Of a stretch of 48,356 bases of DNA, positions 1 through 48,356 are shown piece after piece. A model generated the notes under the pieces. That model saw only the letters and a list, made by a program, of their open reading frames with translations. It did no database searches and was not told the DNA's origin. The stretch is taken from contig JAUNTY010000017.1 in assembly GCA_030538415.1 (NCBI GenBank), positions 1 through 48,356 on the forward strand, written 5' to 3'. The translations under genes were made by a program, and so were the position numbers. Source of the DNA: Neisseria sp. (GTDB lineage Bacteria > Pseudomonadota > Gammaproteobacteria > Burkholderiales > Neisseriaceae). The stretch's first letter is position 1. Each line of letters starts with the position of its first letter.

Positions 1-77
1 GGACAAGCAAAGCCAGGCTTTGCACTGGGCACCCGCCTGCGCGGGTGCGACGGGCGGGGGAATTTTGCAAAGGTCTC
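1..77 (-). repeat. F1 mini-element, one end (continues beyond window)
   Basis: This is one end of the F1 repeat seen more fully at 20591, 30318 and 35776. It shows the subterminal GC-rich inverted repeat (cacccgcctgcgcgggtg) followed by the outer end ttttgcaaaggtctc at 63-77. The flank at 78-82 is tatct, which matches the interior of the Correia-type core (compare 39131-39140). The element therefore appears inserted in the middle of a Correia-like element whose other half lies outside the window. Confidence 0.75.
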
Positions 78-134
78 TATCTGTACTGTCTGCGGCTTGC
101 TGCCTTGTATCAAATATTAAGTTTAGCCACTATA
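78..134. repeat. Correia-like element type A, right half
   Basis: The sequence runs from tatctgtactgtctgcggc through ttgctgccttg to an end reading ttaagtttagccactata. This matches the right half of the complete type A element at 5236-5343. The left half is displaced by the F1 insertion at 1-77. A further diverged end-like stretch (aattaagttttccctctata) follows at about 136-155. Confidence 0.75.
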
Positions 135-200
135 GGAATTAAGTTTTCCCTCTATACCCGCGAAAACAGTGCAGGCAAAGGTCTCAGGCCGTCTGAGCAC

Positions 201-228
201 AAAAAAGCAGCCGTTAACGGCTGCTTTT
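201..228 (-). terminator. Terminator of the formate dehydrogenase operon
   Basis: A perfect hairpin, agcagccgtt/aacggctgct, is flanked by A and T runs on either side. It lies 14 bp past the fdnI stop codon and can act in both directions. Confidence 0.85.
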
Positions 229-241
229 ACATCAATACGGC

Positions 242-910
242 TTATTGCTTTTTCGGCGTGATGTCGGGTTTGGCCTTGTCTTGCCCTGCTTTGGCATTTT
301 TTTCCATCACCTCCCGATACCAGCGCGGATGGTGTTTTTTCGCCCAGGTTTGGGTAACCACGCCCTCGACCATGGCGCGGATGGTGCCTTTCACCCAGAA
401 AGCGGCATACACGTGCACAATGATGCCGGCAATCAGAATCAGCGCGGCCCAAGCATGAAACAGCAAGGCCAGACGGATAAGCGGAATCGGAAACAGTTCG
501 GCAAAATAAGGCCGCCAGGCAATGATGCCGGTGCAGAGCAGTACAATCATACAGGCGGTCATCAGCCAAAACATGCCCTTCTGGCCGCCGTTGTATTTGC
601 CGATGTCGCCCACTTCATGCCCTTTGAGCACGGTTTTCACCGACTTCATCCATTTGATGTCTTCTTTATCGACAAAATTGTATTTCCAGTAACGGAAAAA
701 CTGCACGAAAAAGCCGACAAACATCACCACACCGACGAAGGGGTGGATAATCCGCGCCAATTGCGGCGTGCCGAACACACCGGTGAGCCAGAAAAAGGCG
801 GGATAGAAAAACGCCAGGCCGGAAATGGCCAGCAACACAAAGCATACGGCCACAATCCAGTGGTTGATGCGCTCGCTGCGCTTGTAGCGCTGAATCAGTT
901 TTTCTTTCAT
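242..910 (-). CDS. fdnI: Formate dehydrogenase gamma subunit (cytochrome b556)
   Basis: This 222-residue membrane subunit of respiratory formate dehydrogenase carries haem b and passes electrons from the iron-sulfur subunit to quinone. The sequence shows a short basic N-terminus (KEKLIQRYKRSERINHW) and four hydrophobic segments at about residues 15-40, 52-72, 113-135 and 150-170. Histidines at the membrane faces (HW, HPF, HAWA, HVY) are typical haem ligands of the family. The start codon overlaps the fdxH stop as TAATG, so translation is probably coupled. It is the last gene of fdnG-fdxH-fdnI and is followed by a strong terminator. Length is normal for the family. Confidence 0.95.
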   Translation of the reverse strand: MKEKLIQRYKRSERINHWIVAVCFVLLAISGLAFFYPAFFWLTGVFGTPQLARIIHPFVGVVMFVGFFVQFFRYWKYNFVDKEDIKWMKSVKTVLKGHEVGDIGKYNGGQKGMFWLMTACMIVLLCTGIIAWRPYFAELFPIPLIRLALLFHAWAALILIAGIIVHVYAAFWVKGTIRAMVEGVVTQTWAKKHHPRWYREVMEKNAKAGQDKAKPDITPKKQ

Positions 911-1824
911 TATGCGTCCTCCTCGCCGTCCAGGGTTTTGCCGTCTTTACCGATGACTTCGGGCGCTTCTTCTTCGGCTTTGTTGGGGCCGACGGTGATG
1001 TAGTGGAAAAAGCCTGTCAGGGTGGCGGCGGCGATGCCGATGGTGGCCAGCGGTTTCAAAAAGCCTTTCCAGAGCTTGACGGTCGGGCTGATGCTCGGGT
1101 TTTCGGGCAGGCCGTGATAGAGACCGGGGCGGTCGGCATGGTGCAGGACATACATCACATGGGTGCCGCCCACGCCTTCGGGGTCATACAGGCCGGCCTT
1201 GTCGTAACCGCGGTTGTTTAAGTCTTTAATCCGCTCGGCGGCCACGCCTTTCATGTCTTCTTTGGTGCCGAATTGAATCGCGCCGGTCGGGCAGGTTTTC
1301 ACACAGGCGGGCTCTTGGCCGACGGCGACGCGGTCGGAGCAAAGCGTGCATTTGTAGGCGCGCTTGTCTTTTTTGTCGATGCGCGGCACGTTAAACGGGC
1401 AGCCTGAAATGCAGTAGCCGCAGCCGATGCAGTTTTCTTCATGAAAATCCACAATGCCGTTGTGATATTGGATAATCGCGCCGGGCGACGGGCAGGCTTT
1501 CAGGCAGCCCGGGTCGGCGCAGTGCATGCAGCCGTCTTTGCGGATCAGCCATTCGAGCTTGCCGTTTTCCTCGACTTCGCTGAAACGCATCACCGTCCAG
1601 CTTTTCGAGGTCATGTCCATCGGATTGTCGTACACGCCGTGGTTGGTGCCTATTTCGTCGCGGATGTCGTTCCATTCCGAGCAGGCCACCTGGCAGGCCT
1701 TGCAGCCGATGCAGGTGGTGACGTCAATCAGTTTGGCCACTTCCTCCGGCCGGCGCACGCCCGGCGGCGGGGTGATGCCTGCGGTGGCGGAACGGCGTTT
1801 GATATCGAGAGATTGTAATGCCAT
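910..1824 (-). CDS. fdxH: Formate dehydrogenase iron-sulfur (beta) subunit
   Basis: This 304-residue electron-transfer subunit links the catalytic FdnG to the cytochrome FdnI. Four ferredoxin-type cysteine groups are visible: [35 protein letters not shown], and a CTLC group completed by CVKTC. These are the ligands for four [4Fe-4S] clusters. A single hydrophobic helix near residues 255-275 ([15 protein letters not shown]) is the expected membrane anchor. The start is preceded by AAGGAA. The gene lies 12 bp downstream of fdnG and overlaps fdnI by one base. Nothing looks damaged. Confidence 0.96.
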
Positions 1825-1836
1825 GGTTTCCGTTCC

Positions 1837-4800
1837 TTATGCTTTTTCGATGTTGACCAAGAAGGTTTTGTATTCGGGCGTTTGGGTGTTGGCATCGCCC
1901 ACAAACGGAGTGAGCGTATTGACGATAAACTGCTTCTCGCCGGATGCGTTTACCCAGCCGCCATGCAAAGGAATGCCGACCTGATGCACGGTTTGGCCGT
2001 TAATCTGCAACGGCACGACGCGCTTGGTCACCACGGCCTTGGCCTTGATCCAGGCGCGCTTGGAGCTGACTTTCACCCAGTCGCCTTTTTCAATGCCTTT
2101 TTCTTTCGCCAATTCTTCGCTGATTTCGATGAATTGCTGCGGTTGCGCAATCATCAAGAGCTTCACTGATTTGGTCCAAAACTGGAAATGCTCGGTCAGG
2201 CGGTAGGTGGTGCCCACATAAGGGAACTCTTCGTGCGTGCCGATGCGGTCTTTCACGCTGTCAAACAGGCGCATGGCGGGCGTTTGTATCACTTTCGGAT
2301 GCAGCGGGTTGGTGCCGATGGGCGATTCCAGCGGCTCGTAATGCTCGGGGAAGGGGCCGTCGACCAGCTTGCGCGCGCAAAACAGGCGGCCGACGCCTTC
2401 TTCGTTCATGATAAACGGATTCATGCCCGAATCGGGGGCGGCATCGGCCTTGAAGTCGGCCACATCGGCGCCGGTCCATTTTTTGCCGTCCCAGTGAATC
2501 AGCACACGGTTGGGATCCCACGGTTTTCCGCTCGGGTCGCAAGAGGCGCGGTTGTAGATGATGCGGCGGTTGGCAGGCCATGCCCATGCCCATTTCGGCG
2601 TGTTGCCGAGACCGCTGTCGGTGTTGTCGCGACGGTCCATCTGGTTGCCCGCTTCGGTCCAGGAGCCGGAAAAAATCCAGGTGGCGCATTCGGTGCTGCC
2701 GTCATCGCGCAACTGGGCAAAGCCGTCGAGCAGCTCGCCTTTTTTGCGGATGATGTTGCCTTCGGCATCCTTGATGTCGGCCAAAGCGTAACCGTTGGAT
2801 TCTTTGGCCATTTCTTCCGGCGTCGGGCCGTAGGGGTTTTTGTAGTGCCAGGCCAGTTTGGTAATCGGCTCGGGCGCGGTACCGCCCTCTTTTTCATACA
2901 GCTCTTTCAGAAGCATGTGCAATTCGCCGAGGATATCCAAATCCGGCAGGGCTTCACCGGGCGGTTTGGCGCCCGGGTGGTGCCATTGCAGCCAGCGCGA
3001 AGAGTTCACAATCGAGCCTGCTTCCTCGGCAAAACAGGGTGTGGGCAGACGGAACACTTCGGTCTGGATTTTGGCGGGATCCACATCATGCGCATCGCCG
3101 TGGTTTTCCCAGAAGGTGGCGGTTTCGGTGTTGAGTGGATCCATCACCACCATGTATTTCAGCTTCGAAAACGCTTCGGTCACGCGGCTGGCATCGGGGA
3201 ACGAGCCTTGAGCATTGAAGCCCTGCACCAGCAGCCCGTTGACCTCGCCCTGATACATCAATTCGGTGAGCTGCAAAATGTCGTACATTTTGTCCCATTT
3301 CGGCAGCCAGTCGTAGCCCCAGTTGTTTTCGCGGGTGGCATTTTCGCCATACATCCATTTGAGGAAGCTGACGAAAAAAGCAGGCGTGTTGCTCCAATAG
3401 TTGAGCTGGCCGGGCTGCAGGGCTTTGGGGGTTTGCTTTTCGATGTAGTCGGCAAATGTCGGATGACGGAATTCGTTCGGCAGCGACAAATAACCCGGCA
3501 GCGCCGTCGACAGCAGCCCCAAATCCGACAAGCCCTGAATATTCGAGTGGCCGCGCAAGGCATTTACGCCGCCGCCCGACATGCCGATGTTGCCCAGCAG
3601 CAGCTGAACCATTGCCATGGTGCGGATAATCTGGCTGCCGGTGGTGTGTTGCGTCCAGCCCAATGCATACAGAATGGTGCCCGCTTTATCGGGCGCGGCC
3701 ATTTCGCCCCATGCTTCGGCCACTTTCAGAAAGTCTTCCTTGCTCGTGCCGCAGATGGTGTTCATCATGTCGAGCGTGTAGCGCGAATAATGTTGTTTCA
3801 TCAATTGCCACACGCTGCGCGGATGCTGCAGCGTCGGGTCGGTTTGGGCATAACCCTGGCCATCGAGCGCATAAAACCAGCTTTCGCTGTCGTATTGTTT
3901 TTTATTGTCATCGTAGCCGGAAAACATGCCTTCGTCGAAATCAAACCCGTCGGCCACGATAAAGCTGGCATTGGTATAGGATTTAACGTATTCCCATTGA
4001 ATTTTATCGTTTTCAATCAGCCAGTTGATTAACGCACCCAAAAAAGCGATGTCGCTGCCGGATCGCACCGGCGCGTAAAAATCGGCCACAGCGGCGGTGC
4101 GGTTGAAGCGCGGGTCGACCACGAATAATTTGGTGCCTTTTTTCTTTTTCGCCTCGATTACCCATTTGAAGCCGACAGGGTGCGCTTCGGCGGCATTGCC
4201 GCCCATCACCATGATGAAATCGGCATGCTGGATGTCGACAAACGTATTGGTCATCGCGCCGCGGCCGAAGGTGGAAGCCAGCGCCGACACGGTCGGACCG
4301 TGGCACACGCGCGCCTGCGCATCGGTGGCGACGATGCCGAGCGAGCGCATCCATTTTTGGGTGAGGATGCCGGTTTCATTGGAAGAGGCGGATGCCGTCA
4401 GCATGCCCAGTGTCGGCAGGCGGTGTACGGGTACGCCGTTTTCGTTTTCCACAATCAGGTTGGCATCGCGGTCGTCTTTGATGTGGCGGGCGATGCGGCT
4501 GAGCGCTTCATGCCATGAAATGCGTTTCCATTCGTTGCTGCCGGGCTCGCGCACTTCGGGAAAGTGCAGGCGGTTTTTGCTGTGGACAAAATCAATCAGC
4601 GATGCGCCTTTCGGGCAGAGCGAGCCGCGGCTGACCGGATGATCGGGGTCGCCTTCAATATGGAAAATGGATTTTTTGGCGTTTTTCGCGCCGTCGCCGA
4701 GGCTGTATAGAATCGTGCCGCAGCCGACCGAGCAATAAGTACAGTTGTTGCGCGCTTCCGATGCCTTGAGTAATTTGTATTGGCGCACCTCCGCCCACGC

Positions 4801-4890
4801 ATTGGTCGGCATCATGCCCATCACCGCCAGACCGGACGCGCCTGCGCCGGCGGCGGTTACCTTGAAAAACTGCCGTCTGGTTACATTCAT
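1837..4890 (-). CDS. fdnG: Formate dehydrogenase catalytic (alpha) subunit, cysteine form
   Basis: This 1017-residue molybdopterin enzyme oxidises formate to CO2, probably on the periplasmic side. The N-terminus is a twin-arginine signal (TRRQFFK, then a hydrophobic stretch ending near NAWA), so it should be exported folded. Cysteines 50, 53, 57 and 92 form the N-terminal [4Fe-4S] motif. The active-site segment ARVCHGPTV places a TGC cysteine codon at residue 196, where Escherichia coli FdnG uses selenocysteine encoded by TGA; no in-frame TGA occurs here. The large C-terminal dinucleotide-binding domain is complete. The start is supported by AGGAAT. Chaperone and maturation genes (fdhD, fdhE) are not in the window. 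Confidence 0.96.
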   Translation of the reverse strand: MNVTRRQFFKVTAAGAGASGLAVMGMMPTNAWAEVRQYKLLKASEARNNCTYCSVGCGTILYSLGDGAKNAKKSIFHIEGDPDHPVSRGSLCPKGASLIDFVHSKNRLHFPEVREPGSNEWKRISWHEALSRIARHIKDDRDANLIVENENGVPVHRLPTLGMLTASASSNETGILTQKWMRSLGIVATDAQARVCHGPTVSALASTFGRGAMTNTFVDIQHADFIMVMGGNAAEAHPVGFKWVIEAKKKKGTKLFVVDPRFNRTAAVADFYAPVRSGSDIAFLGALINWLIENDKIQWEYVKSYTNASFIVADGFDFDEGMFSGYDDNKKQYDSESWFYALDGQGYAQTDPTLQHPRSVWQLMKQHYSRYTLDMMNTICGTSKEDFLKVAEAWGEMAAPDKAGTILYALGWTQHTTGSQIIRTMAMVQLLLGNIGMSGGGVNALRGHSNIQGLSDLGLLSTALPGYLSLPNEFRHPTFADYIEKQTPKALQPGQLNYWSNTPAFFVSFLKWMYGENATRENNWGYDWLPKWDKMYDILQLTELMYQGEVNGLLVQGFNAQGSFPDASRVTEAFSKLKYMVVMDPLNTETATFWENHGDAHDVDPAKIQTEVFRLPTPCFAEEAGSIVNSSRWLQWHHPGAKPPGEALPDLDILGELHMLLKELYEKEGGTAPEPITKLAWHYKNPYGPTPEEMAKESNGYALADIKDAEGNIIRKKGELLDGFAQLRDDGSTECATWIFSGSWTEAGNQMDRRDNTDSGLGNTPKWAWAWPANRRIIYNRASCDPSGKPWDPNRVLIHWDGKKWTGADVADFKADAAPDSGMNPFIMNEEGVGRLFCARKLVDGPFPEHYEPLESPIGTNPLHPKVIQTPAMRLFDSVKDRIGTHEEFPYVGTTYRLTEHFQFWTKSVKLLMIAQPQQFIEISEELAKEKGIEKGDWVKVSSKRAWIKAKAVVTKRVVPLQINGQTVHQVGIPLHGGWVNASGEKQFIVNTLTPFVGDANTQTPEYKTFLVNIEKA

Positions 4891-5185
4891 GATTGTATTC
4901 CTGCCTAAATTTTTTTAGCCGTCTTTTCAGACGGCCTTTTTATTCGTTTACATTTAAATTGTTTGCAGCCGCACCGGCATGAGCCGTTTGTCGTCTCATC
5001 CGATATAACTAGGCAATGTAGCGGATTGTAAGACATATAGAGAGAAATAGTCTAATTTTATTTAAAATACTGCTTTATTGATTTTAATTATCATTATTTA
5101 AATAGCAAGTTGTCAAGACCGTCTGCACAGGGTTTTCAGACGGCCTGAAGCCTTTGTAAAATAGCAACAGGCATTGCGCCCGAAA
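4891..5185. other. Leader and promoter region of the fdn operon
   Basis: This stretch of about 300 bp has no gene. A hairpin built from a degenerate DUS pair (gccgtc...gacggc, 4918-4935) lies about 28 bp upstream of fdnG, with a T run on its plus-strand side. The part at 5030-5110 is AT-rich and is the likely promoter region. I could not find a convincing FNR box. One DUS lies near 5133. Confidence 0.5.
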
Positions 5186-5397
5186 TATAGTCGTTTCAAT
5201 TTAGATTGATACAGCGTTGCTGCGCCTTGCCGTACTATAGTGGTTAAACTTAATATTTGATACAAGGCAGCAAGCCGCAGACAGTACAGAGAGTACGGCA
5301 AGGTGCTGCAACGCCGTAGCAGATATTAAGTTTAGCCACTATATCTGTACTGTCTGTGGCTTGCTGCCTTGTCTCAATCTAAATTGAAACGACTATA
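5186..5397. repeat. Correia-like element type B, interrupted by a type A element
   Basis: The outer ends read tatagtcgtttcaatttaga on the left and its inverse on the right (ending 5397). Removing 5236-5343 restores an element of about 106 bp that is nearly identical to the uninterrupted copy at 39085-39190. The junction gtac-ta-tctgtac is intact there and split here. Confidence 0.9.
5236..5343. repeat. Correia-like element type A, nested in a type B element
   Basis: This 108-bp element has inverted ends tatagtggttaaacttaata and tattaagtttagccactata. The core acaaggcagcaagccgcag is shared with the other types. It sits at a TA in the core of the surrounding type B element, with TA on both sides, as expected for Correia elements. 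Confidence 0.9.
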
Positions 5398-5443
5398 CAA
5401 AAGCATCCGGAGCGGCGGTTTTACCGCTCCGGATGCTTTTGTA
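5398..5443. terminator. Long GC-rich hairpin, possible bidirectional terminator
   Basis: A perfect stem of about 18 bp (caaaagcatccggagcgg with its inverse) encloses an 8-nt loop and has A/T runs at both ends. It lies between the fdn operon and the tetR gene, immediately beyond a repeat element. It may be a terminator or part of a repeat. Confidence 0.5.
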
Positions 5444-5565
5444 TTTCATATAGCAATTCACGCCAAACAATCCAAGACAGCGAATCGAAGACGGTGCGCC
5501 TGATGCTGCAAGACGAGGCGACATTGGCGTGTTTCTTATTTTAATGGACTATAAAATCCGCCAGC

Positions 5566-5636
5566 TATAGTCGTTTCAATTTAGATTGAGACAAGGCGAG
5601 CCAACGCCGTAGCAGAAACTCATTTCTCCGACTATA
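5566..5636. repeat. Chimeric short Correia-like element (B left end, C right end)
   Basis: The left end is type B (tatagtcgtttcaatttaga) and the right end is type C (catttctccgactata). The 71-bp element lacks most of the core and keeps only acaaggcgagccaacgccgt. The two ends do not pair beyond their outermost bases. Confidence 0.8.
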
Positions 5637-5657
5637 CGGCATCAGGCCGTTTGAAAC

Positions 5658-6317
5658 TTACATGCAGGACGAGTCCAGCGACAAAGAAGCCAGCGTTTCA
5701 TCGAATTCGGGCACATAGCTTTCCAGCAGATACGGGCGCAACAGGCTCAGGGTGCGCTGTATGCCGCGCACTTTCGAATCTTCGGTCAGTCTGGCGCGGC
5801 CGCGCAGGGAGCCGTCGAAATCGAACCAGTATTTGGTGACAATCCACATGTTCATCGCCATATCGGTCATGGCCTGCTCATCGGCGCGGATAATGTCGAG
5901 GCCGTTGAGCCGCACCAGCAGCTTCACCAGCAGTGGCGACACTTTGGCCTGGGTGAAATTATTGTGTTCGCCCAAAAGCTCGGCGCTGCGGGCAAGCAAG
6001 GTATTGACGTCGCTGAACAGAAAGCGGTAGCGCCACATCACATCATAGATACCGGCCATATAGTTCACTGCGTCGCACACATTGGTCGGCAGCACGACAT
6101 TGTGCAGGTATTGCAGCAAATCCTCGCTGTAGCGTTTGAAAAGCTGCACGATAATTTCGTCTTTATTGCGGAAATGATAATAGAGATTGCCCGGGCTGAT
6201 GCCCAAGTGGGCGGCAATATGATTGGTGCTGATGTTGCGTTCGCCTTCTTCATTAAACAGCACCAGGCTGGCTTCTACAATACGGTTATACGTATTCGGT
6301 CGGGCTTCTTTTACCAC
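5658..6317 (-). CDS. TetR-family transcriptional regulator
   Basis: This DNA-binding repressor-type protein has about 219 residues. The N-terminal helix-turn-helix is clear: TYNRIVEASLVLFNEEGERN, then TNHIAAHLGISPGNLYYHF, the TetR signature. The C-terminal part is a variable ligand-binding domain I cannot assign. I chose the GTG at 6317 because GAAGGAG lies 5 bases upstream and the protein then begins VVKEARPN, just before the conserved domain. A TTG at 6356 would add 13 residues with poor spacing to a ribosome site. No neighbouring operon reveals its target. It could regulate an efflux or fatty-acid gene, but nothing here shows that. Confidence 0.85.
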   Translation of the reverse strand: MVKEARPNTYNRIVEASLVLFNEEGERNISTNHIAAHLGISPGNLYYHFRNKDEIIVQLFKRYSEDLLQYLHNVVLPTNVCDAVNYMAGIYDVMWRYRFLFSDVNTLLARSAELLGEHNNFTQAKVSPLLVKLLVRLNGLDIIRADEQAMTDMAMNMWIVTKYWFDFDGSLRGRARLTEDSKVRGIQRTLSLLRPYLLESYVPEFDETLASLSLDSSCM

Positions 6318-6439
6318 GATGGCTCCTTCAATCCGGCACAGGCAGCGGCAGGGCAATGCTGCGCCTGAGTCTCCTTGAGATAACTGTAACCTGCATTATT
6401 CACGCCGATTATAGCCAATAATCAACATGATTGCTGTAA

Positions 6440-7477
6440 TCATACTGTAAAAGAAACCGGCAGCCAGTTCGGCTCCGTCTGCAGGGCGATGCCGAATTGC
6501 GCTTGCACCTTGCGGCAGATGTGGCCGGCCAAATCGCGCACGTCCTCAGCCTTTGCCGACTGCTTATTGACCAACACCAAAGCCTGCTTGTCGTGTACCG
6601 CCGCGCCGCCGATTTGAAAACCTTTCAGACGGCATTGGTCGATTAGCCAGCCCGCCGCCAGCTTCACCGAGCCGTCGGCTTGCGGATAATGCGGCATGGC
6701 CGGATATTGCGCCAACAGCGCCGCCGCCGTTTCCGCGCCGACCAGCGGATTTTTAAAGAAACTGCCGACATTGCCAAGCGTTTTCGGGTCGGGCAGTTTG
6801 GCCGAACGAATGGCGCAAACCGCATCGGAAACGTCTTTTGCCGTTGCCGCGCGCCCCGCGCAGCGTTCGGCCAACACCGCCGCCAAATCGCCGTAGCGCA
6901 CATCGGCAGCAAACACTTCGCGCAAGGCAAACACCACCGACACAATCACATAACGCCCCTTGCCCGCCTGCTTGAACAGGCTCTCGCGGTAGGCAAAATC
7001 GCAATCGGCGTTTGCCAACACCACAAAGCCGCCGCTATCCAAATCAAAACAGCGCACCGAATGAATCAGGTCTTTGACTTCCACTCCGTAAGCACCGATG
7101 TTTTGCACCGGCGACGCGCCGACCGTACCCGGAATCAGGCTCAGGTTTTCCAGCCCGCACAAGCCCATCGCCAATGTGTGCACCACAAAATCATGCCACA
7201 CCTCACCCGCTTCGGCCTCAATATAAACCAGGCCGTCTGAACGGAAAAGTTCGCGGATGCCCTTGTTGCGCACCAATACCACCAGCCCCGGATAATCCTG
7301 CATCAGCAAAACATTACTGCCGCCGCCGAGCCACAACACCGTTTCGCGGTCGAATTCGGGCAAGGCGGCAATCTGCGGCAATTCCGCCGCATCCCGCAAC
7401 ACCACCAAATCCCGTGCCCGCGCCTGCAGGCCGAAAGTGTTTAGCGGCGTCAAATCCACATCATGCTCAAGCTGCAT
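6440..7477 (-). CDS. murB: UDP-N-acetylenolpyruvoylglucosamine reductase
   Basis: This 345-residue FAD enzyme makes UDP-N-acetylmuramate with NADPH in the second committed step of peptidoglycan synthesis, in the cytoplasm. FAD-binding motifs GGGSN (51-55) and IPGTVG (115-120) are present, and so is the catalytic serine in NVGSFFKNP (S239). The start ATG overlaps the norM stop as TGATG, and GAGG lies upstream, so this start is preferred over upstream in-frame codons. A DUS at 7232-7241 is translated in frame as part of FRSDGLVY. Length is normal for the type I enzyme. Confidence 0.96.
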   Translation of the reverse strand: MQLEHDVDLTPLNTFGLQARARDLVVLRDAAELPQIAALPEFDRETVLWLGGGSNVLLMQDYPGLVVLVRNKGIRELFRSDGLVYIEAEAGEVWHDFVVHTLAMGLCGLENLSLIPGTVGASPVQNIGAYGVEVKDLIHSVRCFDLDSGGFVVLANADCDFAYRESLFKQAGKGRYVIVSVVFALREVFAADVRYGDLAAVLAERCAGRAATAKDVSDAVCAIRSAKLPDPKTLGNVGSFFKNPLVGAETAAALLAQYPAMPHYPQADGSVKLAAGWLIDQCRLKGFQIGGAAVHDKQALVLVNKQSAKAEDVRDLAGHICRKVQAQFGIALQTEPNWLPVSFTV

Positions 7478-8856
7478 CAAATCATCCTCTTTCTTGCCGC
7501 CATATGACGGCTGCACCGCTCCAGATACCACACCAGCGCCACCGCCGCCACCGTCAGCGACAGTACCAGCGCCGTCCAGAATCCGTAAATCCCCATGTCG
7601 TAGCCATAAGCCAGCCAATAGCCCGGCAGCAGGCCGAAGCCCCAAAACGCCACCGCGTGAATCAGCATCGGCATCCGCGTCAGTTTATAACCGCGCAAAG
7701 CGTAAGACGCCACGCATTGAGTGGAGTCGGCCAGCTGGAACACCGCCGCAAACAGCAACACCGCCGCCGCAATCGCCAACACGCCCGCATCATCGGTATA
7801 CATACCCGCCAACTGATGGCGGAACAGCACCAACACCAGCGCCGTCGCCACCGCCAACACCAGCCCCAACACCAGCGACACGCCCGATACATAGCGCGCC
7901 CGCACATATTCGCCGCGCCCGAGCGAATAGCCCACCCGCACCGTGCCCGCCGCGCCGACACTCTGCGGAATCATATAAATCACCCCGGTGAGGCTGATGA
8001 CCACCTGCTGCGCCGCCACATAATCCGCGCCCTGGCGCGCCACCAGAAACACAATCACCGAAAACAGGCTCACCTCCAGGAAAAACGACAAGCCGATGGG
8101 CATGCCCAGCTTCCAGATTTGCCGGAACACCGCCCCGCTCGGACGGCTAAACCGCGCCATCAGCCCGAACTGGCGGAAATAGCGCTGCCTGGCCACATAC
8201 AGCCACAACACCAGCGCATTAAACCAAAAAACCAATGCCGTCGCCAAACCGCAGCCCGCCCCGCCCAGCGCGGGCATGCCGAATTTACCGTATACAAATG
8301 CATAATTGAGCGGAATATTCAGCAAAAACGCCAGAAAACTCACAATCATGATGACGCGCGGCCGGTTCAGGCTCGACGCATAAGCATGCAGCGCCCGATG
8401 CAGCATCGCCGCCGGCATCGCCAGCCCCGCGAAGCCCATATACAGCGCCATCATTGCCTCAACCTCACCGCCCAAATCCAGCCACGCCTGAAACGGCCAA
8501 ATCAAGAGCCAAGTCAGCAGCATGCCGATGACGCCCAGCATCAGGCCGAACCAGATGCCCTGCCGCCCCGTTTCACCGACCTCATCCGCCCTGCCCGCGC
8601 CGAAAAGCTGCGCAATCATCGGATTGAGCGCCGTCATCACCCCCATAAACGTGATGTAAATCGTCGCAAACACGCTGCTGCCCAGCGCCACCGCCGCCAA
8701 ATCATCTTTGCCCGCGCCGCCCGCCATCACCGTATCCACAAAGCCGATGCCCACCTGCGCCACCTGCGCCACCAGCATCGGCAGCGCCAACACCGCCAGC
8801 TTGTTGATTTCTTTCCTGAACACCGGCCAGGAATACGCATTCAAATCCAGCAACAT
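7477..8856 (-). CDS. norM: MATE-family multidrug efflux transporter
   Basis: This 459-residue inner-membrane protein expels cationic drugs and dyes in exchange for Na+ or H+. The sequence is almost entirely hydrophobic, with about twelve membrane segments. It starts with the family hallmark KEINKLAVLALPMLVAQVAQ, followed by GFVDTVMAG and LNPMIAQLFGAG. Length equals that known for neisserial NorM. The start ATG at 8856 fits the family N-terminus (MLLDLNAYSWPVFRKEI); the longer reading frame upstream has no similarity. It is coupled to murB by a TGATG overlap. A DUS hairpin lies 17 bp upstream in the leader. Confidence 0.95.
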   Translation of the reverse strand: MLLDLNAYSWPVFRKEINKLAVLALPMLVAQVAQVGIGFVDTVMAGGAGKDDLAAVALGSSVFATIYITFMGVMTALNPMIAQLFGAGRADEVGETGRQGIWFGLMLGVIGMLLTWLLIWPFQAWLDLGGEVEAMMALYMGFAGLAMPAAMLHRALHAYASSLNRPRVIMIVSFLAFLLNIPLNYAFVYGKFGMPALGGAGCGLATALVFWFNALVLWLYVARQRYFRQFGLMARFSRPSGAVFRQIWKLGMPIGLSFFLEVSLFSVIVFLVARQGADYVAAQQVVISLTGVIYMIPQSVGAAGTVRVGYSLGRGEYVRARYVSGVSLVLGLVLAVATALVLVLFRHQLAGMYTDDAGVLAIAAAVLLFAAVFQLADSTQCVASYALRGYKLTRMPMLIHAVAFWGFGLLPGYWLAYGYDMGIYGFWTALVLSLTVAAVALVWYLERCSRHMAARKRMI

Positions 8857-9341
8857 AATCTTTCCATGATTGCAGACGGCCTGCAACAGGCCGTCTGAAT
8901 CCCTTATCCGATAAAAAATCCAACCGCGTAGTGTATCAAAAATCACCTGCCGAACATAGCCGGACAGGTATTCAGACGGCCTGAATCTCATCCGCCGCCC
9001 AACCGCTATATTCCTAGGGCTTCCTGACAGCCCTGCTGCACCTTTCGGCATGGCAGTCGAACGCGCCGCCACTAAAGCAATCGGCAGAACTGCTTTCATG
9101 ATGTTGCACAGGCGAAACCCGCCGCGCACAATGTAAAAGCCGTTCACACAATCCCCCGCCTCTTTAACCTTGCGCAATCAACTACAATCCAAACAAGGCT
9201 TTTTCAAAAACCAATATATTGATTTTATAACAATTTAATCCAAATAAAATCAAGCAGCGCCCCGTTCGACATTCATTAACGTTTCCAAATACGAAATTAT
9301 GTTTTAACTAAATGTTGCTTTATTACAATCATCGCTGTACG
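8857..9341. other. Intergenic region between norM and a small exported gene
   Basis: There is no supported gene here. It holds a DUS pair forming a hairpin (cagacggcctg/caggccgtctg, 8873-8897), another DUS at about 8971, and an AT-rich stretch at 9200-9350. The region should contain divergent promoters for norM and the gene at 9420. Confidence 0.5.
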
Positions 9342-9347
9342 TATACT
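9342..9347 (+). promoter_or_regulatory. Candidate -10 element of the small exported gene
   Basis: The hexamer tatact matches five of six consensus bases and lies about 70 bp upstream of the ATG at 9420. The -35 region is poor (tttatt at 17 bp), so the assignment is tentative. Confidence 0.35.
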
Positions 9348-9419
9348 GCACTCATCGAAACAAACACGTGACATGACACGCAGCCTGTTTCACCGACAAC
9401 TTTCAAAAAGGAAACCATC

Positions 9420-9689
9420 ATGAAAAATATCGTACTTGCCGCCGCCCTGAGCCTCACCGCCGCCACCGCTTTTGCCAACGGCGCCCCCACCGACATCTAC
9501 CCCAACGGCTTCCAGCCGCACGCTGACCTCGAAGCACGCGGTCTGGTGCAAGCCGCCCCCGCATCCGTATTGCGTCCGGCCAAAAGCGATGACAGCGTAA
9601 AATTCGTTTACGTCGGCGACCGTGACGGCGCAGATTACAACCTCTACCCCACCGACAACTTCCGCGCCCGCTACGCCGACATTCGCTAA
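9420..9689 (+). CDS. Small exported protein of unknown function
   Basis: This is an 89-residue protein. The first 20 residues are a clear Sec signal peptide (KNIVLAAALSLTAATAFA, cleavage probably after AFA). The mature part is about 70 residues, with no cysteine and no recognisable domain. It ends in an aromatic, charged tail (FVYVGDRDGADYNLYPTDNF). Translation is well supported by AAAGGAAACC seven bases before the ATG and by a strong terminator 48 bp after the stop. GC-rich codon use matches its neighbours. I do not recognise the family and would call it a periplasmic hypothetical protein. Confidence 0.85.
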   Translation: MKNIVLAAALSLTAATAFANGAPTDIYPNGFQPHADLEARGLVQAAPASVLRPAKSDDSVKFVYVGDRDGADYNLYPTDNFRARYADIR

Positions 9690-9736
9690 CAAACCGGCAG
9701 CACAGCAGACAGTTTATTGATTTCAGTCAGTATTTC

Positions 9737-9761
9737 GGCAACCTTCGGGTTGCCTTTTTTT
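9737..9761 (+). terminator. Rho-independent terminator of the small exported gene
   Basis: The hairpin ggcaacc-ttcg-ggttgcc is followed directly by seven T. Confidence 0.9.
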
Positions 9762-9968
9762 GACTGATTTTCAGAACCGCCGGCAAAACCGCCCATCCAA
9801 ACCAACTCTCTTCAGACGGCCTGAGATTTTGACCAACCCTTTCCCGAACTCACGTTCAATATTTGCATTGCGCTTTCAAAAGCGCTGCCCCACATGCCGA
9901 AAGCGGTGGCAAGCTGCGGTGTTTTCGTGGGCAAAATACACGTTAAGGCTGCGGTAATCATCAAAAAA

Positions 9969-9992
9969 CCGTCTGAAACTGTTTCAGACGGC
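9969..9992. terminator. DUS inverted pair
   Basis: The palindrome ccgtctgaaa-ctg-tttcagacgg is formed by two converging DUS copies (one lacks the first G). It lies between the convergent small exported gene and queE and may end queE transcription. The T run is weak. Confidence 0.55.
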
Positions 9993-10073
9993 CTTATTTG
10001 TATCAATACAATAGGATAAACAAAACAAACCGATGCAGCCAAGCTGCTTTTTGTATCAATCTTACTTTTTAAA

Positions 10074-10181
10074 TATAGTCGGAGAAATGAGCTTCTGATA
10101 CAAGGCGGCGAGCCGTAGGCAGTACAGATAGTACGACAAGGCGAGCCAACGCCGTAGCAGAAGCTCATTTCTTCGACTATA
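10074..10181. repeat. Correia-like element type C, full length
   Basis: This 108-bp element has ends tatagtcggagaaatgagct and its inverse agctcatttcttcgactata. The core (acaaggcggcgagccgtagg, then agtacagatagtac) matches the other types. It ends 13 bp from the queE stop codon. Confidence 0.9.
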
Positions 10182-10194
10182 ACTTTCAGACGGC

Positions 10195-10827
10195 CTATTC
10201 GATCCCCGCCCATTTGTGCGTTTGCACGCTCAACTGCCAATGCACGGGCGCATCGGCGCGGCTGTTGAGCTCACCGATTTGACGGATGGTGTCGTAAATA
10301 TTCATCTGCCCGTTTTGCTCGCACGGCGACAAATAATAATGGCGGGCGCGGATTTTGTGTTCCATCGCCATACAGAAATCGGTCACTTCACCATCGGCAA
10401 CAATCCGCACCTCATCTGCCGTTTCGATGCACTTCTCGGCATATTTGTCGGCATAACAGGCTTTCGGGCTGGTGGCGACATAATCGAATTGCGCGGGCGC
10501 GGGGTTGAGGCCGTTGGTTTCAATGCAGAGATAATAGCCCTCGGCCTTGAGCACATTCAGCAGCGTATCGAGATGCGGCTGGATGGTCGGTTCGCCGCCG
10601 GTGATGATGATGTTGCGGGCAGCATAGCGTTTCAGACGGCCTAAAATATCGTGCAAACGCATCATCTCGAATTTCAGGTAATCGGTGTCGCACCACGCAC
10701 AGGCAAGGTTGCATTTGCCGAGGCGGATAAAGATGGCGGGCATACCGGTGTTGTAGCCCTCCCCTTGCAGGCTTTCAAAGATTTCGACGATGCGGTATTC
10801 GGGGTTTTCGGGGCGGATGGCGTGCAT
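10195..10827 (-). CDS. queE: 7-carboxy-7-deazaguanine synthase
   Basis: This 210-residue radical SAM enzyme converts 6-carboxytetrahydropterin to 7-carboxy-7-deazaguanine on the path to queuosine in tRNA. The [4Fe-4S] motif C39-x3-C43-x2-C46 (CNLACAWC) is present, preceded by the family segment FESLQGEG and followed by GGEPT, which contacts SAM. The gene begins one base after the queD stop codon, so the two are co-transcribed. A DUS at 10631-10640 is read in frame (GRLKRY). A second DUS overlaps the TAG stop by two bases. Confidence 0.95.
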   Translation of the reverse strand: MHAIRPENPEYRIVEIFESLQGEGYNTGMPAIFIRLGKCNLACAWCDTDYLKFEMMRLHDILGRLKRYAARNIIITGGEPTIQPHLDTLLNVLKAEGYYLCIETNGLNPAPAQFDYVATSPKACYADKYAEKCIETADEVRIVADGEVTDFCMAMEHKIRARHYYLSPCEQNGQMNIYDTIRQIGELNSRADAPVHWQLSVQTHKWAGIE

Positions 10828-10828
10828 T

Positions 10829-11257
10829 TCAGACGGCCCCGCCTTCGTATTCGGCGCAGGAAGTCGGCGTTTCCCACAGTTTCAGACGGCATACCTTGAT
10901 GTTTTCGTTTTGCAGCCGCCGATACATTTCCACGCACATATTTTCGGCGGTGGTACGGCGCTCGAGCGGCAGGGTTTTCATCTGCCAGCCCTCCAAAAGC
11001 GCGGCGATTTGGCGTTCGCGTTCGTTGTTTGCATGGTAGATAAAGGCGTGGTCAAACGGCTCGATGATGCTGCGTTTGACCGCGGCTTTCAAATCGGTAA
11101 AGTCCATCACCATGCCGTCTTTCGCGCCGCCGTCAATCAGGCTGCCGGACACGGTGACTTCGAGGGTGTAGGTGTGGCCGTGCAGGTTTTGGCATTTGCC
11201 GTCATGGCCGTCGAGCATATGGGAGGAGTCGAAGGTGAAGATTTTGGTGATTTTCAT
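10829..11257 (-). CDS. queD: 6-carboxy-5,6,7,8-tetrahydropterin synthase
   Basis: This 142-residue enzyme turns dihydroneopterin triphosphate into 6-carboxytetrahydropterin, the first dedicated step to queuosine. Zinc ligands H13, H26 and H28 (HGH) and the catalytic C22 are visible, with DHAF and the C-terminal ETPT segment typical of the family. A DUS at 10881-10890 lies in frame (CRLKLW). A second at 10828-10837 provides the last residues and the TGA stop (GAV-stop). It is transcribed upstream of queE and separated from queC by a repeat-bearing gap. Confidence 0.95.
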   Translation of the reverse strand: MKITKIFTFDSSHMLDGHDGKCQNLHGHTYTLEVTVSGSLIDGGAKDGMVMDFTDLKAAVKRSIIEPFDHAFIYHANNERERQIAALLEGWQMKTLPLERRTTAENMCVEMYRRLQNENIKVCRLKLWETPTSCAEYEGGAV

Positions 11258-11570
11258 AATAGGTATATACGGAGGCCGTCTGAAAGGTTTCAGGGGAAAT
11301 AAAAGTCAGTTAAAACACACTGTGGCGCATACAAGCCTGCGGCTTGTTACCCTCACCTTTACCCTGCAAAGCGGGGCTAACCCTCTCCCAAGAGGGAGAG
11401 GGAATCAGATTGCTGAAGCGAGAACGGTTTCAGACGGCCTGTAACTTAAGTCCCCTCCCCCTGGGAGAGGGCTAGCCCCACTTTTCAGGGCAAAGGTGAG
11501 GGTTGCAAACCGCAGGTTTGCTTTGCCAAGTGCCCAACAACAGCATTCAGACGGCCTAAATAAAAATGAA
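11258..11570. repeat. Intergenic long imperfect inverted repeat with central DUS
   Basis: Arms at about 11331-11400 and 11450-11520 pair imperfectly. The left reads ccctcacctttaccctg, then ggggctaaccctctccc; the right gives the inverse. The outermost parts (aagcctgcggcttg / caaaccgcaggttt) pair too. A DUS lies in the loop at about 11430. No gene is supported. It separates queC from queD and may end or attenuate transcription, or be a small mobile element. Confidence 0.6.
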
Positions 11571-12221
11571 TTATTTGGCAGCCAGATATTCCGCCAAGCC
11601 GCGTTCGCGCAACACGCAGCTCGGGCATTCGCCGCAGCCGCCTTCGATGCCGAGATAGCAGGTGTGGGTGTGTTCGCGGATGTAGTCGAGCGCGCCCAAA
11701 TCGTCGGCCAGCGCCCAGGTTTGCGCTTTGGTGAGATACATCAGCGGCGTGTGGATTTGGAAGGCGTAGTCCATCGCCAGATTGAGGGTGACGTTCATCG
11801 ATTTGACGAACACATCGCGGCAGTCGGGATAGCCTGAAAAATCGGTTTCGCACACGCCGGTGATGATGTGGCGCGCGCCTTGGCTTTTGGCGTAAATCGC
11901 GGCGTAGAGCAGGAAAAGGGCGTTGCGGCCGTCGACAAACGTGTTCGGCAGGCCGTCTGAAGCGGTTTGGATTTCGGCTTGCTCATCCATCAGCGCATTA
12001 TGGGTGATTTGCTGCATCAGGCTCAAATCGAGCACGGTTTGGCGCACGCGCAAATCTTCGGCAATCCATCGCGCTTTTTCCAGCTCGATGGCGTGGCGTT
12101 GGCCGTATTGGAAGGTGATGGCTTCGACGTTGTCACGGCCATACTGCTGAATCGCCTGTATCAGGCAGGTGGTGGAATCCTGGCCGCCGGAGAAGATGAC
12201 CAGGGCTTTTTCGCTGTTCAT
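11571..12221 (-). CDS. queC: 7-cyano-7-deazaguanine synthase
   Basis: This 216-residue ATP-dependent enzyme converts 7-carboxy-7-deazaguanine and ammonia to preQ0. The N-terminal PP-loop SGGQDSTT (11-18) binds ATP. The C-terminal zinc site is formed by C188, C196, C199 and C202 ([15 protein letters not shown]). The start follows AGGATAAACCC. A DUS at 11952-11961 is read in frame as SDGL (residues 88-91) in a region that varies between species. It is the first of the queC-queD-queE group on this strand; queF and folE are not in the window. Confidence 0.96.
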
Positions 12222-12471
12222 GGGTTTATCCTAGTTTTGGTTTAGAACACGGGTTCATGGCGGGATGGTTGCGAACCGCCCAAAAAATCGAAACGCGATT
12301 ATAAGCCAAATCAATCGGAAAATCCGTTAAAATATCGTGTTTTACTTTTCAGACGGCCTTAATCGGCTTTTTGAGGCCGTCTGAAAAAATTGCGGAATGA
12401 TAAGGAAAGCAAGCCTCGGGGCTTGCTGCCCCGCAAACACATTCAGACGGCCTCACAGGAGCTCATCACAG

Positions 12472-13551
12472 ATGTTGGTATTGGGAATCGAATCTTCATG
12501 CGACGAAACCGGCGTGGCGCTTTACGACGGCGAGCGCGGCTTGTTGGCGCACGAATTGCACACGCAGATGGCGATGCACGCGGAATACGGCGGCGTGGTA
12601 CCGGAGCTGGCGAGCCGCGACCACATCCGCCGCCTGGTGCCGCTCACCGAGGCTTGTTTGAAAGCGGCGGGCAAAAGCTATGCCGATATCGATGCGGTGG
12701 CGTTCACCCAAGGGCCGGGTTTGGGCGGGGCGTTGTTGGCGGGTTCGAGCTATGCCAACGCGCTGGCGTTTGCGCTCGGTAAGCCGGTAATTCCGGTGCA
12801 TCATTTGGAAGGCCATTTGCTCTCGCCGCTGTTGGCCGACGAACAGCCCGAATTTCCGTTTGTGGCCTTGCTGGTTTCCGGCGGCCACAGCCAATTTATG
12901 GCGGTGCGCGGCTTCGGCGACTATACCTTGCTCGGTGAGAGCGTTGATGATGCGGCGGGCGAGGCGTTTGACAAAACCGCCAAGCTGCTCGGCCTGCCCT
13001 ATCCCGGCGGCGCGAAATTGTCGGAGCTGGCCAAACTCGGTTCACCCGATGCCTTCACTTTTCCGCGGCCGATGCTGCATTCTCATGATTTGCAGATGAG
13101 CTTTTCCGGCCTGAAAACCTCGGTGCTCACGGCGGTGCAGAAAGTGCGCGAGGAAAACGGCAGCGGCGACATCCCCGAGCAAACCCGCAACGACATCTGC
13201 CGCGCGTTTCAGGATGCGGTGGTGGACGTGCTCGCCGCCAAAGCACAAAAAGCCTTGCTGGATACGGGTTTCCGCACCTTGGTGGTAGCTGGCGGCGTGG
13301 GCGCAAACTGGAAACTGCGCGAAGCATTGGGCAAACTCAGCGTGCGCCCGTATGTGGCGAAAGGCCAAAAACGCCCACCCGCCGAAAAAGTGAAGGTGTT
13401 TTTCCCGCCGCTCGAATACTGCACCGACAACGGCGCGATGATTGCTTTTGCCGGCGCGATGCGGCTCTCCGCGCAACAGGCGGCGGGCGGGTTTACGGTG
13501 AAACCGCGCTGGCCGCTGACGGAGATTGTGAAAAGTGGTAAGGCCGTCTGA
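12472..13551 (+). CDS. tsaD: tRNA N6-threonylcarbamoyladenosine transferase component TsaD
   Basis: This 359-residue cytoplasmic enzyme transfers threonylcarbamoyl to A37 of tRNAs reading ANN codons, with TsaB and TsaE encoded elsewhere. The family signature starts at once ([17 protein letters not shown]). The motif [16 protein letters not shown] carries metal-binding histidines, and nucleotide-binding glycine segments follow ([11 protein letters not shown]). The ATG at 12472 has AGGAG 10 bases upstream; an in-frame upstream extension lacks similarity. The gene ends KAV-TGA, and the last bases with the stop are a DUS (13543-13552). Confidence 0.96.
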
Positions 13552-13596
13552 AAGCGGTTTCTTTTCACACCTCAACAACAGATAACGCGGATTTGA

Positions 13597-13638
13597 TTTG
13601 TGGAAACGTTATCTCCGTTTGTGGAAACGTTATCTCCG
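13597..13638 (+). repeat. Perfect 21-bp tandem duplication
   Basis: The unit tttgtggaaacgttatctccg occurs twice in a row, with a partial match just before. It is non-coding, downstream of tsaD. Confidence 0.8.
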
Positions 13639-13653
13639 CATGCCGTTGGTTTT

Positions 13654-13674
13654 CGTGGGCAGAGCCCACGCTAC
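13654..13674 (-). repeat. GTAG-headed palindrome (REP class 2)
   Basis: On the minus strand it reads GTAG followed by the palindrome CGTGGGCTCTGCCCACG and an A run. The same unit occurs at 30635-30655 and, diverged, at 39220-39238. The head-plus-hairpin form is that of REP sequences. Confidence 0.65.
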
Positions 13675-13702
13675 GGCTGTGGCGGGAATTATGAAAAGGC
13701 AT

Positions 13703-13735
13703 AAGGCCGTCTGAAAACCTTGTTCAGACGGCCTT
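13703..13735. terminator. DUS-pair terminator downstream of tsaD
   Basis: Converging DUS copies form the stem aaggccgtctgaa / ttcagacggcctt with a short loop. Confidence 0.65.
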
Positions 13736-13974
13736 AAGTCTTTTCACAATCATCATGGGATTATCACATCCGCTTATATTCACATCTCGGCAAAGCCTGC
13801 ATTTTTAGCGCATTTGCCGTGATTTCCCGGCAGAAGTTCGCCTGTTTGTGCAAAGTCGCGTAAGCAATTGGCAGCCGGGCGGCGGCGCGGGTAAAAAGAC
13901 GTTCACCTGCTTGCCCTGCAGCGGCACAGCCCCTACCATGCGTGCAGAAAACTCCAAGCCCCGAAAGGACTATC

Positions 13975-14343
13975 ATGAAAAGCAAATCAAGCGCCATTGT
14001 GTTAACCGGTATCATGGCGCTCTTCTCCGGCAGTGTTTTCGCCGCTTCCATGCCCGGCGAAATTTTCCAACCACGCGGTGCCGAAGTGGTGAAAGCCGAC
14101 CGCCAGGGCGGCGGCGAATTCGAAGCCGAATTCCGCCTGCGCGGCAACGATGTGCGCGGCCTTGCCCGCCAGGTGCGCAACCATGCCGAACGCCACGGCT
14201 TCAAAGTGGTGGAATCGGAAGTGAAGCGCGACGATGCCGATTTGAAATTCAAACGCCGCAACCAGGAGCTGGATGTTTCCATCGAAACCAAAGATCACGG
14301 CGTGATTGAATACAAGGCCGATTTGGATCTGGATAAAAACTGA
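13975..14343 (+). CDS. Small exported protein of unknown function
   Basis: This 122-residue protein starts at the ATG with AAAGGA nine bases upstream. Residues 1-24 form a Sec signal peptide (KSKSSAIVLTGIMALFSGSVFA, cleaved after VFAA). The mature part is strongly charged and free of cysteine. It appears to alternate strands and a helix (EFEAEFRLRGNDVRGLARQV ... HGFKVVESEVKRDDADLKF), as in small periplasmic ligand or stress proteins. I do not recognise a family. It has its own terminator (14355-14405), so it is probably a single-gene unit. Confidence 0.85.
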   Translation: MKSKSSAIVLTGIMALFSGSVFAASMPGEIFQPRGAEVVKADRQGGGEFEAEFRLRGNDVRGLARQVRNHAERHGFKVVESEVKRDDADLKFKRRNQELDVSIETKDHGVIEYKADLDLDKN

Positions 14344-14354
14344 CCGGATGCCCT

Positions 14355-14405
14355 AATAAAGCAGGCCGTCTGAAACTTGGGTTTCAGACGGCCTGCTTTA
14401 TTTTT
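14355..14405. terminator. Bidirectional DUS-pair terminator
   Basis: A perfect 22-bp stem (aataaagcaggccgtctgaa... and its inverse) with a 4-nt loop and a following T run lies between the convergent exported-protein gene and hisB. Confidence 0.9.
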
Positions 14406-14430
14406 CCGACTGTCTTGGCATGACGCAGCC

Positions 14431-15336
14431 TCAGGCAGTCAGCGTGCCTTTGGTTGACGGCATTTTGCCCGCCATACGCTCGTCGAATTCCACCGCCATG
14501 CGCAGGGCGCGACCGAAAGCCTTGAACACGGTTTCGGCCTGGTGGTGGGCGTTGTCGCCGCGCAAGTTGTCGATGTGCAACGTCATCATGCTGTGGTTGA
14601 CGAGGCCGTGGAAGAATTCGCTGAATAAGTCGACATCAAAGCGGCCGATGATGGCGCGGGTGAATTCGATGTTGTAGGTCAGCCCCGGGCGGCCGGACAA
14701 GTCGAGCACCACGCGGCTCAGCGCTTCATCAAGCGGCACGTAGCTCATGCCGTAGCGGCGGATGCCGGTTTTGTCGCCCAGCGCCTGTTTCAGCGCCTGA
14801 CCGAGGGTGATGCCGATGTCTTCAACGGTGTGGTGGTCGTCGATGTGCAGGTCGCCCTTGCAGGTGATGTCGAGGTCGATCAGGCCGTGGCGGCTGATTT
14901 GGTCGAGCATGTGTTCGAGAAACGGCACGCCGGTGTCGAATGTGCTTTTGCCGGTGCCGTCGAGATTAATCGACACGCTGATTTGGGTTTCGCTGGTATT
15001 GCGGGTCACGGTAGCGGTGCGGCCGCCGGCGGCTTCGGCAACAGCATCTTCCGCTTCAACCTGCGGTGTTTGCTCCGCTTGCTTCGGTGTTTCAACGTGT
15101 ACGCGGTCCATCCAGCCTTTGCGCTTGCCCATGCCGCTTTCCAGCTTGAGCAACACGGCGCGGTTCAAACCCCGGGTGCTTTCTGCGCCATCTTGTGCGT
15201 TTTGTTCAAGGCGGCTTTTCGCTTTGGAAAGGGAAGCCGATGCCGTGTAACCGCAACGGCGCGCCAATTCGGACAGCGTTCCTGCTTCCCGTATCAGCGT
15301 ATAAAGGTTTTGTAAATGGATTTTGGCTTTATTCAT
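14431..15336 (-). CDS. hisB: Imidazoleglycerol-phosphate dehydratase with extra N-terminal domain
   Basis: This 301-residue protein dehydrates imidazoleglycerol phosphate in histidine synthesis. The catalytic domain begins near residue 106 ([18 protein letters not shown]) and holds the metal motif [10 protein letters not shown] (164-173), [16 protein letters not shown] and the C-terminal [16 protein letters not shown]. Residues 1-80 are not part of the usual enzyme of about 195 residues. They resemble a small DNA-binding helix-turn-helix ([20 protein letters not shown]), linked by an acidic, alanine-rich stretch. I recall a similar extension in other Neisseria. The protein lacks the phosphatase domain of enterobacterial HisB. 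It follows hisC by 27 bp. Confidence 0.95.
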
Positions 15337-15363
15337 ATCAACAACCTATTGGTAAATAATCAA

Positions 15364-16446
15364 TTAACGGCAATATAAATCTCGAATCACGGCCAATACG
15401 GCATCGTTTTGCTCGGGCGCGCCCACGGTGATGCGGACGCATTGTTCCAGCAGCGGGTGCACGCCATGCATTTTTTTGACCAAAATCTTGTTTTGCTTCA
15501 GCGTTTCAAACAATTCCAGCGCATCGGGTACGCGCACGGTGATGAAGTTGGCTTCGCTGGCAAAGGCTTTCAGACGGCCTGTTTGCGCCAATGCGGCAAA
15601 CATGCGTTCGCGCTCGGCCTTGAGTTTGGCAGTGGTTGCGGCGATTTTATCGGCGTGCTCCAGCGCGAATTTGGCAGTGGCGAGGCTCAGCTGGTTCATA
15701 TTGTAAGGCGGCACGATTTTGGCCAGCTCGTCCATCACCGCGGCGTTGCCCGCCGCATAGCCGATGCGGATGCCGGCAAAACCGATTTTGCTCACGGTGC
15801 GCATCACCACCAGATTTTCGATGCTGCCCGCTTCGTTGAGGAAGCTGTCGCGGCTGAACGCGCCGTAGGCTTCGTCTACCACCACAATGCCGCCGGCCGC
15901 CTCGATAACCGCCGCCACCTCCTCGCGCTTGAAACACACGCCGGTGGGATTGTTGGGATACGACACAAACACCAGCGCGGGCTTGTGCGCTTCAATCGCC
16001 GCCAGCACGGCGGGCAGGTTCATGCTGAAATCATCGTTGAGCGGCACGCCGACGTAGTTCAGGCCGTAAGCCAGCGCATCGTGTTTGTACATCACAAAGC
16101 TCGGCTCCAGCGCCAACACGGTCGCGCCAGGCTGCGCCACCAGCATGGTGACAAGCTGAATCAGCTCGTCGGAGCCGTTGCCCAGCGCAATCGCGGCGGC
16201 CTCGGGAATGTCGAATGCCTCGCGCAGCGCCTGTTGCAGGCCGCTGGTGGCAGGATTGGGGTAAAGATGAATCGGCGCTTGTGCAAGGCGTTGCTGCCAT
16301 TCGGCCATCAATTCGGGCGACGAGGCAAACGGATGATACGGGCTTTCCATCGCATCCAGCTTGATAAAACCTTCCGGCAGATCGGCCACCTGATAAGCGG
16401 CCATGGCGCGCACATCGGCGCGGATAATATCGGTGAGGGCAGTCAT
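15364..16446 (-). CDS. hisC: Histidinol-phosphate aminotransferase
   Basis: This 360-residue PLP enzyme moves an amino group from glutamate to imidazole-acetol phosphate. The class II aminotransferase fold is clear: GNGSDELI (89-96), SYPNNPTG (162-169), DEAYGAF (191-197), and the PLP lysine K220 in RTVSKIGFAGIRIGY. A DUS at 15569-15578 is read in frame (GRLKAF) without disturbing the reading frame. It is probably co-transcribed with hisB, which follows after 27 bp. Start context is weak (AAAGA), but the N-terminus matches the family length. Confidence 0.95.
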   Translation of the reverse strand: MTALTDIIRADVRAMAAYQVADLPEGFIKLDAMESPYHPFASSPELMAEWQQRLAQAPIHLYPNPATSGLQQALREAFDIPEAAAIALGNGSDELIQLVTMLVAQPGATVLALEPSFVMYKHDALAYGLNYVGVPLNDDFSMNLPAVLAAIEAHKPALVFVSYPNNPTGVCFKREEVAAVIEAAGGIVVVDEAYGAFSRDSFLNEAGSIENLVVMRTVSKIGFAGIRIGYAAGNAAVMDELAKIVPPYNMNQLSLATAKFALEHADKIAATTAKLKAERERMFAALAQTGRLKAFASEANFITVRVPDALELFETLKQNKILVKKMHGVHPLLEQCVRITVGAPEQNDAVLAVIRDLYCR

Positions 16447-16610
16447 GATGAAATCTTTTTCGCTTAAATCTTGCAGGCCGTCTGAACACCGGCCACAAGT
16501 CTGTTAATGTATCACAAAACCCGCTGCCTGTTTGCCACTTTTTCAGACGGCCTGCTTGATTTTTTGCTTATGAAAGACCATATTGGCTCTACCTACACGA
16601 TGGAAAGAAT

Positions 16611-17609
16611 ATGACACATACCGTACACCTGCAATTCGAAGACATGGACAACGCCGTATTGCAACGCCTCTGTGGCGCGCTTGACGGCAATCTGGCCACG
16701 CTCGGCAAAGCGCTGGATATCGAAATCAGCCGCCATTTCAGCAACTTCACCTTCACCGGCAAGCTTGCCCACGCCGGGCGCGATGCGCTGGTGACGCTGG
16801 CAGGCGGTGCCGAAAAAGGCGAGCTCGCCGACAACGACATCCGTTTGGCCGCCGTCGAAGCCAAAACCCGCGACGAAGCGTTTGAGCAACAGAATCACGA
16901 GCAGCAATATTACTTCCGCACCAAACGCGGCAGCATCGGCGGGCGCACACCACGCCAAAACGGCTACATCCGCGCCCTGCTCAATCACGACGTCGTCTTC
17001 GGCCTGGGGCCTGCGGGCACAGGCAAAACCTATCTGGCGGTGGCCGCCGCCGTCGATGCGATGGACAAACACCAAATCGAACGCATCGTCTTGGTTCGCC
17101 CCGCCGTCGAAGCGGGCGAGAAACTCGGCTTTCTGCCGGGCGATTTGGCGCAAAAAGTCGATCCCTATTTACGCCCGCTCTACGATGCGCTGTATGACTT
17201 GATGGGCTTCGACCGCGTCACCAAACTGATGGAAAAAGGTCTGATTGAAATCGCGCCGCTGGCCTATATGCGCGGCCGCACCCTCAACGGCGCTTATGTG
17301 ATTCTGGATGAAGCGCAAAACACCACCCCCGAGCAGATGAAGATGTTTCTCACCCGCATCGGCTTCGGCGCCAAAGCGGTGATTACCGGCGACATCAGCC
17401 AAATCGACCTGCCGCGCCACATCAAGTCCGGCCTCAAAGATGCCAAAGAAAAGCTGCGCGACATCGAAGGGCTGTATTTCCACACCTTCACCAGCGAAGA
17501 CGTGGTGCGCCATCCCTTGGTGCAGAAAATCGTCGAAGCCTACGATGCCGCCGACGAAGCCGCCGAAGCGGAACAAAAAGCCCGCCGCGCGGCGGAAAAA
17601 CCAGCCTGA
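16611..17609 (+). CDS. ybeZ: PhoH-like ATPase
   Basis: This 332-residue cytoplasmic P-loop ATPase belongs to the PhoH/PhoL group, which is tied to RNA and ribosome maintenance. Walker A GPAGTGKT is at 133-140 and Walker B VILDEAQN at 230-237, with [17 protein letters not shown] and [11 protein letters not shown] as further family motifs. An N-terminal KH-like region precedes. The alanine- and glutamate-rich C-terminus ([17 protein letters not shown]) is probably disordered. In many proteobacteria the gene directly precedes ybeY; here three other genes lie between. GGAAAG lies just upstream of the start. Confidence 0.94.
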
Positions 17610-17623
17610 AAACCCCTTCCGCC

Positions 17624-18037
17624 ATGACCGCCACCCTCCGCATTGCCGCCGACAAACTGACCGTCAGCCTGCCCGACCGCAGCCGGCACACGCTCGACAT
17701 CGGCAGCCACACCCTCAGCCGCCGCCATTTCCACCATCTGCCGCCCGACGAAACCGAGTGGGAATACGCCATCATGACGGTCGAAGACAGTATTGCGCCG
17801 CTGCAAGCCCTGCTGCCGCCGCAAACCGACTGGCTGCTGGATGTCGCTGAACTGCGCCCTCTTGCCCTTTCAGACGGCCTCCTCACGCAAACGCTGGTCG
17901 AACAAATCTTCCAACGCCTCACCCGCTACGGCAGCGACCCCGCCCTGCCCGCTTCACCCGCTGCCTATGCCGCGCTGCTGATTTTGCGCGAATGGCTGCA
18001 CCACATGCACATCTCCGAAATCCGCTTCATCCCATAA
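17624..18037 (+). CDS. Hypothetical protein between ybeZ and ybeY
   Basis: This 137-residue soluble protein begins 14 bp after the ybeZ stop. It has no signal peptide and no membrane segment. The N-terminal half is rich in arginine and histidine (RSRHTLDIGSHTLSRRHFHH); the C-terminal half looks helical (QTLVEQIFQRLTRYG, AAYAALLILREWLHHMH). A DUS at 17869-17878 is read in frame as SDGL. I do not recognise a family. Close spacing to both neighbours implies co-transcription. The ribosome site is weak, so translation may be coupled. Confidence 0.75.
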   Translation: MTATLRIAADKLTVSLPDRSRHTLDIGSHTLSRRHFHHLPPDETEWEYAIMTVEDSIAPLQALLPPQTDWLLDVAELRPLALSDGLLTQTLVEQIFQRLTRYGSDPALPASPAAYAALLILREWLHHMHISEIRFIP

Positions 18038-18047
18038 GGCCGAAACC

Positions 18048-18404
18048 ATGTTGCTCACCCTGCTCGTTTTACTCGTCGCCCTCGAACACCTCTTCATCAT
18101 GTGGCTGGAAATGACCGTCCCTTCCGCCCGTGCAGCCCGCGCCTTTAACATGAGCGAAGAAAAACTGGCGCAAAAAGAAATCCGCACCTTATTTGCCAAT
18201 CAGGGGCTGTATAACGGCTTTCTCGCCGCGGGTTTGCTCTGGAGCCTGTTTGCCGCGCCCGAGCTGGCGCGCCCGCTGCAAGCCTTTTTCCTCGGCTGCG
18301 TGCTGACCGCCGCCGTATTCGGCGCACTCACTTCCAGCAAACGCATTTTGTGGATACAGGGTCTGCCCGCATTGACGGCGCTGCTGCTCTGGCTGCTGCA
18401 CTAA
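18048..18404 (+). CDS. DUF1304-family membrane protein
   Basis: This 118-residue protein has four hydrophobic segments (about 1-18, 47-67, 72-91, 100-118). The start resembles the DUF1304 hallmark (LLVALEHLFIMWLEM), as does NQGLYNGFLAAGLLW; function is unknown. It begins 11 bp after the previous gene, with AAGG upstream. No catalytic residues are apparent. It is likely an inner-membrane protein. Confidence 0.8.
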   Translation: MLLTLLVLLVALEHLFIMWLEMTVPSARAARAFNMSEEKLAQKEIRTLFANQGLYNGFLAAGLLWSLFAAPELARPLQAFFLGCVLTAAVFGALTSSKRILWIQGLPALTALLLWLLH

Positions 18405-18442
18405 TCAAAAAGTCAAAAAGTCAAAAAGCCACACTCCGCCAC

Positions 18443-18484
18443 GGCCGTCTGAAAAATCAGGCAAACGCATTGTTCAGACGGCCT
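18443..18484. repeat. Converging DUS pair between two membrane-protein genes
   Basis: Two DUS copies in opposite orientation are separated by about 20 nt. They could form a hairpin between the DUF1304 and DUF4126 genes, but no T run follows. Confidence 0.6.
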
Positions 18485-18528
18485 CATATTCAGTATGATT
18501 TCAAGGTTAACACCAACAGACCGATCTC

Positions 18529-19104
18529 ATGACTTTCACCACGATTTTAAGCATCGCGCTGGGCATCGGCCTGGCCGCCAGCGCGGGTTTCCGCGTCTTC
18601 CTGCCGTTGTTTGCCTTGAGCCTCTCCGCCTGGTTCGGCTTGTGGCCGATTAACGAAAACTGGCAATGGCTCGCCTCTACCCCCGCGCTGATTATCCTCG
18701 GCGTGGCCACGCTGGCGGAAATCCTCGCCTATCTGATTCCTTTTATCGACCATCTGCTCGACACAATCGCCGTGCCGCTGGCCGGTCTCGCGGGCACTGC
18801 TGTGATGGCCTCCACCACCGCCGACTTGAGCCCCGCCGTCACCTGGGCGCTGGCCATCATCGCCGGCGGCGGCGCGGCCGCAGCCATCAAAGGCGCCACT
18901 GCCACTACCCGCGTGGCCAGCACCGCCACCACCGGCGGCCTCGCCAACCCGGTGGTATCGGCTGCCGAAACCGGCACCGCCGTATTCATGACCTTGCTGA
19001 GCCTGTTTGTGCCCTTTGCCGCCGTGGCCGTGTTGCTGCTGATTGCCTTCTGGCTGTGGCGCAAATACCGCACTTACCAGCGTAATAAAATTCAAACCGT
19101 TTAA
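18529..19104 (+). CDS. DUF4126-family membrane protein
   Basis: This 191-residue, strongly hydrophobic protein has about five membrane segments. It begins GIGLAASAGFRVFLPLFALSL and carries the glycine- and alanine-rich segment AIIAGGGAAAAIKGATATTR typical of DUF4126. Molecular function is unknown. A DUS hairpin upstream and a DUS downstream (just before ybeY) frame it. It is in the same direction as the ybeZ-ybeY-corC group, so it is probably transcribed with it. Confidence 0.8.
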   Translation: MTFTTILSIALGIGLAASAGFRVFLPLFALSLSAWFGLWPINENWQWLASTPALIILGVATLAEILAYLIPFIDHLLDTIAVPLAGLAGTAVMASTTADLSPAVTWALAIIAGGGAAAAIKGATATTRVASTATTGGLANPVVSAAETGTAVFMTLLSLFVPFAAVAVLLLIAFWLWRKYRTYQRNKIQTV

Positions 19105-19128
19105 ACAAACAGGCCGTCTGAAAGCCCG

Positions 19129-19638
19129 ATGAAAACCGCCAAACAATATCCTTTCTTAAAACTGCAACAACAGCGTTTTAAACTGCATTTCGACAACCAA
19201 AGCAGCGCCGAAGGCATGCCCGCCGAAGCCGACTTTTACCGCTGGGCATGGCAGGCGCTGAAAAACGAATACCGCCGCGCCGACATCAGCCTCGTGCTGC
19301 TCGATGAAGAAGAAGCCCGCGCCTACAACCGCGATTACCGCGGCAAGGATTACGCCACCAATGTATTGAGTTTCGCCCTCAACGAAGGCGAGCAACTGTT
19401 TGCCGCCCCTTCAGACGGCCTCTACGGCGACCTCATCATCTGCACGCAAGTGGTCTTGAAAGAAGCCGCAGAGCAAGGCAAAACGCCCGCGCAGCATTTT
19501 GCCCACCTCACCATCCACGGCATTTTGCACCTGATGGGCTACGACCACATCGAAGATGACGAAGCCGAAGTGATGGAAACACTTGAAATCCGCCTGATGA
19601 ATCAGTTAGCATATCCCAACCCCTACACAGAGGATTGA
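19129..19638 (+). CDS. ybeY: Endoribonuclease YbeY
   Basis: This 169-residue zinc-dependent RNase acts in 16S rRNA maturation and ribosome quality control. The metal motif H130-x3-H134-x5-H140 (HLTIHGILHLMGYDH) is intact and is preceded by RGKDYATNVLSF, a family hallmark. A DUS at 19410-19419 is translated in frame (PSDGLYGDL). Another DUS lies directly before the start codon and replaces a normal ribosome site. corC follows after 7 bp. Confidence 0.95.
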   Translation: MKTAKQYPFLKLQQQRFKLHFDNQSSAEGMPAEADFYRWAWQALKNEYRRADISLVLLDEEEARAYNRDYRGKDYATNVLSFALNEGEQLFAAPSDGLYGDLIICTQVVLKEAAEQGKTPAQHFAHLTIHGILHLMGYDHIEDDEAEVMETLEIRLMNQLAYPNPYTED

Positions 19639-19645
19639 ACCCGAA

Positions 19646-20476
19646 ATGGACGACAGCCCGTCGAAACCCAATTTTTTCGAACGCATCATCTCCCGCCTCG
19701 CCGGCGATGCCCCCGAAACCCACGCCGAAGTGATGGACGTATTGCGTCAGGCGCATGAGCAGGAAGCGTTTGACAGCGAAACCCTGCAACGGCTGGAAAA
19801 AGTGCTCGATTTCACCGAGCTGGAAGTGCGCGACGCCATGATGACCCGCAGCCAGATGGACGTTATCAAAGCCGACGACAGCATCGAGCGCATCATCGCC
19901 TACGCCGTCGAAACCGCCCACTCGCGCTTCCCCGTCATCGGTGAAGACAAAGACGAAATCATCGGCATCCTGCACGCCAAAGACCTGCTCAAATACACGC
20001 TCGCCCCCGAGCAATTCAACCTGGCGGCGATTTTGCGCCCTGCCGTATTCGTACCCGAAAGCAAATCGCTCAGCCTGCTGCTGAAAGAATTCCGTGAGCA
20101 GCGCAACCACATGGCGATTGTGGTCGACGAATACGGCGGCACCTCCGGCCTCGTTACCTTTGAAGACGTGATCGAAGAAATCATCGGCGACATTGAAGAC
20201 GAATTCGACGAAGACGACAGCGCCGACAATATTTTCGCCGTATCCGCCGAGCGCTGGCGCATCAACGCCATCACCGAAATCGAAGACATCAACGAATATT
20301 TCGGCACCGATTACAGCGATGAAGAAGTCGACACCATCGGCGGCCTCGTGATTCAGGAAATCGGCCACCTGCCCGTGCGCGGCGAAAAAGTGGTTATCGG
20401 CCCCCTGCAATTCACCGTCGCCCGCGCCGACAACCGTCGCCTGCACACGCTGATGGCCATCCGGGTCAAGGAATAA
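19646..20476 (+). CDS. corC: CorC/HlyC-family CBS-domain protein
   Basis: This 276-residue protein has two CBS domains (about 65-190: VRDAMMTRSQMDVI ... YGGTSGLVTFEDVIEEIIGDI) followed by a C-terminal transporter-associated domain ending VARADNRRLHTLMAIRV. There is no membrane segment, so this is the short soluble type found next to ybeY and linked to magnesium/cobalt efflux. An acidic stretch DEFDEDD precedes the last domain. It is the last gene of the ybeZ-ybeY-corC group; the DUS-pair terminator follows at 20561. Confidence 0.93.
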   Translation: MDDSPSKPNFFERIISRLAGDAPETHAEVMDVLRQAHEQEAFDSETLQRLEKVLDFTELEVRDAMMTRSQMDVIKADDSIERIIAYAVETAHSRFPVIGEDKDEIIGILHAKDLLKYTLAPEQFNLAAILRPAVFVPESKSLSLLLKEFREQRNHMAIVVDEYGGTSGLVTFEDVIEEIIGDIEDEFDEDDSADNIFAVSAERWRINAITEIEDINEYFGTDYSDEEVDTIGGLVIQEIGHLPVRGEKVVIGPLQFTVARADNRRLHTLMAIRVKE

Positions 20477-20560
20477 CCGCCTTTCAACAAAGCGGCCTGT
20501 CAAAGAAGCACCGCACATGACGGCTGTGAAACATTCCGATTGTGGATTTCTGTAACAACA

Positions 20561-20591
20561 CAGGCCGTCTGAAAGCTTTTCAGACGGCCTG
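20561..20591. terminator. DUS-pair terminator between corC and sspB
   Basis: The stem caggccgtctgaaa / ttttcagacggcctg with a 2-4 nt loop can serve both convergent genes. Confidence 0.8.
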
Positions 20592-20796
20592 TAACCTTTG
20601 CAAAAAATAACCGTCGCACCCGCGCAGGCGGGTGCACAATGCGAAGCGCAGCTTTGCTTGTCTACCTGTTTTTATGATTCTAAAAATCCAATATTCATCA
20701 TAAGGTTGCGTATTTTCAGGGCTGGCAAATTTGAGCGGAAGCGTTGCTTCAGACTGGGCACCCGCCTGGGCGGGTGCGACGGGCAGGAGAATTTTG
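20591..20796 (+). repeat. F1 mini-element with eroded right end
   Basis: The left end gtaacctttgcaaaa matches gagacctttgcaaaa with two changes. GC-rich subterminal inverted repeats (cgcacccgcgcaggcgggtg and its inverse) follow. The right end stops at gaattttg, with the terminal caaaggtctc missing, only a few bases from the sspB stop codon. Confidence 0.8.
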
Positions 20797-20804
20797 TGTG
20801 AGTA

Positions 20805-21296
20805 TTACTTCACCAGCTTCAAACCTTTTTTCGGTTTATTGGGGGGCGTTTGCGCATCTGCGGCACCGGCTTGCTCACTTACTTCGGCTTCTGAAGCAGG
20901 TTTTTCGTCGGCGTGCGGCAGGCTCTCGCCGGCCGTTTCGAGCAGATGCAGCGGCGCTTCACCCTTTTTCTCACTTTCCGTTTGATAAGGCTCTACTTCG
21001 AAGCCCATGCCCTCACCGCTTTCACGCGCAAAGATGCTGATAACATGACCCACCGGAATCCAGATTTCATGGGAAACGCCGCCGAAACGGGCGGAAAAAC
21101 TGATCCACTCGTTGTCGATAATCAGATTATGGCTGGCCGTCGCACCAATATTGAGCACGATTTCGTTGTCGCGCACATATTGCATCGGCACGCGGGTATG
21201 CTCGTTGACCCATACAACAATGTGCGGCGTTTGATCATTATCCACACACCATTCATACAAGGCGCGTAAAATATAGGGTTTGGTAGCGGATGTCAT
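20805..21296 (-). CDS. sspB: ClpXP adaptor / stringent starvation protein B
   Basis: This 163-residue cytoplasmic adaptor delivers ssrA-tagged and other proteins to ClpXP. The folded domain (residues 1-105) shows PYILRALYEWCVDNDQTPHI and NLIIDNEWISFSARFGG. A long, low-complexity acidic linker (EKPASEAEVSEQAGAADAQT) follows. The C-terminal tail KKGLKLVK corresponds to the ClpX-binding tail. It lies 20 bp downstream of sspA, with which it forms an operon. An F1 mini-element abuts its 3' end. Confidence 0.94.
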   Translation of the reverse strand: MTSATKPYILRALYEWCVDNDQTPHIVVWVNEHTRVPMQYVRDNEIVLNIGATASHNLIIDNEWISFSARFGGVSHEIWIPVGHVISIFARESGEGMGFEVEPYQTESEKKGEAPLHLLETAGESLPHADEKPASEAEVSEQAGAADAQTPPNKPKKGLKLVK

Positions 21297-21316
21297 CTTT
21301 TCTCCCTCCGGCCGGT

Positions 21317-21922
21317 TTAGCGGCGCATGGCTTTTTCGGCAGGGGTGAGTGCTTCGATAAAGGCTTCCCGCTGGAAAATACGCTCGGCGTATTTCAGCAG
21401 CGGCGCCGCGGTTTTGCCGAGTTTGATGTCATAATGGTCGAGGCGCCACAACAAAGGAGAGAGCGCCACATCAATCATGGAGAAATCATCGCCCATGATG
21501 TATTTGTTTTTGGAGAAGCCCGGCGCCAACATGGTCAGCCCCTGACCGATGGCTTCACGCGCCCTTGCCTGCTCTTTGCTGCTGGATTCGGCATTTTCCA
21601 GCACCTGCACATGGCTGAACAGCTCTTTTTCCATGCGGTACAGCACCAGACGGCCGCGGCCGCGCATCACCGGATCGCCCGGCATCAATTGCGGATGCGG
21701 AAAGCGCTCGTCAATGTATTCATTGATGATGTTCGACTCATGCAGAATCAAATCGCGCTCTACCAGCACCGGCACCTGGTTATAAGGGTTCATGATGGCC
21801 AAATCTTCAGGCTTGTTGAAAATATCCACATCTTTGATTTCAAAATCCATGCCTTTTTCAAACAAAACGAAGCGGCAGCGTTGGCTGAAAGGGCAGGTAA
21901 TGCCCGAATATAAAGTCATCAT
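21317..21922 (-). CDS. sspA: Stringent starvation protein A (glutathione-transferase fold)
   Basis: This 201-residue RNA-polymerase-associated protein has the glutathione-transferase fold. The N-terminal thioredoxin-like part reads LYSGITCPFSQRCRFVLFEK, with NQVPVL and ESNIINEYI as binding-loop motifs. The helical C-terminal domain follows (FSMIDVALSPLLWRLDHYDI). I start at the ATG at 21922 (MMTLYS), which has GGAG at good spacing; six additional in-frame residues upstream are less likely. It is the first gene of sspA-sspB. Confidence 0.94.
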   Translation of the reverse strand: MMTLYSGITCPFSQRCRFVLFEKGMDFEIKDVDIFNKPEDLAIMNPYNQVPVLVERDLILHESNIINEYIDERFPHPQLMPGDPVMRGRGRLVLYRMEKELFSHVQVLENAESSSKEQARAREAIGQGLTMLAPGFSKNKYIMGDDFSMIDVALSPLLWRLDHYDIKLGKTAAPLLKYAERIFQREAFIEALTPAEKAMRR

Positions 21923-22177
21923 AATATTTTGCTCCTGCACGTTTGACGGCCACCAACATTCAGACGGCCTGATATCATCTTTAAAATGAAGAAATTATAA
22001 CAAATCATGCGCTTTTTCGCCATTAAATCAATGTAATTGCTTGAATTAATTAGAAATATAACCAAGGCACATTGATTCCGCCCCAACAGCCGGATGCCGG
22101 ACAAACCACCCGATTGGTGATGACATCCGGCCAGCAGCCGTGCAAGCGATTGCCCGTCGAGATATAGTGACAGCAGC
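21923..22177. other. Gap between sspA and mqo
   Basis: There is no gene here. A DUS lies at about 21959, the region 21980-22070 is AT-rich and should contain the sspA promoter, and an imperfect hairpin (ccggatgccgg / gacatccggcc) sits at about 22090-22130. Confidence 0.45.
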
Positions 22178-22210
22178 AAAAAAGCCGACCCCTTCCGGGT
22201 CGGCTTGTTT
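22178..22210 (-). terminator. Terminator of mqo
   Basis: The stem gccgaccc / gggtcggc with a 5-nt loop and an adjacent run of six A on the plus strand (U run in the minus transcript) lies 18 bp past the mqo stop. Confidence 0.9.
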
Positions 22211-22227
22211 CAGACGGCCTGATTTGT

Positions 22228-23916
22228 TTACAGTGCCTGTTCTTCTTTATTCAGGTTTTTTTCCTGACTGTCCGGATCGACCAGCAAAACCGGCGTTTCC
22301 GCTTCTTTGCCCAAATCGGCGGGTACTTCGATGTACGGCAATTGCAGGGCGGCGCTGGTGGCGCGGCGGATTTGGTTGGTCAACTCAGGGCTGCTGTTGA
22401 TTTGCTCGCCGTAAGAAGGCACGATTTCTTTCAAACGCGCTTCCCAACCTTGCGCCATTTGCTCGGGGAAGGCTTTGGCCAGCAGGCCGAGCATGATGGA
22501 GGGCGAGGTCGAAGCGCCGGGCGATGCGCCCAACAAAGCGGCAATGGTGTGGTCTTGGTCGGTGACGACTTCCGTACCGAATTGCAATACCGGGCCGTTT
22601 TTCGGGTCTTTTTTGATGATCTGAACGCGCTGTCCGGCGGTAATCAGTTTCCACGAATCAGGCTTGGCGGTCGGGTAGTATTTCAACAATTCGGCTTGAC
22701 GGTCGCTGTCTTTCAGCATCGCCTGCTGCACCAGATAGCTGACCAGATCCAAATTGTCCGCACCCACTTTCAGCATACCGTATACATTGCTGCTGTTCAC
22801 CGAACTAAAGAGATCGAACCATGAGCCTTGTTTCAGGAATTTGGTGCTGTAAAGTGCAAACGGGCCGAACAACATGCTTTGCTTGCCGTCAAGGAAGCGG
22901 GTATCCAAATGCGGCACCGACATCGGCGGCGCACCGGTTTCGGCTTGGCCGTAAACTTTGGCGCGGTGCTGCGTGGTCAGCTTCGGATCTTCAAACGACA
23001 GGAACTGGCCGCCGACAGGGAAACCGGCGTAGTTTTTCGATTCGGGAATACCCGACATCTGCAACAGTTTCAAGGCCGCGCCACCCGCACCGATGAAGAC
23101 AAAACGGGTTCTGACGGTTTTCTCTTTTTGCGTGGCAAAATCGTAAACGGTCACATTCCAACTCTTGTCTGTATTTTGGCGCAAAGCACGCACTTCATGT
23201 TGCAGATTGAGGGTGAAATTTGGCTGTTTTTTCAACGACTCGGTCAGCTGATTGGTGATCACGCCGTAGTTGACGTCTGTACCCAAGGGCATATAAGTCG
23301 CGGCCACTTTTTGCTGCGGGTCGCGGCCTTCAATCAGCAGCGGCGCCCATTGGCGGATCTGCTCTTGGTCGGTGGAAAATTCCATGCCGTAAAACATCGG
23401 GTTTTGCACCAGCGCGGCATGGCGCTTACGCAAAAATTCGATATTCGCATCACCCCACACAAAGCTCATGTGCGGCGTAGCATTGATGAAATCTTGCGGA
23501 CGGCTGCTCAAACGGCCTTCGCGCACCTGATGCGCCCAAAATTGGCGCGATACTTCAAATTGCTCGGTAATCCGCACCGCGCGCTCGGTTTCAATCACAC
23601 CGTTTTTCTCAGGCGTGTAGTTTAATTCCGCAAATGCGGCATGGCCGGTACCGGCGTTGTTCCAACCATTGGAGCTTTCCAAACCGACGGCATCGAGACG
23701 CTCGAAGGCTTCGATTTTCCAATCGGGCTGTAATTCCTGCAACAGCGTCGACAGCGTCATGCTCATGATGCCGCCGCCGATCACCACCACATCCACGGGT
23801 TCTTCGTTTTCAGCCGCGGGCACGCTGCGCTGATAAAGCGGCCAATTTAAAAATATCAGGGCGGCGGCCACAGCCGCTACCACGAGATAGGCGCCAATCT
23901 TGATGAGTTTTTTCAT
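22228..23916 (-). CDS. mqo: Malate:quinone oxidoreductase, membrane-anchored form
   Basis: This FAD enzyme of about 562 residues oxidises malate to oxaloacetate and reduces quinone, bypassing NAD. The FAD motif is [17 protein letters not shown]. Family segments [34 protein letters not shown] and [17 protein letters not shown] are intact. Unlike typical soluble Mqo, the N-terminus is a basic-hydrophobic segment ([20 protein letters not shown]) followed by a linker, which should anchor it in the membrane. From memory this layout resembles the Acinetobacter/Moraxella type. I chose the ATG at 23916; a TTG seven codons upstream is possible. Confidence 0.93.
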
Positions 23917-24041
23917 TGTGTTTTTTCTAATAAACAAAGAGGTGGTAATTTAACAATAAATTTTGACTTAAATCAACTTTTTACCCACTTGTTTGTAGGC
24001 ATACGAACCAAACACAACACATCAGCCCCGGGAAACAGGCT

Positions 24042-24237
24042 AAGGCCTTTGCAAAATATTTTTTCTTGGAAATATCCATTACATCCGTCATTCCGGCGCA
24101 GGCCGGAATCCATTTATCCAAGATTCAGTTATTTGATTTCAAATGAGTTTTCATGACGAGCGATAGATTCCGGCCTGCGCCGGAATGACGGAGCGGATGC
24201 TTTTGCGATGCAGCAAAAGGTATTTTGCAAAGATCTC
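24042..24237. repeat. F2 mini-element carrying dRS3-like palindromes
   Basis: This 196-bp element has ends aaggcctttgcaaaata and tattttgcaaagatctc, the same outer ends as F1. Its interior is different. Two 20-bp dRS3-like palindromes (attccggcgcaggccggaat at 24090-24109 and the inverse type at 24167-24186) lie in opposite orientation. Flanks aggct / gggct match at four of five bases. A second copy is at 38514-38735. Confidence 0.85.
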
Positions 24238-24276
24238 GGGCTTTCAGACGGCATCGGTTGCAGAAGGATACGGCGA

Positions 24277-24316
24277 TAAAAAAGCAGGCAAAACCGAAAC
24301 GGTTTTGCCTGCTTTA
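24277..24316 (-). terminator. Terminator of the petABC operon
   Basis: The stem aaagcaggcaaaaccg / cggttttgcctgcttt with a 3-nt loop and an A run on the plus strand lies 16 bp past the petC stop. Confidence 0.9.
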
Positions 24317-24331
24317 AATGAACACCGGCGT

Positions 24332-25120
24332 TTAATGAACGTCTTTCCAATATTCTTTTTTCAGGAAATAAGCCAGCGGCAACATCACGGCCAACAGGAA
24401 AATCAACACGATATAGCCCATGCGTTTGCGCTCAAGCTGTGCCGGTTCACCCATATACACCAGGTAATTCACCAAATCACGCACATAATCATCGTATTCT
24501 TTTTCGATGACGCTGCCGTTAGGCAGGCGGCGGCTGTGCAGGCCGGTGGATTCCCAATAGAGCTTGGGTGCCAGCACGCCCTGCTCGTTTGCCTCCCAAA
24601 CAGGCTGGCCGTCTTTGTCCAGCTCCACGGCCTTCACACCTTGCTGCTCCCACAGCGGATGCGGCATGCCGACTTTATCAAACACGGTGTTGTTCCAGCC
24701 GGTCGGACGGGTCGGATCTTTATAGAAGCCGCGCATGTAGGCATAGAGGTAATCCGCGCCGCGCGAGCGGGCAATCAGGGTCAAATCCGGCGGCGCTGCG
24801 CCAAACCATTTTTTGGCATCCGCCGGCGTCATCGCCGCCTGCATCACATCACCGATTTTATCGGTGGTGAACATCAGGTTTTTCTTGATTTCATCTTCAG
24901 TCAAACCGATGTCTTGCAAGCGGTTGAAGCGCATACCGGTGGCCGAATGGCACGACAGGCAGTAGTTGGTGAAAATCTGCGCACCGCGCTGCAGGCTTAC
25001 CTGGTTGGCCAGATCGATGTCCACTTTTTCATAATGGGCACCGCCGCCTGCGGCCACGGCCACGCTCATCGGGGCTGCCAGCAACAGGGCAGCAAACCAG
25101 TTTTTCAATGTTTGTTTCAT
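24332..25120 (-). CDS. petC: Cytochrome c1 of the bc1 complex
   Basis: This 262-residue subunit carries electrons from the Rieske protein to soluble cytochromes. A signal peptide (residues 1-24, KQTLKNWFAALLLAAPMSVA) precedes the haem c site C54-LS-C57-H58. The family segment GMPHPLWEQQGV follows, and one C-terminal membrane anchor (IVLIFLLAVMLPLAYFLKKEYW) ends the protein. The start at 25120 gives the normal length; the long upstream reading frame is only the complement of petB. It is the last gene of petA-petB-petC, 14 bp after petB. Confidence 0.96.
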   Translation of the reverse strand: MKQTLKNWFAALLLAAPMSVAVAAGGGAHYEKVDIDLANQVSLQRGAQIFTNYCLSCHSATGMRFNRLQDIGLTEDEIKKNLMFTTDKIGDVMQAAMTPADAKKWFGAAPPDLTLIARSRGADYLYAYMRGFYKDPTRPTGWNNTVFDKVGMPHPLWEQQGVKAVELDKDGQPVWEANEQGVLAPKLYWESTGLHSRRLPNGSVIEKEYDDYVRDLVNYLVYMGEPAQLERKRMGYIVLIFLLAVMLPLAYFLKKEYWKDVH

Positions 25121-25134
25121 TTTCGCTGCCCTCA

Positions 25135-26484
25135 TCAGATATTGGTTGCAAACAGATACGCACCCACCAAAGCAATGGCCGTATAAACAAAGAACATGAT
25201 TTTTTGTTTGCCTGTGCTCATGGTGACGCGCTCGGGCACGGCACGATCTTTGTCTATCTTGGTATAAAACGGCATACCGAGGAAGAAGACAAAGTAGATG
25301 ACGCTCAGGATTTGCGCCACAATGGTGCGGACATTGGTCGCAGGCAGCGCACCCAAGATACCCAAACCGATGAAGGAAATCACAAACAATACCAACATGG
25401 TTTTGAAAATCGGGCCGCGGTAGCGCACCGATTTCACCGGCGAGCGATCCAACCACGGCAGCAGGGCAATCAAGACCACTGCCGCACCCATGCCGAGCAC
25501 GCCCCAAACCTGAGTGCCGAAGAACGACGGAATCGCGCGCAAGATGGCGTAAAACGGAGTGAAATACCATACCGGCGCAATGTGGGCAGGGGTTTTCATC
25601 GGATCCGCAGGATCGAAGTTCGGCGCTTCAAGGAAGTAGCCGCCGCCTTCGGGCGCAAAGAACATCACCGCACAGAAGGCAATCAAAAACACCACCACGC
25701 CGAGAATGTCTTTCACGGTGTAGTAAGGATGGAACGGAATGCCGTCGAGCGGAATGCCGTTTTCGTCTTTCAGTTTCTTGATTTCCACACCGTCGGGGTT
25801 GTTGGAGCCGACTTCGTGCAGGGCAATCAAGTGGGCAACCACGAGACCAAGCAACACCAGCGGCAAGGCAATCACGTGCAGGGCGAAGAAGCGGTTGAGG
25901 GTCACGTCGGAAACGTTGAAGTCGCCGCGAATCCACACCGACAGGTCAGGACCGATAACGGGAATGGCAGAGAAGAGGTTGATGATGACCTGCGCGCCCC
26001 AAAACGACATTTGCCCCCAAGGCAGCAGGTAGCCCATAAAGGCTTCGGCCATCAGCGCCAGAAAAATCAGCGAGCCGAACACCCACACCAATTCACGCGG
26101 CTTTTTGAACGAGCCGTAAATCAGGCCGCGGAACATGTGCAGATACACCACCACGAAAAACATCGAAGCGCCGGTGGAGTGCATATAGCGGATAATCCAG
26201 CCGCCCGACACATCGCGCATGATGTATTCCACCGCGGTAAAGGCCGCAGGCAGATGGTATTGGTTGAGGTTGCCGTCGGGCTTGTAGTTCATGGTCAGGA
26301 AGATGCCGCTGACGATTTGAATCACCAGCACCAGCATGGCCAGAGAGCCGAAGAAATACCAGAAGTTGAAGTTTTTGGGCGCGTAATATTCGGTTACGTG
26401 CTCTTTCATCATTTTAGACAAAGGGAAACGTGCGTCTACCCAGCCTAACAATGATTTGTTTTCATTATTGGTTTGGTTTGCCAT
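25135..26484 (-). CDS. petB: Cytochrome b of the bc1 complex
   Basis: This 449-residue membrane core of ubiquinol:cytochrome c reductase has eight or more membrane segments. The first half contains the haem-ligand histidines in HSTGASMFFVVVYLHMFRG and FFALHVIALPLVLLGLVVAH. The quinol-site motif appears as PVWYFTPFYAILRAIP in place of the usual PEWY (PVWY here). GYLLPWGQMSFWGAQVI is typical. It is unusually extended after the seventh segment, as in other betaproteobacteria. It is translated between petA (12 bp upstream) and petC. Confidence 0.96.
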   Translation of the reverse strand: MANQTNNENKSLLGWVDARFPLSKMMKEHVTEYYAPKNFNFWYFFGSLAMLVLVIQIVSGIFLTMNYKPDGNLNQYHLPAAFTAVEYIMRDVSGGWIIRYMHSTGASMFFVVVYLHMFRGLIYGSFKKPRELVWVFGSLIFLALMAEAFMGYLLPWGQMSFWGAQVIINLFSAIPVIGPDLSVWIRGDFNVSDVTLNRFFALHVIALPLVLLGLVVAHLIALHEVGSNNPDGVEIKKLKDENGIPLDGIPFHPYYTVKDILGVVVFLIAFCAVMFFAPEGGGYFLEAPNFDPADPMKTPAHIAPVWYFTPFYAILRAIPSFFGTQVWGVLGMGAAVVLIALLPWLDRSPVKSVRYRGPIFKTMLVLFVISFIGLGILGALPATNVRTIVAQILSVIYFVFFLGMPFYTKIDKDRAVPERVTMSTGKQKIMFFVYTAIALVGAYLFATNI

Positions 26485-26495
26485 GATGAGTCCCT

Positions 26496-27080
26496 TTATT
26501 TGTCGTCACCCACCAAAACAGTGGTGTCGGTCAGGTATTTATAAGGCGGAATAATCAGATTGGTCGGTGCGGGCACACCTTTGTACACGCGGCCGGCCAA
26601 GTCGAATTTGGAACCGTGACACGGGCAGAAGAAGCCGCCCTGCCAGTTTGCGCCCAAATCGGCCGGCGCCACATCCGGGCGGTAGGTCGGTGAGCAGCCC
26701 AGATGGGTGCAGATGCCGATAACCACAAAAATATTGTCCTTGATGGAACGCAATTCGTTTTTGCAGTATTCGGGCTGCTGGTTCACTTCCGAAGACGGGT
26801 CGGCCATTTCGCCGTCCAGCTTGGGAATGCTTTGCTGTTGCGCTTCGGTGCGGTTCAACACCCACACCGGCTTGCCCTGCCATTCGACGGTCATCAGCTG
26901 GCCTGCTTCGATTTTGCTGACGTCCACTTCGACAGGCGCACCGGCAGCCTTGGCTTTTTCCGACGGAAACCAGCTGGCCACAAACGGAGTGGCCACGCCG
27001 ATGACGGCCGCTCCGCCCGCACCTGCCGTAGCCATGGTGAGGAAGCGGCGGCGTCCTTGATTGATTTCTTTATTATCCAT
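26496..27080 (-). CDS. petA: Rieske iron-sulfur protein of the bc1 complex
   Basis: This 194-residue [2Fe-2S] subunit takes electrons from quinol. The twin-arginine signal-anchor QGRRRFLTMATAGAGGAAVI is at the N-terminus. Cluster motifs C124-THLGC129-S and C152-PC154-H155-GSKF supply two cysteine and two histidine ligands plus the disulfide. It is the first gene of petABC. AGGA lies upstream of the start. The upstream 120 bp is AT-rich with a weak -10 (tagaat, minus strand), the likely operon promoter. Confidence 0.96.
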   Translation of the reverse strand: MDNKEINQGRRRFLTMATAGAGGAAVIGVATPFVASWFPSEKAKAAGAPVEVDVSKIEAGQLMTVEWQGKPVWVLNRTEAQQQSIPKLDGEMADPSSEVNQQPEYCKNELRSIKDNIFVVIGICTHLGCSPTYRPDVAPADLGANWQGGFFCPCHGSKFDLAGRVYKGVPAPTNLIIPPYKYLTDTTVLVGDDK

Positions 27081-27203
27081 TATCCAGTCATCCTAACGAT
27101 TGGGAATACCGAGCCATTAAACTCTTTAATTCTACCCGATTTTATCGGCAGACTTAAAGCATTATTTAAAATAAGGTAAAGTTTTTGCGGCATTTCCCTG
27201 TAT

Positions 27204-27953
27204 TTATGCGGGGTTTTGTTCGTCAAAAAATTCGGTTTCCAGCCCGAATGCAGCGCCGACCGCCCTGCCCAGAGCCTGGATGCCGTAGCGTTCTGTCGCA
27301 TGGTGTCCCGCGCCGACAAACGCCACACCGGTTTCATTGGCCAGATGGTATTGCGCTTCGGAGATTTCACCGGTCACAAACATATCCACACCTTCATCAA
27401 TGGCCGTCTGAAAAAAACCCTGCGCGCCGCCGGTACACCAGGCTATCTTTTTGATTTCCATAGCTTCATCACCCACCACCACGGCTTCGCGCCCCAGCCT
27501 GTGCATCAACTCGCCCGCCCAATAAGAGAGCGTTTCCGCCATCGGCGCGCTGCCGATGCAGAGCAGGTTTTGCTCGCCGCACCGGCGCTCCGTCTGCCAG
27601 CCCATGCGCCGGGCCAACTGGGCATTGTTGCCCAATTCGGGATGCGCATCCAGCGGCAGATGGTAGCCCGCCATGTTAATCTGGTGTTGCAACAATGTTG
27701 CAATGCGTTGTTTTTTCCAGCCGGTGACGGTCACGGGCTCGTTTTTCCAAAACATGCCGTGGTGTACCAGCAGCATGTCCGCACCGGTTGCGGCGGCATA
27801 ATCGATGGCGGCGCGGCTGGCGGTGACGGCGGTGACAATCCTGCCCACTTCTTCCCTGCCCTCTACCTGCAGGCCGTTGGGGGCATAATCTTTAAACAAA
27901 TCGGTTTGTAAGGTTTGGTCGCACCATTCGAGAATCTGGCGGCGTGTGGTCAT
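27204..27953 (-). CDS. Nif3-like dinuclear metal centre protein (YbgI type)
   Basis: This 249-residue protein belongs to the Nif3/YbgI family, once called GTP cyclohydrolase I type 2. Metal-binding histidines are seen in LLVHHGMFW and in GVAFVGAGHHATERYGIQAL near the C-terminus, together with TGEISEAQYH. Its true substrate is unsettled in the family. AAGGAACC lies before the start. A DUS at 27403-27412 is read in frame (FFQTAID). No insert domain is present, so it is the short form. It lies upstream of petA but is separated by a 120-bp gap. Confidence 0.92.
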   Translation of the reverse strand: MTTRRQILEWCDQTLQTDLFKDYAPNGLQVEGREEVGRIVTAVTASRAAIDYAAATGADMLLVHHGMFWKNEPVTVTGWKKQRIATLLQHQINMAGYHLPLDAHPELGNNAQLARRMGWQTERRCGEQNLLCIGSAPMAETLSYWAGELMHRLGREAVVVGDEAMEIKKIAWCTGGAQGFFQTAIDEGVDMFVTGEISEAQYHLANETGVAFVGAGHHATERYGIQALGRAVGAAFGLETEFFDEQNPA

Positions 27954-28010
27954 GTGGTTCCTTTCTGTGTATTCAGACGGCCTGCAGACGGATGCGGTTT
28001 ACTTTCATTC

Positions 28011-28068
28011 AAAAACCAGTCGGCTACGTCGGCCTACTCCGCTCCGGCCGCGCCGCCGACTGGTTTTT
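28011..28068. terminator. Long-looped hairpin downstream of phoX
   Basis: A perfect 14-bp stem (aaaaaccagtcggc and its inverse) encloses a 30-nt GC-rich loop that can itself fold. It lies in the 236-bp gap between nif3 and phoX, beyond the DUS-pair terminator at 28144-28170. Confidence 0.6.
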
Positions 28069-28143
28069 TGCATGGATATCAGCAGGCCGTCTGAAATGTA
28101 ATCAGGTGTTATTTTAACTGAAACTCTCCGCCAACAATGCCAA

Positions 28144-28170
28144 AGGCCGTCTGAAAGTTTCAGACGGCCT
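28144..28170. terminator. DUS-pair terminator of phoX
   Basis: The near-perfect palindrome aggccgtctgaaa / tttcagacggcct lies 20 bp past the phoX stop codon. Confidence 0.75.
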
Positions 28171-28189
28171 GATTTACATCAATTTTTTA

Positions 28190-30160
28190 TCAACTGCCGA
28201 TGACGTCGCCATCGTTTTTGGTGATGACCACGGTGGCCGCGCGCGGGCGGCCGCCGTCGGGCCAGGAGGAAACGGCGGTCGGGTTGGCCGGATCGCTGTC
28301 ACCCGCGGCCGGCTCGCCCGGATGCTGGATGTTGATGAACATGGTTTTGTTGTCGGGCGTAAACGCAATGCCGGTCACTTCGCTGCCGTTGGGGCCGGTC
28401 AGGAAGCGGCGGTATTCATTAGTGCCGGGGATGGTGGCGACCATTTGGTTGTTGCCCATGCCCGCGTATTCTTTCAGATTCACGGTGGAAGCGGATACGT
28501 CGGTTTGAATCCACAATACGCCGCGGCTGTCGAACGCCAAGCCGTCGGGGCTGCCGAAATCGTCGCCGTTGATGTTGCCTTTGTGCTCGGCTTTGCTGGA
28601 ATTGCTGTTGCCCGCCAACACCAGAATATCCCATTTGAAGTTGCTGCGGGTGCCGTCGCCGTTGGCTTCCTGCCAATGGATGATGTGGCCGAAGCGGTTG
28701 TCGGCACGCGGGTTGGCCGCATCCACGCCGGGCTTGCCTTCGGCGCCGCGCTGGTTGTTGTTGGTGAGGGTGCAATACACGCTGCCGGACACAAACGGGT
28801 CGGCGGTAATCCATTCGGGGCGGTCCATCTTGGTCGCGCCCACTTGGTCGGCAGCCATGCGGGTTTTCACCAACACTTCACCCTGGTCGGCAAAACCGTT
28901 TGCGGCGGTGAGGCCGTTTTGGCCGTGCACCAGCGGCAGCCAGTCGCCCGAACCGTCTTCATTAAAGCGGGCAACATAGAGCGTGCCCTCTTCCAGCAGG
29001 CGCATATTGGCGGCGCGGTTGCCTGGCTGGTATTTGTTTTTCGACACGAATTTGTAGATGTATTCGAAGCGTTGGTCGTCGCCCATATACACCGCCAATT
29101 GGCCGTTGGGGGTAACGGTGACTTTCGCGCCTTCGTGCTTGAAGCGGCCGAGCGAAGTGTGTTTGCGCGGGGTGGATTTCGGATCGAACGGGTCGATTTC
29201 CACCACCCAGCCGAAACGGTTCGGCTCGTTGGGGTTGATTTCGCTGTTGAAGCGCTCATCCACCTTGCTCCACAGATAGCCGTCTTCTTCCTTGCCGATG
29301 CCGTAGCGTTTTTCCAAAGCCGTCGCGTTGCCGCTCGGATTGGTGAAAATATCGCTCCAGTTTTCTTCACAAGTCAGGTAAGTGCCCCACGGCGTGTAAC
29401 CGTTGGCGCAGTTTTGCATCGTGCCCAACACGCGTTCGCCGCGCGAATCGGCACGGGTTTTCATCAAATCATGGCCGCGGGCGGGGCCGGTGATGCCCAT
29501 CGGGGTGGAGGGTGTGATGCGGCGGGCATAGTTGGACGGGCGCACCACGTTCCAGCCGTTTGTGCCTTTTTGTACTTCGACGATAGAAACGCCCATGGCG
29601 TTTTGGCCTTTGCGGGCTTTGTTCAAATCCCAATTGGCCGTGCCGTCTTTAAACAACAAGCCGTTGTCGACGTATTCGTGGTTCATCGCCAACAGACCGC
29701 GGTTGCTGCTTTCCGAGCCGAGCGGCAGGGGGAAATAAGCCATGCCGTCGTGGTGCATACCGGCTTGCAGGGCTTGCTCTTGCGTGGTGTTGGAGGCATC
29801 GGTTTTAAAGGCGGGCATACGGCCGGGAATGCCGACGGGGTCGCCCCATTTGTAGAACGCGCGGGCGGTATAACCTTCCGGCACAATCACTTTGTCTTCG
29901 GCAGAAAACGGCACGGGTTTGAAACCCAAATTGCGCGCACGCTGCATTTTGCTGTCGAGCACGGCGGCTTGCGCGTTTTGGCTGCCGAACACGCCCAAGG
30001 GCAATGCCGCCGCCACACCCAAAGCGCCGCTGCTTTGCAGCATGGTGCGGCGCGATAAATGCACGTTCATCACATTGGAGAATACGGCATTGTTGCTCTC
30101 ATTGCTGATTTCGTCGGCGTGACTGTTTTTAATCAAATGTTTTTTTAATGGTTTGCCCAT
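28190..30160 (-). CDS. phoX: PhoX-family alkaline phosphatase
   Basis: This 656-residue secreted phosphatase frees phosphate from organic esters; characterised PhoX enzymes use iron and calcium. The N-terminal export signal is of twin-arginine type (HLSRRTMLQSSGALGVAAAL, then a site near NAQA), after a 35-residue leader. Family segments GNMQ-like VLGTMQNCANGYTPWGTYLT, CEENW, and FGSPDGLAFDSRGVLWIQTD are intact; the cysteine in NCANGYTPWG or TCEENW could be the iron ligand. The upstream region carries four phased PhoB-type repeats and a -10, so expression should rise under phosphate starvation. It is a single-gene unit. Confidence 0.93.
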   Translation of the reverse strand: MGKPLKKHLIKNSHADEISNESNNAVFSNVMNVHLSRRTMLQSSGALGVAAALPLGVFGSQNAQAAVLDSKMQRARNLGFKPVPFSAEDKVIVPEGYTARAFYKWGDPVGIPGRMPAFKTDASNTTQEQALQAGMHHDGMAYFPLPLGSESSNRGLLAMNHEYVDNGLLFKDGTANWDLNKARKGQNAMGVSIVEVQKGTNGWNVVRPSNYARRITPSTPMGITGPARGHDLMKTRADSRGERVLGTMQNCANGYTPWGTYLTCEENWSDIFTNPSGNATALEKRYGIGKEEDGYLWSKVDERFNSEINPNEPNRFGWVVEIDPFDPKSTPRKHTSLGRFKHEGAKVTVTPNGQLAVYMGDDQRFEYIYKFVSKNKYQPGNRAANMRLLEEGTLYVARFNEDGSGDWLPLVHGQNGLTAANGFADQGEVLVKTRMAADQVGATKMDRPEWITADPFVSGSVYCTLTNNNQRGAEGKPGVDAANPRADNRFGHIIHWQEANGDGTRSNFKWDILVLAGNSNSSKAEHKGNINGDDFGSPDGLAFDSRGVLWIQTDVSASTVNLKEYAGMGNNQMVATIPGTNEYRRFLTGPNGSEVTGIAFTPDNKTMFINIQHPGEPAAGDSDPANPTAVSSWPDGGRPRAATVVITKNDGDVIGS

Positions 30161-30235
30161 GGTTTGGTTCCCGATTCGTTTTTTATTAATGAAACGCGCA
30201 CTTCATTCAAGAAATGCGCCGATGTAAACGGAAAC

Positions 30236-30291
30236 AGCATAAGGCTTGAAGATGACACTTTGATGTGAATTAAATGACTGTTATGTGACAA
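30236..30291 (-). promoter_or_regulatory. PhoB-type promoter of phoX (tandem Pho boxes and -10)
   Basis: Read on the minus strand, four 7-mers TTGTCAC, CAGTCAT, TTCACAT and GTGTCAT follow each other with 4-bp spacers (30291 down to 30252). This is an exact 11-bp phase. TATGCT (30241-30236) lies 10 bp after the last. The consensus Pho box is CTGTCAT twice with a 4-bp spacer. The phoX ATG is 75 bp downstream of the -10. Confidence 0.75.
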
Positions 30292-30317
30292 GGCCGTCTG
30301 AAGGTTTTCAGACGGCA

Positions 30318-30533
30318 TGAGACCTTTGCAAAACTCCCCTGCCCGTCGCACCCGCGCAGGCGGGTGCCTAGTGCAAAGCGTCGCTTTGCTTGTCTATCCA
30401 TTTTCTGATTGTAAAAAATCAAATTGAATCATAAAGTTGTGAATTTCCAAGGCTGATAAGTTTAAGCTGAAGCTATGTTTCAGGCTGGGCACCCGCCTGC
30501 GCGGGCGCGACGGCTATTTTTTCCAAAGGTCTC
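30318..30533 (+). repeat. F1 mini-element, complete, with 5-bp target duplication
   Basis: This 216-bp element has ends gagacctttgcaaaa and ccaaaggtctc. Flanks are ggcat at 30313-30317 and ggcat at 30534-30538. GC-rich subterminal inverted repeats follow each end, and the AT-rich centre has no reading frame. It lies 27 bp upstream of the phoX Pho boxes. Confidence 0.9.
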
Positions 30534-30670
30534 GGCATTTGACTTTGCCGTTTTAAGCAGGCATTTCATACTGAGGCCGTCTGAAAAAATTCTTGTGGCT
30601 TGAGCGCTGTTTCTCGTTTATCCAAACAAGGTTTCGTGGGCAGAGCCCACGCTACAAAACTGCCAAAATA
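30534..30670. other. Gap with DUS and REP class 2 hairpin upstream of the groEL terminator
   Basis: There is no gene here. It contains one DUS (about 30573) and, at 30635-30655 on the minus strand, GTAG followed by the palindrome CGTGGGCTCTGCCCACG. Confidence 0.6.
30635..30655 (-). repeat. GTAG-headed palindrome (REP class 2)
   Basis: This is identical in its hairpin to the unit at 13654-13674. It lies downstream of groEL, beyond its terminator. Confidence 0.65.
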
Positions 30671-30710
30671 AAAAAAATCCCGCCAAGCCTGAGCCTTGCG
30701 GGATTTTTTT
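30671..30710 (-). terminator. Terminator of groEL
   Basis: The stem aatcccgc..aag / ctt..gcgggatt is flanked by an A run on the left and a T run on the right, 31 bp past the groEL stop. Confidence 0.9.
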
Positions 30711-30740
30711 ACCGGGAAACCGGCGGTTTCAGACGGCCTC

Positions 30741-32523
<1,783 letters not shown>

Positions 32524-32811
32524 TTACTCAACGATGCCGAAAATGTCTTCTTCGCGCATCACCAACAGCTCTTCGCCGTCGGCTTTCACCGATTGGCCGC
32601 TGTATTTGCCGAAAATCACCTTGTCACCGACTTTCACATCCAGCGCGCGGCGTTGGCCGTCTTCGCCAACCTTGCCCGCGCCCACGGCGACGACTTCACC
32701 CATATCGGGTTTTTCAGCAGCAGCACCCGGCAAAACGATGCCTGAGGCGGTTTTTTCTTCAGCTTCCAAGCGTTTGACGACTACACGGTCGTGCAGAGGA
32801 CGAATGGTCAT
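32524..32811 (-). CDS. groES: Co-chaperonin GroES
   Basis: This 95-residue subunit of the heptameric lid for GroEL begins [20 protein letters not shown] and has the mobile loop [16 protein letters not shown]. It ends [14 protein letters not shown], as usual. GGAG lies eight bases before the ATG at 32811. The longer frame upstream is not similar to GroES. It is the first gene of groES-groEL. Confidence 0.98.
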
Positions 32812-32921
32812 TGTGTATGCTCCGATAAAAATAAACAAAACAAATACCTGCAAGCAGGCGTGTCAGAAAACGGTTTGCTTGCCGTTTGCAGGCAACAAAC
32901 CATCGTTAAAGATGCAACACA

Positions 32922-32949
32922 ACATAAGGCTGGAACACCCAAATTCAAG
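32922..32949 (-). promoter_or_regulatory. Candidate heat-shock (sigma-32) promoter of groES-groEL
   Basis: On the minus strand CTTGAAT, 13 bp, then CCTTATGT lies 111 bp upstream of groES. It resembles the sigma-32 consensus CTTGAAA-N(11-16)-CCCCATNT, with six of eight matches in the -10. Confidence 0.5.
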
Positions 32950-33002
32950 CCCCTAGCGTGGATTTTTTCACAGCAACCACCACAACCCGTGTAACAGAAG
33001 AA

Positions 33003-33101
33003 TGTCGGGCATGACTGCCCGACCTACAGCGGAGGCTGCTGCAACGGGGAAGATTCGGATGGCTGCAATTTTGGCTGTAGGTCGGGCAGTCATGCCCGAC
33101 A
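33003..33101. repeat. REP class 1 pair (inverted), left of the RAYT gene
   Basis: Two GTAG-headed palindromes lie in opposite orientation: 33003-33027 on the minus strand and 33077-33101 on the plus strand. Each is GTAG followed by GTCGGGCAGTCATGCCCGAC. A 49-bp spacer separates them, giving a BIME-like unit. Confidence 0.85.
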
Positions 33102-33171
33102 ATCGGCAGGTTGTGGCGGCCTGACAAAAAACATATAAATCGAATTCAGTCGGCAATTTGCCACAATTCAA

Positions 33172-33663
33172 TTAGCCATCATAAGCTACCGTAAAATCCA
33201 AACCGTTTCCACCCCATTTACGAGGATATATTCCCTCACGAACATAGCGGTGAAAAGTAGAATACGGCCAGTCAACAACAGCAGATACATATCCATGCTT
33301 GACAGGATTGACATGAAGATAATCAAAATGTCTTGCAAAATCCTGATCGTCCCGAATTGTATGCTCCCAAAACCGGCCTTGCCAGATTTTCATTTCACGG
33401 TGCCGGTAGCTGACGCGGCGTTTGATTTGGTTCCAGCGCATCGAATAATCCGCATTATTTTCAGGCAACTGCCAAATAGTATGCAGATGGTCAGGCAGCA
33501 ACACCCAGCCCACAATTTCAAACGGATGCTTGTCGCGGACAATGTATACCGCCTCACGCAAGGATTGCCGGATTTCAGACTGCGTCAAAATCGGACGGCG
33601 CTGGAACGACACCAACGTAAAAAAATATAGCCCGCCCCGATGATAATTTCTTCGATAGTGCAA
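33172..33663 (-). CDS. REP-associated tyrosine transposase (RAYT, IS200-like Y1 family)
   Basis: This 163-residue single-domain nuclease of the Y1 transposase superfamily has the metal site H59-L-H61 (PDHLHTIW) and a catalytic tyrosine probably at Y115 (HFDYLHVNPVKHGYV). Family segments YFFTLVSFQRRPIL and the WQGRFWEHTI helix are present. The start is TTG with GGGGAG upstream. REP hairpins with GTAG heads lie on both sides (33003-33101, 33855-33879, 33982-34006), as expected if it acts on them. It has no terminal repeats of its own. It appears intact. Confidence 0.88.
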   Translation of the reverse strand: MHYRRNYHRGGLYFFTLVSFQRRPILTQSEIRQSLREAVYIVRDKHPFEIVGWVLLPDHLHTIWQLPENNADYSMRWNQIKRRVSYRHREMKIWQGRFWEHTIRDDQDFARHFDYLHVNPVKHGYVSAVVDWPYSTFHRYVREGIYPRKWGGNGLDFTVAYDG

Positions 33664-33854
33664 TATTCTCCCCTTTAAACGTTTGAACTATTTGAAATTA
33701 CTGATTCGTCTCAATCTTCGGCATCAAATAAAAAGATATCTGTAAATTTTACCATAGTTATAATATGGAAATATTCAAAACATATCGGATATCATATTAT
33801 CAGGTCATTGCCTTTACTGAAACGAAGAAACTTCAAATAGTTGCAATCTTGGCT
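33664..33854. other. AT-rich stretch upstream of the RAYT gene
   Basis: There is no gene. It is unusually AT-rich for the window and lies between the transposase start and the next REP. It probably holds the transposase promoter. Confidence 0.4.
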
Positions 33855-34006
33855 GTAGGTCGGGCAGTCATGCCCGACAATCGGCGGGTTGCGGTGCGGG
33901 AGGGAGAAGTGGCGGCAAGCCGTCTGAATGGTGTTCAGTAGATTTTGTTGGGTTTCCGGTTGTTGTCGTGTAATGGGAGAATGTCGGGCATGACTGCCCG
34001 ACCTAC
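33855..34006. repeat. REP class 1 pair (inverted), right of the RAYT gene
   Basis: Palindromes lie at 33855-33879 (plus) and 33982-34006 (minus), each with a GTAG head and the same 20-bp hairpin as the left pair. A DUS lies between them at about 33919. The words flanking the REPs (gcaatcttggct, cagcggaggt) also repeat those of the left pair. Confidence 0.85.
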
Positions 34007-34028
34007 AGCGGAGGTTGCCGGAGGGCGT

Positions 34029-34060
34029 AAAAAAAGAGCCTGCAATGCAGGCTCTTTTTC
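34029..34060 (-). terminator. Terminator of the porin gene
   Basis: The perfect hairpin gagcctgca/tgcaggctc lies between A and T runs, 17 bp past the porin stop. Confidence 0.9.
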
Positions 34061-34076
34061 AAGACTAATCGTGAGA

Positions 34077-35177
34077 TTAGAATTTGTGACGCAGACCAAC
34101 CATACCAGCGGTATTGGTAATCTTGTTGTCGCCTTTGCCAGCTTTCAACCAACCAGCTGAAACCAGAGCAGAAGTACGTTTAGAGAAGTCGTAGTCAGCA
34201 CCGATTACAACTTGATCGTATTTCAAATCAATTTTGTCACCAGCCATTTTCGGTTTAAAACCGTGAGCGTAAGAGATACGCGGAGTCACATTACCGAAGC
34301 GGTAAGCGGCGGTAGCAGCAACTTCAGTAGTTTTAATACCGTTGTTATCAGCGCCTGCAGCGATTACTTCATCTTCAGTAATAGCACCATTGCTCAAAGC
34401 TTCAGCGTAGCTGCCCAAAGTGTCCCAGCCACTGGTGTATTGAGCACCCAGACCTACGAACAGGTTGTTGGCATCGTAACCAGCTTCCAGTTTGTGTGCG
34501 TAGCCGTCTTTAGATTCGCCACTTGCAGTTGCTACGTAGTTGTTCTTTTTGTAGCCAACACCGTATTGAGCAAACCAGCCAGCGTTTTCATAGTTCAGAC
34601 CAGCGTAGTAAGCGTCACGTGACGGATCTTCATGACGATATTTGTCATCGGGATTGGCGTTGTCACGCGGAGTATATTGGATGTTACCGCTGAAACCAGC
34701 CCAAACCGGAGAGTCGTATTTAACTGAAGTTACACGTTCGCCGGTACGTTGGAACACGCCCAAGCCCAGAGCGTTGTTGCTGTATTCCCACGGATCCAAG
34801 TTGTCCATGGATTTCAGTTGGGTTTCCAGTTTACCGGCACGGATTTTACCCCAGTTGCCTTCCAAACCGATGAAAGACTCACGACCGGCCCAAGTGCCGC
34901 CGCCAGCTACAGACACGCTGTTTTCAACTTGCCAGATAGCGTTCAGGTTGTTACCCAGATGCTCGTGGCCTTTGAAACCGATGCGCGAACCGAAATCAGC
35001 GATTTCGGTAGCAGTTTTAGATTTGCCACCATCACGACCCAAGTCAGCAGCGATGCCGTCACCCAGTTTAACTTGAGAAACTTCCACACCGGCTTTGATT
35101 TGGCCATACAAGATTACGTCAGCAGAAGCTGCAACCGGCAGAGCCGCCAGGGTCAAAGCAATCAGAGTTTTTTTCAT
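34077..35177 (-). CDS. Major outer-membrane porin (neisserial PorA/PorB type)
   Basis: This 366-residue trimeric porin admits small solutes through the outer membrane. A signal peptide (KKTLIALTLAALPVAASA, cleavage before DVILYGQ) is followed by the Gram-negative porin pattern of alternating strands: DVILYGQIKAGVEVS, AIWQVENSVSV, RESFIGLEG, and a C-terminal strand ending in phenylalanine (GMVGLRHKF), the barrel-assembly signal. Loops with charged stretches (NPDDKYRHEDPSRD) face outside. The gene uses fewer rare codons than its neighbours, as in highly expressed genes. AAAGGAATAC lies before the start. The terminator follows, so it is monocistronic. Confidence 0.94.
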   Translation of the reverse strand: MKKTLIALTLAALPVAASADVILYGQIKAGVEVSQVKLGDGIAADLGRDGGKSKTATEIADFGSRIGFKGHEHLGNNLNAIWQVENSVSVAGGGTWAGRESFIGLEGNWGKIRAGKLETQLKSMDNLDPWEYSNNALGLGVFQRTGERVTSVKYDSPVWAGFSGNIQYTPRDNANPDDKYRHEDPSRDAYYAGLNYENAGWFAQYGVGYKKNNYVATASGESKDGYAHKLEAGYDANNLFVGLGAQYTSGWDTLGSYAEALSNGAITEDEVIAAGADNNGIKTTEVAATAAYRFGNVTPRISYAHGFKPKMAGDKIDLKYDQVVIGADYDFSKRTSALVSAGWLKAGKGDNKITNTAGMVGLRHKF

Positions 35178-35688
35178 TGCTGTATTCCTTTTCTGTGTTT
35201 AAGAAAACAAACTTAAATGGGGGTATATGAAATCCATCCAAGCTTTTGCATTCATCGCAGCGTTAGCGATTTCATGTCTGCTAATATAATTGCTTCGTTG
35301 TAAAAAAACAAACTTTATCGGCCTTTGTTGCGCATGTTTATGCCCAAATGTGTGTTGTTTCTTCCACACTTGTTTTTAAATCCTTTGAAAATCAGCATTC
35401 TATAAAAGGCTTGAATGTGATTTGCAGGTTTACAACACATCGGGGTGTTTTGTTGCTTTTTGACACATAATAAAGGCCGCGTGGTTGATTTTACTGCTTG
35501 ACGGGGGATTTGCAGAGGCGGCTGCGGGGCTGTGGACGGGTAATGCGACGGCGGTCGGCGATGCAATTTATGAGCCGTTTGCTCTGTTTACGTTTTGACC
35601 CAGGCGGGGTTTTGCCGGGGTTTGGTTTTGGCGGTTTTTTTTAATGAGAGGGCTATGGTTTCCCGATGGTTGTTATGCAAAGGGGAGA
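35178..35688. other. Porin upstream region
   Basis: A leader of about 100 bp precedes the porin. A possible promoter on the minus strand is tttgtt, 18 bp, tatatt at about 35285-35315. Upstream is AT-rich and then GC-rich DNA without a supported gene; short reading frames here lack a start context. Confidence 0.45.
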
Positions 35689-35713
35689 TGTCGAGCATCA
35701 CTGCTCGACCTAC
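35689..35713 (-). repeat. Diverged REP class 1 hairpin
   Basis: It reads GTAG, then GTCGAGCAGTGATGCTCGAC on the minus strand. Relative to the other REPs a G-to-A change in one arm is matched by C-to-T in the other, so the hairpin is kept. The second half of the pair is decayed after about 35745. Confidence 0.8.
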
Positions 35714-35775
35714 AGCGAAGATTACTGAAACGGGGAAGCTTTGGTACGGCGATGCCTGACAATAGGCAATAGGCT

Positions 35776-36000
35776 GAGACCTTTGCAAAACTCCCCTGTC
35801 GGTCGCACCCGTGCAGGCGGGTGCCCAGTCTGAGGCAACGCTTCAGTTGCCCGCCGGGCACCGGTAATCGAGCAGCAGATACTAACTATTTGATTTTATA
35901 AATGAATGCCTCAGAAGCGTGCCAAACAAGCAAAGCTTTGCTTTGCACTGGGCATCTGCCTGCGCAGGAGCGACAAATATTATTTTTTTGCAAAGGTTTA
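35776..36000 (-). repeat. F1 mini-element, diverged
   Basis: This element of about 225 bp has left end gagacctttgcaaaa and a decayed right end caaaggttta. Flanks aggct (35771-35775) and aggcc (36001-36005) agree at four of five bases. The interior matches the F1 copy at 30318 in the opposite orientation. Confidence 0.8.
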
Positions 36001-36035
36001 AGGCCGTCTGAAATTTGTTTTTCAGACGGCCTTTT
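36001..36035 (-). terminator. DUS-pair terminator of the MFS gene
   Basis: The stem aaggccgtctgaaa / tttcagacggcctt with a short loop lies about 16 bp past the MFS stop. Confidence 0.75.
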
Positions 36036-36050
36036 ATATTGTTGCGTCAA

Positions 36051-37355
36051 TCAGGCGGCGGCAATGCGTGTTTTCTTGCCGAGCGCAAACACGGCCACGG
36101 CGGCCAGCAACACCACAAATGCGGCGCCGACATATAATTGTGCGCCGCTCCAGCCGCCGTCGAGCAACACGCCGGCAATCATCGGTGAGGCTATGGCGCC
36201 GAGGCGGCCGATGCCGATACCGGTGCCGACGCCGGTGCTGCGCACATCGGCATCAAACAGCGTCGGGTTGATGGTGTAGAGGCCGGTGATGCAGCCATTC
36301 ATGAGGCCGCCGACCAATATGCCGAGGGTAATTGCCAGCGCGAGGGTGGCCGACGAACCGACAAAAATCCAGATGGCGACGGCGGAAGCGACGCAAAACA
36401 CCACCAATACCGAGCGGGCGCTGAAGCGGCTGGCAAATGCGCCGAACAAGAGTGAGCCGACGGTGCCGCCAAGCGCCAGCATCATGCCGACGGTTTGGCT
36501 TTGCGCCTTGGTCATGCCTGCCTGCTCCAGCAGCGCCGGTGTCCACGAGCTGACGAAGTAAAAGCCGAACATGATGCAAACAAACGCTGCCCAAATCAGC
36601 AGCGTTGCGCGGCGGTATTTGCTGGTAAAGAGCTGCAATACCGGCGCTTTTTGAGCGGTTTTGCTGTGCTCCGGCAGCGCCCAGTCGCCTGCTTTGCCGA
36701 TTTTGGCGGCAATTTTGTCGAGCTTCTCTTTGGCGCCTGCGGGGCGTTTGCTCATTAGGAAGTCGACCGATTCGGGCAGCCACACCAGCAAGGCCACGCC
36801 GACCAGGGCGGTGAGCGCTGCACCGGTGGCGTAAACCGAGCGCCAGCCGTATTGCTCCTGCAAAAATACCGCCGAGATGCCGCCCAATACTGCGCCGATA
36901 CCGAAACCGGCGGCATAGATGCTGATGGCCAGGCCGCGCCATTTGTTGGACGAATATTCGCTGGTGATGACGTTGGTGCAGGCCAGAATCCCGCCGACAC
37001 CCAAACCTGTCACCACCCGCCACACGCCGAGCGCGACGGTGCTGTCGGCAAAGGCGCTCATGCCCATGCCGAGCGCCGACAAGGCGGTTGCGGCAATCAG
37101 CAGCGGGCGGCGGCCAAAACGGTCGGCCTGCGGCGCCAACAGCAACGAGCCTGCCGACATGCCGAACAAACCGGCGCTCATCAGCGTGCCGATTTCGGCG
37201 CCGCTGAGGCCGAATTCCTGACGGATGCTGGCAGCGGTAAAGGCCAGCGCCAATACGTCGAAGCCGTCCAACACGTTGAGCAAAAAACACAAAATCACAA
37301 TCAGCCACTGGTAGCCGCTCATCGGGCTGGTGGCGATTTTGGTGCGTAAATCCAT
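36051..37355 (-). CDS. MFS transporter, aromatic acid:H+ symporter-like
   Basis: This 434-residue inner-membrane protein has twelve membrane segments in two halves and a central cytoplasmic loop (about 190-240). The opening YQWLIVILCFLLNVLDGFDV and the loop motif ADRFGRRPLL resemble the aromatic acid:H+ symporter branch (PcaK, BenK, MhbT). Substrate cannot be read from sequence, and no degradation genes lie near. The ATG at 37355 has AAGGATAACAGC upstream; an ATG eight codons further up is weaker. It is a single-gene unit with its own terminator. Confidence 0.85.
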   Translation of the reverse strand: MDLRTKIATSPMSGYQWLIVILCFLLNVLDGFDVLALAFTAASIRQEFGLSGAEIGTLMSAGLFGMSAGSLLLAPQADRFGRRPLLIAATALSALGMGMSAFADSTVALGVWRVVTGLGVGGILACTNVITSEYSSNKWRGLAISIYAAGFGIGAVLGGISAVFLQEQYGWRSVYATGAALTALVGVALLVWLPESVDFLMSKRPAGAKEKLDKIAAKIGKAGDWALPEHSKTAQKAPVLQLFTSKYRRATLLIWAAFVCIMFGFYFVSSWTPALLEQAGMTKAQSQTVGMMLALGGTVGSLLFGAFASRFSARSVLVVFCVASAVAIWIFVGSSATLALAITLGILVGGLMNGCITGLYTINPTLFDADVRSTGVGTGIGIGRLGAIASPMIAGVLLDGGWSGAQLYVGAAFVVLLAAVAVFALGKKTRIAAA

Positions 37356-37448
37356 GCTGTTATCCTTGTTTATACCCATTCAATGCATTAATCCAAAATT
37401 AAAGCAGCCGGTACTGCGTTTTTGATTGCCCTCTTATATTCTTATATA

Positions 37449-37466
37449 GCGTGAGTTCGGGATAAG
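37449..37466. repeat. Solitary G-type end
   Basis: It reads gcgtgagttcgggataag, an 18-bp match (one change) to the inverted end of the G element at 38741-39007, with no partner nearby. It lies in the 347-bp gap between the MFS gene and dsbB, which otherwise shows only AT-rich promoter-like DNA. Confidence 0.55.
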
Positions 37467-37605
37467 GACTTAAGATATTTAATGAGTGGGTATTGTTGCG
37501 GTTTTCCCGCCATTTGCTGCGGGTTTGAAACGAGCGTGAACTATAATCAAAGCCGCTTATGCAGGCAACGGCGAATTTTTCACCGCCGCATGAATCGGAT
37601 TCATT

Positions 37606-37650
37606 GATACAAGTGCCGTCTGAAAACAGGTTTCAGACGGCACTTGTATC
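37606..37650 (-). terminator. DUS-pair terminator of dsbB
   Basis: A perfect 20-bp stem starts gatacaagtgccgtctgaaa and has a 5-nt loop. The DUS here is preceded by GT rather than AG. It lies about 53 bp past the dsbB stop. Confidence 0.75.
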
Positions 37651-37702
37651 AGAAACTGAGGCTTTTTGCGGAATGGCCGATAATTGCGCCCGCCGGGGTG
37701 CA

Positions 37703-38194
37703 TTACAAGCGGCGGCTTTTCCACCACGCCGCCCACACCAGCAGCAACACAAAGCTGAAATACAACACGCTCCACACCGGTAACGGCACGCCGAGGAAAT
37801 AATCGGGAATGGCGCAATCGCCGAAGCCGCGCACCACCGGCTCCCACAGCTCAAACAATGGCCACTCCTTCAAACGGAAAGTCCAAGGCGCGCCACAGGC
37901 AGGCGCCATGCCGGGCGGCAGGCTTTGCAGCCACAATTGATACACCGCCACGCCTGCGCCATAAACGGCAGGTATGCTGACCAACAAGGCGCTGAGCATA
38001 CGCACCGGTTTGCTGCGTTGCGCGGAAAACGCGGCAAACAAGGCAAGCAACCCGACCGCGAGCACCGACACGCGCTGCAAGATGCACAATACACACGGGT
38101 TCAGCCCCAATACGTATTGGGAAAAAAATGAGCCGATGGCGGTCAACACCGACAAAACAACAATGCCCCACAGGGTTTTTCGGAAAATATTCAT
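37703..38194 (-). CDS. dsbB: Disulfide bond formation protein DsbB
   Basis: This 163-residue inner-membrane protein reoxidises DsbA and hands electrons to quinone. Four membrane segments surround two periplasmic cysteine pairs: C34-VL-C37 and C100 ... C127. The N-terminus FRKTLWGIVVLSVLTAIGSF and the DYFLGVPLPVWS segment before the last helix are typical. No partner gene is adjacent. Length is normal. Confidence 0.95.
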   Translation of the reverse strand: MNIFRKTLWGIVVLSVLTAIGSFFSQYVLGLNPCVLCILQRVSVLAVGLLALFAAFSAQRSKPVRMLSALLVSIPAVYGAGVAVYQLWLQSLPPGMAPACGAPWTFRLKEWPLFELWEPVVRGFGDCAIPDYFLGVPLPVWSVLYFSFVLLLVWAAWWKSRRL

Positions 38195-38440
38195 GGTTTG
38201 GGTTTCAGACGGCCTTGTTTTACGTAAGCTCGGGAAAAGAAGGCAAGGTTACCCGATAATCAAAGACTTCTATCTTTCCAAACCCGTCGGCTTATCTCGA
38301 ACTCACGTAAAACAAGGCCGTCTGAAAGAAAATAACACAGACAACACAGTATAAAACGCTTTTCAATAGCCAAGCCAGCGTTTTTGCAGCAAAGCATGAT
38401 TTTGCACAAGAAAATAGCGGTCATCTCCCTGCCGATGCGC
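38195..38440. repeat. Intergenic repeat with DUS-flanked inverted ends
   Basis: At 38202-38331 inverted arms ttcagacggccttgttttac... and its inverse enclose about 80 bp. The inner ends acgtaagctcgggaaaag and cttatctcgaactcacgt resemble the G element ends, so this may be a diverged short G element. There is no gene. Confidence 0.55.
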
Positions 38441-38510
38441 CTGCTGCAGACAGTACAAATAGTACGGCCAGGCGCAACAACGCGGTAGTAGAGTAAGTTT
38501 TTTCACTATA
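38441..38510. repeat. Correia-like type A remnant
   Basis: The core (gcagacagtacaaatagtac) and the right end taagttttttcactata are present; the left end is lost. The F2 element begins three bases later. Confidence 0.65.
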
Positions 38511-38513
38511 TCT

Positions 38514-38735
38514 GAGGCCTTTGCAAAATACTTTTTTCTTGGAAATATCCATTACATTCGTCATTAGCTTCGCAAGTCCGCTACGCTACCCCGGCGCAGG
38601 CCGGAATCCATTTCTTCAAGATTCAGTTATTTGATTTCAAATGGGTTGTCATGGCGAGCTATAGATTCCGGCCTGCGCCGGAATGACGGAGCGGATGCTT
38701 TTGCGATGCAGCAAAAGGTATTTTGCAAAGGTCTC
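38514..38735. repeat. F2 mini-element with perfect 5-bp target duplication
   Basis: This 222-bp element has ends gaggcctttgcaaaata and tattttgcaaaggtctc. Flanks are tatct at 38509-38513 and again at 38736-38740. It matches the copy at 24042 apart from an extra 25 bp or so (agcttcgcaagtccgctacg...) inside the left dRS3-like palindrome; the right palindrome is at 38665-38684. Confidence 0.9.
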
Positions 38736-38740
38736 TATCT

Positions 38741-39007
38741 AACGTGAGTTCGGGATAAGGTAAATGCATAGACAATGCAGAAACCTGTGGAAATTCAGCA
38801 ATCTGTCCTCTCTCCTGTTTATCCTCGCAGGGGATGAGGAGAGAGTTAGAGAGAGTGCAAAGCTGTCGGAGGAAGAAACATTACTTAAGCCCGAGTGTTT
38901 AGCCCTCTCCCCAACCCTCTCCTCATCCCCTGCGAGGACAAGCGGGAGAGGGAGCAAGTTACTGAAATTACAACAATTGCTCAAAATACTTATCCCGAAT
39001 TCACGTT
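38741..39007. repeat. G element: 267 bp with 19-bp inverted ends
   Basis: Left end aacgtgagttcgggataag and right end cttatcccgaattcacgtt pair with one mismatch. atct flanks both sides (38737-38740, 39008-39011). The interior contains a second inverted repeat (ctcgcaggggatgaggag / ctcctcatcccctgcgag). It has no plausible gene. Confidence 0.8.
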
Positions 39008-39014
39008 ATCTATA

Positions 39015-39086
39015 TATAGTTGGAGAAATTAGATTCTGATACAAGGCGAGCCAATGCCGTAGCAGAATCTCATTTCTTCGACTATA
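39015..39086. repeat. Short Correia-like element type C (72 bp)
   Basis: The ends are type C (tatagttggagaaattagat and the inverse). Compared with 10074-10181, the segment between two copies of acaaggcg..gagcc is deleted. It abuts the type B element at 39085, sharing TA. Confidence 0.85.
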
Positions 39087-39190
39087 TAGTCGTTTCAATT
39101 TAGCTTGATACAGCGTTGCTGCGCCTTGCCGTACTATCTGTACTGTCTGCGGCTTGCTGCCTTGTCTCAATCTAAATTGAAACGACTATA
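39085..39190. repeat. Correia-like element type B, uninterrupted
   Basis: This 106-bp element has ends tatagtcgtttcaatttagc and the inverse. The core reads gccgtactatctgtactgtc and is the empty-site version of the interrupted element at 5186-5397. Confidence 0.9.
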
Positions 39191-39219
39191 CATACCGCAA
39201 TTCCGGCCTGCGGTATTTT

Positions 39220-39238
39220 CGTGGACTGAGCCCACTAC
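39220..39238 (-). repeat. Diverged REP class 2 unit
   Basis: On the minus strand it reads GTAG then TGGGCTCAGTCCACG and an A run. Its plus-strand context (ctacggttgcggcgg) matches that of the 13654 copy. Confidence 0.5.
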
Positions 39239-39331
39239 GGTTGCGGCGGAGCGTATGGCAACCGGAATAACAAAACGCTTACTTGCGCATACCCTTGCCA
39301 GCTTCTTTTTCGAATCGGCATCAAACAAAAT

Positions 39332-39368
39332 AACAGGCCGTCTGAACACCTTGTTTCAGACGGCCTTT
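39332..39368 (-). terminator. DUS-pair terminator of the pst operon
   Basis: The stem aggccgtctgaa / ttcagacggcct with a 7-8 nt loop and A-rich DNA on its far side lies 17 bp past the pstB stop. Confidence 0.7.
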
Positions 39369-39384
39369 TGTCAATGCAAGCGCA

Positions 39385-40140
39385 TCAACCGAATTTACCG
39401 GTGATGTAGTCTTCGGTTTCCTTGCGTGCAGGGTTGGTGAATACCTGCTTGGTGTCGCCCACTTCAATCATCTCGCCCAGATACATATAGGCGGTGAAAT
39501 CCGACACGCGCGCGGCCTGCTGCATGTTGTGGGTGACGATGGCGATGGTGTAGTCTTTTTTCAATTCGCTCACCAGCTCTTCGATGTGGGCGGTCGAAAT
39601 CGGGTCAAGCGCCGAGGTCGGCTCGTCAAGCAGCACCACTTCGGGTTTGCTGGCAACGGCGCGGGCGATACACAAACGCTGCTGCTGGCCGCCTGAAAGC
39701 GAGTTGCCGCTTTGCTTGAGCTTGTCTTTCACTTCGCCCCACAAGGCGGCTTTGCGCAGCGCCCATTCGACACGCTCGTCGAGCTCGCTTTTGTTGAGTT
39801 TTTCATACAGTTTCACGCCGAAGGTGACGTTGTCGTAAATCGACATCGGAAACGGCGTCGGCTTTTGAAACACCATGCCGACTTTGGCGCGCAACAGGTT
39901 CAAGTCGATGTCTTTATCGAGGATGTTTTTGCCGTCGAGCAGCAATTCACCTTCGGCTTTCATGCCGTGATAGAGGTCGTACATCCGGTTAAACGTGCGC
40001 AGCAAGGTCGATTTGCCGCAGCCCGACGGACCGATAAAAGCGGTCACTTTGTTGGTCGGGATGTCCATGTTGATGTTTTTCAGCGCATGAAACGAGCCGT
40101 AGTAAAAATTGAAATTGCGCACGGCGATTTTGGTTTCCAT
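39385..40140 (-). CDS. pstB: Phosphate ABC transporter ATP-binding protein
   Basis: This 251-residue ATPase drives high-affinity phosphate uptake. Walker [10 protein letters not shown] is at 37-45, the signature LSGGQQQR at 148-155 and Walker B VVLLDEPT at 168-175, followed by SALDPIST and the switch histidine in IVTHNMQQ. It ends YITGKFG, as in other PstB proteins. It is the last gene of pstSCAB; AAGGAAACC lies before its start, 128 bp after pstA. Confidence 0.97.
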
Positions 40141-40268
40141 TAGAGGTTTCCTTGTGAATACTGTTTTCTGTTTTTATGTATAGCCGGATAACGCAGGGCT
40201 TACAGGGTGACGGCCGGCCACGCTGTCGTGTGTTGTGCATCCGGCCATATGTTTTCAAACGGCCTGCA

Positions 40269-41120
40269 TCAATGCTTTTTGCTGCCCAAGATGCGTGCGC
40301 CGATGTTAGCGGCCAATACGGTCAGCGCGATCAGGAGCGCGGCAGCCCAGGCCAATTCGTGCCAGTCGCGGTAGGGGCTCATGGCGAATTGGTAAATCAC
40401 GTTGGGTAGGTTGGCAATCGGCTGATTCATGTTGGTGCTGAAGAATTGGTTGTTCAGCGCGGTAAACAGCAGCGGCGCGGTTTCGCCGGAGATGCGGGCA
40501 AAGGCGAGCAATACGCCGGTCAACACGCCTGCCTGGGCGGCTTTCAAGGTCACCATCGTCACCAGCTTCCATTTGGGCGTGCCGAGTGCGTAGGCGGCTT
40601 CGCGCAGGCTGTTGGGCACGAGCTTGAGCATATTCTCGGTGGTGCGCACCACCACGGGAATCACCAGCAGCGACAGCGCCAATGCGCCCGCCCAACCTGA
40701 AAAGTGGCCTTGCTGCACTACAATCAGTTCGTAAATAAACAGACCGATGACGATAGACGGCGCGGAGAGCAGGATGTCGTTCATAAAGCGGGTAGCGGCG
40801 GCCAGTTTGCTGCGCTGGCCGAATTCCGCCAGAAAAATACCGCACAAAATGCCGATGGGCGTACCGACCAAGAGGCCGAACAAGGTAATCAGCAAACTAC
40901 CGAAAATGGCGTTGCGCAAACCGCCTTCCATACCGGGCGGCGGTGTGTCAAGGGTGAAAATGTGCGCGCCCAAGCCGCTGAAGCCTTCGTAAAACAGGGT
41001 GTAGAAAATCCAGCCCAACCAGAAGAGGCCGAAAGCCATGGTCAGCCAAGACATCAGCAGGTTGAATCGGCTGACGAGGCGGCGGCGGCGGTAGACTGCG
41101 TTATTCATATCGTTTGACAT
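40269..41120 (-). CDS. pstA: Phosphate ABC transporter permease PstA
   Basis: This 283-residue inner-membrane permease has six membrane segments. The cytoplasmic coupling motif [23 protein letters not shown] contacts PstB. The N-terminus is basic ([11 protein letters not shown]). It forms the channel with PstC. It begins 18 bp after pstC, with AAGGAACC upstream. Intact. Confidence 0.96.
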
Positions 41121-41138
41121 AAACGGGGTTCCTTAACC

Positions 41139-42095
41139 TTAATGTGAGCGGCCTTCATTGCGCTGCATGCGCAACAGCATCAGTTTGGAAATACACAACA
41201 CCACAAAGGTAATCACAAACAGGATCAAGCCCAAGTAAAGCAGTGACGAAAGGTGTAGCGGATCAACGGCTTCGGCAAATTCGTTGGCCAATGCGGAGGT
41301 AATCGATACGCCGGAGTTATAGAGGCTGGCGCTGATGTTGAAGGTGTTGCCGATGATGAAGGTGACGGCCATGGTTTCGCCGAGCGCGCGGCCGAGGCCG
41401 AGGATGATACCGCCGACCACGCCGGCCTTGGTGTAGGGCAACACGACATAGCGCACCACTTCCCAGGTGGTCGAGCCCAAACCGTAGGCAGATTCTTTCA
41501 GCATCGGCGGGGTCACTTCAAATACGTCGCGCATCACTGACGCGATAAACGGGATAATCATGATGGCCAGAATCAAACCGGCGGCAAAGAGGCCGATGCC
41601 CATCGGCGCACCTTGGAAAAGCGCGCCGACAACCGGAATCGGGCCGAGATATTTGATGAAAAACGGCTGAATGTAGTCGGAAAACACCGGGGCGAATACA
41701 AACAAACCCCACATACCGTAAATAATCGAGGGAATACCGGCCAAAAGTTCGATACAGATACCGAGCGGACGGCGCAGAAAAGCCGGACACAGCTCGGTCA
41801 GAAAAACGGCAATACCGAAGCTGACCGGCACGGCAATCGCCAGTGCAATGAATGAGGTGACCAGCGTACCGTAAATCGGTGCGAGTGCGCCATATTTGCT
41901 TTGCACGGTATCCCAATCGGAGGAGGTGAAAAAGCCGAAGCCGAATTCACGCATACTCGGTAACGCGCCGATGACCAGCGAAATCAGGATGCCGCCCAAA
42001 CTGGCCAACACCAAGATCGCAAACAGGCGGGTGGTGCCGACAAACAAGGTGTCGAACAGCCGCTGCTGCTTCAGTTTTTGTTGGAGAGTGCTCAT
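41139..42095 (-). CDS. pstC: Phosphate ABC transporter permease PstC
   Basis: This 318-residue permease has six membrane segments and the coupling region [21 protein letters not shown]. Segments [20 protein letters not shown] and [21 protein letters not shown] are family hallmarks. It pairs with PstA. A DUS hairpin (42144-42191) separates it from pstS, so it may be made in smaller amounts than the binding protein. Confidence 0.96.
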
Positions 42096-42143
42096 GATTA
42101 GGTTCTTTTATCCATTAATCAGATTTTGCTACAAAGCGTAAAT

Positions 42144-42191
42144 AATCAGGCCGTCTGAAACACCGCCTAATGGCTTTCAGACGGCCTGATT
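42144..42191 (-). terminator. DUS hairpin between pstS and pstC
   Basis: The 17-bp stem aatcaggccgtctgaaa and its inverse have a 14-nt loop, right after the pstS stop. It can act as a partial terminator or 3' end stabiliser that favours PstS over the permeases. Confidence 0.7.
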
Positions 42192-42201
42192 TTAGAGCAG
42201 A

Positions 42202-43314
42202 TTAATAAACCGCAGCACCATTGGCATCGGTGATTTGTTTCCACTCTTCACGTACCAAATCTTTCACACTGGCAGGCAGCGGCACATAATCCAATTTGGC
42301 CGAAGCTTCGTCGCCATTGTTGTAAGCCCAGTCGAAGAAGCTCAACACGGCTTTGGCTTTGGCAGCATCATCCGCTTTTTTGTGTACCAAAATGAAAGTG
42401 GCGGCAGCCAGCGGCCAGGCTTGGTCGGCAGGCTGGTCGGTCAGCACCAGGCTGAAGCCCGGAACGCTCTTCCAGTCTACGTCAGCCGCGGCGGCAAAGG
42501 TTTCTTGCGAAGGCTGAACAAAGTTACCGGCTTTGTTTTGCAGCTGCACGTGCGACATGTTGTTTTGCTTGGCGTAAGCATATTCCACATAACCGATGGA
42601 GTTTTTCACGCGGTTTACATAAGTGGAAACGCCTTCATTGCCTTTACCCGCCGCGCCCGAGCTTGAAGTGGGCCATTTCACGGTGTTGGCAGCACCAACG
42701 CCGTCTTTCCAGCTTTGGGATACCTGACTCAGATAAGTGGTGAAAATAAAGCTGGTGCCCGAGCCGTCTGAACGGAATACGGTGGTAATCGGCGCATCCG
42801 GCAGCGTCAACCCTTCGTTGAGTGCGGTGATTTTTGCGTCATTCCATTTGGTAATATTGCCCAGATAAATATCGGCCAACACTTCGCCGGTCAGCTTCAA
42901 CGCGCCCGGCTCAATGCCGTCTACGTTCACCACCGGCACCACGCCGCCAATCACGGTCGGGAATTGAACCAAACCTTCTTTTTCCAGATCTTCCGCTTTC
43001 AGGGGCGAGTCAGAGGCGCCGAAATCAACGGTTTTGGCAGTAATCTGCTTCACACCGCCCGAAGAACCGATAGACTGATAATTGATGCGGCCGCCGGTCG
43101 CACCCTGGTAAGCTTGAGCCCATTGCACATAAATCGGTTGCGGGAAAGAAGCACCGGCACCGGTCACGTCTAAGGTGACGGCTTCACCGGATGCGGCAGG
43201 AGCCGTTGACGCAGCCTGTTGCTGGGTAGCCGGAGTAGTGGTGCTCTCCGAACCGCCGCAGGCAGCAACGGCAAATGCAGTAATCAAAGCAGCAGACAAA
43301 ATACGGATTTGCAT
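42202..43314 (-). CDS. pstS: Phosphate-binding lipoprotein PstS
   Basis: This 370-residue binding protein of the Pst system has a lipoprotein signal (ITAFAVAAC, lipidated C19), then a low-complexity Thr/Gln/Ala linker. The mature domain has TGAGASFPQPIYVQWAQAY, SSGGVKQI, DFGASDSPL and the phosphate loop RSDGSGTS (181-188). A DUS (42763-42772) encodes part of that loop. It ends in VKDLVREEWKQI. It is the first gene of pstSCAB; upstream are a weak Pho-box series and a DUS hairpin. The lipid anchor contrasts with the soluble PstS of enterobacteria. Confidence 0.96.
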   Translation of the reverse strand: MQIRILSAALITAFAVAACGGSESTTTPATQQQAASTAPAASGEAVTLDVTGAGASFPQPIYVQWAQAYQGATGGRINYQSIGSSGGVKQITAKTVDFGASDSPLKAEDLEKEGLVQFPTVIGGVVPVVNVDGIEPGALKLTGEVLADIYLGNITKWNDAKITALNEGLTLPDAPITTVFRSDGSGTSFIFTTYLSQVSQSWKDGVGAANTVKWPTSSSGAAGKGNEGVSTYVNRVKNSIGYVEYAYAKQNNMSHVQLQNKAGNFVQPSQETFAAAADVDWKSVPGFSLVLTDQPADQAWPLAAATFILVHKKADDAAKAKAVLSFFDWAYNNGDEASAKLDYVPLPASVKDLVREEWKQITDANGAAVY

Positions 43315-43361
43315 AATATTCTCTCTCTTGAAAAAAGATGTTTGGTTTGGCTAACGGCATC

Positions 43362-43406
43362 AGTTTAAGAAAGCTTTGTTTCAACTGTGTGACAACAATT
43401 ACAAAG
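43362..43406 (-). promoter_or_regulatory. Candidate PhoB-type promoter of pstS (weak)
   Basis: On the minus strand CTTTGTA, TTGTCAC and TTGAAAC are phased by 11 bp (43406 down to 43378). TAAACT (43367-43362) lies 10 bp after the last. Only the middle repeat is close to CTGTCAT, but the layout equals that of phoX and phoU. Confidence 0.4.
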
Positions 43407-43499
43407 TCTTACGTTTTTACCATCACCACTTCCAACTGCATTGATTTTTAAAGATTAAATATATAAGAGTGGTTTTTTTGCCGCTAACGAAATCCTACA

Positions 43500-43548
43500 T
43501 TTGATGACAGGCCGTCTGAAACCTGCTTTCAGACGGCCTGTCATCAAA
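43500..43548. terminator. Long DUS hairpin between phoU and pstS
   Basis: A perfect stem of about 22 bp (tttgatgacaggccgtctga... and its inverse) has a 5-nt loop. It lies between the phoU terminator and the pstS promoter. Confidence 0.75.
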
Positions 43549-43580
43549 TATAGTCGGAGAAATGAGTTTCTCCGACTATA
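43549..43580. repeat. Minimal 32-bp palindrome made of two type C ends
   Basis: tatagtcggagaaa-tgag-tttctccgactata: only the two outer ends of a type C element remain, fused at the sequence atgag. It sits exactly between two hairpin terminators. Confidence 0.8.
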
Positions 43581-43583
43581 CCA

Positions 43584-43608
43584 TAAAAAAGGCAGCCTTC
43601 CGGCTGCC
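43584..43608 (-). terminator. Terminator of phoU
   Basis: The stem ggcagcc / ggctgcc with a short loop and an adjacent six-A run on the plus strand lies 23 bp past the phoU stop. Confidence 0.9.
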
Positions 43609-43631
43609 AAATCTGCTTGCCGCAGGAAATC

Positions 43632-44333
43632 TCATTCGCCCAGATTTTGTTTGATTTCATCCAAAGGTGTATGACGCACATCAATGCCGCGTGTCAGATA
43701 AACCACGTGTTCGGCAATATTGGTTGCATGATCACCAATCCGCTCGACCGCCTTGTTCATCATCATCACATCCAGCCAAACGCCGATGCTGTGCGGATCT
43801 TCCATCATGCGTGTAACCAGCAGGCGCGTCTGATTGCGGTAATCGGTATCCAGTTTGCGGTCAGACTCGCGCAAATTGACAATAGCCAAATCATCCAACC
43901 GGGCAAAAGCATCCAGCGAGCGACGAATCATCGGCATGGTCATTTCCGCAATTCGGTGGGTATCGTAAAGCTCGGTAGTGGTGGTGCGGTTGTGCGACAG
44001 TAACTCATGCGCAGTCAGCGCAATCTTTTTCAATTCGTCACCAATGCGTTCCAAATCCACAATCACCCGGCTTACCGCCAAAACAAAACGCAAATCACCG
44101 GCAGCAGGCTGACGGCGGGCAATAATGGTTTGGCACTCGTCATCAATCTGTATTTCCAAATCATTAATTGCACCGTCTCCGTCAATCACAGCGGCCAAAC
44201 CTGACACATCGCTGCCCGACAACGCTTCCAATACCGACTGCAACTGGCGCTCCACCAAACCGCCCATGCGCATGACTTCAGTGCGCACATTTTCCAACTC
44301 TTGATTAAAATGGGATGAAATATGTTCGGCCAT
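43632..44333 (-). CDS. phoU: Phosphate-uptake regulator PhoU
   Basis: This 233-residue cytoplasmic all-helical protein has two PhoU three-helix domains and damps the Pho response at the PstB/PhoR level. Metal-binding motifs are DLERIGDELKKIA and VERIGDHATNIAEHVVYL. The start ATG at 44333 has AGGAG six bases upstream and gives the normal start AEHISSHFNQELENV. Unlike many genomes it lies upstream of pstSCAB, with its own terminator and its own PhoB-type promoter. Confidence 0.95.
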   Translation of the reverse strand: MAEHISSHFNQELENVRTEVMRMGGLVERQLQSVLEALSGSDVSGLAAVIDGDGAINDLEIQIDDECQTIIARRQPAAGDLRFVLAVSRVIVDLERIGDELKKIALTAHELLSHNRTTTTELYDTHRIAEMTMPMIRRSLDAFARLDDLAIVNLRESDRKLDTDYRNQTRLLVTRMMEDPHSIGVWLDVMMMNKAVERIGDHATNIAEHVVYLTRGIDVRHTPLDEIKQNLGE

Positions 44334-44373
44334 TGCCCTCTCCTGAAAATTCGTATTCATATCTATCCGTTGC

Positions 44374-44407
44374 ATCATAAAACAGTTTGATGACAAAATC
44401 TTGACAG
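44374..44407 (-). promoter_or_regulatory. PhoB-type promoter of phoU (Pho box and -10)
   Basis: On the minus strand CTGTCAA-gatt-TTGTCAT (44407-44390) matches the Pho box with six of seven bases in each repeat. TATGAT (44379-44374) follows after exactly 10 bp, as at phoX. A third phased repeat, CTGTTTT, lies in between. The start codon is 40 bp downstream of the -10. Confidence 0.75.
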
Positions 44408-44468
44408 ATATTACAATTATTACAAGAAATCCGCTTGCTGTACAAACCCGCTCTCTGATACCTGTTCA

Positions 44469-44576
44469 TATAGTGGAAAAACTTAATATTTGATACAAGG
44501 CAGCAAACCGCAGACAGTACAGATAGTACGGCAAGGTGCAGCAACGCCGTAGCAGATATTAAGTTTTTTCACTATA
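44469..44576. repeat. Correia-like element type A
   Basis: This 108-bp element has ends tatagtggaaaaacttaata and the inverse (tattaagttttttcactata). It carries the full shared core. Confidence 0.9.
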
Positions 44577-44877
44577 AAACAAGCCGGCAGGGCAAAGCTG
44601 ATTGACTTGGTGCCTCAACGCCTGCGTTTTACCGTTCTCTTTGAACCAAGGTAAGCCAACGCAGCGCTGATTCAAATGCGGGCAGAATCCCATGCACCAT
44701 CCCCATTCAAGAAAAACAAACCGACAAAATGGCAGTTCGAAAACAATAGAAAATAAAGGGCAAAACCGGCGGACTTAGTGTTTGATTACTTTAGGACCTC
44801 CTGACAGCGCAGCGGTATCAGAAAGCCTTAACAGCCAGAAGCAAATCAACGAAGCCGAATTACTCTTTGAATGGATA
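44577..44877. other. Gene-free stretch between two type A elements
   Basis: There is no convincing gene. A short reading frame at 44782 runs into the next repeat element and has no ribosome site. No DUS or strong hairpin is seen. Confidence 0.5.
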
Positions 44878-44983
44878 TATAGTGGAAAAACTTACTTTAA
44901 TACAAGGCAGCAAGCCGCAGACAGTACAAGTAGTACGGCCAGGCGCAGCAACGCGGTAGTAGAAATTAAGTTTTTTCACTATA
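44878..44983. repeat. Correia-like element type A
   Basis: This 106-bp element has ends tatagtggaaaaacttactt and taagttttttcactata. The core is shared with the others. It is joined directly to the type E element that starts at 44980. Confidence 0.88.
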
Positions 44984-45103
44984 GTGAACTCAATATAAAA
45001 CCGGAGCAAAGTAGAAGGCCGCGGTCAGTACGGCAGTACGGCAGTACGGCAGTATCGTTAAGCATAGCAACCCCCGCATTGGTTTTACAATGATTTCACT
45101 ATA
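44980..45103. repeat. Correia-like element type E with 8-bp tandem repeat
   Basis: The ends tatagtgaactcaatataaa and, inverted, tatagtgaaatcattgtaaa bound a 124-bp element. The centre has three copies of cagtacgg followed by cagtatcg, in the place where other elements have agtacagatagtac. Confidence 0.7.
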
Positions 45104-45153
45104 GCAATCAGACATCAAAACACCCCCTCAAGCAGCCAGCCATTTCCGACAAC

Positions 45154-45183
45154 GAAAAAGCCCTGCGTCAAGCAGGGCTTCTT
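45154..45183 (-). terminator. Terminator of rplU-rpmA
   Basis: The stem agccctgc / gcagggct with an A run on the plus side lies about 28 bp past the rpmA stop. Confidence 0.9.
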
Positions 45184-45210
45184 GATTCAGCTATCAGACA
45201 GAGTAACAGA

Positions 45211-45483
45211 TTACTCGTCGGCACCGGCATAAGGACGCACGCTGACCGTCTTGCGGTTTAATGCGCCTTTAGTGGCGAATTCAACATAACCATCAACCTT
45301 GGCGAACAAGGTATGGTCTTTGCCCATGCCCACGTTGTCACCTGCGTGAAAACGGGTGCCGCGTTGGCGGACAATAATGGAACCGGCAGGAATCAGTTCG
45401 TTGCCATAAGCTTTTACACCCAGGCGTTTGGCTTCTGAATCGCGGCCGTTTTTAGAGCTACCACCAGCTTTTTTGGTTGCCAT
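45211..45483 (-). CDS. rpmA: 50S ribosomal protein L27
   Basis: This 90-residue protein sits near the peptidyl-transferase centre. The family pattern is clear: [20 protein letters not shown], then [20 protein letters not shown] and [12 protein letters not shown]. The N-terminus begins directly with the functional ATKKAGG tail, so no processing leader as in Firmicutes is present. AGGAGTAAGTAAA precedes the start. It follows rplU by 19 bp. Confidence 0.98.
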
Positions 45484-45502
45484 TTTACTTACTCCTAATT
45501 AA

Positions 45503-45811
45503 TTAAGCGATTGCCACGATTTCAATTTGCGTGAAATTTTGGCGATGACCTTGACGTTTTTGGTAGTGTTTGCGACGACGCATTTTAAAAATGCGCACTT
45601 TCTCGCCACGACCATGAGCCACTACTTTTGCAGTAACTTTGGCGCCTTCGATAAAGGGAGCGCCTACTTTTACAGATTCGCCGTCAGCAATCATCAAAAC
45701 TTCGTTCAGTTCGATTTGGCTGTCGAGTTCGGCTGGTATCTGTTCTACTTTCAATTTTTCGCCAACGGTAACTTTGTATTGTTTACCGCCGGTTTTTACG
45801 ACCGCGTACAT
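45503..45811 (-). CDS. rplU: 50S ribosomal protein L21
   Basis: This 102-residue protein binds 23S rRNA. It starts [20 protein letters not shown] and ends in [19 protein letters not shown], the basic RNA-binding tail. The ATG at 45811 has GGAG at proper spacing and matches the family start; an alternative four codons upstream is unlikely. It is the first gene of rplU-rpmA, driven by the consensus promoter at 45870-45898. Confidence 0.98.
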
Positions 45812-45869
45812 ACTCAACTCCATGAGAATTCTAGGTTTAAATCTCCACGCACCACGCGCGGAATTTGGA

Positions 45870-45898
45870 ATTATATAAACATTTCCCTATTTTGTCAA
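45870..45898 (-). promoter_or_regulatory. Consensus sigma-70 promoter of rplU-rpmA
   Basis: On the minus strand TTGACA, 17 bp, TATAAT: a perfect match in both hexamers and spacing. It lies about 58 bp upstream of the rplU ATG. Confidence 0.92.
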
Positions 45899-46028
45899 AG
45901 CTTTATTATTAGCTCTTGATTGAGGCCGTCTGAAACATCAAAACAACCGCTTCCGCGCGCAGCTCCTTCCCAAAATGCCGTACAGGTATAAATTTACACC
46001 GATAATCCATGCAAGCCCCCATCATTAC

Positions 46029-46037
46029 TGCTATAAT
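46029..46037 (+). promoter_or_regulatory. Extended -10 promoter of ispB
   Basis: TGCTATAAT combines a TGn extension with a consensus -10, 76 bp upstream of the ispB start. No good -35 is present, as is usual for extended -10 promoters. Confidence 0.65.
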
Positions 46038-46113
46038 CGCCCGCTGTACTGCTTCTTAAAATTCTTAAAAAACTGCGCCCCCAACGGCACACCAGACAAG
46101 AAACCGAAAAGTC

Positions 46114-47088
46114 ATGCTCGAAACCCTGCCTTATTTCCAACGCCACCTGCCTGATGATTTGGCTAAAGTAAATGTTGTGATTAATCAGGCTGTGCAATCA
46201 GAAGTCGCCCTGATTTCGCAAATCGGCAACTATATCATCAGCGCGGGCGGCAAACGTCTGCGCCCGATTATCACTATCCTTGCAGGCAAAGCCTTGGGCT
46301 ACGATGACCAGAAGCTGTATTCCTTGGCTGCCATGGTGGAATTCATCCACACATCCACCCTTTTGCATGACGACGTGGTGGACGAAAGCGACCTCCGCCG
46401 CGGACGGCAAACCGCCAATAATCTTTTTGGCAACGCCGCAGCCGTGCTGGTGGGTGACTTTTTATACACCCGCGCTTTCCAATTGATGGTTGGCTCGGGC
46501 AGCATGAAGATTTTGGAAGTAATGGCGGACGCCACCAATATTATTGCCGAAGGCGAAGTGATGCAGCTGATGAACATCGGCAACGTCGAAATTACTGAAG
46601 CCGAATATCTTCAGGTCATTCAATACAAAACGGCCAAGCTGTTTGAAGCAGCTGCGCAAGTGGGCGCAATTTTGGCCGGAGCTACGGCAGAGCAGGAAAA
46701 AGCTTTGACAGATTACGGCATGTATGTCGGCACCGCGTTCCAAATCATTGATGACGTTTTGGATTACTCGGGCAGCACCGATGAAATCGGTAAAAATGTT
46801 GGCGACGATCTCGCCGAAGGCAAACCTACCCTGCCTTTAATTTACCTGATGCAACAAGGCAGCAGCGAAGCCGCCAACGATGTCCGTCAAGCGCTGGAAA
46901 ATGCTGATCGCAGCTACTTTGATAAAATTCACCATCACGTCATCCAATCCGAAGCTTTGTCTTATTGCGCCAATGAAGCACGCAAAGCCGTAGATTGCGC
47001 TATTGCGCGCCTATCGAGCCTTCCTGATAACGAAGCCACCCGCGCCATGCGCCAATTGGCAGAAGAATCACTCGCTCGGATATCCTGA
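46114..47088 (+). CDS. ispB: Octaprenyl diphosphate synthase
   Basis: This 324-residue trans-prenyltransferase makes the C40 side chain of ubiquinone from farnesyl and isopentenyl diphosphate. The first aspartate-rich motif is DDVVDESD (86-93) and the second FQIIDDVLDYSG, with GGKRLRP (45-51) for substrate phosphate. KPTLPLIYLM near residue 240 is typical. A tRNA gene starts 17 bp after its stop. It is divergent from rplU-rpmA, as in many proteobacteria. Exact chain length cannot be read from sequence. Confidence 0.95.
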   Translation: MLETLPYFQRHLPDDLAKVNVVINQAVQSEVALISQIGNYIISAGGKRLRPIITILAGKALGYDDQKLYSLAAMVEFIHTSTLLHDDVVDESDLRRGRQTANNLFGNAAAVLVGDFLYTRAFQLMVGSGSMKILEVMADATNIIAEGEVMQLMNIGNVEITEAEYLQVIQYKTAKLFEAAAQVGAILAGATAEQEKALTDYGMYVGTAFQIIDDVLDYSGSTDEIGKNVGDDLAEGKPTLPLIYLMQQGSSEAANDVRQALENADRSYFDKIHHHVIQSEALSYCANEARKAVDCAIARLSSLPDNEATRAMRQLAEESLARIS

Positions 47089-47104
47089 ATTCCAATTTTA
47101 TAAC

Positions 47105-47179
47105 CTCGCCGTAGTTCAACGGATAGAACATATGCCTCCTAAGCGTAAAATACAGGTTCGATTCCTGTCGGCGAGGCCA
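47105..47179 (+). tRNA. tRNA-Arg (anticodon CCU)
   Basis: A full cloverleaf can be drawn. The acceptor ctcgccg pairs with cggcgag, the D stem gttc/gaac, the anticodon stem tatgc/gcgta with loop ctcctaa (anticodon CCT), a 4-nt variable loop, and the T arm acagg-ttcgatt-cctgt. The discriminator is g and CCA is encoded. It reads AGG codons and directly follows ispB, so it may be co-transcribed. Confidence 0.95.
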
Positions 47180-47381
47180 TCTCCCTAAAATCTTTCCATC
47201 CGCATTAAAACTCAATAAACATCCTGAAGCAGGTAAACAACATCGAGGCGCTTTACCAAGCTACATCACCACTTCTGTTTGAAAACTACGCGATGGTTTA
47301 TCTTAACGAAAGCGTCAGCATCAACTGCACTACTTTTGGCAGCCGGCTAAAACAGATCTTGATGCCGAAGTTACCGGAGAA
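47180..47381. other. Gap after the tRNA gene
   Basis: About 200 bp has no supported gene. I see no clear terminator hairpin after the tRNA gene. Confidence 0.45.
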
Positions 47382-47484
47382 TATAGTCGGAAAAATTAGA
47401 TTCTGAAACCAGGCGGCGAGCCGCAGACAGTATAGATAGTACGGCAAGGCAACGCCGTAGCAGAAACTAATTTCTTCGACTATA
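47382..47484. repeat. Correia-like element type C
   Basis: This 103-bp element has ends tatagtcggaaaaattagat and the inverse actaatttcttcgactata. The core is slightly shortened (ggcaaggcaacgccg). Confidence 0.88.
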
Positions 47485-47694
47485 TAGCTAAACAACCTAC
47501 ACTGCATACAGCCGTTGCTTCGCCTTGCCGTACTATAGTCGTTTCAATTTAGATTGAGACAAGGCAGCAAGCCGCAGACAGTACAAGTAGTGCGGCAAGG
47601 CGCAGCAACGCTGTATCAAGCTAAATTGAAACGACTATACTTTATATTGTCTGCGGCTTACTGCCTTGTATGCAAAATGCGTTGTTCAGCTATA
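47483..47694. repeat. Correia-like element type D, interrupted by a type B element
   Basis: The outer ends are tatagctaaacaacctacac and, from the right, tatagctgaacaacgcattt. The core is split at gccgtac by the type B element 47534-47639, and continues with ctttatattgtctgcggc. Without the insert it is 106 bp. Confidence 0.85.
47534..47639. repeat. Correia-like element type B nested in a type D element
   Basis: This complete 106-bp type B element has ends tatagtcgtttcaatttaga and ctaaattgaaacgactata, inserted in the core of the type D element at the same position as the nested insertion at 5236. Confidence 0.9.
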
Positions 47695-47738
47695 TAAAAA
47701 AACCTCTACATTCTGCTTAAGAGAAAATGTAGAGGTCG
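47695..47738 (-). terminator. Terminator of comEA
   Basis: The stem cctctacatt / aatgtagagg with an A run on the plus side lies about 28 bp past the comEA stop. Confidence 0.85.
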
Positions 47739-47765
47739 ATGGAAGCCATTAAAAAAACTCCCCGC

Positions 47766-48059
47766 TTATTTCTTTACAGCAGGCCCGGCTTTTTTTGCTG
47801 CTCCGCCGCTCACTGTCGCTTCATCCTTCAACCGGTTGTAAATTCCATCGCCAATGCCTTTTACGTTTTTCAACTCCTCAACATTCTTGAAGTTACCGTT
47901 TTGCTGACGATATTCTACAATCGCTGCCGCCTTCGACGGGCCGATACCTGGAAGTGCTTTAAGCTCTTCTGCCGAAGCAGTGTTGATATTTACCGCAGCC
48001 AGCGATAGACCTGTTGCACACAGTGCCAATGCACCCAATAGCCATTGTTTTATGTTCAT
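47766..48059 (-). CDS. comEA: Competence DNA-binding protein ComEA (ComE)
   Basis: This 97-residue periplasmic protein binds and ratchets incoming DNA during natural transformation. A signal peptide (NIKQWLLGALALCATGLSLA) is followed by one helix-hairpin-helix pair: VNINTASAEELKALPGIGPS and NVEELKNVKGIGDGIYNRL. The lysine-rich tail AKKAGPAVKK may add DNA affinity. The ATG at 48059 gives the known short neisserial length; the longer frame upstream is not similar. The gene fits the many DUS in the window. In pathogenic Neisseria, as I recall, comE copies lie by rRNA operons, but none is seen here. Confidence 0.95.
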   Translation of the reverse strand: MNIKQWLLGALALCATGLSLAAVNINTASAEELKALPGIGPSKAAAIVEYRQQNGNFKNVEELKNVKGIGDGIYNRLKDEATVSGGAAKKAGPAVKK

Positions 48060-48296
48060 AAGCTTTTCTTCTCGTAATGTTATTTGACCATCTCTACTGC
48101 CCTTCAGTAAAGATGTCGTTATAATAAAAAAACTACTTGAATCCTTCAACAACTTTCACGACATTTACTGTCATCTCAATCAATATGACGTTATTCTGCA
48201 ACACTCTACATCGTACTGAACTAAAATCCACAACTGCGCTTTTGATTTGATGGACATTTAGGTTAACAAAAATCGCCAAACCCCTTAACCATTATA

Positions 48297-48356
48297 CTAA
48301 GCCACGCCGGTTAGCAAACGGTTATTGAAGCGCACCGCCACCCGCCTGCCCTCCGG
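48297..48356 (-). CDS. Possible 3' end of a gene running off the right edge
   Basis: In one minus-strand frame the last 60 bases read PEGRRVAVRFNNRLLTGVA then TAG, with GC-rich third positions like real genes here. The part is too short to identify. The 237 bp between it and comEA shows only AT-rich promoter-like DNA. Confidence 0.35.
   Translation of the reverse strand, partial: PEGRRVAVRFNNRLLTGVA

Follow-up and report, generated by a model that had tools for sequence, protein, structure and literature searches.

The window analysed here, a stretch of 48,356 bp from the genome of a Neisseria sp., carries the genes for an alkaline phosphatase, PhoX, and for the phosphate transport proteins PstSCAB and PhoU (Table 1). 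The sequence-only reading had named a secreted phosphatase gene downstream of a set of repeats as phoX, and the PhoX domain supports this name (PF05787, E = 3e-174, >580 bits with a cut-off of 24). The TAT_signal model (PF10518) matches residues 35-54 of PhoX with 22.0 bits, slightly below the cut-off of 22.7, and an RR pair is visible by eye in the protein sequence.

Table 1. Positions of the features, in window coordinates unless a contig is named.
Feature	Position	Strand	Description
phoX promoter	30236-30291	-	two Pho boxes in tandem (four 7-mers, phase 11 bp), then 10 bp, then the -10 element TATGCT
half-site 1	30291-30285	-	TTGTCAC
half-site 2	30280-30274	-	CAGTCAT
half-site 3	30269-30263	-	TTCACAT
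half-site 4	30258-30252	-	GTGTCAT
spacer		-	CTTCAAGCCT (10 bp)
-10 element	30241-30236	-	TATGCT
phoX	28190-30160	-	alkaline phosphatase PhoX, probable twin-arginine signal; ATG at 30160
groEL	30741-32399	-	upstream of phoX, same orientation
phoU promoter	44374-44407	-	CTGTCAA-4-TTGTCAT-10 bp-TATGAT; rank 1, other-genome model
phoU	43632-44333	-	PF01895; TIGR02135 186.8 bits, cut-off 130
pstS promoter	43362-43395	-	TTGTCAC-4-TTGAAAC-10 bp-TAAACT; rank 2, other-genome model
pstS	42202-43314	-	phosphate-binding protein; TIGR00975 382.7 bits, cut-off 205
pstC	41139-42095	-	TIGR02138 306.8 bits, cut-off 196
pstA	40269-41120	-	TIGR00974 276.5 bits, cut-off 193
pstB	39385-40140	-	TIGR00972 402 bits, cut-off 343
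phoB	C55:30670-31341		TIGR02154; phoR directly after

The minus strand upstream of phoX, from 30291 to 30236, reads TTGTCAC-ATAA-CAGTCAT-TTAA-TTCACAT-CAAA-GTGTCAT-CTTCAAGCCT-TATGCT. Two 7-bp repeats similar to CTGTCAT, 4 bp apart and at an 11-bp phase, define a Pho box, and this arrangement is found here. Compared with [CT]TGTCA[CT], the four half-sites agree in 7, 6, 5 and 6 of 7 positions, in order, and the third half-site is the weakest as it agrees in only five. The site was scored for four half-sites at the 11-bp phase, followed by 10 bp and TA...T (maximum 31). The 400 bp 5′ of phoX reach a score of 27, compared to a top score of 23 among 2000 dinucleotide-preserving shuffles of the same segment, none of which equals the phoX score. 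These values bear out the four 7-mers in exact 11-bp phase, with TATGCT 10 bp further on, that the sequence-only reading had described without giving the strand, which is the same as that of phoX. Other phases (8-10 and 12-14 bp, with spacers of 8-12 bp) give 16-19 upstream of phoX. The best other non-overlapping position on either strand scores 21, and the phoX site is the maximum of the window.

The phoU-pstSCAB genes (39385-44333) were overlooked in the sequence-only reading; every one of them passes the cut-off of one or more NCBIfam models. They are located in the same window and share the promoter layout of phoX. The distance of 10 bp between the box and the -10 element is identical at phoX, phoU, pstS and phoB.

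The stretch that separates groEL from the phoX box contains a repeat of ~228 bp (30318-30545). Complete or partial copies related to it are found at 20594-20782, 2-77 and 35775-35829 in the window, and it is also related to the segment L023:9351-9573, upstream of phoB. It looks like a small mobile repeat. Uptake-like words in the window are GCCGTCTGAA. Those 5′ of phoX in another genome of the genus (G029, locus L013), GCCTGTCTGAA, are of a different dialect and lie beside a Pho box of two half-sites.

PhoB, PhoR and candidate sites in the genome

The proposed phosphate control of phoX depends on the presence of phoB and phoR in the genome (referred to as G000, 106 contigs), and both genes are found. 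One protein is above the NCBIfam cut-off for PhoB (TIGR02154, 336.3 bits, cut-off 296.2), and the adjoining gene encodes PhoR (TIGR02966, 373.6 bits, cut-off 334.2). The matches of the two proteins to the stricter models PRK10161 and PRK11006 are below the cut-offs of those models. The phoBR genes are on a different contig from phoX, ~1.2 kb after proB. The sequence upstream of phoB, GTGTCAC-ATTG-GCGTCAT-10 bp-TATGCT, has the same layout as that at phoX. The genome encodes PhoB and PhoR as well as PstSCAB and PhoU behind Pho-box promoters, the components of a Pho regulon. The sequence evidence supports the phoX site as a predicted PhoB operator joined to a promoter, and points to its putative control by PhoB.

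Further sites were searched with a model (R1) built from sequence only and trained on 22 sites, all from genomes other than G000. The model has 10 matches in the window, with phoU, pstS and phoX at ranks 1, 2 and 3, and the upstream box of phoX at rank 5. In G000, with 150 of 389 candidates scored, there are seven matches at E up to 10, located at phoU, pstS, phoB, one unassigned position, phoX, ppk and one other position. The phoA, glpQ and pit genes of G000 are not among the matches from these 150 candidates.

A general pattern with up to three mismatches finds 51 sites in G000, compared to 45 for a reversed-pattern control. There is thus no overall excess, and the enrichment is confined to the best end. 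Twelve sites have two or fewer mismatches, and seven of them precede phoU, phoX, phoB, phoA, pit, ppk and glpQ, with phoA, pit, ppk and glpQ turning up unprompted; the genes downstream of the other five have no clear link to phosphate. The name pit is based on PF01384, as the sole NCBIfam match is to a sulfate permease and below the cut-off, and phoA is named from Pfam, its NCBIfam match being below the cut-off. Together with phoX, the phoBR, phoU and pstSCAB genes, and probably also phoA, glpQ, ppk and pit, would form a small regulon.

Several sites look like chance and were set aside. These are C29:17972 (no convincing gene), C45:46655 (ABC ATPase with TOBE_2), C57:4062 (DUF805), C74:22924 (ferredoxin-like gene), C90:77284 (short frame, glutaredoxin-like by eye) and C61:9463 (other gene).

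Distribution and promoter conservation in the genus

A sample of 46 genomes of the genus was examined, with matches at E of 1e-60 or better taken in for the PhoB search. PhoB is over the cut-off in 16 genomes, PstS is present in 11 (in a twelfth, G022, only residues 2-53 are matched), and PhoX in 7 (with the gene in pieces in G042). The distribution is fully nested, as all the genomes with PhoX have PstS, and all those with PstS have PhoB. PhoX is found in 7/16 genomes with PhoB and 0/30 without it (Fisher p = 2e-4), and PstS in 11/16 and 0/30 (p = 3e-7); both tests ignore relatedness, and the statistics are inflated because the genomes are related. Absences in G031, G032, G033, G034 and G042 carry little weight, as these genomes are less than 90% complete.

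The layout was tested gene by gene with 300 first-order resamplings each, at p of at most 0.02. It is found upstream of phoX in 7/7 genomes, of pstS in 11/11, of phoU in 6/7 genomes tested and of phoB in 5/16. The sites of these four genes had been seen by eye beforehand, so that this test is not blind, and the R1 scans and the scoring of ppk and pit (see below) are fairer tests. The best register differs from that used in training R1 in two cases, the phoX promoter of G003 and the pstS promoter of G017. A lack of conservation of the repeats 5′ of phoX in close relatives would have contradicted the sequence-only reading, and the layout is present in all seven phoX genomes. By eye, four half-sites are kept in three of these promoters and two half-sites in the remaining four.

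The position of phoB differs among the genomes. In the PstS-containing genomes with phoB away from pst, four out of five have the layout at phoB (G000, G003, G017 and G038, but not G033). Eleven phoB genes are without it. Seven of these are, by eye, behind a pstB frame (G001, G010, G011, G012, G029, G042 and G043), which is divergent in G043, and three are behind proB (G002, G028 and G031). In G011 and G012, a box is located before pstC, ~2.8 kb upstream of phoB. In G033, phoB is behind neither gene and has no scoring box, and none is present in the 242 bp tested at phoU; R1 reports a weak box near the start of phoU in this genome.

In G042 (85% complete, single contig), the phoX, pstS, pstB and phoR genes all appear to be broken into pieces (L016-L022, L269). 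These breaks may stem from the assembly and not from decay of the genes.

The ppk and pit genes are each found in 45/46 genomes. Their upstream regions were scored in 15 genomes with PhoB and 30 without it, using a weight matrix trained on neither gene and one copy per genome, also for pit in G042 and G043, which have a second copy. A line was set at 17 bits after the scores had been seen; the rank tests are independent of this line and ignore relatedness. For ppk, 7/15 genomes with PhoB are above the line, compared to 0/30 without it (rank test p = 7e-4), and for pit the numbers are 9/15 and 0/30 (p = 1e-5). The best ppk score in the absence of PhoB is 12.4 bits, and 8/15 genomes with PhoB have no ppk site above 17 bits. 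The best pit score in the absence of PhoB is 16.9 bits (G006), just below the line and exceeding 6/15 genomes with PhoB. The ppk upstream region of G010, where the locus is truncated, scores 23.9 bits.

Across the genus, R1 has 59 matches at E up to 1 in the 16 genomes with PhoB, a number that includes the training sites, although G031 has no match. The 30 genomes without PhoB have 14 matches. Examination of 17 matches from PhoB-containing genomes, located outside G000 and being neither training sites nor at known phosphate genes, shows that nine precede phosphate genes identified computationally (two phoU, three pstC and two GDPD genes, an alkaline phosphatase and PHO4). A tenth match is before an MFS transporter that is GlpT-like by eye, and seven have no link to phosphate. 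Ten of the 14 matches in genomes without PhoB were examined as well, and all but two, in G016 and G040 (see below), look like chance.

A protein of 247 residues with no Pfam match lies behind a Pho-box-like site in G017 (L277:106-849). It is a possible new member of the regulon.

Proposed control of phoX

We estimate a probability of roughly 0.93 that the phoX site is a PhoB operator combined with a sigma-70 promoter, giving starvation-induced expression of PhoX within a small regulon. This reading is based on the sites and genes observed, on how far they are conserved, and on their occurrence together with PhoB. The steps of phosphorylation, binding, recruitment of polymerase and induction are modelled here on the E. 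coli system. With plentiful phosphate, PstSCAB-PhoU would hold PhoR off, and when phosphate is short, PhoR would phosphorylate PhoB. Two PhoB dimers would occupy the four half-sites, all from the same side of the double helix. The box would stand in for the -35 element, and the bound PhoB would recruit RNA polymerase to TATGCT. PhoX would be exported, presumably by Tat, and would act on organic esters outside the cytoplasm; the phosphate set free would be taken up by Pst.

The repeats could instead be bound by a different regulator of the OmpR/PhoB family. Eight further proteins in G000 match the PhoB model below its cut-off, the best with 180.8 bits, and direct repeats spaced in a similar way can be bound by other members of this class. 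However, the promoters are located at phosphate genes and phoBR, and the strong sites found at ppk and at pit track the presence of PhoB, which makes another regulator very unlikely. Alternatively, the promoter could be a relic, with phosphate control no longer active in this species, as relic-like sites are present in two genomes of the genus without PhoB, at a pstS-type promoter in G040 and a pit copy in G016 (see below). In the source genome, on the other hand, the reading frames of phoB, phoR, pstSCAB, phoU and phoX are intact throughout, and the phoX, phoU, pstS and phoB promoters keep the layout, so that loss of control is even less probable. That words similar to TGTCA have come to lie in this array by chance, in a spacer rich in AT, has a negligible probability: single boxes are common, as the pattern count against its control illustrates, but no shuffle equals the score of the four half-sites, the layout is kept in all seven phoX promoters, and R1 places phoU, pstS and phoX at the top of the window.

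The putative PhoB operator at phoX can be compared with that of E. coli, where the Pho box is located directly upstream of the -10 element, at ~10 bp, and replaces the -35 element. The targets of PhoB in E. coli include phoBR, pstSCAB-phoU and phoA. In comparison, phoX, ppk, pit and a GlpQ-type phosphodiesterase are additional likely targets here, phoU precedes pstSCAB and has a separate promoter, and phoBR follows proB on another contig. The phoX gene is a PhoB target in other proteobacteria, for example Sinorhizobium meliloti. The host here is of the Neisseria type, with TTGTCAY or CTGTCAY as the best half-sites.

The E. coli Pho box is described as two 11-bp direct repeats, each with a 7-bp core, CTGTCAT, and 4 less conserved bp (PMC2648988). 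The same core is given in a second report, according to which PhoB contacts sigma-70 (PMC4415409). The half-sites and their 7+4 structure match this description, in agreement with the known operator layout invoked in the sequence-only reading. In the related bacteria Laribacter hongkongensis and Chromobacterium violaceum, phoB and phoR are reported as adjacent, with pst elsewhere (PMC3135505). The arrangement here is similar, except that phoU is next upstream of pstS, while it is apart from pstSCAB in those two species.

Phosphate genes and their history in the genus

The same published comparison failed to identify phoR and phoB in either N. gonorrhoeae or N. meningitidis (PMC3135505), and a word search of a review of Neisseria two-component systems finds neither PhoB nor PhoR (PMC12697260). 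The view in the sequence-only reading that pathogenic Neisseria lack PhoB/PhoR agrees with the statement in PMC3135505 on these two species, and what is said here of the pathogens is based on these two sources. No paper on a Neisseria Pho regulon was found by title or start of abstract, within the terms and literature searched. A complete gene set for phosphate starvation exists in a genus best known for two pathogens without identified phoR and phoB. The PhoB/PhoR gene set is present in the source bacterium, and many relatives appear to be without it. The Pho regulon here is an ordinary one that is patchily distributed.

Unexpectedly, five genomes (G002, G028, G031, G041 and G043; loci L262-L266) have PhoB over the cut-off and have kept PhoR, and PstS was not found in them in a search with the G000 PstS only. 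A Pho box before pit scores above 17 bits in all five. We suggest tentatively that PhoBR persists in the genus after loss of the Pst transporter, although this is somewhat doubtful, the alternative being a diverged Pst that the search missed. If these genomes have really lost Pst, phosphate sensing by PhoR must be independent of it and may involve Pit, contrary to the E. coli model. These genomes provide a test case for such sensing. Upstream of phoB in G041, an apparent phoU-type promoter is followed by the end of pstB, by eye, an arrangement that a deletion of the intervening phoU-pst segment would produce.

Orphan sites are found in genomes with no PhoB over the cut-off. By eye, G040 has a pstS-type promoter beside a transposase-like fragment (L287:50-90), and in G016 a strong Pho box accompanies a copy of pit that looks degraded (L288). 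Both are likely relics of a lost regulon. The nested distribution (phoX inside pst, and pst inside phoBR) and the orphan promoters that seem to have stayed behind offer a natural series for regulon decay. A Ppk tree was built for 29 of the 45 ppk genomes, leaving out 15 with upstream stretches only and G010. The changes on the tree and the relic-like sites together favour repeated loss of PhoB in the genus, a direction that we infer. On this tree, the presence of PhoB changed at least five times, and one clade of 12 genomes has none.
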